A stretch of DNA of 44,685 nt from Rubripirellula sp. (GTDB taxonomy: Bacteria; Planctomycetota; Planctomycetia; Pirellulales; Pirellulaceae). Where the stretch lies: positions 1 through 44,685 of the forward strand of contig JADHOA010000003.1 of assembly GCA_016779185.1 (NCBI GenBank), in the 5' to 3' direction. The notes under the pieces were generated by a model. It saw only the letters and a list, made by a program, of their open reading frames with translations, had not been told where the DNA came from and did no database searches. Below are positions 1 through 44,685 of the stretch, in pieces (within the stretch, counting starts at the first letter, position 1; every line of letters begins with the position of its first letter). The translations under genes were made by a program, and so were the position numbers.

Positions 1-2
1 GG

Positions 3-596
3 GATGATGGAGTTAGTGGGGGTGAGCGTGCAGCGATTTTTTATCGAAAGCAGCGATTTAGAGAAATTGAAAAAGGAACGTTCTGGCTAAGTGAGAATCC
101 CGAACAAGTGGGGGTTGCTGGTTGGGATGCTGCTCTACCTCGGACCTGCACATGGATCAAGTTGGAAGAGGTTCGCGAAGGAAAGACGTTTTTGGTTGCG
201 AACACCCACTTTGATCATCGGGGATCGTTAGCTCGAGAAAAAAGTAGCCAGTTGATAAGGCGAAAGCTCTTGGAGCTAGCGGGTGGAATATCGATTGTTT
301 TGATGGGTGATTTTAACTGCACTCCAGATTCTTCTCCGTACCTAGAATTAACGCGTGGCGGGCATTTTTTAGATGCAAGGCAGGTTTCAAAAACGCTGGC
401 AGTCGGGCCTCACAGTACTTGGAATGGATTTGACGAGATCGTAAGTGGTCGAATCATCGATCATGTTTTCACCTCGGGTGATTTGGCGATTTTGCAATTT
501 TTCGTCGACGATCCGAGGACCAATGAAGGCAGATTCGCTAGTGATCACTTACCGGTACGAATCAGCATAGAGTTCGGTAAACCTGCAGCTAGATGA
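3..596 (+). CDS. Endonuclease/exonuclease/phosphatase family protein (5' truncated by window edge)
   Basis: Frame is open from base 3 (DDGVSGGERAAIFYRKQRF...) into the listed ORF; EEP motifs ANTHFDHRG, LMGDFNCTPDSSPY, IDHVFTSGD, ASDHLPVRISIEF. Confidence 0.88.
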   Translation, partial: DDGVSGGERAAIFYRKQRFREIEKGTFWLSENPEQVGVAGWDAALPRTCTWIKLEEVREGKTFLVANTHFDHRGSLAREKSSQLIRRKLLELAGGISIVLMGDFNCTPDSSPYLELTRGGHFLDARQVSKTLAVGPHSTWNGFDEIVSGRIIDHVFTSGDLAILQFFVDDPRTNEGRFASDHLPVRISIEFGKPAAR

Positions 597-1121
597 CCTA
601 GTAGCCAATAATTATTTTGCGATGAATTGTACCGGCTAAGTGGCATCTCTACCGGCCATTTTCTCTGGATGTTTAACTCAGTGATGATTTCTACTTCGTA
701 CCTGTCGGGAACCTTTCTCGGTGGTCCAATTGAACACGGAATTTTCTTGATTTGCAAATTCTTACAAAGGCCAGCACGGTTCGAATTCTTCGGGAGCTAT
801 TGGATTCTTCGCCGGTAAATGCCTCCTTGATCCGCGAAAAGCGTGGAAATTCGCACTCTTGTGTGAATCCGCTTCATAGCGGCTCTACGGCAAGCAATTT
901 TTCTGCTATTCTCTGCGGCAATTTGCATGAAGTCTGCAGGCGTTTGAAAGCAGACAGAAAGTCGACCTCTCACTTTCGTCTCTTGCAGGTTACAGGCGTG
1001 TACCCAAGTGCGGCTCACGTCATAGCAGCAACTTTCGGTTGCACGGGGAAAACCTGCCGTCCCGATTTATTGCTGCCAGCTGTCTAACAAACTCAATTAT
1101 TTGATTCGCTGGAAAAATAAA

Positions 1122-4100
1122 GTGCCACGTCGAGACGATATCAAAAAAATTCTGATCATTGGAAGCGGTCCTATCGTTATCGGGCAAGCCTGCGAGTTCG
1201 ATTACTCGGGGACTCAGGCCTGTAAAGCTCTCAGAGAAGAGGGATACGAAGTAGTCTTGGTAAATAGTAACCCAGCTACCATCATGACGGATCCTGGATT
1301 AGCAGACGCGACTTACATTGAGCCTCTGACTTGGCAGATGATTGAAAAAATCATTGCTAAGGAGAGGCCTGACGCTTTGTTGCCTACACTCGGAGGACAA
1401 ACGGGCCTGAATTGCGCGATGGACTTAGAGGCAAACGGCGTTCTAGAGAAGTACGGCGTCGAGATGATCGGAGCAAACGCTGCTGTGATTGCAAAGGCAG
1501 AAGAACGAGATCAGTTCAAGGAAGCGATGGAGAAAATCGGCCTTGACGTTTGCAAAGGGTTCACCGTTCATACGCTGGAAGAAGCTCGTGCAGCTTTGAA
1601 AGAAGTCGGCTTGCCGGCGGTTGTGCGACCTAGCTTCACGATGGGAGGAAGCGGATCAGCGATTGCCTATAATCGAGATGACTTCGATGCTCTCGTTCAG
1701 ATTGGGCTCGACCAATCACCCGTCACTGAAGTACTCATTGAAGAATCCATCATTGGTTGGAAAGAGTATGAAATGGAGGTGATGCGAGACAAAGATGACA
1801 ATGTGGTTATTATTTGCAGCATCGAGAACTTTGATCCAATGGGAGTGCATACGGGTGATTCCATCACCGTTGCACCCGCTCAAACTCTGACTGACAAAGA
1901 GTATCAGCGGATGCGAGATGCATCGCTTGCGGTAATCAGAGAAATAGGAGTTGAGACTGGCGGAAGCAATATTCAGTTTGCAATCGACCCAGACTCAGGT
2001 CGTATGATTGTGATTGAAATGAATCCGCGTGTTAGCCGATCGAGTGCATTGGCGAGTAAGGCAACAGGATTTCCGATTGCAAAAATTGCAGCTAAGCTCG
2101 CGATTGGCTACCGTCTCTGGGAATTGCCTAACGATATCACGAAGCAGACGAAAGCCTGTTTCGAACCCACAATTGACTATGTCGTAACCAAGATTCCAAG
2201 ATTCGCCTTCGAGAAGTTTCCAGAGGCAGACGCGACTCTCATGACGCAGATGAAAAGCGTCGGTGAGACCATGGCGATTGGCCGATCTTTCCGTGAGTCA
2301 TTTCAAAAAGCGATGCGTGGTTTAGAGGTTGGTGCATTTGGTTTTGGGAGTGATCATCGAGATTTGTGGGGAACCGAGTCGCAGCCTGACGATGATGAGG
2401 TGCGCGCCAAGTTAAGCACTCCCAATGCAGAACGTGTTTTCTACATCCGTTACGCATTGAAGTCAGGAATGTCATCATCTGAGATTCATTCGATAACAAA
2501 TATAGATATTTGGTTTCTGGATCATCTCGCTCAGATAGTAGAAGAGGAGAACCAACTGCGAGAAATAGGATCGTTGGAGGCGATTGACGCAGACCAAATG
2601 CGTCACGCTAAACGAAACGGGTTCTCCGATCGTCAAATTGCTTGCATGACTGGCACAACTGAACTGAAAGTGCGAGCACGCCGGTTGGAACTCGGAGTCA
2701 AGCCTGTCTATAAAAGCGTGGATACGTGTTCAGCCGAATTTGAAGCCTATACACCGTATTATTACAGCACTTATGAGCTGGAAAATGAATTGCCTGAGCC
2801 TTCAGGAAAGAAGCGTGTGATTATCTTGGGCGGCGGACCCAATCGAATAGGGCAGGGAATTGAATTCGATTACTGCTGTTGCCATGCAAGCTTTGCCCTG
2901 CGCGATATTGGCATCGAAAGTGTGATGGTTAACAGCAATCCGGAAACGGTTAGCACCGATTACGATACCTCCGATGTGCTGTTTTTTGAGCCATTAACAA
3001 TCGAAGATGTATTAAATATCTGTGATGCGATTAAGCCCGATGGTGTGATTGTTCAATTTGGAGGTCAGACACCACTTAATCTCGCTCGAGGTTTGCAAGA
3101 AGCTGGCGTTCCTATTATCGGCACAAGTGTCGATACGATCGAGACCGCAGAGGATCGTGAAAGATTTCAGCAGTTGATTGATGAGCTTAACTTGCGACAA
3201 CCACCAAGCGGTATCGCAAGGAATATGGACGAAGCTCGTCGCGAGGTCAAGAAAATCGGATTCCCCGCTTTGGTTCGCCCAAGTTTTGTCTTGGGGGGTC
3301 GGGCAATGGAGATTTGTTATGACCAAAGTCAGTTTGATCGTTACGTAGCTGAGGCATTTGTGGTAGCCGATGGGCAGCCAGTGCTGATCGACCGTTTTCT
3401 GGAAGACGCAACCGAAGTTGATGTTGACGCGGTGGCGGATGGTGAAGATTGCGTCATCATGGGAATCATGGAGCACATAGAGGAGGCGGGAGTTCATTCT
3501 GGGGATTCTGCCTGTGCAATTCCTCCTTTTAGCCTTACTCAGCCAGTACTGACACAAATCAGAGAGGCTACAAAAAAATTAGCGGCTGCTTTGCAAGTGA
3601 TTGGTTTGATGAACATCCAATTTGCTGTGAAGCGAACCGATACAGAGTTCGCGCTCTACGTTCTTGAAGTGAATCCACGCGCTAGTCGAACCGCGCCGTT
3701 TGTCGCAAAGTCTACTGGTGTGCCAGTGGCGAGTATTGCGACAAAGGTCATGACAGGTTTGAAATTGAGGGAGTTGGGGATAACACACGAGCCGATCCCA
3801 TCTCATGTCTCAATTAAGGAGAGCGTGTTTCCTTTCCGTAAGTTTTCCGGAGTCGATATCGTTTTGGGTCCAGAGATGCGAAGTACGGGCGAGGTGATGG
3901 GAATCAGTGATAAGTTTTCTACTGCCTTCGCGAAGAGTCAAATTGCCGCTGGTAGTCTCTTGCCGGAAACAGGAAAGGTTTTCATTAGCTTGACATCTCG
4001 ACATAAAGATGCAGCTAAAGATTTGGGGATGCAGCTTAAAGAGCTCGGATTTGAAATCCTTGCGACTGCGGGTACCGCTGCGAGGCTTAGTGATGAAGGA

Positions 4101-4373
4101 GTTGAGGTAACGACTGTCAAGAAGTTAGCAGAGGGGCATCCGAATCTGATTGATTATCTCAAAAATGGCGATGTTCAACTAATACTCAACACACCAAGTG
4201 GAAAAGGTGCTCGTACCGATGAAGGAAAAATTCGTGCGTCGGCGGTTCAGCATGGAGTTCCCTGTATCACGACGATCGCTGCTGCGGAGGCCGCATTGCG
4301 AGCAATGAAGGCAACCAGAGAGAAGCCACTGGAGGTGGAGTCGTTGCAAAGCCGGTACGCTACTAATAGCTGA
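1122..4373 (+). CDS. carB: Carbamoyl-phosphate synthase large subunit
   Basis: Duplicated ATP-grasp architecture; [50 protein letters not shown] and second half [28 protein letters not shown]-terminal MGS-like domain. GTG at 1122 (MPRRDDIKK) fits better than TTG at 1101. Confidence 0.98.
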
Positions 4374-4424
4374 TAAGGAATCAACTTTACTTACCAGTTG
4401 CAATACTCATGGTGCGAGTTCGTC

Positions 4425-5876
4425 ATGCAATCCAGTGAAGATTCTTCCTCAATCTCTCATTCAACAACAGTAGAGGGTCGTAGCCTGTTGGACACCTCAT
4501 TCTTGAAGCTGCTCGTTGTCGATAATGAGGCAGCCCACGCAAGGGCAATGACAGAAAGTCTCGAAAAGGTCGGCTATCACTGCGAGGTTGCGACCAGTGG
4601 CCCCGAGGCTGCAAAGTTGATTGAAAGAGAGACCTACGACATTGTCATCACCGATATGGTGATGAACGACGTCGATGGAATGCAAATCTTAAAGCTTGTC
4701 CGCGAAAGGTTACCCGATTGCCAGGTCGTGATGGTGACAGGGCACGCGACGGTACCTGTAGCAGTTGAAGCGATGCAGCGAGGAGCATTCAACTTTTTGG
4801 AAAAGCCGATTACACCAAATCGGTTACGGGCGATCGCTGAGAAGGCCGCTGAGGCCGTTTTGCTGAAGCGACAAAATACTGAATTGCTACAGCGATTAGA
4901 TGAACGCTTTGGATTCGAAGGTATCATCTACGTCAGCAAGAAAATGCAAAATGTGGTTGATAGAATTCGCCGTATTGCATCCACTGACGCCACTGTTCTC
5001 GTTACTGGTGAAAATGGAACGGGAAAAGAAGTTATTGCACAAGCAATTCATCAAAACAGTCAACGTCGTAGCAAAAGAATTGTTGCGATGAATACTGGAG
5101 CCATAGCTGAGAATCTTGTTGAGAGTGAGCTGTTCGGACATGTGAAAGGTTCCTTCACCGACGCGGTTGCAGATAGAGAAGGGGCTTTTCAGTACGCTAA
5201 TGGTGGAACGCTTTTTTTGGATGAAGTTGGCGATATGCCAATGAGTACCCAGATAAAGCTATTGAGAGTGCTAGAGGAAAATCAGATTACTCGAGTTGGT
5301 GACAACAAGACGATCAAAGTAAATGTTCGCCTTATTTCCGCAACCAACCGTCCGCTCGAGGCAATGATCGAGAGCGGAACATTTCGGAAAGATCTGTACC
5401 ACCGTTTGAAAGTAGTGACGGTCGAATTGCCAGCTTTGAGGGAGCGTCCAGAAGACGTTGTGCCTCTGATGGATCATTTCCGAAAATCATTCCTCCGACG
5501 ACACGAGAAGCCAGTCGCTCATTTTACGCCATCCGTAACGAAGCGATTTTTCGAATATTCATGGCCTGGAAATGTTCGGGAATTGAGGAACTTTGTTGAG
5601 ACAATGGTTGTTCTTGATACGGATGGAAAATTAGACGTCGATGATCTTCCACCTGAATTATGCGAAGAAACTGATGAGATTATTTCCGATAAGGTCCCGG
5701 TTTTTGCGACAGAAACAGCACTCATCGGGCAGCCTTTGAGTGTAATCGAACGTTGGGCAATCGAGGAAACATTAAAACTCACCCATGACAATAGGGATGA
5801 GGCGGCGAAGGTTTTGGGCATTGGTGCCCGAACGTTATATCGCCGCCTCGATCAATACAAAAAAGATGAAGAGTAG
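4425..5876 (+). CDS. NtrC-family response regulator (receiver, AAA+ sigma54-activator-like, Fis-type HTH)
   Basis: Receiver DIVITDMVMND and EKPI; Walker A GENGTGKE; Walker B GGTLFLDEVGD; C-terminal Fis-like HTH (RDEAAKVLGIGARTLYRRLDQYK). ATG at 4425 preferred to TTG at 4398. Confidence 0.95.
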   Translation: MQSSEDSSSISHSTTVEGRSLLDTSFLKLLVVDNEAAHARAMTESLEKVGYHCEVATSGPEAAKLIERETYDIVITDMVMNDVDGMQILKLVRERLPDCQVVMVTGHATVPVAVEAMQRGAFNFLEKPITPNRLRAIAEKAAEAVLLKRQNTELLQRLDERFGFEGIIYVSKKMQNVVDRIRRIASTDATVLVTGENGTGKEVIAQAIHQNSQRRSKRIVAMNTGAIAENLVESELFGHVKGSFTDAVADREGAFQYANGGTLFLDEVGDMPMSTQIKLLRVLEENQITRVGDNKTIKVNVRLISATNRPLEAMIESGTFRKDLYHRLKVVTVELPALRERPEDVVPLMDHFRKSFLRRHEKPVAHFTPSVTKRFFEYSWPGNVRELRNFVETMVVLDTDGKLDVDDLPPELCEETDEIISDKVPVFATETALIGQPLSVIERWAIEETLKLTHDNRDEAAKVLGIGARTLYRRLDQYKKDEE

Positions 5877-5910
5877 ATTGTGGTGCGTTTGTAGAAACCA
5901 CGATGTTTTT
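5877..5910 (+). terminator. Putative intrinsic terminator downstream of the NtrC-like gene
   Basis: Inverted repeat ATTGTGGT (5877-5884) / ACCACGAT (5897-5904), one G-U pair, then TTTTT at 5906-5910, immediately after the stop codon. Confidence 0.55.
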
Positions 5911-6007
5911 GAGAAGCACTTTGTCTCTAAAATCCATTGTCGCATAACTTACTGCCCGTTTTGATTCGAGGCAAAGAATCGCGGTGCTAGCTTCAAGTGA
6001 GTCAAAA

Positions 6008-7102
6008 CTACTCTTCTTGAGATTTGTGGACTTCAGTATCGATAAACTGGCCCGCTGCATCGCTTGAATAATATTCAAGTAAAACTTTTTCAAAGTCCTC
6101 TCTCGAACGAATTCTCGCCATTGCGAGTCTCACTTCCTCGTGTTGAGGATGGCTCTGTGAGTATTTAATGCAAAACTTTCTCATCAACAAAGGCGCGCGA
6201 TTTTCGGGATAGGTTTCTTCACATAAGGTGAAATGTTCTCGCATTACCTCCGCTTGTGTTACCACATTAGGTGGTGGCAATACGATTCCTTTCGCGAGTG
6301 CACGGCATTGCTCAAAGATCCAAGGGTTACCAATAGCGCCCCTTGCGACAGTGACCCCGTCAACTTGAGTTTCGCGAATCATGGATAAACAATCATGTGG
6401 AGTGAATAGGTCACCGCTGCCCAAAATTGTTAAGTGCTCACCGACATGATCCTTCACTTCTTTTAGAAAACTCCATCGACTGGGGCCAACATAGCGTTGC
6501 TCAACTGTACGGCCGTGAATGGTTGCAGCATCGATTCCGATTTTGATGGCACCATCTAAGATGGTAAAAAACTTGTCGCGGCTTTCATCGGTGTCGTCAA
6601 TCCCACGACGCATTTTCACGGTTACGGGAATGTGGCTTGGGACATTTTCGCGGGTTCTGGAAAGGATTTCTATTGCAACATCGGGCTGAGAAAGATGGAA
6701 ACCGCCCCGGCATCTACCCAAAACCTTTCTAACGGGACACCCAAAATTAACATCGATAATGTCAAATCCGGCATCCACCAGTTTGAGTGCTCCGGCAGCG
6801 AACTGTTCGGGTTCCGCACCCATCAACTGACCACCTACCGGATGCTCTTCTTTGTGAATGTCCAGAAAATGCTTTGTTTTCTTCTTTTGGCTGAGCGCTA
6901 ATAAGAATTGATCTAACATGACTTCGCAAAGGCTGTACGTTGCCCCGTGTCTTTTGGCGATGACTCGCATGGGTAAATCGCTGTAACCCGATAAAGCCGC
7001 TTGTACAATCGGGAACCCGATGTCAACATTCCCAATGCTTAATGGCTGTAAGGTGATATTCTGGTTGCCATGTAATGGTTTTGGCAGGCTGGAATCAAAC
7101 AT
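6008..7102 (-). CDS. dus: tRNA-dihydrouridine synthase
   Basis: Dus TIM barrel: FPIVQAALSGYSDLPMRVIAKRHGA, IDVNFGCPVRKV, PVTVKMRRGID, ATIHGRTVEQRYVGPSRW, GVTVARGAIGNPWIF. Confidence 0.95.
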   Translation of the reverse strand: MFDSSLPKPLHGNQNITLQPLSIGNVDIGFPIVQAALSGYSDLPMRVIAKRHGATYSLCEVMLDQFLLALSQKKKTKHFLDIHKEEHPVGGQLMGAEPEQFAAGALKLVDAGFDIIDVNFGCPVRKVLGRCRGGFHLSQPDVAIEILSRTRENVPSHIPVTVKMRRGIDDTDESRDKFFTILDGAIKIGIDAATIHGRTVEQRYVGPSRWSFLKEVKDHVGEHLTILGSGDLFTPHDCLSMIRETQVDGVTVARGAIGNPWIFEQCRALAKGIVLPPPNVVTQAEVMREHFTLCEETYPENRAPLLMRKFCIKYSQSHPQHEEVRLAMARIRSREDFEKVLLEYYSSDAAGQFIDTEVHKSQEE

Positions 7103-7181
7103 CCTCGTTATCCATTTAGCAAAGTGCTGACGTGCTACATACGGAGATCATTTTTGGTACACCAGTGAATAGGATCAAGGC

Positions 7182-8306
7182 ATGACAGTTGCCAATTTCG
7201 TGCTCGTTGTGACGTTCTACGTCGGGCTTACATCAATCTCAAACGCTTTTGCAATTAATCCTAACATGAAGATAGAGTCAGAGGTTTTCGGTACTACGAG
7301 CGATAATCAGAAAGTCATTCGGTATACGCTAGTCAACTCAAAAGGCTATTCCGTCTCGGTGATGAATTTCGGAGCGACTTTATTGGAAGTCATGGTGCCC
7401 GATCGCGAAGGTGACGTTGCCAACGTCAATCTTTGCTTCGAATCCTTTAGTTCCTACGAATCGGGGCATCCCTATTTCGGAAGTTCCGTCGGACGTTTCT
7501 GTAATCGCATTGGAGAAGGTAAGTTTCAAATAGACGGGGCGGAGTATCAGGTTACCTTGAATTCGGGAAAACATCATCTTCATGGAGGGAAAGATAATTT
7601 TTCGTATCGCTTGTGGGACTCAGAGATTATCAAAGAAGAAAATACAGTTGGCGTATCTTTTACAATTTTCAGCAAAGACGGGGATGAGGGTTACCCGGGA
7701 AATTTGACGGCTCGAGCAGTGTATAAATGGAATGACGAAAATGAGCTTACCATTGAATATTCAGCTGAAACGGATGCACCCACGCATGTGAATTTAACAA
7801 ACCACAGTTACTGGAATCTTGCAGGTGCTGGATCGGGATCCGCAATGGGGCACATCACCAAGATATATGCTGATCAGTGGTTGGATGTAGACGTGGATCT
7901 AATCCCCTCTGGCATCTTTAATCCAGTCGAAGGCACTCCGTTGGACTTTCGGGAAGCAAGGTGCTTCGGGGAGCGGATTTCGGATTTGCCAAATACAAAA
8001 GGATATGATCATTGCTATGTAGTGAGAGGTGAGTCTGGAAAATTGCGTTCTGCAGCTGAGGTGGTGGACCCTGTGTCAGGTAGAAAACTAGAGATAGAGA
8101 CGACTCAACCCGGTATGCAGCTTTATACAGCGAATCATTTGCCTGGAAATGAACGATCAAATGGGTACCAGAGTCATCATGCATTTTGTCTCGAGACTCA
8201 GCATTTTCCCAATACGCCAAATATCTCTCACTTCCCCACGACCCTATTGAGGCCGGAACGATCTCTTCGAGAGACGACAGTTCATCGTTTTGGGGTCCAA
8301 AACTAA
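7182..8306 (+). CDS. Aldose 1-epimerase (galactose mutarotase) with predicted signal peptide
   Basis: MNFGATLLEVMVPDREG, GSSVGRFCNRI, LNSGKHHLHGG, THVNLTNHSYWNLAG, FCLETQHFPN; hydrophobic N-terminus. Confidence 0.95.
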   Translation: MTVANFVLVVTFYVGLTSISNAFAINPNMKIESEVFGTTSDNQKVIRYTLVNSKGYSVSVMNFGATLLEVMVPDREGDVANVNLCFESFSSYESGHPYFGSSVGRFCNRIGEGKFQIDGAEYQVTLNSGKHHLHGGKDNFSYRLWDSEIIKEENTVGVSFTIFSKDGDEGYPGNLTARAVYKWNDENELTIEYSAETDAPTHVNLTNHSYWNLAGAGSGSAMGHITKIYADQWLDVDVDLIPSGIFNPVEGTPLDFREARCFGERISDLPNTKGYDHCYVVRGESGKLRSAAEVVDPVSGRKLEIETTQPGMQLYTANHLPGNERSNGYQSHHAFCLETQHFPNTPNISHFPTTLLRPERSLRETTVHRFGVQN

Positions 8307-8314
8307 AGTTTTTT

Positions 8315-8333
8315 CATGCGTCGAAAACGCATG
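8315..8333. terminator. Perfect stem-loop just 3' of the mutarotase gene (possible transcript 3' end)
   Basis: CATGCGT (8315-8321) / ACGCATG (8327-8333), loop CGAAA, 9 nt after the stop; T6 precedes rather than follows the stem on +. Confidence 0.35.
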
Positions 8334-8563
8334 GTAGCACGTTGGAAAAGCTCTTCACCGTTTCTATGAAGAGAATTCGCAACGGACATAGCATTTGGTG
8401 ATTTTTGTAGTAACCAATCGCTAAAAGCAAATTTGGGTTCAGGCGAGATCGCAGGAAGGTAGGGAGCGATCGAGCTGGCTTGTTTTTTTGACGTTAAATC
8501 CGGAAAAATTAGCGCAGCTTCGGATTGGACGATATGAGGCTGGTGAGTCGCGATTAAAAAAAC

Positions 8564-8618
8564 TTGACGTGAACTGCTTAAGATGTTAACACAATCTTAG
8601 CAATTCAACGTTAGGAGG
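8564..8618 (+). promoter_or_regulatory. Possible promoter -35 (TTGACG) with weak -10, and strong Shine-Dalgarno AGGAGG before the gene at 8626
   Basis: TTGACG at 8564-8569, 17-nt spacer, TAACAC at 8587-8592 (poor -10 match); AGGAGG at 8613-8618, 7 nt before ATG 8626. Confidence 0.35.
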
Positions 8619-8625
8619 CTGCGCG

Positions 8626-9492
8626 ATGCACGTAGACCTGTTATTTTCCGTAACGATACTTCTGGCGATTGTCCTCTTCGCTTTTTTAGCAACCGCCAGG
8701 TTTTGCACATGTCGAAGAGGGCCGGCTATTTCGTTAGTACTTCTTGCCACGCTTGGATTTGGTTGGATTTTTGCCGGCAGGCTGGACTGGGCTAAATTTA
8801 TACCGAGTCAATACGTTGTGTTTTTGGCGAATATTACGCCCGTCCTACTCAGTGTCGCTGCAGGTCTCGCATTCAAGAGCCATCAAATTACTCGCTTCGC
8901 TAGACCACTGACAGCAGCTGTGTTACTGACGCTTGCATTGGCTTATGCGACGGTGCCTTACTTTCGTCCAAATTTGCACCCACTTGTTTTAAGCTCGCAG
9001 ACGTTATGGAAGGACAGTACGTGTTTGCAAAGTCATCCTTCTAGTTGTGCGCCTGCTGCTGCGGTCACGCTCATGCGACTCCATGGTGTAAATGGTACGG
9101 AACAAAGTTTAGCTACATGGTGCTTGACCAGCGAAAAAGGAACCGAGTCGCTCGGTTTGTATCGTGGTCTAGTAAAAGCTCTCGATGATAATCGCAAACA
9201 ACCCAAAGTTGCATCCGCGAATCCCGATCATTGGTCGAGACAGGCTGGGCTTCCAAATGTATCCTTGGTGCGTTTGGGTCAACGTACGCGAGATTGGTCG
9301 ACGGTTAAATATTACGGAAGCATTCGTTGGCTTTTCCCGTCACACGGAGAGGGCCATGCAATTGTGGTAGTTGGCAAGGATGAGTCAGGAAACTGGAAGA
9401 TTATCGATCCAGCCTTCGGTGAGACAGTATGGACCGACGAGCAAATGAAAGAACGCTTCACGGGGGAGGCTATCTATTTAGCCTCTAAGTAG
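8626..9492 (+). CDS. Membrane-anchored C39-like (papain-fold) cysteine peptidase
   Basis: About four hydrophobic N-terminal segments, then HPSSCAPAAAVTLMRLHGV (Cys), GEGHAIVVVGKDESGNWKIIDPAFGE (His/Asp). ATG preceded by AGGAGG. Confidence 0.75.
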   Translation: MHVDLLFSVTILLAIVLFAFLATARFCTCRRGPAISLVLLATLGFGWIFAGRLDWAKFIPSQYVVFLANITPVLLSVAAGLAFKSHQITRFARPLTAAVLLTLALAYATVPYFRPNLHPLVLSSQTLWKDSTCLQSHPSSCAPAAAVTLMRLHGVNGTEQSLATWCLTSEKGTESLGLYRGLVKALDDNRKQPKVASANPDHWSRQAGLPNVSLVRLGQRTRDWSTVKYYGSIRWLFPSHGEGHAIVVVGKDESGNWKIIDPAFGETVWTDEQMKERFTGEAIYLASK

Positions 9493-9500
9493 TTTCCTAA

Positions 9501-9545
9501 CAGAAAGAGAAATGAAAGCGAGATGAACTTCCATTTCTCTTTCAG
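9501..9545. terminator. Inverted repeat between convergent genes (possible bidirectional terminator)
   Basis: CAGAAAGAGAAATG (9501-9514) / CATTTCTCTTTCAG (9532-9545): 14-bp arms with one mismatch, 17-nt loop. Confidence 0.5.
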
Positions 9546-9569
9546 TTTAAGCTTGCAGCCTGAACGAGA

Positions 9570-11009
9570 TCAGCTGATTTCCGGCACCGCGAATTTGGAG
9601 CGGTATTCACGTTTCAGGTACTGATTTGCCATTTCTGCATGTTGACCCTCAAATCGCTCTGTCGCTGAATTAAGTTCCAGCATAGGACTCAGTTTGATCG
9701 AATCGTCGCTCAAATTGATTTGATGTGCTCCAAGATGCTGTTTCATCTCGTTTAACAGTTCCTCCCACTGATCGAGGATTACACTGTTCGCAGTTTCTTG
9801 AGCGAAGCGATTTCCGCATCGCACTGCGACGTTAGCGAGATTGCACCAACCTGTGCTGTCGTTGCCAATCGCTACTTCCGCATTGAGGAGGTTTCGGTCT
9901 TGAGAGCGGACGGCGTCGATGAAGTTTTGCTGGTGTTTGACATCACCGTTACCGCGAAATTCACGAATGACCTTTCCGTCTGAATCAAAAGCAACTCCGC
10001 GCCCTCGCTGCCCTTCAAATCTACCTCCTTCGCAGTAGACGACGTATCCGCTGCTCGGGCCAGGGTGGGCAGGACTCTTTTTTCCGTTAGGTTCTGCAGG
10101 TAAGTTCGATAAGCCAATCACGACAGGGATACTTCCGGTGTCAAAGTAAGCGAAGTGAACGTTAGGCGACTCGCCTGCATCATTCAACGCAACTCTTCCT
10201 CCACCTCCTAAGATTCTCTTGGGTAAAGACACACTATCCTGAAATACCGTATTGCGCACATCGTCTAGAACATGAACACCCCAATTGCCCATTTCTCCAG
10301 ATCCAGTGTTCCAGTCCCAGTGCCAATCGTAGTGTAGTGCGTTGCGGAAGATCGGGCGGTCTTCTGCGGGGCCAAGCCAAAGGTCATAGGCAACCTCATT
10401 GTCGATAGGTAATGGGGTATCGCGTTTTCCAATTGAGGGTCGAATCCCATATCGATTAACTCTTGCTGCCAGAAGACTGCCAAGTTCCCTTTCCTGGTGA
10501 AGGAAGTTTTTAATTTCGGTCTGCATCGGATCGGATCGTTGTTGCGTTCCCACTTGGCATATTTTGTTGTACTTACGCGCGGCTGCAACGGTTTGTTTTC
10601 CTTCCCACTGGCTATGGGAAAGTGGCTTTTCGACATAAACGTCTTTACCCGCTTGCATCGCCCAAATCGCTGCAAGACAGTGCCAGTGATTGCAGGTAGC
10701 AACAACGACGGCATCGATTGAATCTGAATCGATAAGTGCACGAAGATCTTTCCATGCGTCTGCTTTTGGGAAGCGTTCTTTTGCTAGCCCAAGACGCTTT
10801 TCGTCGGGGTCACAAAGTCCCGCGATGTTTACGCCTTCTACTTTTGAAAATTGACCCATTAGCTGGCCCGCTCGCCCGCCGCAGCTAATAAAGCCGAGAT
10901 TGATCTCATCGTTAGCGGTAGAAGCTTTTACCGATCCATTTGTGATAGCGGAAACACCAATCGCTGCCGCGGTTGTATTCAAGAAGTTTCGTCGATTAAG
11001 TTTTTTCAT
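9570..11009 (-). CDS. Gfo/Idh/MocA family oxidoreductase, Tat-type signal
   Basis: NRRNFLNTTAAAIGVSA twin-arginine leader; INLGFISCGGRAGQLM Rossmann; AGKDVYVEKPLSHSQWEG. Confidence 0.93.
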   Translation of the reverse strand: MKKLNRRNFLNTTAAAIGVSAITNGSVKASTANDEINLGFISCGGRAGQLMGQFSKVEGVNIAGLCDPDEKRLGLAKERFPKADAWKDLRALIDSDSIDAVVVATCNHWHCLAAIWAMQAGKDVYVEKPLSHSQWEGKQTVAAARKYNKICQVGTQQRSDPMQTEIKNFLHQERELGSLLAARVNRYGIRPSIGKRDTPLPIDNEVAYDLWLGPAEDRPIFRNALHYDWHWDWNTGSGEMGNWGVHVLDDVRNTVFQDSVSLPKRILGGGGRVALNDAGESPNVHFAYFDTGSIPVVIGLSNLPAEPNGKKSPAHPGPSSGYVVYCEGGRFEGQRGRGVAFDSDGKVIREFRGNGDVKHQQNFIDAVRSQDRNLLNAEVAIGNDSTGWCNLANVAVRCGNRFAQETANSVILDQWEELLNEMKQHLGAHQINLSDDSIKLSPMLELNSATERFEGQHAEMANQYLKREYRSKFAVPEIS

Positions 11010-11387
11010 ATCAGTAATTACTTGCTTTCGGTTTAGGGTAAATTGTTTGAAGTTGTTAGTGAAACAACGGTTTCGCGACCGTTCGCACCGCTCGCTGTTC
11101 GAAAGTATATCGGCAAAAATAGAACACGTCTTTGTTGGCTATTTCCTTATATAGAAACCCAACCAAGGTAAAAAGAGGTTCTAGGTTTGCTTTGATTCTT
11201 CTCCATTTTTACCGATGCAATACGGTTGCTCTGCCAATAAGTCTAGTCACTAGGTATCTTTGATAGATATTTTGGATTTCTGCTCTGCTTTGATTTGCTT
11301 TGTGGCCTGGCTCACTTGATGTCGGTCTTGCGATAACGGGGCTTCATTCTGTGAATGAGAGGCAGGTCAGTATTGCGTGGCGGCCTG

Positions 11388-11451
11388 CTGACGAGTTTGT
11401 AACGAATATTCGTCAGGTCAATCATCAGGTTGCCGATTGTGTCATCAACCT
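11388..11451. promoter_or_regulatory. Nested inverted repeats in the 5' leader of the heme-protein gene
   Basis: CTGACGA (11388-11394)/TCGTCAG (11410-11416); palindrome CGAATATTCG (11403-11412); AGGTTG (11427-11432)/CAACCT (11446-11451), ending 22 nt before ATG 11473. Confidence 0.35.
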
Positions 11452-11472
11452 AATTTGGCGGATTAATTACAG

Positions 11473-14400
11473 ATGAGATGTAGCTACTTGAATTTAGTTG
11501 TGGCAGCATTTTTCACGCCGACAGCTTTTCTCCTTGCAGAAGACAACGAGATTACAGAAGCAATGACCCCAGAGGTAGCAGAAGCTTCATCTGAGGGCGA
11601 AGAAGCAATGCAGGTGATTCGTTTTCCCGAGGGCTGGGAAATTGAGCTTTTTGCTGCAGAACCAAATGTTGCTAACGTTGTTGCTTTTGATATCGATCAT
11701 GCCGGAAGAATATATGTTGCTGAAACGTATCGGCAAAATAGAGGGGTGACCGACAATCGTGGGCACGATGAGAAATGGCTTCTAGCCGATCTAGCAGCGG
11801 AAACCGTGCAAGATCGTATTGATTATCACAAGGAATTACTTGGGGACGCCGTTGTAACTTATGAGCAATACGACGACCGAGTCCGTCGACTGGAAGATAC
11901 TAATGGAGATGGACAAGCCGATTCAAGCGTCGTTGTTGCGAACGGTTTTAATCATCTTGAAGAAGGCACCGGAGCCGGTGTGCTTTGGAGACCCAAAGGA
12001 CTGTACTACACGTGTATTCCGAAGTTATGGAAATTAATCGACAGCAACGAAGACGGTGTCGTCGACGAAAGAGTTGTTTTGTCGGATGGATTTGGAGTTC
12101 GTGTAGCTTTCAGAGGGCATGATTTACATGGTCTTATTGTTGGACCCGATGGACGACTTTACTTTAGCATCGGGGATCGAGGATATCATGTCACGACACA
12201 AGAAGGAGTTGTGTTGGCAAATCCAGATTCAGGTGCAGTTTTTCGCTGTGAGCTCGACGGAAGCGGATTAGAAGTATTCTGCTATGGGCTTCGGAATCCT
12301 CAAGAACTTGCGTTCAACGACCTGGGTGACTTTTTTACCGTTGATAACAACAGTGACAGTGGTGATCAGGCGCGTGTTGTTCATCTACTGCAGGATGGGG
12401 ACAGTGGTTGGAGGATGTATTACCAATATCTTCCTGATCGCGGACCATTCAATCGCGAGTCGATTTGGAAGCTACATCACGCGGAGCAACCCGCATACAT
12501 TGTTCCTCCGATTGCGAATTTTACTGACGGACCGAGTGGTCTCGCCTATTACCCCGGAACCGGTTTCGGTCCGAAATTTAAAGACACATTTTTCATTTGT
12601 GATTTTCGTGGTGGCGCAGCCAATAGTGGAGTAAGGACATTCCATTTGGAGCCGAAGGGAGCGACTTACCAATTCGGTGCGAATGACAATCCAATCTGGA
12701 CTGTGTTAGCGACGGATATTGCATTTGGGCCCGATGGTTCTTTGTATGTAAGTGATTGGGTTAACGGATGGGATGGTCTTGGAAAGGGGAGAATATATCG
12801 TTTCAGGGATCCAGTCTTTTCCAACTCTGATCTGGTAAAGGATGTGCAAAGTCGGCTTGCACTCAATTGGGATGAAGTTGAAGAGGCTAACCTGGAGGAG
12901 AACTTATCGCACCAGGATCGCAGAATCAGACTAGAAGCTCAGTGGCAACTTGCCGAGCGGGGTCTATGGGAACGGTTGGTTGGTGTTGCAACTAAACAAG
13001 AAAATCAACAGGCAGCTAGACTTCACGCACTATGGGGCATCGATCAGATAGCACGCAAAAATCCTTTGCTAGAAAAGTCCATACTGGAGGGAATTCGTGA
13101 GCTTCTGACTGATCCTGATAGCGTGATAAGGGCTGCAGCAATAAAGGTTGCGGGAGAGCGAAAAGATCAGCTCGCCGCTTCTTTGATCCGAAAATCATTG
13201 CACGATGAATCATCACGCGTTCGATACTTTGCTCTTCGGGCAGTGGGTGATCTTCGTGACAGTGCTGCGGTTCAGGAAGTGCAGCGTATCATTATCCAAG
13301 AATCTTCAAGCGATCCTGCGATCAGACATGCGAGCATTCACGCTCTCGCGAAAATCCAAACCCCAGAACAATTGAGATTACTCGTATCGCACCCATCTGA
13401 AGATTTAAGAAGATCTGCGGTGGTTGCACTCAGGCACTTACAGAGTTCGTTTGTGGCTGATTTCTTAGAGGACTCAAGCCAACTCGTCGCGTTGGACGCT
13501 GCTCGAGCGATTTATGATCTACCTATTCCTGAGGCGATGCAAAAACTAGGTGAAAGTACGAATCTTCACAATGCAAACGTGGAATTTGTGCGGCGCGCAT
13601 TAAATGCGAACCACCGTGCTGGTTCCAAATTAGCCGCTCAGCGTGTGGCCGAGGTAGCCGCACGGCCAGCAGTTGGCAACGAGATGAGGCTAGAAGCCTT
13701 GAGAATTATGGAACATTGGAATCCAAGTGATTCGCGTGATCGCGTCTTGAATGATTATCGGCCAATTGAAGTGAGACCTTCTGCCGATGCTGCTGAGGCG
13801 CTGGAGCCAAAACTTCCAGCGTTAATGATTGCAGATGATGAAATAAGGGATGAGGCAATCCGAGTAGCATCTCAATTGAGGATCAAGGGAATAGCCCCAA
13901 TGTTAGCGGGGAGAGTCAAGGATGAAAATTTGACCTCAAGTGAGCGAGCGAATGCGTTGACTGCCCTTGCTCGACTTGACGCCGACACCGCCGTTGTAAT
14001 TGCTTTAGATATTCGTTTGATACCCGCTGATGAAGTTGTGCTATCAGCTTTAGAAGTACTTGCCGAATATGCTCCTGTTCAGTCGGTCGATCGATTAATA
14101 GAGGCAACTGAGAGTCGTGATTCTCGTGTGCGGCAGATTGCGTGGGATCTCATTGCGCCAATGAAAGACGAAAAAATCCAACAAGCCATTAATCTCGGCA
14201 TGGAGAGATACTTGGCTGGCGATATTCCAGCCGACGTTGCTTTGAATCTTGTGGAGGCTTCCAATGGGCGTTTGAGTGGTGAGATGGTGGCAAAATTAAA
14301 AGCTTATGAAGATAACTTAATTGCTACCGATCCGCTTGGTCCTTGGCTTTTAGCTTTGGAAGGTGGTGAGATCGAGGCGGGTCGTAAATTGTTTTTTGAG

Positions 14401-14811
14401 GATAGCCGGCTGTCTTGTCTGCGCTGCCATCAAGTTGATCGGTCTGGCGGACAGGTCGGTCCAAATTTGACGATGATCGGAGCCGCAAAAGAACCAAGAT
14501 ATCTTTTGGAGTCGATTTGTCTACCAGACGCATCGGTGGCGGAAGGATTTGAAACCGCTGTGATTCTCACTGTCGAAGGAAACACCATCGCAGGGATTAT
14601 CAAATCAGAGACCACTGAGATAGTTGATCTGATAAAGCCAGATGGCTCGCTTGTCCAATTAAAGGTTGATGAGATAGAGGCGAGACGAAAGGGGAAGTCT
14701 TCGATGCCAGAAGACTTGATCCAGAAGCTATCGTTGCGGCAGTTGAGAGACTTGGTTGCTTATTTAGAAAGTCTAAAAGTTAATCCACGTAATGCAGGCG
14801 ACGTCGAGTAG
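11473..14811 (+). CDS. Secreted PVC-type protein: beta-propeller dehydrogenase-like domain, HEAT repeats, C-terminal CxxCH c-type heme domain
   Basis: Signal peptide; GWEIELFAAEPNVANVVAFDIDHAGRIYVAETYR; HEAT-like repeats in the middle; RLSCLRCHQVDRSGGQVGPNLTMIG. Confidence 0.93.
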   Translation: MRCSYLNLVVAAFFTPTAFLLAEDNEITEAMTPEVAEASSEGEEAMQVIRFPEGWEIELFAAEPNVANVVAFDIDHAGRIYVAETYRQNRGVTDNRGHDEKWLLADLAAETVQDRIDYHKELLGDAVVTYEQYDDRVRRLEDTNGDGQADSSVVVANGFNHLEEGTGAGVLWRPKGLYYTCIPKLWKLIDSNEDGVVDERVVLSDGFGVRVAFRGHDLHGLIVGPDGRLYFSIGDRGYHVTTQEGVVLANPDSGAVFRCELDGSGLEVFCYGLRNPQELAFNDLGDFFTVDNNSDSGDQARVVHLLQDGDSGWRMYYQYLPDRGPFNRESIWKLHHAEQPAYIVPPIANFTDGPSGLAYYPGTGFGPKFKDTFFICDFRGGAANSGVRTFHLEPKGATYQFGANDNPIWTVLATDIAFGPDGSLYVSDWVNGWDGLGKGRIYRFRDPVFSNSDLVKDVQSRLALNWDEVEEANLEENLSHQDRRIRLEAQWQLAERGLWERLVGVATKQENQQAARLHALWGIDQIARKNPLLEKSILEGIRELLTDPDSVIRAAAIKVAGERKDQLAASLIRKSLHDESSRVRYFALRAVGDLRDSAAVQEVQRIIIQESSSDPAIRHASIHALAKIQTPEQLRLLVSHPSEDLRRSAVVALRHLQSSFVADFLEDSSQLVALDAARAIYDLPIPEAMQKLGESTNLHNANVEFVRRALNANHRAGSKLAAQRVAEVAARPAVGNEMRLEALRIMEHWNPSDSRDRVLNDYRPIEVRPSADAAEALEPKLPALMIADDEIRDEAIRVASQLRIKGIAPMLAGRVKDENLTSSERANALTALARLDADTAVVIALDIRLIPADEVVLSALEVLAEYAPVQSVDRLIEATESRDSRVRQIAWDLIAPMKDEKIQQAINLGMERYLAGDIPADVALNLVEASNGRLSGEMVAKLKAYEDNLIATDPLGPWLLALEGGEIEAGRKLFFEDSRLSCLRCHQVDRSGGQVGPNLTMIGAAKEPRYLLESICLPDASVAEGFETAVILTVEGNTIAGIIKSETTEIVDLIKPDGSLVQLKVDEIEARRKGKSSMPEDLIQKLSLRQLRDLVAYLESLKVNPRNAGDVE

Positions 14812-14870
14812 GACTCGTTTCGTAGAGATTCTGGATCTTTAGATATTGACAATATCGTAAGAATTCATTC

Positions 14871-14909
14871 AACCGGAAATTTTCATTATCGCAAGAGAGA
14901 TAACCGGTT
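14871..14909. terminator. Composite inverted repeat between convergent genes (possible terminator)
   Basis: AACCGG (14871-14876), TTATC (14886-14890), GATAA (14899-14903), CCGGTT (14904-14909): two nested stems with a 9-nt bulge. Confidence 0.3.
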
Positions 14910-14927
14910 CGACTGTCGTTCTGCCCT

Positions 14928-15536
14928 CTAGTTTTCTTTGAGCTTGAGCACGCTCTCGCGTGCTCTTTGGAGAAACTCAGCTTTTGGTTCTCCCGCTTCG
15001 AGAAAAATCGGAGCTCCAATGGTGATGCAGCTTAACAGGGGAACTGGAAGTACTTCGCCTCGTGGGAGAATTCGGTTCACGTTGTCAATGTATACCGGCA
15101 CAAGCTCAAGATCAGGTCTCTTCTTAGCCATGTAAAAAAGACCACTCTTAAATGTCCCCATCTCTTCGTCGCCAGAAGATCGTCCGCCTTCTGGAAAAAT
15201 GATCAAGGAGTAGACATCGCCCATCTGCTGAAGCATGATGTCGATGGGGCTCTTGTGCACTTTTATTTCTTTTCGGTCAACCAATAGGGCATTGAAGCTT
15301 TTTGCCATATGTGGTTTCAGCCAACCTTTTGCCCAATAGTCTTTGGCAGCAACTGGTCTGGTGATTTTTCGAAGATTGCGGGGTAGTGCGGACCACAGCA
15401 AAACTGCATCGAGGTGACTTGTGTGGTTGGCAAAGTAAATTCGCTGAGATGTTTCCGGTTGGCAGTCGATCCAGCGAACCGTGAATCCGCTAAATAGTTT
15501 CGCTAGTAAAACGATTGCGTGGCTAGTGAATGTCAT
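14928..15536 (-). CDS. 1-acyl-sn-glycerol-3-phosphate acyltransferase family (PlsC-like)
   Basis: HxxxxD motif FANHTSHLDAVLLWSALP; FPEGGRSSGDEEMGTFKSG; PVYIDNV. Confidence 0.9.
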   Translation of the reverse strand: MTFTSHAIVLLAKLFSGFTVRWIDCQPETSQRIYFANHTSHLDAVLLWSALPRNLRKITRPVAAKDYWAKGWLKPHMAKSFNALLVDRKEIKVHKSPIDIMLQQMGDVYSLIIFPEGGRSSGDEEMGTFKSGLFYMAKKRPDLELVPVYIDNVNRILPRGEVLPVPLLSCITIGAPIFLEAGEPKAEFLQRARESVLKLKEN

Positions 15537-15764
15537 ACAGATAAACGCGTTTTATGTCGGCAATCACAAGAAATGGGTGATTATTGAAACCACTTTACCT
15601 TCGCGACTCAACCAGACAAGGTGAACTTTGCGTTCTCCCGCGAAAGCAGGTCATTACAGTGAGCAGCAAGTGCCAACCTAAATGGTTTGAGCCACAATCA
15701 AACAGCGAGATCGCGTCCGTTTTTAATGATGTTTATCGTGATTCGCAATTGGCTACACAAATAC

Positions 15765-17687
15765 TCAAAGATCCAAACCCGAATTGCCGTCCCACTGAAC
15801 GAATCCCTCAATCGCCGCATATTCTGCAAGGCCGAGCGCATCGTACCGTTTTGCCGTTTCTGAGTTTCGAGCCTCAGCTCGTTGCCAAAATTCCCTAACA
15901 TCAGATCCAGGGAACAACGCCCGATCTTTTTGCGATTCATGTTTAAAGATAGCCGCGCGTTTCCTAGCGACTTCCTGCGGGCTAAGAGGTACAGCCATTT
16001 CAATCTCGTGAGGGGCCCATTCCTGCCAAGCCCCGCGATAAAGCCAAACAGCACAGTCTGCATACCAGTCTTCGTGCTCGCATTGGCGACAAGCCTGTAG
16101 GATGACGGATAGACAAGTTCGATGGGTGCCATGCGGATCGGATAAATCTCCCGCGGCGTAGATCTGATGCGGCTTGATCTTGCGAATAAGATCAAGCGTG
16201 ATCTGCAGGTCAGCATCAGAGATTGGACTCTTAGTCACCCGACCCGTTTGATAGAACGGCAAGTCAAGGAAGTGGAGATGATTATCAAGAACACCACAGC
16301 ACCTAGCACCTTCTCTTGCTTCACCTCTCCTAATAAGCCCTTTGATGCGTTGAATCGGTTCACTGTCAACATTTCCAGGCTTTTTATTCCTCAGGAATTC
16401 ATCAACATGAGTTTCTAATTGTTCTAGGCCTTCTGTGCGAATATTAAACTCTCTGCAAAAGTCCTCGACGAATTCAGAGAACCGTAGTGCATCTTCATCG
16501 AACACCGCGATGTTGCCGGAGGTTTGATAAGCAATATGCACCTCATGCCCTTGATCGACCAATCGAATCAGGGTCCCACCCATTGAGATTACATCATCAT
16601 CCGGATGGGGAGAAAAAATGATAACACGTTTTGGGAAAATATCATCCCGATGTCCAGGTCGATCGCCAACCTGTTTTTCGTGTTCAGGCTTACCTCCTGG
16701 CCAGCCGGTTATGGTGGATTGAAGATGTCTAAATACGCGAAGATTAATATCGTATGCACTCCCATGAGCAGCAAGTAAATCTTGCAAGCCCTGTTCGTTG
16801 TAATCGGCATCCGTTAGTTTCAGGATTGCTTTCCCCACATCCTCGGATAGGTCGATGACAGCGCGCCGAATGGTTGCAGAATCCCATTCAATTTCATTTA
16901 GCAACCAAGGTGATTGTACTCGAGTCAAATTTGACGCCGCGGCCTCGTCTAGTAAAAAGACGGTGTTGGGGTGATCTTGCAAAAAGGTCGCTGGGATACT
17001 GGTGGTTGAGTAGCCTTCGACTGATTTTGCAATGATGTTCGCCTTGCCTTCACCGAACGCAAGTAGAAGGATTCGCTTTGCCTCCAAAATCGTGGCAACT
17101 CCGAGCGTGAGCGAATATCTCGGAACATTTTCAGCACCAAAAAAATCACTCGCGGCATCAGTTCGCGTAACACTATCAAGAGTTATCATGCGAGTTCGAG
17201 AAGTTCGATCGGAACCCGGTTCATTGAGTCCAATGTGGCCAGTTCGATTGATTCCAAGTATTTGCAAATCAATGCCGCCAGCGGATTTGATTGCCTTCTC
17301 ATAGTTTTGGCAAAACGCTGACGCGTCATTCTTGCTGATTGTTCCGTCGGGGATGTGTATTTGATCACTGGGTAGGTCAATATGATCAAATAGGTGTTCA
17401 TGCATAAACCGAGCGACGCTTTGAAGTTCGTTCGGTTGCATTGGGAAGAATTCATCCAAGTTGAATGTGATTACATTTTTGAATGATAAGCCTTCGTTCT
17501 TGTGCCGACGAACAAGTTCCTCGTAAATCCCCGTGGGTGTTGAACCGGTAACAAGGCCTAGCACGCACATTTTGCCCGACTCGCTACGTTCCCGAATCAA
17601 TTGTTCAATTTCATCGGCGGCGGCAACGCTGGCCTCGGAGGCACGTGAGAAAATGCGACAAGGTATGCGTTCATTTGCTGTTGTCAT
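15765..17687 (-). CDS. Glucosamine-6-phosphate deaminase (NagB) fused to PIG-L/LmbE-type deacetylase domain
   Basis: NagB motifs GLVTGSTPTGIYEELVR, VITFNLDEFFPM, GINRTGHIGLNEPGS; C-terminal PIG-L motifs IIFSPHPDDDVISMGGTLIRL and GDLSDPHGTHR. Confidence 0.93.
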   Translation of the reverse strand: MTTANERIPCRIFSRASEASVAAADEIEQLIRERSESGKMCVLGLVTGSTPTGIYEELVRRHKNEGLSFKNVITFNLDEFFPMQPNELQSVARFMHEHLFDHIDLPSDQIHIPDGTISKNDASAFCQNYEKAIKSAGGIDLQILGINRTGHIGLNEPGSDRTSRTRMITLDSVTRTDAASDFFGAENVPRYSLTLGVATILEAKRILLLAFGEGKANIIAKSVEGYSTTSIPATFLQDHPNTVFLLDEAAASNLTRVQSPWLLNEIEWDSATIRRAVIDLSEDVGKAILKLTDADYNEQGLQDLLAAHGSAYDINLRVFRHLQSTITGWPGGKPEHEKQVGDRPGHRDDIFPKRVIIFSPHPDDDVISMGGTLIRLVDQGHEVHIAYQTSGNIAVFDEDALRFSEFVEDFCREFNIRTEGLEQLETHVDEFLRNKKPGNVDSEPIQRIKGLIRRGEAREGARCCGVLDNHLHFLDLPFYQTGRVTKSPISDADLQITLDLIRKIKPHQIYAAGDLSDPHGTHRTCLSVILQACRQCEHEDWYADCAVWLYRGAWQEWAPHEIEMAVPLSPQEVARKRAAIFKHESQKDRALFPGSDVREFWQRAEARNSETAKRYDALGLAEYAAIEGFVQWDGNSGLDL

Positions 17688-18709
17688 GATTCTCGGCCTT
17701 TTTGCTTTGCAACAAGTGCTGCGCCAATAATTCCTGCAGTGTTTCCTAGGGATGCGTAGTCAATCTTCATCTGACCACCTATTTGCTGAAGCGTGGTGTT
17801 TTTTACGACCATCCGGACAGCGTTTAAGAATGATTGTCCAATTTCACTGTCTTTGCCACCGAATGTCATCGCTCCTCCAAGCAGTACAACCTCAGGGTCA
17901 ATGACTTGACCCAATATGCCAATGGCTTGACCCAGATAGGTTGCGGTTTCGAGAATCACACGCCGCGGTTCAGAGTAACCTTCTTCCGCAGCTGTCGCGA
18001 GGGATAGCGGGTCGAAATGGTTTTCACGAAATTCTGAAGGAATCGAATTGGGGGCACATGAATTAAATGCTTCTTTTGCTCGTTCGATCACGGCAGGCGC
18101 ACCAGCGTAAGCTTCAAGGTGACCTCGCTGCCCACAATTACACATTGGAGCATTGGTGGAAAAGTTAATCGTCAGGTGACCTATTTCACCAGCGCATCCA
18201 TGATCCCCGGTCAACTCTTGATCTCCTATCGCTAGGCCACAGCCAATGCCCGTGCCGAGGGTGATCAACGCTAGTGATTGTTGATGAAGTCCTCGGTGTT
18301 GATGTTCGGCCAAGGCGGCAGCGTTCGCGTCATTAATCACTGCTGACGGCAGGTGGGTTTCATTATTGAGGATTTCTAGCAATGGACGGTTCGTCCAGTG
18401 CGAGAGATTAACGACCTCACGTAAGCACCAACTCGTGGTGTCCAAAACTCCGGGAACAGCTAGGCCCACGGCCGCTAGTTTCGTGATCTTGCTTTTGGAT
18501 CTTATGAGTGCTGCATCGGCAAATTCAAGACCGTGCCTGATCACAGCTTCAGGGTCCATCAATGCCTCAGTTGGAATCGACTGACGCGAGACGATGGTTC
18601 CGTCGCCTTTGCACACTCCATACTTGATGGTAGTGCCACCAACGTCAATGCCTAGGTAGCCATTGCCATCGTCTGACATTAGGGATGTTGGTGTGGAATC
18701 GAGGTTCAC
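17684..18709 (-). CDS. ROK-family sugar kinase
   Basis: YLGIDVGGTTIKYGV; VINDANAAALAEHQH; LITLGTGIGCGLAI; Cys-rich CNCGQRGHLEAYAG. Overlaps the NagB/PIG-L start by ATGA. Confidence 0.93.
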   Translation of the reverse strand: MNLDSTPTSLMSDDGNGYLGIDVGGTTIKYGVCKGDGTIVSRQSIPTEALMDPEAVIRHGLEFADAALIRSKSKITKLAAVGLAVPGVLDTTSWCLREVVNLSHWTNRPLLEILNNETHLPSAVINDANAAALAEHQHRGLHQQSLALITLGTGIGCGLAIGDQELTGDHGCAGEIGHLTINFSTNAPMCNCGQRGHLEAYAGAPAVIERAKEAFNSCAPNSIPSEFRENHFDPLSLATAAEEGYSEPRRVILETATYLGQAIGILGQVIDPEVVLLGGAMTFGGKDSEIGQSFLNAVRMVVKNTTLQQIGGQMKIDYASLGNTAGIIGAALVAKQKGRES

Positions 18710-18855
18710 AACAAAACCGTTGATTGAGAGTTAAATTGCACGCATTATATTGAAAGCATAGGCCAACGACTTATGCTGTGACATGGGCTTGTATTCAGTC
18801 GAGTAAACTACGAGTCAGGTTTTCAAATCATATCAAGGCATTGACGAGAAAATTT

Positions 18856-18877
18856 TGACAGGTTTTTTGCCGTGTCA
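18856..18877 (-). terminator. Possible terminator hairpin downstream of the MBL-fold gene
   Basis: Minus strand TGACAcGG caaaaaa CCTGTCA (one bulge), followed by AAAATTTT. Confidence 0.35.
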
Positions 18878-18890
18878 TTGACCAGCCGAT

Positions 18891-19679
18891 TTACAGGCCA
18901 TCTGGAAGTATTCCCTTCGCAACTTCGTCTTCCCATTCGTCCATTAGCGGCCAGTTTTCTGCCAGAGTTCCAAAGTCCGCCATGTGTAGATATTGACTAA
19001 GTCGCTCGATCGTTCGATTTAAAAGGTCTGGGTCGTTGCGAAATGTTGGGCCATGACTCGGTGCTAGCCACTTAACATCGCTATCGCGAATACGTTCGAG
19101 TGAGTTAATGAATGCTTTGATGTCACTCCCGTGATGGGCATCAATTGCACCGATGCATCCATCTCTGTAGATGTTGTCACCACTAAGGAGTGTATCTCCT
19201 AATCGAAACGCAAGCTGACTATCCGTATGGCCCGGCGTGTGCCAGACTTCCATTTGGATATTACCAATCTCGATGACGTCGCCATCTTGCATGGTATTTT
19301 CGACGGTGACAGCTGGCATCGGCATCCGAAGACCTTGCGCGCTGATTTCAGCCATCGTAACGAGGGTGTCTCCTGTCTCCAGAGCAGTGATGGCTTTTGG
19401 GTGGCATGAAACGGAGGTCTTCAGTCGTTGCTTGGCTAAAGCTAGGCCTTGGATATGATCCACATCAGCATGAGTGGCGATTAACGTTTTGCAACGCGAT
19501 AATGGAAAGTCCAGTTGTCGAATGATTTCGATAAAGTCATCAACGGTTTCTTCGTATCCAATGTCAATCAGAAGCCATTCGTCATCGTCGAAGATCAAAT
19601 AAACATTGCAACCAAGAACTTCTCCTGCTTGAAAGTTCAGCTCGATAACGCCGGGAAAGATTGGTTTGCGAGGTAACAT
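18891..19679 (-). CDS. MBL-fold metallo-hydrolase
   Basis: THADVDHIQG, WHTPGHTDSQLAF, LLSGDNIYRDG, APSHGPTF. Confidence 0.92.
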   Translation of the reverse strand: MLPRKPIFPGVIELNFQAGEVLGCNVYLIFDDDEWLLIDIGYEETVDDFIEIIRQLDFPLSRCKTLIATHADVDHIQGLALAKQRLKTSVSCHPKAITALETGDTLVTMAEISAQGLRMPMPAVTVENTMQDGDVIEIGNIQMEVWHTPGHTDSQLAFRLGDTLLSGDNIYRDGCIGAIDAHHGSDIKAFINSLERIRDSDVKWLAPSHGPTFRNDPDLLNRTIERLSQYLHMADFGTLAENWPLMDEWEDEVAKGILPDGL

Positions 19680-19751
19680 GTTCTGGATTCAGCGACGAGC
19701 GAAAAAGTGATAACGAGAAATCTACAGTGAACTTCCTAAATCAATGCTTCC

Positions 19752-20681
19752 TTATCTAGTGTTCGCAGCACTCGACTGAGTAACAAACGGTTTTAACAAA
19801 TTTGGCAGTCCTTGCTCAAATGTTGGGTATTTGAGTTTGGGTAAGAGAGTATTTTTCATCTTTCGATTCCAGACTCTTTTGTTTCCCTCTGCCCGAGAAT
19901 GATTAGTCGAAGGATCATTGATATTGATAAAGGTCGGCGGGGATGCCTTTAGATATTGGGCGATGAACGAATAATAGTCAGCTCTTTTTGTTGGACGATC
20001 ATCCGAGACGACATATTTCGATTGATCTGCTTTTTCTATGGCAGCGGTGACAGCCTGTGCCGCATCTTCCACATGTATTAGGTTGAGATAACTATTTGGG
20101 GAGGTTTTGATGGGTGTATTATTCAAGACGTTTTGGCAATTGGGTACTCGATTCGGCCCGTAAATGCCGGCGAGACGCAGGATATTCCACGGCTGATTAG
20201 GGCGATCACGTCGTAACAGATCTTCCGCCGCTAGGTGAGCACGAGTACTCGGGCGATTCGGAAAAGTGGGGGAATTCTCATCAACCCACAAGCCATCGCG
20301 TTGGTGATAAACACCAGTGGAACTGATATAGACAACATTTTCAGCTGCACTAATGTACGGGAGTAGGGTCTTAAGTCCGATTACTAGGGACTCCCAATGA
20401 CTACGTTTTTCTTCCCTGCCTCGACTCACCGCGATGACAATATGAGTGAAAGCATCGAGATTTGATAACGTTCGCCTATCATTCCAGTCCGAGAGAATCG
20501 GGCTAATCCCTATATTCCTTATTTTTTTGCACGATTCACGACTTCGAGCGGTTCCCCAGACCTCAGAATGACTCAAAAGTAGCTGTCTTCCGATCTCTCT
20601 ACCCAAGTATCCACAACCGTAGATCAACACACGTTTGTCTTGGAGGTGAGTGGATTCGGTCGATGTACGTTTAGAAGTCAT
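19752..20681 (-). CDS. NAD(P)-binding SDR-type epimerase/dehydratase-like protein
   Basis: VLIYGCGYLGREIGRQLL Rossmann motif; NVVYISSTGVYHQRDGLWVDENSP; LAGIYGPNRVPN. The ORF runs to 20819, but the ATG at 20681 (MTSKRTSTES) fits the domain start and avoids overlap with the divergent gene. Confidence 0.85.
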   Translation of the reverse strand: MTSKRTSTESTHLQDKRVLIYGCGYLGREIGRQLLLSHSEVWGTARSRESCKKIRNIGISPILSDWNDRRTLSNLDAFTHIVIAVSRGREEKRSHWESLVIGLKTLLPYISAAENVVYISSTGVYHQRDGLWVDENSPTFPNRPSTRAHLAAEDLLRRDRPNQPWNILRLAGIYGPNRVPNCQNVLNNTPIKTSPNSYLNLIHVEDAAQAVTAAIEKADQSKYVVSDDRPTKRADYYSFIAQYLKASPPTFININDPSTNHSRAEGNKRVWNRKMKNTLLPKLKYPTFEQGLPNLLKPFVTQSSAANTR

Positions 20682-20788
20682 TTTTTGTATCTCTGGAATC
20701 GTGACTACACTGTTAAAATGAAATTCAATCCGATACGAATTTTTGTGGAATAGGACCGGTGAAAAATAATCGAATTCAAGAATTTGAG

Positions 20789-21934
20789 ATGTGTCGGAAT
20801 ATTTCGTCACTGAGGCCAAAGTTGCTTTTGGTAATGATCGTCAGCCTAGTGTTTCTTAACACTGTCTTTGAGCTGACAAGAGTAACCGCTCAGGTTTCCA
20901 GCAATCTTATTTTAGATCATGTCGATGAACTTAGGTTTATCACGAAAGACTCGTCTCTGGCAGAGGATATTGGAGAATCAACGGATGATGGTACCCGCTG
21001 CGATGTTGATGATTCTTTGCTGCACCTTCTCAGTAAGGGTGGCATACCAAAAACGATCGATGAGCTTCGTGCGTTGGAGATTCAGCATCACAAGGTTGCC
21101 AAAGCCGCTGATAGCTGTACCGTCGGTGTCAAGATTGGAGCCGCTAAGGGATGTGGGGTAATCGTCACAAAGAGTGGCTATGTGTTGACTGCTGCCCATG
21201 TAGCGATGCGTCCTGGAATGAAAGCTGAACTGTTTTTGTCTGATGGACGAGTGGTGAATGCGATGGCTTTGGGTATGAATCGAAGTGTCGATGCGGGACT
21301 AATGAAAATTGACGAAGGTCAAAATAATGGAGAGCCTTGGCCTCATGCTGCTTTGGGCAGCAGCAAACCGCTTGTCCCAGGTATGTGGTGCATCGCTACG
21401 GGGCACCCAGGAGGGTTTAATGATCAAAGAGGTTCAGTAACGCGGGTTGGAAGAATTCTTGCAGTACGAAATTTAGCCATTGTTACTGACTGTGCGCTCA
21501 TTGGTGGTGACAGTGGTGGGCCGTTATTCAATTTGGCTGGGGAGTTAATCGCTGTGCACAGTCGAATCGGTAATGACGTTGCAGATAACTTGCATGTGCC
21601 AATTAATCACTATGCTGAATCGTGGGAGCGAATGCAACGCGGTGAGTCGTGGGGATATCTACCAGGTTTTAAGCCGGTGCTTGGTGTCCGTGGTAGCCCT
21701 TCATCTGAAAAAGCCGTGATCGAAGTCGTTCGAACCGGCTCACCGGCTGATAACGCGGGATTGAAAGAGGGAGATATCGTCGAAGAATTCGGTGATAAAC
21801 TCATCACTAATTTTCAGTCGCTTCAAGAAGCGGTGGCAGATACGATGCCAGGGGAGAGAGTTCGGTTGCTGATCAATCGCAATGGAAGAACTCGAGTGAT
21901 CGTCGTAGAAATTGGCCGTGCGGGTGAATCTTGA
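20789..21934 (+). CDS. Secreted trypsin-like (S1C/DegP-type) serine protease with C-terminal PDZ domain
   Basis: Triad context LTAAHVAM (His), SVDAGLMKID (Asp), IGGDSGGPLFN (Ser); PDZ VVRTGSPADNAGLKEGDIVEEFGDKLI. The ORF opens with GTG at 20759; the ATG at 20789 is a better signal-peptide start. Confidence 0.92.
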   Translation: MCRNISSLRPKLLLVMIVSLVFLNTVFELTRVTAQVSSNLILDHVDELRFITKDSSLAEDIGESTDDGTRCDVDDSLLHLLSKGGIPKTIDELRALEIQHHKVAKAADSCTVGVKIGAAKGCGVIVTKSGYVLTAAHVAMRPGMKAELFLSDGRVVNAMALGMNRSVDAGLMKIDEGQNNGEPWPHAALGSSKPLVPGMWCIATGHPGGFNDQRGSVTRVGRILAVRNLAIVTDCALIGGDSGGPLFNLAGELIAVHSRIGNDVADNLHVPINHYAESWERMQRGESWGYLPGFKPVLGVRGSPSSEKAVIEVVRTGSPADNAGLKEGDIVEEFGDKLITNFQSLQEAVADTMPGERVRLLINRNGRTRVIVVEIGRAGES

Positions 21935-21937
21935 GTC

Positions 21938-22984
21938 ATGATGAAAAGTTTGTTTATTCAACTGAATCAAAACGGTGAAGTCACAATGTTCCGAGCGAAG
22001 TTTGCGTTGAAAGTTTTAGTTTGTCTCGGTGTGGTGATGGTAGGTCAGTTACGAGCTGATGAACGCAGAGACCATCCTGAAGTTCTCGATTTATTTCGAC
22101 CGCTTGGTATACAGATTCAAGATTCAGTGGTGCAAGTATTATGTGGTGGTTCACCCGTCGCACTGGGAACAGTCGTGGCTGCAGACGGATATGTGATGAC
22201 GAAAAGAAGCGAACTAACCAGTGATCCGATAAGGGTGAGATTCTCTGACGGAAGGCTGTTTCCAGCACGCGTTGCAGCTGTTCAGCGAAGAAATGATTTA
22301 GCATTGATTCGCGTTGATGCTGATATCATTTTCAAGCCACTTACGTTTGATACCCACTCGCCAGAAATCGCTACGTTTCTTCTTTCGGTGGGACGAGCGG
22401 GAAGAACGATAGGTCTGGGTGTTGTTGGAGTAAGAGAGAGATCCATCAAGCATCAGGGAAGACTCGGAGTTCTGCTTGAAGATGATGCAAAGGGTAGAGC
22501 GATCGTCCAGTTGGTGATTCCAGAGAGTGGCGCCGCGATTGCAGGAATTAGTCCAGGGGATCGTATTGTCGCGATCAATGGGGAAGAAGAACGCAGCAGA
22601 GATGCTGTTATTAATCGCTTGAAAGGGATGTATCCTGGCGAAAGCGTTCGTTTGACAATCCTCAGGCCAAATGAGTTGAGTGATTTTGAATCTATCGATG
22701 TGAATGCACAAATTCGTGATATTGGTATGCTTCAAGAATCACCGAGCGATACCAAAGTCAATGGTCCTCGAAATATGCGGTTGAGCGGATTCGAGCGAGT
22801 CATCCAGCATGATACGGTTTTGAATCCAGAAGAATGCGGAGGTCCTGTTTTAGATTCGCAGGGTCGTGCAATTGGTATCAATATTGCCAGAGCGGGAAGA
22901 GTAGTTAGTTATCTTCTACCATCTTCCTTGATTCTTCCAGAGATGCTTCAAATGTTGGAGGAAGCCAGAGCAAACCTTGAGTGA
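21938..22984 (+). CDS. Degenerate DegP-like pseudoprotease with internal PDZ domain
   Basis: GTVVAADGYVMTKRSELTSDPIRVRFSDGRLFPARVAAVQRRNDLALIRVD, then PDZ (PESGAAIAGISPGDRIVAINGEE), then EECGGPVLDSQGRAIGINIARAGR. Starts 3 nt after the upstream stop; alternative signal-peptide start at 21986 (MFRAKFALKVLVCLG). Confidence 0.82.
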   Translation: MMKSLFIQLNQNGEVTMFRAKFALKVLVCLGVVMVGQLRADERRDHPEVLDLFRPLGIQIQDSVVQVLCGGSPVALGTVVAADGYVMTKRSELTSDPIRVRFSDGRLFPARVAAVQRRNDLALIRVDADIIFKPLTFDTHSPEIATFLLSVGRAGRTIGLGVVGVRERSIKHQGRLGVLLEDDAKGRAIVQLVIPESGAAIAGISPGDRIVAINGEEERSRDAVINRLKGMYPGESVRLTILRPNELSDFESIDVNAQIRDIGMLQESPSDTKVNGPRNMRLSGFERVIQHDTVLNPEECGGPVLDSQGRAIGINIARAGRVVSYLLPSSLILPEMLQMLEEARANLE

Positions 22985-22988
22985 TCGA

Positions 22989-23501
22989 TCATTGTTTATC
23001 AGTGAGTATTTTTTGCAATATTGCAACATCGAGCCACTCGCCGTTCAAACGCCCGATTTCTTTTTGAATGCCGACCATTTCGTATCCACATCGAAAATGA
23101 AATTGTAGGCTTCTTTGATTCCCGGCAATCACACGCGAGACAAGATGGTGGATACCTTGCTCGGCACATACATCTTCTGTTTTTTGCAACAGGCCCCTCG
23201 AGTGACCTTTTCCCGTATGAGCAGACCAAAAATAGATTGCTATTTCACGAGTCAATCGGTAACCGAATCGTGGGCTAAACGATCTCGCAGATGACCAACC
23301 GATAATGCCATCTCGATTTTCTGCAACGAACCAAATATTGTTTGGATTGTCAACAATTTCTTGCGACAGTGTTTCTTCCTGCCAATACTCGGTTTCAAAA
23401 GTTGAGCCACCGAGATCAATGTGGGAATTGTAGATTCGACAGATCTCTGGAATATCACTGCGGTTAGCAATTCGATAGTTTGTGGCATTCGACTCATTCA
23501 T
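22989..23501 (-). CDS. GNAT-family N-acetyltransferase (phosphinothricin acetyltransferase-like)
   Basis: YRIANRSDIPEICRIYNSHI, FVAENRDGIIGWSSARSF, REIAIYF, VIAGNQRSLQFHFRCGYEMVG. Confidence 0.88.
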   Translation of the reverse strand: MNESNATNYRIANRSDIPEICRIYNSHIDLGGSTFETEYWQEETLSQEIVDNPNNIWFVAENRDGIIGWSSARSFSPRFGYRLTREIAIYFWSAHTGKGHSRGLLQKTEDVCAEQGIHHLVSRVIAGNQRSLQFHFRCGYEMVGIQKEIGRLNGEWLDVAILQKILTDKQ

Positions 23502-24318
23502 TTTTGTTTATTATCGCTTCTACCATCGTTGTTTTGGAACGAAGCCAGCTGATTCCCGAATTGATATTTTCGTAGTGTGATGATTTAAGTTTGCCATCGT
23601 GTTCTAGCCCGTGAAGAATGATTTTCTTGTGATCTCCACCATAGGTTTTAATCATCTCATCTTGCAGGTATCTGGGTACCAACCGGTCTAATTCTGATTG
23701 GAGAAAAATTGCCGGCGAAGAACAACGCGGCGCCGTGACACAAGCATTCATTTCGTCACAAAGATGGTTCGCGACAGAATCTATGCGAGAGCCGAAAGGG
23801 TATTTTCGTGCTACCCGTTTGACAACCGGTATGAGTGGTGGAGGGTTTCGCAGGATTAGGCCAACGCGTCCTCGGAGATCGTTGTTATTAGAAGCGATAT
23901 ACAAAGCACTCAAGCATCCTAGGCTATTACCAACTAACCAGATGGGCAAGTCATCACCTACTCGATCTCTAGCCACTCTCCAAAAAGCAAGGGCTGTTTT
24001 TGCAATTGTTGTAAGCTTGGCTTTTCCCTCGCTGCGGCCATAGCCAGGAGGATTCCAAGTCCAGATTTGGCTGTTGACATCCGGCATCGCAGGCAACGGG
24101 AAATTTGAGCTGCGTTCTGCGCGGCCTGCGGTTCCTGGGAACTTCAGTATTAAAAGCTCTAGTGCATCTGTTCTATTACCATTCTCTTGAACAAAGAATT
24201 CTAGTTGATTCTTGTTGAGCACCACCGACTCTCTGCGAGCATTACCGCAGTTGATTGAATTGCGTGTTGGTTTGAGAACAAGGTAATCAAGGAGCGATTC
24301 TCTCATTCGTTCAAACAT
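23494..24318 (-). CDS. Alpha/beta hydrolase
   Basis: WNPPGYGRSEGKAKL, nucleophile elbow LVGNSLGCLSALYIAS, late His region LHGLEHDGKL. Overlaps the GNAT gene by 8 bp. Confidence 0.85.
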   Translation of the reverse strand: MFERMRESLLDYLVLKPTRNSINCGNARRESVVLNKNQLEFFVQENGNRTDALELLILKFPGTAGRAERSSNFPLPAMPDVNSQIWTWNPPGYGRSEGKAKLTTIAKTALAFWRVARDRVGDDLPIWLVGNSLGCLSALYIASNNNDLRGRVGLILRNPPPLIPVVKRVARKYPFGSRIDSVANHLCDEMNACVTAPRCSSPAIFLQSELDRLVPRYLQDEMIKTYGGDHKKIILHGLEHDGKLKSSHYENINSGISWLRSKTTMVEAIINKNE

Positions 24319-24344
24319 AACAATTGCTTAGGGTTGTGGATCAA

Positions 24345-26384
24345 TCAATGAACTCTTTGTCCCGGCAAAGCACCTTCATCAACACCAAGAATAAAGACCT
24401 CAGATCCTCCTGGTCCGGCAGCAGTGACCATGCCCTCGCTTAAACCGAAACGCATTTTTCGTGGTTTAAGATTAGCAACCATGATCACTAAGCGACCGAC
24501 TAGATCCTCGGGCTGATAAGCAGCTTTGATCCCTGCAAAAACCTGCCGAGTTTCACTGCCACCCAAGCTGAGTTGCAATTTTAGTAATTTATTTGCCTCT
24601 GGAACGTGCTCCGCAGAAATAACACGAGCAACTCGTAGATCTACCTTGGAGAAATCTTCAATGCTTATTTCTTCAGAAATAGGTTCGTCATTCAACGGTT
24701 GATCGCTATCGACGTAAGATGAATCAGGATCTGACTCAATTGCCTGATCAAGGTTTTTGCTTTCTTCAATCATTTTCTCAAGATCCTCAATTTGTAAGCG
24801 ATCGAGCATACGATTGAATTTCCCAACTTTCGCAGCAAGTAATGGATTCTTACTTTGGTCCCACGAAGTGATTGGTTCATTTAGCCACTGGCTGTATTGC
24901 TCGGCTAGGGTTGGTATAACGGGTTTAAGGTAGATGATTAATTGTCGAAAAAGATTTATCGCAACGGTGCAGACCGCTTGTAATTCATCCTTTCTATCAG
25001 GATCTTTTTTCATTTCCCATGGTTTAGCATGCTCAACGAATGGATTTGCTGCATCGGCTAGCTCCATGATTCGACGAATTGCTTTTGAGTAATCCTTGGA
25101 TTCATATGCTGCAGCTATTTCATCACCGGCTTTCACGCCTTCAGTGAAAAGCCCTCCATCATCCGGATACTGCTCCGCTAATCCTGTTTCTTGAGCGAAT
25201 TTACCAACACGGCTCGCAAGGTTAACAACCTTGCCAACTAGATCTGTGTTTACCTTCTGGGAAAATTCGTCGAGTCCTAAATCTAGATCTTCGACCCGAG
25301 GTGTTAGCTTGGAGGCGTAGAAGTAACGGAGGTACGCTGGATTGATGTACTTTAAATACGTTTCAGCAGCGATAAAGGTGCCTTTGCTTTTAGACATCTT
25401 TTCACCATTGATGGTCAGAAATCCATGTATATGCACTTTGGTTGGCAAATTGAAGCCTGCTGTTTTCAGCATTCCCGGCCAAAATAAAGTGTGAAAATAC
25501 GTGATGTCTTTTCCGATGAAATGGTGGATTTCTGTGTTTTCATTTTTCCACCATTGATCTAGTGATTCATTGTTTGCTTCGCACCATTGCTGAGTGGTGG
25601 CGATATAGCCAATAGGAGCATCAAACCAGACGTACCAGTAGTTTCCTGGAGCATCCGGAATTTCAAATCCAAAATAGGGAGTAGGGCGGCTTACATCCCA
25701 GTCTCGCAGTTCATCATTGAGAAAATGGCCCTTGAGATAATTAGCTACTTCGCTCTGTAGGTGATCACCTTCTTGAATCCACTGCACCAGAAATTGACGA
25801 AGTTGTTCAAGTTCTACAAAGAGATGAGTTGCGTTTTTTAGAACCGGAGTCGCACCACTAAGGGTGCTCTTGGGGTTAATTAACTCAGTGGGGCTATAGG
25901 TGTGCCCACAATTACAATTGTCACCAGCTTGGTCAGTCAGCCCGCATTTTGGGCAGGTTCCCCTAACAAATCTGTCAGCGAGGAAGGTTTCTGCCTGTGG
26001 ATCGTATAGTTGCTCGATGGTTCGCTCAGCGACCATTCCAGCATTCCTTAATGCCGTCCAAAATAGAGAACACAACTCTTTGTTTTCGGCAGAGTTAGTA
26101 CTGCCGTAATGATCGAACTCAATACCAAATCCTGCGAAATCCCGCTGGTGAGAATCGCTCATCGAAGCAATAAGGTCTTCTTCGCTGCGCCCCTCGTTCC
26201 GTGCACGGATCATAATTGCTGTCCCGTGTGTATCATCCGCACACAAATAGATACATCGGTGACCACGAAGTCGCTGAAAGCGAGCCCAGATATCCGTTTG
26301 AATGTATTCAACAAGATGTCCTAAATGGATAGGGCCATTCGCGTAGGGTAGGGCACTAGTGACGAGAATGTTTCGTTGCATCAT
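24345..26384 (-). CDS. metG: Methionyl-tRNA synthetase with C-terminal tRNA-binding (EMAP/OB) domain
   Basis: [17 protein letters not shown]-type start ([26 protein letters not shown]), Zn-knuckle region [25 protein letters not shown]-terminal [32 protein letters not shown]. Confidence 0.97.
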
Positions 26385-26606
26385 TCGGATTCACGAATAG
26401 GTGGTACTGCGAAATGCGCAGTTGTGCGTTCGCCGTTTACTTTTTGTAGTAAGTTTCGTTGTTTATTTAAACACGCTGTTTGGAATTGTAATCGCCAAAT
26501 GCCAAAGCGACGACAGGGTTATCCGCGATAGGAGTCCTTGAAGTTTGTTACGGAATGAGTCATTGCGATACCTTTTTTGACATTTCGGCCTTCAGTCATT
26601 CGATCC

Positions 26607-26631
26607 GACAAGATTTTGGGCTTGTCTTTTT
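26607..26631 (+). terminator. Small intrinsic terminator/attenuator-like hairpin in the leader of the Trx-protease gene
   Basis: GACAAG (26607-26612) / CTTGTC (26621-26626) followed by TTTTT (26627-26631); no annotated + strand gene immediately upstream. Confidence 0.35.
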
Positions 26632-26779
26632 CTAGATCTTTGGAGGACGATGACTAAAGTCGAGTTTCGGTTAAAGCAATGGGCGCTGCGACCCGGAAAT
26701 TTTTGAAAAGATTATTCGGTCAACTTTCGTGTAGAAGGTAGGTGCCTCCTAGACATCTGTGCTTCAAGGAGTGATCACG

Positions 26780-27928
26780 ATGGGGCGGTTTGCCGCATTT
26801 TTTTTGATGGTACTCAGCTTCGTGGTCGGGCAGTCTCGTTTGCTGGCGGGGGGGAATGATGCAGTTCTGCTTTTTTTCACATCCTCCACTTCTGCTCCAT
26901 CTCAAACGATGTTGCCCATCGTTTCTTCGTTAGAACGCGAAGGCGTACCCGTGAGACGTGTTGAGGTATCCCAAGAGCCATATTTAGTGGCACGATACGG
27001 AGTTCGTTCCACGCCAACATTTATTGTGTTGGTTGGTTCTCGTGAAGTGACCCGCTTAACGGGTGTACAGAGAGACGAGCAATTGAATCGAGCGCTGCAG
27101 ATCGCTGATCACCGCAGTCTTGTTACGACGGGGGCGAGAACCATCGACAAACCCATCTTAGTCAATCCAAAATTGCCAGTGTCTGAGCAACGTCATCATT
27201 TGCAACATCCACGGGATCTTTCTGGTCAAGATTTTTCTAAATGGATTCAACGTCAAACGATAAGGGAATCTGAACAACAAAGCGACTGGAGCGAATTGAT
27301 GCCTAGTCGCAACACCGCGATTGGGATTGAAAAAGCAAGGTCCGCAACGGTACGGCTAAGAGTTTATGATCCAACAGGTTATGGGATTGGTACTGGGACG
27401 ATTATTGATAGTCGAGAAAGTGAATCGCTGGTACTGACCTGTGGTCATCTTTTTCGAGATGCTGGTCTACATGCAAAGCTCGAGGTAGATGTTTTTCATC
27501 ATGGCGAGCATCACACTGTCCCTGGAAGATTAATAGATTTTGACTCGAATTCGCGAGACATCGCGCTCGTTGCGATCCGGCCGAGATTCCAAGTTGCGTC
27601 TGTGAAAATCAGAGACCAAAAGTTAGCTGTAAGAAGTGGTGATTCTGTGTTCACTTTTGGATGTAATCGGGGTGAAGAGCCGAGTCGTATCGATACTAGG
27701 ATTACAGGAGTAAATAAGTACAACCAGCATTTAGGTTTATCGAATCTCGAGGTTTTTGGCGCTCCGATTGATGGCCGAAGCGGAGGTGGGCTGTTTGATC
27801 AAAATGGATATTTGATCGGCGTTTGCAATGCAGCCGACTACCGAGACAATGTCGGCATTTACGCTGCGTTAGGTGTAATTCGCTGGCAGTTGGAGCGAAT
27901 TGGCATGACGTATTTGATTGGTTCTTGA
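26780..27928 (+). CDS. Secreted thioredoxin-fold (no CxxC) fused to trypsin-like serine protease
   Basis: Signal peptide MGRFAAFFLMVLSFVVGQSRLLAG; Trx-like AVLLFFTSSTSAPSQTMLPIVSSLEREGVPVRRVEVSQEPYLVARYGVRSTPTFIVLVGSREVTRLTGV; protease motifs LTCGHLF, SRDIALVAIR, GRSGGGLFDQNG. The ORF opens at 26759; ATG 26780 preferred. Confidence 0.87.
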   Translation: MGRFAAFFLMVLSFVVGQSRLLAGGNDAVLLFFTSSTSAPSQTMLPIVSSLEREGVPVRRVEVSQEPYLVARYGVRSTPTFIVLVGSREVTRLTGVQRDEQLNRALQIADHRSLVTTGARTIDKPILVNPKLPVSEQRHHLQHPRDLSGQDFSKWIQRQTIRESEQQSDWSELMPSRNTAIGIEKARSATVRLRVYDPTGYGIGTGTIIDSRESESLVLTCGHLFRDAGLHAKLEVDVFHHGEHHTVPGRLIDFDSNSRDIALVAIRPRFQVASVKIRDQKLAVRSGDSVFTFGCNRGEEPSRIDTRITGVNKYNQHLGLSNLEVFGAPIDGRSGGGLFDQNGYLIGVCNAADYRDNVGIYAALGVIRWQLERIGMTYLIGS

Positions 27929-28003
27929 TGTAAGCGTGTCTGGTTGTATCAACTGAGGAATGACGCATTCGTTCTAGTCCGTGCAATCCATTCTGTATCT
28001 CAA

Positions 28004-28031
28004 AAACCACGAGGACCTAGCGGTCATCGTG
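28004..28031 (-). terminator. Putative intrinsic terminator for the DUF1080-PhoD gene
   Basis: Stem CACGAGGACC (28008-28017) / GGTCATCGTG (28022-28031), one mismatch, TAGC loop; on the minus strand it is followed by GGTTTTTG. Confidence 0.6.
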
Positions 28032-28044
28032 ATTAAAAACGGCC

Positions 28045-30165
28045 CTAGAAGTGAAATTCGCTGACCACTTCACCCGTCACTTTGTGGTGACGCAAGACCA
28101 AGTTTGGTTTTGATGGATCAGACGGCAGATAAACCAACTCCCCCGACATAAATCCGCCCGCTACGCGAAGGAATTTGTGATTCTCATCAAGATCTCCCTC
28201 TTTCCAGCCGAGTTGATGTTTTTCACTGCCCGGTCCACAGCCAAATTCCCATAGATTTGTTAAATTATCTTTTGTGGCGTATTGCCAGTGTCTGTCGCCA
28301 CAAAAAACGATCGTTCCTGGGTGCGAAGATAGACGCAATCGAAGTTCCTCACCCTCGTGGGAATACGCTGCATTTGCGTGGTTGTCTCGTTTGTTTTTCC
28401 GGTCGGGACCGATGATTGGTGTCGGACTGATGACTAACTTAAATGTCGCTTCGGATTCAGAAAGGGTTCGAAATAACCATTCTTTCTGATTCGCTCCTAG
28501 GATCGTTTTTTGTGGTCCGTCATCCATGTTATTTGGACTGCGAAAGTCACGCCCTTCAAGTAGCCAGATTTGTAGATCTTTACCCCAATGAATGGTTTGA
28601 TACCGAATATCGCTGCTGGGAAATTGCTCATCGTTGAAAATTTTTTGACCCTCTTCAAATGACACTGCGCCGTAGCTTTGTCCCGGCCAACAATCATTTT
28701 TGAGCGTATCGTGATCATCTTTCAGGAAGTAGGCCGTATGGTTGCTGTAGAAGCTTCGATTATTGGTCAATGCAAAGATGCGATTCCATTTGAAACGCAT
28801 GAGTTCTTTTGTCAGAGCCCACGGCAGCGGTTTATCGTAGTATTCGATGTCGCCAGCATGAATCGTAAAGTCCGGTGCTTGCTTGACCATACTCGGGTAA
28901 ATTTTGTGACCGTTGAATCCATCATCTCGCCGCAAAAAGTCATGGCAGGTTGTCAGGCAAAATCTGGTAGGCACACGATCTGATGCTTTGGGAGCTGTGC
29001 AAAATCGTCCTCGCATCACAGCAGAGAGTTTGGTCTCGCCGATTGGCCGCACTTCGATGACGGTCGCATAGGTTTTATTTGGGATTAGGTCCTTGATTTT
29101 CCATTGTGCCGTATAGTCCATATTCGGAGAGGTTTTAACCCACTGCGTGCTTAAAATGCTTTTATTCTGCTTTTCAGGGAAGTAACTTAACCTCACTTCC
29201 GCTTCGGCGCCTGGGCACGCACCCTGCATTTCTTCTAATGATGCCCCTGCAGGCAACTGGGCTCTCAAAAAGTCGTCTGCTGAATTTTTTCTCTGTAATG
29301 ACACGAGTTCAGCGGTACCTAGATCCACAAACGTATGCCCATCAAAGTTCATACCTTTATTTCGGGTGGTCCGAGTCCAAATGACTGCGGATGTTTGGTC
29401 AATCCATCCATTTTTAATACCGTTACCGAGATACGGCCCGGTACTCTCTTTCTCAGCAGCCTCGTCGGTATGCATGACGGTCCATCGAAAGTCCTTGAAG
29501 GAAGCTTTTCCTCCATGATCGGTAAGCATGATACGCTGGAGATGTCTTGGTGATCCAAAGTCGTCCAAACCCCAGAATTTACTTTTTGCAAGTTTCGAGT
29601 TCCACTCTGTCCCCGAGGTAATAATTTCTGAGATTAGCTTGCCGTTTAAGTAGTGTTGAATTTGATTACCATTTGCGATGATCTTTGATTGATTCCATTG
29701 GCCGGCTGAATTTAGTGGCTTATCTGGGATGGGCGCGATCAGGTCATAAACGGATCCGGTACTCGACTTATCGCTAGTATCAGGCTTTTCATCAATGATT
29801 TGGTATTCGAGGCCCAGCCATTTTCCATCATGTTCTTGGACTCGATACTTTAGTCCCGAATTAGTGCCTGGATCAATTTTCCAGCTCCACTGAAGTTCGA
29901 AGTTTGGCGGTAGCGGGGGGCTGAGTAGACTTCCTGATCCGCCTCGCGGGTTGATCAATCTAATTTCATCATCAGCGAACTCCCAAGTCGACTCACTCGG
30001 CTTGCCATCAATCGTGATCCAAAAACGATGATTGAGCCAATCTGGATCTGCGGTCACTCCAATTGACCTCGGATTTTCTTCAGCACCTGTATGATCGGTG
30101 TACACAAAACAAATACAGGTAAGAACTACTAGGTATTTTGAAAAGTAATTTAGTGTGCGATCCAT
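28045..30165 (-). CDS. Secreted DUF1080 (3-keto-disaccharide hydrolase-like) domain fused to PhoD-like metallophosphatase
   Basis: N-terminal DUF1080 pattern (FELQWSWKIDPGTNSGLKYRV, GLEYQIIDE, WNQSKIIANGNQIQHYLNGKLI); C-terminal PhoD pattern (TTCHDFLRRDDGF, IHAGDIEYYD, FLKDDHDTLKNDCWPGQ, VFCGDRHWQYA). Confidence 0.88.
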   Translation of the reverse strand: MDRTLNYFSKYLVVLTCICFVYTDHTGAEENPRSIGVTADPDWLNHRFWITIDGKPSESTWEFADDEIRLINPRGGSGSLLSPPLPPNFELQWSWKIDPGTNSGLKYRVQEHDGKWLGLEYQIIDEKPDTSDKSSTGSVYDLIAPIPDKPLNSAGQWNQSKIIANGNQIQHYLNGKLISEIITSGTEWNSKLAKSKFWGLDDFGSPRHLQRIMLTDHGGKASFKDFRWTVMHTDEAAEKESTGPYLGNGIKNGWIDQTSAVIWTRTTRNKGMNFDGHTFVDLGTAELVSLQRKNSADDFLRAQLPAGASLEEMQGACPGAEAEVRLSYFPEKQNKSILSTQWVKTSPNMDYTAQWKIKDLIPNKTYATVIEVRPIGETKLSAVMRGRFCTAPKASDRVPTRFCLTTCHDFLRRDDGFNGHKIYPSMVKQAPDFTIHAGDIEYYDKPLPWALTKELMRFKWNRIFALTNNRSFYSNHTAYFLKDDHDTLKNDCWPGQSYGAVSFEEGQKIFNDEQFPSSDIRYQTIHWGKDLQIWLLEGRDFRSPNNMDDGPQKTILGANQKEWLFRTLSESEATFKLVISPTPIIGPDRKNKRDNHANAAYSHEGEELRLRLSSHPGTIVFCGDRHWQYATKDNLTNLWEFGCGPGSEKHQLGWKEGDLDENHKFLRVAGGFMSGELVYLPSDPSKPNLVLRHHKVTGEVVSEFHF

Positions 30166-30318
30166 GAGTTTTTTGAGGTGAGTTTATGGTGCTCCGGTTG
30201 CCTAAGTGCGAAATATTACACGCCACATGAGGGGCTAATTTGCTTCCAGCGAAAAAATCACCACTTTTTCTGCTTTCTTGCCAAGATGTAGTTTTTCACA
30301 GCGAATAGAGATTCAGTG

Positions 30319-30344
30319 AGCGGGACGGAATTCAGCCTCCCGCT
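30319..30344. other. Perfect 7-bp inverted repeat in the leader of the coiled-coil gene
   Basis: AGCGGGA (30319-30325) / TCCCGCT (30338-30344), 12-nt loop, about 41 nt before ATG 30386. Confidence 0.4.
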
Positions 30345-30385
30345 TCGAAAGTTTCCCTTTTTACGCTGAAGAAAAGAGCATTGAG

Positions 30386-31198
30386 ATGATTAGAAAAGCA
30401 TTTTTGGCTGCAGGAGCAGTTGGTTTACTATCTTCGTTAACCGTGGGAATTCCACTCTGGAGCTACGCTCGTTGCGGCTTTGACTGGTTAAAAACCTCCG
30501 CTAACGAAGCGATGCCTTTGGAATGGGAGATTAGCAGGGCGAGGCAAATGATTAGTGACCTAACTCCTGAGATTGATTCAGCTGCTCTCAGCATTGCGAG
30601 GGAGAAGGTAGAAGTTGCCAAACTGGAGCGGGAGTACCACGATGCACGAGACGGTTTAGCAAAAAGTCGCGAGCAGGTGCAGCGACTCACGGACGACTTA
30701 AAAATTGGAAGCGAGAAATACACTTACGCAGGTAAAATCTACACGTCAGTTCAAGTGAAGTCAGATCTTGAGAGTCGATTCAAGAGATTAAAAACAAATA
30801 GCTCCACGACAAATAAACTTGAGCAAATATTACACGCCAGACAGGCTTCATTACAATCAACTCAAGATCGTATGACCACGATGATGGATGCAAAAAGACA
30901 ACTGGAAGTAGAGGTGGAAAACTTAGAAGCAAGGCTAGGAGCATTGCGTGTTGCCGAAACAACAAGCGGCGTGCATTTCGATGATACTCAATTAGCTAAG
31001 ACTCGTGAGCTGCTGGATGATATCGCCATCCGTATTGACGTTCACGAAGAATCAATCGCGATGAACACTGGATATTTTAATGAGATTCAATTGGAAGCTA
31101 CACCAGAAGATACTCTATTAGACGAAGTCGCAATGTTTCTTGATCAGACTACGATTGGTAATGATCGTGAATCATTAGTCGCAATTCAGTTAGATTAG
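30386..31198 (+). CDS. Membrane-anchored coiled-coil protein of unknown function
   Basis: N-terminal hydrophobic segment (AFLAAGAVGLLSSLTVGIPLW), then heptad-rich sequence (SIAREKVEVAKLEREYHDARDGLAKSREQVQRL...; QLEVEVENLEARLGAL). Confidence 0.75.
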   Translation: MIRKAFLAAGAVGLLSSLTVGIPLWSYARCGFDWLKTSANEAMPLEWEISRARQMISDLTPEIDSAALSIAREKVEVAKLEREYHDARDGLAKSREQVQRLTDDLKIGSEKYTYAGKIYTSVQVKSDLESRFKRLKTNSSTTNKLEQILHARQASLQSTQDRMTTMMDAKRQLEVEVENLEARLGALRVAETTSGVHFDDTQLAKTRELLDDIAIRIDVHEESIAMNTGYFNEIQLEATPEDTLLDEVAMFLDQTTIGNDRESLVAIQLD

Positions 31199-31225
31199 AC
31201 TTTGATAAGGGAAACGTTAAGAGCG

Positions 31226-31250
31226 GGAGAGAGCAAGGATGGTTCTCTCC
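31226..31250. other. Intergenic hairpin between the coiled-coil gene and the kinase
   Basis: GGAGAGA (31226-31232) / TCTCTCC (31244-31250), followed by TTTC; 28 nt after the coiled-coil stop. Confidence 0.35.
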
Positions 31251-31381
31251 TTTCAAGGGAAAGGTGTACGCACGATTGATCAATGGCACCGTTCGCTAGT
31301 TCTTTTCCAAGTAGCAGGTTTGGCATTTCTGTACCGGTACGTAAGAAGTGATTTTCAATTGGTTTAACCAAGAGTTTAAAG

Positions 31382-33259
31382 ATGACGTTTCGATACGATG
31401 TAGGCAGTCGTCCCTTGCCTCGTTACATCATCCAGCGTGGTCTTGGATCCGGCGGGTTCGGTGAGGTTTACTTCGCTGTAAGCGATGCCGGCAAGGAAGT
31501 GGCACTTAAATTCTTGCAACATAATTCTGATGTAGAATTAAGAGGCGTATCGCATTGCTTGAACTTGAAGCATCAAAACTTGATTTCCTTGCACGACATT
31601 TGCCTCGATGAAAATGACCATTCGTGGGTGGTGATGGAGTACGTCGATGGTCCGAACTTACGCCAAGTGATTCAGGGTTTTCCTACGGGATTGCCGCTAT
31701 CCGAAGTAAAGCATTGGATTTTGGGAATTCTTAACGGAGTGTGGCATCTACATCAGTCAAGAATTGTTCATCGAGATATCAAGCCCGAAAATATTTTCGA
31801 CGACAATGGTATTGTCAAAATTGGTGACTACGGACTTAGCACTTCGATGCAGTCTGGTAGTGCCCGACAGACTCAGGGGGTCGGTACTGTGCATTACATG
31901 GCACCGGAAGTTGGTCGCGGCGAATACGGTCCAAGTGTTGATATCTACGCCATCGGCATTCTGTTCTATGAACTTTTAACCGGAACAGTTCCATTTGATG
32001 GAGAAACGAAAAACGAAGTATTGATGAAACATCTGACCACCGAACCGCAATTAGGTCAAATACCGGATGCGTTCAGGTCTATTATTCAAAAGTGTTTGCA
32101 AAAAGATCGTAATTGCCGTTATCGCAGTGTCGGTGAAATTATCGAACAAGTAGAGGCCGCGTTTTGCATTCCTTGTGAAGACAAGATACCAGTTGCTGAA
32201 TTAGTGTCAGATGTTTGCGAAAAACACGAAGGTGGTCTGAATGACGTAATCGTTCTTGGCCAAGTCAATAAAAAGAAAACCTATCAGCTTAAATCCATCC
32301 GATCTCAGCTTGGTGGTACTTCTGGATCAGTGACAGTATTAATTGTTTTTGCGCTAGTATGCCTTCCGGTTGCGATTGCTCCGAATCCGTTTGTTTTTGC
32401 TTTAGTGGCTTGGTACTTAATGGCCAGCCTGATTCTTTTTTCTTTTTGGTTCTTGAGAAAGAGCACTCGCAATAGTATTCCAACGAGCAAGTTATTCGAG
32501 GATAAAGACAAGGGGAATCAACGATCTGTTCTCTTGCCTTATCAGGTGAATTCGAAGAAATGGCGGTTGGCCGCTCGACACTATTTGCGGGATAGAAGTT
32601 TGGCAGGCAAAATATCAGAGTGGTTGTATTCTTCTTGCCTAGCACTACCTCTCGCTTTCATTCTTGGAGCGATTGGATTTTCGATAAATCAAGGTGATTC
32701 ATCTTTAGATTTTGCTGATACGGCACCTTTTGTATGGGCAGCAATGGTCGTGAGCGCTGCGGCGATAGGTTTATTCGCGATCGGCCAGCACTGGAACGCG
32801 AGTTCAGAGCAGGATTTTTCTCAGCGGATATTTCTTGGCTGTTTCGGGGGTATAGTCGGGCTAGTAGCTTTTTATTTCAGCCAGTATCTGCTTCTTGACG
32901 CCGACTACGGGATAGTTCGCGACATTGAGGTCACGCAAGTTTCGGTATGGTTATACCCCGAAAACTCTCCGACAATTTTAGCCTATGTTTCGCACTTCGC
33001 CGGCCTGTTTTTTTGTGTGCGTTGGTCGCAATTATGTGATCCAATTCGTCAGCGAAGATTCAGCCTATGGAGTGTCTTGGTGACAGTGATAGTTGCTTGG
33101 TGCATTCAACAACTATTTCCGGTTCCGCGGCCGTTAGGTATGTTCTTCGCGGCAGGCTTAAGCGTTGTAGTGCAGTTGGCATCACCTTGGATGCCGTCTT
33201 CAATGCGAAGTAATCTTTTAGAGACTAAGCAGCACTCCGTTCACGGATTGTCGGTATGA
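31382..33259 (+). CDS. Serine/threonine protein kinase with polytopic C-terminal membrane domain
   Basis: GLGSGGFGEVYFA, VALKFL, IVHRDIKPENIF, KIGDYGLS, VGTVHYMAPEV; C-terminal half holds roughly 7-8 hydrophobic segments. Confidence 0.93.
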   Translation: MTFRYDVGSRPLPRYIIQRGLGSGGFGEVYFAVSDAGKEVALKFLQHNSDVELRGVSHCLNLKHQNLISLHDICLDENDHSWVVMEYVDGPNLRQVIQGFPTGLPLSEVKHWILGILNGVWHLHQSRIVHRDIKPENIFDDNGIVKIGDYGLSTSMQSGSARQTQGVGTVHYMAPEVGRGEYGPSVDIYAIGILFYELLTGTVPFDGETKNEVLMKHLTTEPQLGQIPDAFRSIIQKCLQKDRNCRYRSVGEIIEQVEAAFCIPCEDKIPVAELVSDVCEKHEGGLNDVIVLGQVNKKKTYQLKSIRSQLGGTSGSVTVLIVFALVCLPVAIAPNPFVFALVAWYLMASLILFSFWFLRKSTRNSIPTSKLFEDKDKGNQRSVLLPYQVNSKKWRLAARHYLRDRSLAGKISEWLYSSCLALPLAFILGAIGFSINQGDSSLDFADTAPFVWAAMVVSAAAIGLFAIGQHWNASSEQDFSQRIFLGCFGGIVGLVAFYFSQYLLLDADYGIVRDIEVTQVSVWLYPENSPTILAYVSHFAGLFFCVRWSQLCDPIRQRRFSLWSVLVTVIVAWCIQQLFPVPRPLGMFFAAGLSVVVQLASPWMPSSMRSNLLETKQHSVHGLSV

Positions 33260-33849
33260 ATTTAAGATTCGAAATGCTTCTTAGATGTTCAATTGTCTTT
33301 TTTTCTTTTCTTGTGAATGTCCAACTGTTGTTGGCTGATGAATCCGGTTCCTCCATAGCGGAATTATCGGTGCCACCGAGCCATCATCGAGAATATTCAG
33401 AGAACCGACCATCTTGGTTGACCTCTCGGAGTGAGGGTGGACGATTAGTTTTGATCACCGAGGCATATAAAACAGCCGAAGAAGCTCAGCTTGCCTTGAG
33501 TAAGTTGAAGCAAGAAGCCTCTGTGCCGCTTTTGTGTGAGTCGATTGCTGGCCTAACACAAACGCCATTTCAAAAGTCGGATTTGATCTTAACAACTCAT
33601 CAGATAGATCAAATGCTCGTGCAGCGTACATATCAGGGTACGGTTATGCTTGGAGGTGTTTTGCACTATGAGTCAGCCGCAGAACTTATTGTTTCTGAAG
33701 AAGCTCTGAGCTTCGTGGCAGCAAATATCAAAACGTCTATCGTTCGAGACCGCGTGAGGCAAACTTTAGGTGCTGCAGTTTGCCTGACTTTCGTTTTTTC
33801 TATTGCGGGAGTTATCACAAGCAAAGTTTCATCACGGAGCTCAAAGTAA
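33256..33849 (+). CDS. Predicted secreted/membrane protein of unknown function, translationally coupled to the kinase
   Basis: ATGA overlap with the kinase stop; signal-peptide-like N-terminus; C-terminal hydrophobic segment (LGAAVCLTFVFSIAGVI). Confidence 0.72.
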   Translation: MNLRFEMLLRCSIVFFSFLVNVQLLLADESGSSIAELSVPPSHHREYSENRPSWLTSRSEGGRLVLITEAYKTAEEAQLALSKLKQEASVPLLCESIAGLTQTPFQKSDLILTTHQIDQMLVQRTYQGTVMLGGVLHYESAAELIVSEEALSFVAANIKTSIVRDRVRQTLGAAVCLTFVFSIAGVITSKVSSRSSK

Positions 33850-33911
33850 TCTTGTCAGAGACTTTGGAGAATGGATAAAAAGTTAATCAATTCGCTGGAT
33901 TTTGCATCAGC

Positions 33912-35822
33912 TTACTGAGTCCACTTTCGTAACCACATTTCTAGAATCAGCAGATTCCACAGTCGGTAGCCGTGATTTTGTTCCTTGTTCCAGTGTGCTT
34001 GGCACAGGGCGGCTACTTTTTCAGTTTGAAAAAATTGATTGGATTTTGCGTTTTCAGACAACAGCGTCTCTCTCACAAGCTCTTTCAACTCGTCCCTAAA
34101 CCATGCTGCAATAGGGATTCCAAATCCCATTTTTGGTCGAGTGAAAATCTCGTTGGGTATTTTGTCTTTAAAGCACTGTTGCAATAATAGCTTGCCTCTC
34201 TGGCCTCTGAACTTTTGTTCAATAGGTAGAGACGCAGCTAGTTCGACCAAGCGATAATCTAAGAACGGTTGTCTTACTTCAAGCCCATGAGCCATTGAGG
34301 CTATGTCGACTTTGGTGCAAAGATCGCACGGAAGATAAGTCAATAAATCTGTATTTGCGGCTTGAGTTACTACATCACGACCTTGGCTCATCATCCAGTT
34401 CTTTTCTAAGAACTCAAATGGATCCTCATCTGGGAGAGTGCTCAGGAAATCGGCGTTGTAAAGGGAGGCGCGTAGCTGTTCCGGAAATATTTGTAGCCAA
34501 TTCAGATATCGACGTGGGGTATTTTGCCCAAACGCTTCGATGAAGCGTTTGATGCGTCTTGTCAGCGAACGCCGTTTTTCAGAGTCAGGGATTTTACGAA
34601 TGAGTCCGATGCCGGGCACGCGATGTACGGGAATGAGCTTTTGCAATTTTTCGCTCAGCCAGAGGGCACGGTAACGCTCATATCCGGCAAATAATTCGTC
34701 ACCACCATCGCCAGACAAAGCGACAGTAACCTCTCCACGGGTGAGCTTGGATAAATACCACGTCGGGACTGCGGAAGAGTCTCCAAATGGTTCGTCATAG
34801 TGCCATACAAGCTGTTCTAATATTTCAACTCCGTTGGGAGTGACTTCAAATCTTTGGTGTTGAGTCCCAAGATATTTCGCGACTTTCGCTGCGTATGCTG
34901 TCTCGTCGAAATCAGAGATAGGGAAGCCAATGCTAAAAGTGCGGATTGGACTTGCTGACTGTTCCTGTGCGATCGCGGTCACAAGCGACGAATCTATTCC
35001 TCCGGACAAAAAAGATCCAAGAGGAACATCGCTTTGAAGCCTTAATTTTACCGAGTCTGTGAAAATTTCTTTTACACGCTCTTCTGCGTCGCGTGGCTTG
35101 ATATTCGCTTGCTTTTGAAGATCAAGATCCCAGTATTTTCGTACTGTTACTTTGCCATTTTCAAAGATCAAGAAATGTCCAGGAGGTAATTTGTAGACAT
35201 CACTCCAGATCGTGAGAGGGTGAGGAATGTATTGATAGGTCAAGTAGTTGTCGATTGCCGATGGGTTAATTTTCTCACAAATACCATCGACTTGCGCTAA
35301 GCTCTTTAGTTCACTTCCGAAGACAAAACGGTTGTTTTGTAGTGAGTAGTAGAGTGGTTTTTGGCCAATCCTATCACGGGCAAGAAGCAAACGATGTCGC
35401 CGCCCATCCCATATTGCAATGGAAAACATTCCGTTTAGATGTTCAAAGCATTTTTCTTGCAAATCTTCGTATAGGTGAAGAATGGTTTCTCCGTCTCCGG
35501 CAGTGCGGAATCGATGACCAGACCCTTGGAGTCGCTTGCGAAGAGTGGAGTAGTTATAGATTTCTCCATTGAAAACAAGGTGTATGTCCTCGTTTTCATT
35601 CGCGAGCGGTTGTTTCGCACCCTCTAGGTCGATGATGCTTAGCCGCCGAAATCCTAGGGCAGCACCTAGATATTGACCACGTGCATCACGATGTTCGTCG
35701 CACCTCCAAGTGCTTGAAAGGTCTGGTCCTCGGTGCGCGAGAGTATCCGTCATTTTCGTAATCAGATCAGGTGGTAAAGCGCGGTTTGGATCGAGCCACA
35801 CTGCACCCGTGATACCGCACAT
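33912..35822 (-). CDS. asnB: Asparagine synthase (glutamine-hydrolyzing)
   Basis: MCGITGAVW N-terminal Cys nucleophile; LVFNGEIYNY; VPLGSFLSGGIDSSLV pyrophosphatase loop; TVALSGDGGDELFAGYERY. Confidence 0.97.
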   Translation of the reverse strand: MCGITGAVWLDPNRALPPDLITKMTDTLAHRGPDLSSTWRCDEHRDARGQYLGAALGFRRLSIIDLEGAKQPLANENEDIHLVFNGEIYNYSTLRKRLQGSGHRFRTAGDGETILHLYEDLQEKCFEHLNGMFSIAIWDGRRHRLLLARDRIGQKPLYYSLQNNRFVFGSELKSLAQVDGICEKINPSAIDNYLTYQYIPHPLTIWSDVYKLPPGHFLIFENGKVTVRKYWDLDLQKQANIKPRDAEERVKEIFTDSVKLRLQSDVPLGSFLSGGIDSSLVTAIAQEQSASPIRTFSIGFPISDFDETAYAAKVAKYLGTQHQRFEVTPNGVEILEQLVWHYDEPFGDSSAVPTWYLSKLTRGEVTVALSGDGGDELFAGYERYRALWLSEKLQKLIPVHRVPGIGLIRKIPDSEKRRSLTRRIKRFIEAFGQNTPRRYLNWLQIFPEQLRASLYNADFLSTLPDEDPFEFLEKNWMMSQGRDVVTQAANTDLLTYLPCDLCTKVDIASMAHGLEVRQPFLDYRLVELAASLPIEQKFRGQRGKLLLQQCFKDKIPNEIFTRPKMGFGIPIAAWFRDELKELVRETLLSENAKSNQFFQTEKVAALCQAHWNKEQNHGYRLWNLLILEMWLRKWTQ

Positions 35823-36018
35823 TCTGCGCTCCTAAGCCGGTAAGAATTGAGGAAATCTTAGTATGACTACGAGAAGTGACGGGAGGAAGATTGATTCCTA
35901 CTTGAAAATAAGCTGGTATCATTGGAACCTCCCTTGAATCGTGGTAGCCTTGAGCCGTCAATTCATCAAAAATGAGCCATGACGAAACATACGTTTTCTT
36001 TCATCTAGATTAAATGCG

Positions 36019-37191
36019 ATGAGAAAAACCTCTGTGGCAAGATCTGTGTCACTAAATTTGATTTTCTTCTGCCTGATTTGTGGCATTGTCAATTGGAGTG
36101 ATAAAACTCAATTTGGATATTTAAAATATGGGCAGTTGACTCAAGGGGTTAGTGCTAGGCCGTTGGCTGAGGTCAACTCTTATGCGCAAGATACTGGCTC
36201 GTCGCCGTCAAAAGAGGAGAATCCCGGGCATTTCAAATCGATACATGTTGGAAAGACGCGAGAGCCCGTTGTTGCGGAAAACTGCTCGTGGTCAGAGGGT
36301 GAGATAGAACGAAATCGAAAGAAGATAAGCTTCATAAGCTCGATCGATGGAACCGAGCAAAATGCGTTCTTGATCTCACCTAATCGATTGACAGGTGAAG
36401 AAGCTTTTTTGGTAGTGAGCTTACATTCTTGGAGTTCAGATCTGAATCAAAGAAATGAGCTGGAAAAGCTTGTTTTCGAGAGAGGTTGGTATTATCTCTT
36501 TCCGGATTTTCGTGGTCCTAATCAGCGTCCCGAAGCATGCGGTTCTCGTATCGCGCAGCAAGATATTTTGGATGCGTTGGACTATGCATTGAAACAACTT
36601 TCCCTAAGCCCATCAAATGTGTTGCTTACCGGTACTTCTGGTGGAGGTCACATGACAATGTTGATGGCGGGACTCTATCCGGATCGATGGCGGGCTGCCT
36701 GTTCCTGGGTTGGCATCAGTGATCTGGTTGATTGGCACCAGAGGCATTCTGGAACTCGGTATGGCAACATGATGGAAAAAAGCTGTGGCGGAAGTCCCGG
36801 ATCCTCTCCGATGATCGATCGTGAATATCAAAATCGAAGTCCGATTCACTTTATTTCTGCGGCTAAGCAGATACCGATGGCATTTTTTGCAGGTGTGCAT
36901 GATGGCCATCAGGGCAGTGTTCCCATCTCCCAATCGATCAGAGCTTTTAATGCGATCTGCGTCGCAAACGGAGATAGCGTGGTTAGCGAGTCTGAGATCG
37001 CGGAGCTATCAGCGGTGAACGGTCGTTTACTCTTGCCGCGACTATCGGATCTCGGTTTTGATAACGCGATTCAACGAGATTATTATCTGTTGCGTCGCTC
37101 TGGTCTGGCTCAGCTCATGATATTTGAGGGAGGGCACGAAGGCATTGCTGCTGGGACCATGGATTGGTTCGATCGAGTGTTGTCAAACTAA
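36019..37191 (+). CDS. Secreted alpha/beta hydrolase (prolyl-oligopeptidase/esterase-like)
   Basis: Signal-like N-terminus; LVVSLHSWSSD; nucleophile LLTGTSGGGHMTMLMAG; IFEGGHEGIAAG late His. Confidence 0.82.
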   Translation: MRKTSVARSVSLNLIFFCLICGIVNWSDKTQFGYLKYGQLTQGVSARPLAEVNSYAQDTGSSPSKEENPGHFKSIHVGKTREPVVAENCSWSEGEIERNRKKISFISSIDGTEQNAFLISPNRLTGEEAFLVVSLHSWSSDLNQRNELEKLVFERGWYYLFPDFRGPNQRPEACGSRIAQQDILDALDYALKQLSLSPSNVLLTGTSGGGHMTMLMAGLYPDRWRAACSWVGISDLVDWHQRHSGTRYGNMMEKSCGGSPGSSPMIDREYQNRSPIHFISAAKQIPMAFFAGVHDGHQGSVPISQSIRAFNAICVANGDSVVSESEIAELSAVNGRLLLPRLSDLGFDNAIQRDYYLLRRSGLAQLMIFEGGHEGIAAGTMDWFDRVLSN

Positions 37192-37269
37192 ATTTGGACG
37201 TACTCTGTTTGTAATCTTGTACGGAGTAAAAAACGATGAACCCTGTACAATGAATGTAGCATGCTTTTG

Positions 37270-39351
37270 CTACTCCGATTTGAGCGGTAGCCAGTCTTCA
37301 CCAAAGAAGTCAGCGTGAATCACTTTGCCAGGTGTTTGGCTGGTTGCTCCGTTGGTAACGTCTATTAATGCCCAGTCCGGTAGTTTGGGTGTTTGCCTTG
37401 CATTATTTAGGTAATCGTATTCGCGAAAAGTAAATCCACTATTCAAAACCACATACCGACTTCGGTTGAGTGGATTTGGATAAATCATGACAGGAACATG
37501 TCCTTGACGATTAACTTGATGGTGACCAATTTGGATTGTCTCGTCATTCCAAATAAGCGGTAACTGATCGGATATTTGCCGGATTACGGAATTGGAATCA
37601 ATATCACCAAACAAAATAAGATTCGATTCAGCGATGTCTGCTTCCGTAAGCTCTTCATCTCGCACTCTTCGGATATCACCCCGAAAATGTTTCTTCCAAT
37701 GCGTCATCGCATGATTTGATTCTTGCGTAATCCACTCATTGACGTGTTTGTCAGAGCTTGAGCCGCTGGGCAAGACGAAGATAAACCTTTGCATAAACGC
37801 ATCGTCAATTGGCCCTTGGAGGTTGGGTGATTTACTTAAGTCGTCACTCCCTCGATTTGTCGCACTCCAAGAACCGTTTCTACGCGTGAGACTCCAATGC
37901 CACGATTGGTCTGATTCCGGAAGTGGACCCTCGAGGATTTGGCCGTCAATATTGACGGTAACTGGACCACTTTGATCCATAAGCGATTGTCCGGGTTCGA
38001 ATTCGAACTCAATTTCTGAAATATTTTGCGTTGTCGCAAAAATAATTGATCCTTCAACGTTTGCTCGAACATAGGATTCCTTCCAGTGTTGTTCCAATCC
38101 AATAATGGAAATCCAACGATGTTTGTTGTACTTCAATGTGTAGGTCGTGAAGTCCAAGCGGCGAGGTAAGGTATTTTCGAGGCGATGTTCGGCAAGCGAT
38201 CGCATTTTTTGCTCGATCACATTTTTCGAATCTGGGTGGATGCTATGTGCCGTGTCTGGCGCAATGATATGGGCTAATCTCAATCCATGTTGTTCGAGCG
38301 AATCAGCCATAAGATCAGCGGCCTGCTTTTGCTTGTCGATTTCGCCGCTGTATGCAACGGTTGGGCAGCTCAATAAATTTCTCGACCAAGGGGGACAGTC
38401 ATAGAGATTCCAAAGTGTTTGTTCGTACTTGGTCGCTGTGACGCGAACATCTTCATCCTGGAATATTCTTAGGAATTCAGGTGTTTCAGAAAATCCTGCT
38501 CCTGGATTGGCGGCAAACCACAAATCAGGGTAGTGCGTTGCGAATTGCCAACAGCCTGCGCCTCCCATCGAAAATCCACGAACACTCACAAGTCTTGAAT
38601 CAACAGGAATGCGATTTCGGAGGTAGTTAAGTGCTTCGAGCACATCTACTTCACCGGCAAATTTAAATGCATTGCAATATCGGCCATACGGATGAAGTAC
38701 GAAGGTGTTAGCGGGTGTGTATTGACCAGTTGAAGCTTTTTGTTGGGTGAGAAAATGGATTTCTGCCACTTTTTCTCCCCTGCCATGGAACCACAAATCA
38801 AGCCTTCGTGGTGTTTCGCTGGATCTATGAAAATTTGCAGGGACTACAAGCCCATATGGCTGAAACGAGTCGTCAATCTCGGATTTGTAGCCGCCAATGA
38901 TGGATCGAGTTCCAGTTTCAGAATCAAGCCCGACGACTTCAGGCCAATCGGCACCGTTTGAAATTCTGATGATTCTCTGTGTGGCCTCATCTAAAAGGTT
39001 TGATGCAGACTGCAAATCTTGTGGCCGGTAGAACTGATCGAATTCGATCGCCAACTCTACGGCTCGGGGAAAAACCAAGACCTCCGGCTCAAGTGTCTTT
39101 AGTCGGGCCAATTCAGCGGTATTTTCTTGTACTTTTAATTTTGAACCAATGCTTTGCCATTGGGTCCGAATGGCTTTACAGCGCCAGAGTAATGCTTGTC
39201 TAGCTTCGGGCTCAAGCGTGATCCCTTTTGGAGGGATTTCTCGAACAGATTCAGGTTGATTATCAGCTGGTCCATCGGCATGTGCAAATTGAAGACCATT
39301 GGTCATCAATAGAATGAGCGGTACTAAAAATAGTAGGCGTCGATAATTCAT
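37270..39351 (-). CDS. Secreted alpha/beta hydrolase (prolyl-oligopeptidase-like) with long C-terminal extension
   Basis: Signal peptide; RLDLWFHGRGEKVAE; nucleophile VSVRGFSMGGAGCWQFATHYPD; IIAPDTAHSIHP. Confidence 0.82.
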   Translation of the reverse strand: MNYRRLLFLVPLILLMTNGLQFAHADGPADNQPESVREIPPKGITLEPEARQALLWRCKAIRTQWQSIGSKLKVQENTAELARLKTLEPEVLVFPRAVELAIEFDQFYRPQDLQSASNLLDEATQRIIRISNGADWPEVVGLDSETGTRSIIGGYKSEIDDSFQPYGLVVPANFHRSSETPRRLDLWFHGRGEKVAEIHFLTQQKASTGQYTPANTFVLHPYGRYCNAFKFAGEVDVLEALNYLRNRIPVDSRLVSVRGFSMGGAGCWQFATHYPDLWFAANPGAGFSETPEFLRIFQDEDVRVTATKYEQTLWNLYDCPPWSRNLLSCPTVAYSGEIDKQKQAADLMADSLEQHGLRLAHIIAPDTAHSIHPDSKNVIEQKMRSLAEHRLENTLPRRLDFTTYTLKYNKHRWISIIGLEQHWKESYVRANVEGSIIFATTQNISEIEFEFEPGQSLMDQSGPVTVNIDGQILEGPLPESDQSWHWSLTRRNGSWSATNRGSDDLSKSPNLQGPIDDAFMQRFIFVLPSGSSSDKHVNEWITQESNHAMTHWKKHFRGDIRRVRDEELTEADIAESNLILFGDIDSNSVIRQISDQLPLIWNDETIQIGHHQVNRQGHVPVMIYPNPLNRSRYVVLNSGFTFREYDYLNNARQTPKLPDWALIDVTNGATSQTPGKVIHADFFGEDWLPLKSE

Positions 39352-39390
39352 GTTCGTGCTCTCCCCAGTGTTAAACGGATCAATCCAAAA

Positions 39391-40431
39391 TCACGATAAC
39401 CTTGGTCTTACTACAACCTTCATTTGCTCAGGGTCGCCTGAATGAAGACGCTCGAACCAAGCGGGACCTTCCTGAAGATTGATCTCTGCTGTGATCAATG
39501 GAGCAACATTGATAATGCCCCGATTCATGAGGTCGATGCATTCGGGGTATTCTCCATTGCAGCCACATGTTCCTTTGAGGGATATTTCTCGAGTAACTAC
39601 CGACTGCAACGGCAGCTCGATTTTGGGTGAGACATTTCCCACCAGTGTTACATTTCCGCCTTTTCTAACGGACTCTATCGCGGTGGATATTGTTGGCGTT
39701 GCTCCCACCACCTCTAAAGCGACATCTGCGCCTCGGCCGTTGGTGAGTTCTTTTATCTTTTCGGGTACGGAAATCTCATTTCCATTGAGGGCATGATCTG
39801 CACCCAGGTCCTTCGCAACCGATAATCGTTTTTCATTTACATCGACAGCGATCACTTGTGTCGCGCCAGCTGCTCTTACGGCTTGAAGCGTAAGCAACCC
39901 GATCATACCTGATCCAACTACTACCGCCGTGTCACCAAGTTGAACGGGGGTGATGTTCACTGCGTGGACTGCGACCGAAACTGCTTCGACTAGCGCGGCG
40001 TGCTCGAACGAAAGAGAATCAGGAAGGCGATAGACAATTCGACGCGGGACACTGATTCTTTCGGCAAATGCGCCATGACGCCGATATTCCCCGCAAGAGA
40101 CGCCAAGAACCATGCGGTTGTCGCACAGATTACCCTTTCCTTTTCTACAGAAATCACAACGACCGCATGAAACCATGGAATCGAAGGTGACCCGAGCACC
40201 TTTCTGGAGGTCATTGACATTTTCTCCCGTGGCTACAACGATGCCCGCAGCCTCATGCCCCATGATGAGGGGTGGGATTCGGCGTCCCGTGCTGCCGTCA
40301 TATCCATGAATATCACTGCCGCAGATTCCGCATGCTTCTACCTGAACAAGGACGTCATCAGGACCCACGTTGGGCTCTTCGACGTCTGTAACCACCATCT
40401 TTTTATACTCAGTGAGCAGAAGCGCTTTCAT
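39391..40431 (-). CDS. Zinc-dependent alcohol/polyol dehydrogenase (MDR family)
   Basis: Catalytic Zn EACGICGSDIHGYDGS and IMGHEAAGIV; structural Zn CGRCDFCRKGKGNLC; Rossmann AVVVGSGMIGLLTLQAVRAAG. ATG at 40431 (MKALLLTEY) preferred. Confidence 0.94.
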   Translation of the reverse strand: MKALLLTEYKKMVVTDVEEPNVGPDDVLVQVEACGICGSDIHGYDGSTGRRIPPLIMGHEAAGIVVATGENVNDLQKGARVTFDSMVSCGRCDFCRKGKGNLCDNRMVLGVSCGEYRRHGAFAERISVPRRIVYRLPDSLSFEHAALVEAVSVAVHAVNITPVQLGDTAVVVGSGMIGLLTLQAVRAAGATQVIAVDVNEKRLSVAKDLGADHALNGNEISVPEKIKELTNGRGADVALEVVGATPTISTAIESVRKGGNVTLVGNVSPKIELPLQSVVTREISLKGTCGCNGEYPECIDLMNRGIINVAPLITAEINLQEGPAWFERLHSGDPEQMKVVVRPRLS

Positions 40432-40555
40432 ATGATAAATTCGCAATCGTTTATAGGTTTCGGTTAACTCAGGGTTTTCGCACTTTCACTTCAGATTCCT
40501 TTTCAAGATTATCTGCAGCAATAACCTTGGCAGTCTAGCACAGGATTGACGATTT

Positions 40556-41053
40556 TTGGATGACGAAGAAGTTCTAACCGCATACCACGAAGCAGGGCAC
40601 GCAACGGTTGGGTTCGCGCTTGGCGGCATAGTAGAGTCCATACAGTTGGGTGGAGAGCACCCTATTGTGGGTGTTAGCCAATTTGGTGAATGCAGGATTG
40701 CCTGGAACGCAATTTCGCAAGCGAGCGATTCGCAGCTGCAGCGAGAATTGGCGACGGTTTTGGCGGGTCCTGCAGCGGAAATCGTGTATCTGGGTGAAAC
40801 ACTTGAATTAGTTGCAATGAAGCCTTGGAAGCAAGATCTAGATACTGCGTGGTCTTTGGCCGGAAGTATTGTATCCAGTGAGAGTGAAAAGAGGAAAATG
40901 CTGAATCAAACTATCTGCCAACTACAACACATTATTGCTAGGGATCGATACTGGCCTGCTGTCGCGGGACTAGCGGATGAACTTCTTGCACATGAATTTT
41001 TGGAACAAGAAGCAATCGAAGAGATTTTATCGTTCTGGATAAATCGCTATTGA
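40556..41053 (+). CDS. Stand-alone FtsH-type (M41) zinc metallopeptidase domain
   Basis: TAYHEAGHATVGFALGG (HEAGH), LQRELATVLAGPAAEIVYLGE (cf. FtsH GGRxAEE region), KQDLDTAWSLA (third Zn-ligand Asp position). TTG start; in-frame TGA at 40547 excludes an upstream AAA+ domain in this ORF. Confidence 0.75.
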   Translation: MDDEEVLTAYHEAGHATVGFALGGIVESIQLGGEHPIVGVSQFGECRIAWNAISQASDSQLQRELATVLAGPAAEIVYLGETLELVAMKPWKQDLDTAWSLAGSIVSSESEKRKMLNQTICQLQHIIARDRYWPAVAGLADELLAHEFLEQEAIEEILSFWINRY

Positions 41054-41195
41054 GAAAACCGCATCATTCAACCTTGTTATTAATTTGCACCGGGAACCGA
41101 ATCGAAAACATTGATAGTCTAAGGTCCAAAAGAAAATAAGAATCTATCTCTGTGGCACTGTAGGTTGTTTTTGGTAGTTGGTTGGGAGATAAGAA

Positions 41196-43070
41196 ATGCG
41201 TTCGATGACGTTGGTAATCGTTTTTACTTATGCGGTAATTACTGCTGATTACTTACCCGCATCGGATGGGAGCAACACGCTCTCTAAGCCAAACGTTTTG
41301 ATTGTCACCGTTGATGATATGAGTGCCGATTCACTAGGTGTTTACGGCTGTCAATTGGCGGGTACTTCACCAAGTATCGATGCTTTCGCAAAAACTGCAA
41401 TGCGATTTGAACATGCACATGTTCAAGTTGGAAACTGCATGCCCGGTCGGAATATCATGTGGTCTGGTATTTATTCTCATTTGAATGGGGTAGAAGGATT
41501 TGTCCAAAACCTTACTCCGGATTACCCAGTATTGTGCGACTTAGCCCAAGAAGCTGGGTACTTCACGGCTATCAGAGGCAAGGTTGCGCACTCAACACCG
41601 TACAGTCCCTACACTTGGGATGCAGTGTTGGACCTAGACACAGAAGGAAATAAATACCACACCAAAGATCCAAAAAGTTATGGGGATTCAATTCGCCAAG
41701 GCATCTCGCTTGCGAAGAAAGCAGGTAAGCCGTTCTGCTTGATGGTCAATATTTCTGATCCCCATAAACCTTTTTACAAGCCCGGCGAGCGTGATGGAAA
41801 GCCGATAGATTTATTCCTTCCTACACGAGTTTTTACATCCGAAGAAGTGCCGGTTCCAGCTTTCTTGTTTGAAGATCAAATCGTTCGACAAGAATTATCT
41901 CTTTATTACTCTTCGGTTCGGCGAGCAGATGATGCGTTTCGGGCGATTCATGACGCCTTAAATGAGTCTGGAGAAGCTGAGCGAACGGTTGTTTTCTTTT
42001 GCTCGGATCATGGCATGCCTTTGCCGTTTGCAAAGACTCAATTGTATTACCACAGTACCCACACACCTTTGATGATTAGGTGGCCAGGAGTTACCTCTCC
42101 GGGTTACGTGGATGAAAAGCATATGGTTTCCTCGATTGATTTTCTACCAACGCTATTGGAAATCATCGATCAAATTCATCCAGAACCGGATCGCTTGCAG
42201 GGTCGATCATTTGGATCCATTTTGAAAGGAGAAGAGCAGGAAGGGCGCGATCATATTGTGCTGCAATACAATGAAAATTCGGGTGGGAATCGTCATCCCA
42301 TGAGAGGTGTTCTTACGAAGGATTATCTCTATCTTATTAATCCCTGGTCTGATGGTAATAGGAAATTTGCCACCGCTACGACTGGTACGGCTACTTACCG
42401 CAGGATGGTTGAATTGGCCGCCGTAGATTCCGAGGTGTCTAGGCGATTAAAACATTTCGATCATCGAGAGCTTGAAGAACTTTACGCCCTGAAAGATGAT
42501 CAGGAATGCCTAGTAAACCTGATTGGCTACACCGAGCATCAGGGGCAAACACAGGTGATGCGGGAGCTTTTAGAGCGAGAGCTTACAAGACTCAAAGATC
42601 CTGTTGCTTCCCTGGTGATTGGAAATCAGCGAGATATGCTAATTCATGAATTCATGTTGGATCAGGACGCGTATTCCGACAGAATTCGGAATAGACGTCG
42701 ACAAGGTCGCTCGGACATGAAGCCGCTGGGTACGCAATTACCTCGTGAGGCATTAGTAATGAGGCCAAATCTGCAAGTACATCGCGGACAAGAATGCGAA
42801 ATAGAAGTTTCGTACGATTTACCTAAGAGAATTGGTACACAACTGCTTCAGATCACACTGAAGCGCGTAGCTAATTTAGATTCAGCACGCCTTCCAGAGA
42901 GGATTGAGCGAAAAACCGTCGAGATTTTTGGCTCAGGGACGATCTCCGTTTCTTTTTTAGTTCCCGAATATTTGGATGTCGACCAAGTTCGGTTTGCTGC
43001 ATTTGTTGGTGAGAACTATGAGAAGAATCTCATTCACCAGAATAGTGCTTCGATTGAAATTAAGAATTGA
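41196..43070 (+). CDS. Secreted sulfatase (alkaline phosphatase superfamily)
   Basis: NVLIVTVDDMSADSLGVYG metal site; C-x-P-x-R as NCMPGRNIMWSG; VFFCSDHGMPLPFAKTQLY; STHTPLMIRWPGV. Confidence 0.93.
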   Translation: MRSMTLVIVFTYAVITADYLPASDGSNTLSKPNVLIVTVDDMSADSLGVYGCQLAGTSPSIDAFAKTAMRFEHAHVQVGNCMPGRNIMWSGIYSHLNGVEGFVQNLTPDYPVLCDLAQEAGYFTAIRGKVAHSTPYSPYTWDAVLDLDTEGNKYHTKDPKSYGDSIRQGISLAKKAGKPFCLMVNISDPHKPFYKPGERDGKPIDLFLPTRVFTSEEVPVPAFLFEDQIVRQELSLYYSSVRRADDAFRAIHDALNESGEAERTVVFFCSDHGMPLPFAKTQLYYHSTHTPLMIRWPGVTSPGYVDEKHMVSSIDFLPTLLEIIDQIHPEPDRLQGRSFGSILKGEEQEGRDHIVLQYNENSGGNRHPMRGVLTKDYLYLINPWSDGNRKFATATTGTATYRRMVELAAVDSEVSRRLKHFDHRELEELYALKDDQECLVNLIGYTEHQGQTQVMRELLERELTRLKDPVASLVIGNQRDMLIHEFMLDQDAYSDRIRNRRRQGRSDMKPLGTQLPREALVMRPNLQVHRGQECEIEVSYDLPKRIGTQLLQITLKRVANLDSARLPERIERKTVEIFGSGTISVSFLVPEYLDVDQVRFAAFVGENYEKNLIHQNSASIEIKN

Positions 43071-43117
43071 GATTCATTCTTACGCCATTGAGCCATCGGC
43101 AATGTTTTCAGTTCATT

Positions 43118-44077
43118 TCATGCCTTGGACTTGTTCCATCTTTGCTTGATGGCATCGGTTAGTACCGCTGCAATGATTACTGATCCTGTGATAACTTGTT
43201 TGATCGGATCGCTCGCACCAAGTTGTGCGAGTCCTGTTTGGAGTGTCGCAATGATCAGAACACCCAAAAAAGTGGAGAGTACATTACCTCGACCTCCCAT
43301 CAGACTTGTCCCACCGATGACGCAGGCGGCAATAGCGGAAAGCTCTATACCTACAGCGGCATTGGGGTCGGCTGTGGAGAGTTTTGCAGCATGAATAACA
43401 CCCGCAATACCGCAAAGTATTCCGCATAATACGAAAGTTGCGATCTGATAGGGAGCAACGTTAATGCCTGACAGACGCACTGCATTTTCGTTTGTGCCAA
43501 TCGCGATAAAATAGCGTCCAAACGCCATGCGGGATAGCAAGAATTGTCCGGCGAATACTGTGAAAAGAGCGAAAACAAATGCTGGTGAAATTAAAAGATA
43601 GGGAATTGGATCGCTGATAGATTCGATGATTGTGCCAATATATTTCGTCTCCGATTTAGTTACCAATTTCGTCAGTCCCCTCGCAACTTCGAGCATTCCA
43701 AGGGTGACAATAAAGGATGGTATGCGAGCTTTGATCGAAATCAATCCGTTGATCAACCCGCATGTTGCCGCTGCGATGATTGCGGTTGCACCCGCGACGA
43801 TGAGAGGTAGTTCTCGATCGACAATCAGTACCCCAAAGATTGCAGAAGATAGCGCCAACACAGATCCAACAGAGAGGTCTATTCCTCGCGCGATCAAAAC
43901 AAAGGTCATGCCTACGGAAACGAGCGTAAGATCCGGTATTTGATTCGCAATTGATACTAGGGTAGCGATTTCCGAAAAATGATCTGTGGTCATGCCAAAG
44001 ATAAGGCAGATCAGAAGAAGGACGGCGATAAGACTGCCATGATGCTTGGCAATGGAATCCAGATGTTTTGATTTCAC
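43118..44077 (-). CDS. Sugar ABC transporter permease (RbsC-like)
   Basis: Polytopic; GMTFVLIARGIDLSVGSVLALSSAIFGVL, GLINGLISIKARIPSFIVTLGML, IGTNENAVRLSGINV, CVIGGTSLMGGRG. Confidence 0.95.
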   Translation of the reverse strand: MKSKHLDSIAKHHGSLIAVLLLICLIFGMTTDHFSEIATLVSIANQIPDLTLVSVGMTFVLIARGIDLSVGSVLALSSAIFGVLIVDRELPLIVAGATAIIAAATCGLINGLISIKARIPSFIVTLGMLEVARGLTKLVTKSETKYIGTIIESISDPIPYLLISPAFVFALFTVFAGQFLLSRMAFGRYFIAIGTNENAVRLSGINVAPYQIATFVLCGILCGIAGVIHAAKLSTADPNAAVGIELSAIAACVIGGTSLMGGRGNVLSTFLGVLIIATLQTGLAQLGASDPIKQVITGSVIIAAVLTDAIKQRWNKSKA

Positions 44078-44685
44078 GCACTACCCTCGTTTTGATGCGT
44101 GTGAAAGCAAGATTTTACAATGGCTTCTCGGTTCCAATTAGTCCGATCAAATGTTTCTGTAATGCGCCCGCCAGCGAGGACTGCGATGCGGTCGCAGATT
44201 TCCATCATCTCATGTAAGTCACTGCTCACCATAATAATGCTCTTTCCATCCGAAACAAATTGTTGCATCAAGTCGTAAATTGATCGTCTTGCTGCCGCGT
44301 CAATTCCTCGTGTTGGCTCGTCCAATAACAAAATTTCGGCATCGGTAATTAGCCATTTTCCTATTGCAACTTTTTGTTGATTGCCTCCACTCAATGTTTC
44401 GACCGATTGTGAAACCGCTGAGCTGTTTATTTTCAAATTGGTCCTAAGGGTCTCCGCGGTCATGATTTCGTCGTTGATCTGAATGACACCAAAACGTGTG
44501 AATCGTTTCCATAAGGAAGAGACAGTAAGATTGGTTTTGACGTCCAATTCAACCATCAAACCAGCGGACTTGCGATCCTCAGGAAGAAGGCCAATCCCCG
44601 ATTTCGCTGCAACGTGAGTTTTGGAAAAAATTCGGCGATAATCGTCGCTGAATAGTTGTTGTGTTCCGCTGCAATCAGCTGTTTC
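44074..44685 (-). CDS. Sugar ABC transporter ATP-binding protein (RbsA-like), C-terminal part; continues past window edge
   Basis: Frame stays open to 44685 (ETADCSGTQQLFSDDYRRIFSKTHVAAKSGIGLLPEDRKSAGLMVELDV...); VETLSGGNQQKVAIGKWL signature, EILLLDEPTRGID Walker B. Overlaps the permease start by 4 bp. Confidence 0.95.
   Translation of the reverse strand, partial: ETADCSGTQQLFSDDYRRIFSKTHVAAKSGIGLLPEDRKSAGLMVELDVKTNLTVSSLWKRFTRFGVIQINDEIMTAETLRTNLKINSSAVSQSVETLSGGNQQKVAIGKWLITDAEILLLDEPTRGIDAAARRSIYDLMQQFVSDGKSIIMVSSDLHEMMEICDRIAVLAGGRITETFDRTNWNREAIVKSCFHTHQNEGSA

Follow-up and report, generated by a model that had tools for sequence, protein, structure and literature searches.

Comparative sequence analysis suggests that a non-cutting HtrA look-alike controls a working HtrA in many planctomycetes

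Results

An HtrA gene is followed by a degenerate HtrA-type gene

The window, by which we mean the whole analysed stretch of 44,685 nucleotides from a Rubripirellula species, carries two consecutive genes on the forward strand: an HtrA-like gene, referred to below as the partner, and directly downstream a gene for a degenerate HtrA-type protein, referred to as the pseudoprotease. Their features are given in the following list, where residue numbers of the pseudoprotease (Ser91, Asp120, Cys300 and others) follow the numbering of the 348-residue open reading frame.

20759..21934, +, partner gene, HtrA-like, Trypsin_2 followed by PDZ, triad intact (Pfam); the start codon is uncertain
21197-21199, 21290-21292 and 21512-21514, +, codons of the partner triad residues His, Asp and Ser, respectively (sequence)
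21938..22984, +, pseudoprotease open reading frame, 348 aa, with the extent given in the initial annotation; the ATG at 21986 is the more probable start
21986..22057, +, putative signal peptide MFRAKFALKVLVCLGVVMVGQLRA, read off the sequence by eye
22115..22450, +, N-terminal half of the trypsin-like domain, whose end lies in sensor loop L3 (Pfam, phmmer, family profile)
22208..22210, +, codon of Ser91 at the catalytic His position, motif T-K-x-S (Ser in 128/130 members, Thr in 2/130, His in 0/130)
22295..22297, +, codon of Asp120, the retained triad Asp (Asp in 129/130)
22439..22441, +, codon of Arg168, counterpart of the L3 arginine (HtrA2 R280; Arg in 109/130)
22457..22690, +, PDZ domain inside loop L3, carboxylate-binding loop G-x-L-G-V retained (Pfam PDZ_2, loop conservation)
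22763..22963, +, C-terminal portion of the trypsin-like domain, containing the nucleophile loop (phmmer, family profile)
22808..22813, +, codons of His291-Asp292, family motif Q-H-D where HtrAs have Q-T-D (His in 121/130)
22835..22837, +, codon of Cys300 at the catalytic Ser position (Cys in 118/130, Met, Val, Ile, Thr or Phe in the rest, Ser in 0/130)

The true start of the pseudoprotease is probably the ATG at 21986 and not position 21938, because an SD-like GGTGA lies 5' of this codon, the signal peptide follows it and the nearest orthologues (L011 and L012) begin close by. The putative signal peptide makes it probable that the protein is exported to the periplasm or beyond. At a distance of 4 kb, the window also encodes a thioredoxin-like N-terminal domain without CxxC that is fused to Trypsin_2, with the His and GxSGG kept (26759-27928, +).

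A PDZ domain lies inside the sensor loop of the protease fold

Pfam detects Trypsin_2 (E 3.9e-13) in two stretches of the pseudoprotease, the first spanning residues 77-156, and PDZ_2 at residues 174-251 (E 3.2e-12). A phmmer comparison with the HtrAs in the PDB gives the order N-terminal protease half (75-173), PDZ domain (174-251) and C-terminal protease half (276-342), whereas in the solved HtrAs both protease halves precede the PDZ domain. The family profile repeats the split order (29-130 / 140-235 / 242-296), matches PDB HtrAs down to E 9e-46 and aligns the ECGGPV segment with the nucleophile strand-loop of HtrA. An AF2 prediction on three sequences only, the pseudoprotease and two orthologues, had a mean pLDDT of 42, too low for a usable model. 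The split arrangement is not due to chance, because it is common to 130 distinct full-length co-linear homologues. HtrAs are composed of an N-terminal protease domain and zero to three C-terminal PDZ domains (PMC3640471); with the PDZ domain placed between two protease parts, the order found here departs from that of the HtrA family.

The PDZ domain starts six residues past Arg168, just behind the L3 arginine. In our alignment this family arginine falls opposite a residue that we take to be R280 of human HtrA2. The HtrA2 numbering agrees with a study that places S276 and R280 on loop L3 (PMC6172425). In HtrAs, L3 rearranges upon ligand binding and touches loop LD of the adjacent subunit, thereby ordering its active site (PMC6172425), and a PDZ-L3-LD network has likewise been described for plant Deg1 (PMC3640471). 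Some fused relatives carry two PDZ domains between the protease parts (L130 and L131) or four (L133), and their occurrence at the same place supports this as a true insertion site. The fusion with four (L133:2-3181, +) has these inside the pseudoprotease part and one further PDZ domain after the active domain.

Conserved residues other than the triad occupy the former active site

The His-Asp-Ser triad of the S1C proteases is absent from the pseudoprotease. Ser91 occupies the catalytic His position (GYVMTKRSEL versus GYVLTNNHVV in HtrA) and Cys300, within NPEECGGPV, that of the nucleophile, while Asp120 of the triad is retained. In the 130 distinct full-length members, the His position is never occupied by His, nor the nucleophile position by Ser. 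The near-invariant family signature consists of T-K-x-S, D, H-D, C-G-G-P and N-I-A-R-x-x-R, with the Lys of T-K present in 127/130 members and the two Arg residues of the last motif in 123/130 and 121/130. In two members of one genus (L040 and L064), about 10 to 30 extra residues directly precede the T-K-R-S motif. Judged from these alignments, the fold is split at L3 by the PDZ domain, and a conserved set of other residues takes the place of the triad. The location of the insertion in L3, like the partner, the fusions and the occurrence across the class, goes beyond the initial annotation. A PDZ domain inside the protease domain and the altered active site had been proposed there and are now borne out, the inserted PDZ domain by Pfam, by phmmer against PDB HtrAs and by the family profile, the Ser and Cys substitutions and the retained Asp segment by their conservation; homologues with an intact triad, which it had named as evidence to the contrary, do not occur among the 130. 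Its view that the gene is not decaying also holds: random decay is ruled out by the conservation of these features across the class, and a sequencing or assembly artefact by the identical architecture in hundreds of genomes.

The same alignment bears on whether the protein could be an active cysteine hydrolase, with Cys300 as nucleophile and His291 or Lys89 as a re-wired base in place of the lost His. Such an enzyme would fit the frequencies of the Cys (118/130), of the His291 counterpart (121/130) and of the Lys (127/130) as well as the G-G-P kept after the Cys; retained chemistry could explain why Cys and His are nearly invariant in most members, and this would count against a dead subunit; the majority with Cys may perform thiol chemistry. 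However, the His is missing from its usual place, and 12 of 130 members have Met, Val, Ile, Thr or Phe instead of Cys. On a FastTree tree these 12 represent at least ten separate changes, and 11 of them retain all three of Lys, Ser and Asp. Independent replacement on this scale argues against an obligatory or universal Cys nucleophile and favours a pseudoenzyme whose site has been rebuilt, and we consider a cysteine hydrolase unlikely.

The pseudoprotease is linked to one particular HtrA

In order of increasing breadth, the pseudoprotease finds a match in 146/149 Pirellulaceae genomes at E <= 1e-20 (single-protein query), in 115/199 genomes of the class at E <= 1e-30 (44-row profile) and in 41/246 genomes sampled across the phylum, including some that do not belong to the class, at the same threshold and with the same profile. 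Beyond the Planctomycetota, one contig scan was made with short exact peptide patterns, whose reach is limited to close relatives, and a scan of viral contigs returned no further homologues. Neither Pfam nor NCBIfam holds a model naming this pseudoprotease family.

An active HtrA gene lies directly upstream on the same strand in 81 of the 115 family members examined, and the cases without a partner are in part fusions or artefacts of open reading frame extension (L103, probably L106). All 78 aligned partners retain His, Asp and Ser. In 31/130 members the pseudoprotease is fused to an N-terminal trypsin domain, and on the tree the fused and separate states have interchanged at least ten times. 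The active part of four fusions (L067, L068, L099 and L100) has no Pfam-detected PDZ domain of its own, so that the one inside the pseudoprotease is the sole PDZ domain of the protein.

Searching the 199 genomes with two separate profiles, we found both proteins in 111, the pseudoprotease only in 4, the partner only in none and neither in 84; these counts depend on the score thresholds, the genomes are related and not independent, and many absences span whole families (f3, f8, f9, f12 and f15), so that far fewer than 199 independent events underlie them. One of the four pseudoprotease-only genomes (G177) contains both genes as broken pieces; at this locus (L147) stops or frameshifts interrupt the two genes, through either joint decay or sequencing errors. 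Where the genes of a pair are not neighbours (G038, G023 and G167), the partner is located elsewhere in the genome. One genus (g39; L024, L026, L029, L034 and L035) has lost the upstream neighbour of the pseudoprotease, and in the one genome of it that was checked (G038) the partner is on a different contig. Across 17 neighbourhoods, comprising the window, two near relatives and 14 distant regions of about 18 kb, the pair are the only common genes, and no larger conserved operon was found in this set. On the evidence of operon, fusion and co-occurrence in the sequences compared, the pseudoprotease is linked specifically to one active HtrA.

The partner (20759-21934, +) also contains the motif TDCALIGGDSGGP, in which a Cys located seven residues N-terminal to the catalytic Ser, near the expected S1 pocket, is conserved in 73/78 sequences. 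Loss of this Cys does not go along with loss of the pseudoprotease Cys. An obligatory inter-subunit disulfide through the partner Cys is unsupported, as five pairs without it keep the Cys of the pseudoprotease.

Discussion

Our analysis suggests that the dead look-alike found beside or fused to a working HtrA in many planctomycetes controls that enzyme and cuts nothing itself. We assign a probability of roughly 60% to the reading that the pseudoprotease is exported and, as an HtrA-type subunit without catalytic activity, works with the active HtrA whose gene lies immediately upstream. Three observations favour the non-proteolytic regulatory role put forward in the initial annotation, namely that the Cys has been replaced repeatedly, that an active HtrA partner is obligate and that natural fusions occur; we continue to infer this role.

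As to how such control might be exerted, the pseudoprotease and the partner would form one complex, in which the embedded PDZ domain would bind a peptide or the terminus of a substrate. Because the PDZ domain is spliced into L3, binding would be expected to move this loop of the pseudoprotease. In DegP, the active site of a subunit becomes ordered when L3 of its neighbour touches its LD; here, the signal would by analogy pass in trans to LD of the catalytic partner and would switch it on, or possibly hold it off. That the planctomycetes possess a widespread two-subunit HtrA of this kind, in which a dead subunit with a PDZ sensor inside L3 switches a catalytic subunit in trans, is a proposal we advance tentatively and would not yet bet on.

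A delivery or chaperone subunit, whose embedded PDZ domain or PDZ array would only capture substrates for the partner and exert no allosteric control, would account equally for the linkage by operon, fusion and co-occurrence, and the conserved carboxylate loop and the two or four PDZ domains of some relatives would suit it well; we nevertheless regard it as rather improbable, since it leaves unexplained both the position of the PDZ domain, in the sensor loop and not at the C-terminus, and the strong conservation of the former active site. Also unlikely is a metal or redox sensor, in which the former active site would coordinate a metal through its His, Asp and Cys or act as a reversible thiol switch controlling the partner: the His-Asp and Cys are conserved and the degenerate domain of MamO is used for metal binding (PMC4794232), but the Cys is dispensable in 12/130 members, a disulfide to the partner Cys is not required in the five pairs mentioned above, and the metal site of MamO is a surface di-histidine in a different place.

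The closest precedent for a dead regulatory subunit is MamO, an HtrA-type protein that activates MamE without catalysis. Like the pseudoprotease, MamO has a degenerate triad in its HtrA-type domain and is encoded with an active HtrA whose proteolysis, in that system, needs it (PMC4794232). It differs in that no PDZ domain lies inside its protease fold, in its TauE transporter domain and metal-binding di-histidine, and in its separate origin in magnetotactic bacteria; Pfam finds no match to a TauE-like domain in the pseudoprotease. As direct contact between MamO and MamE was not detected and the TauE domain is needed (PMC4794232), the precedent backs the role and not the route from L3 to LD. 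The S1C HtrAs DegP, DegS, DegQ and HtrA1/2 match both protease halves and the PDZ domain by sequence, but theirs is a protease domain with His-Asp-Ser followed by a C-terminal PDZ domain, whereas here the PDZ domain is inside L3 and the triad is lost. In Arabidopsis, Deg5 and Deg8 are likewise two HtrAs of unequal PDZ content in one compartment, with activity of Deg5 undetected; unlike the pseudoprotease, Deg5 has no PDZ domain and keeps its catalytic residues, and neither protein contains a PDZ insertion (PMC3640471). A regulatory PDZ domain embedded inside a protease domain is found in Prc, CtpA and CtpB, which have the unrelated S41 fold and are catalytically active (PMC6686036). Pfam finds no S41 domain in the pseudoprotease, and the NCBIfam S41 matches span only its PDZ domain and little beyond. 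The protease fold of CspC and CspA from Clostridioides difficile is subtilisin-like, unlike that of HtrA. These proteins resemble the pseudoprotease as pseudoproteases acting as regulators and are, as described, spore-specific and without PDZ domains (PMC6636752, PMC12880746).

Neither pseudoprotease partners of HtrAs (MamO) nor proteases with an embedded PDZ domain (Prc, PMC6686036) are new in themselves. A survey of microbial PDZ domains describes planctomycetes as rich in PDZ proteins, and those of its passages that a term search retrieves do not describe the PDZ-split pseudoprotease architecture (PMC6411480). What appears to be new, no earlier description having been found in the literature searched, which covers few subscription journals, is an S1-type fold split by a PDZ domain in the sensor loop that is linked to, and repeatedly fused with, an active HtrA.

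The family adds a widespread pseudoprotease, with natural fusions to its partner, to the proteins of the planctomycetes. If the two-subunit proposal is true, sensing and cutting, which DegP and DegS combine in one chain, would here be divided between two chains and at times re-fused. HtrA allostery has been studied on homotrimers, in which sensor and catalyst are inseparable; a natural pair consisting of a sensor-loop chain without catalysis and a catalytic chain would permit a direct test of signalling from PDZ to L3 to LD in trans.
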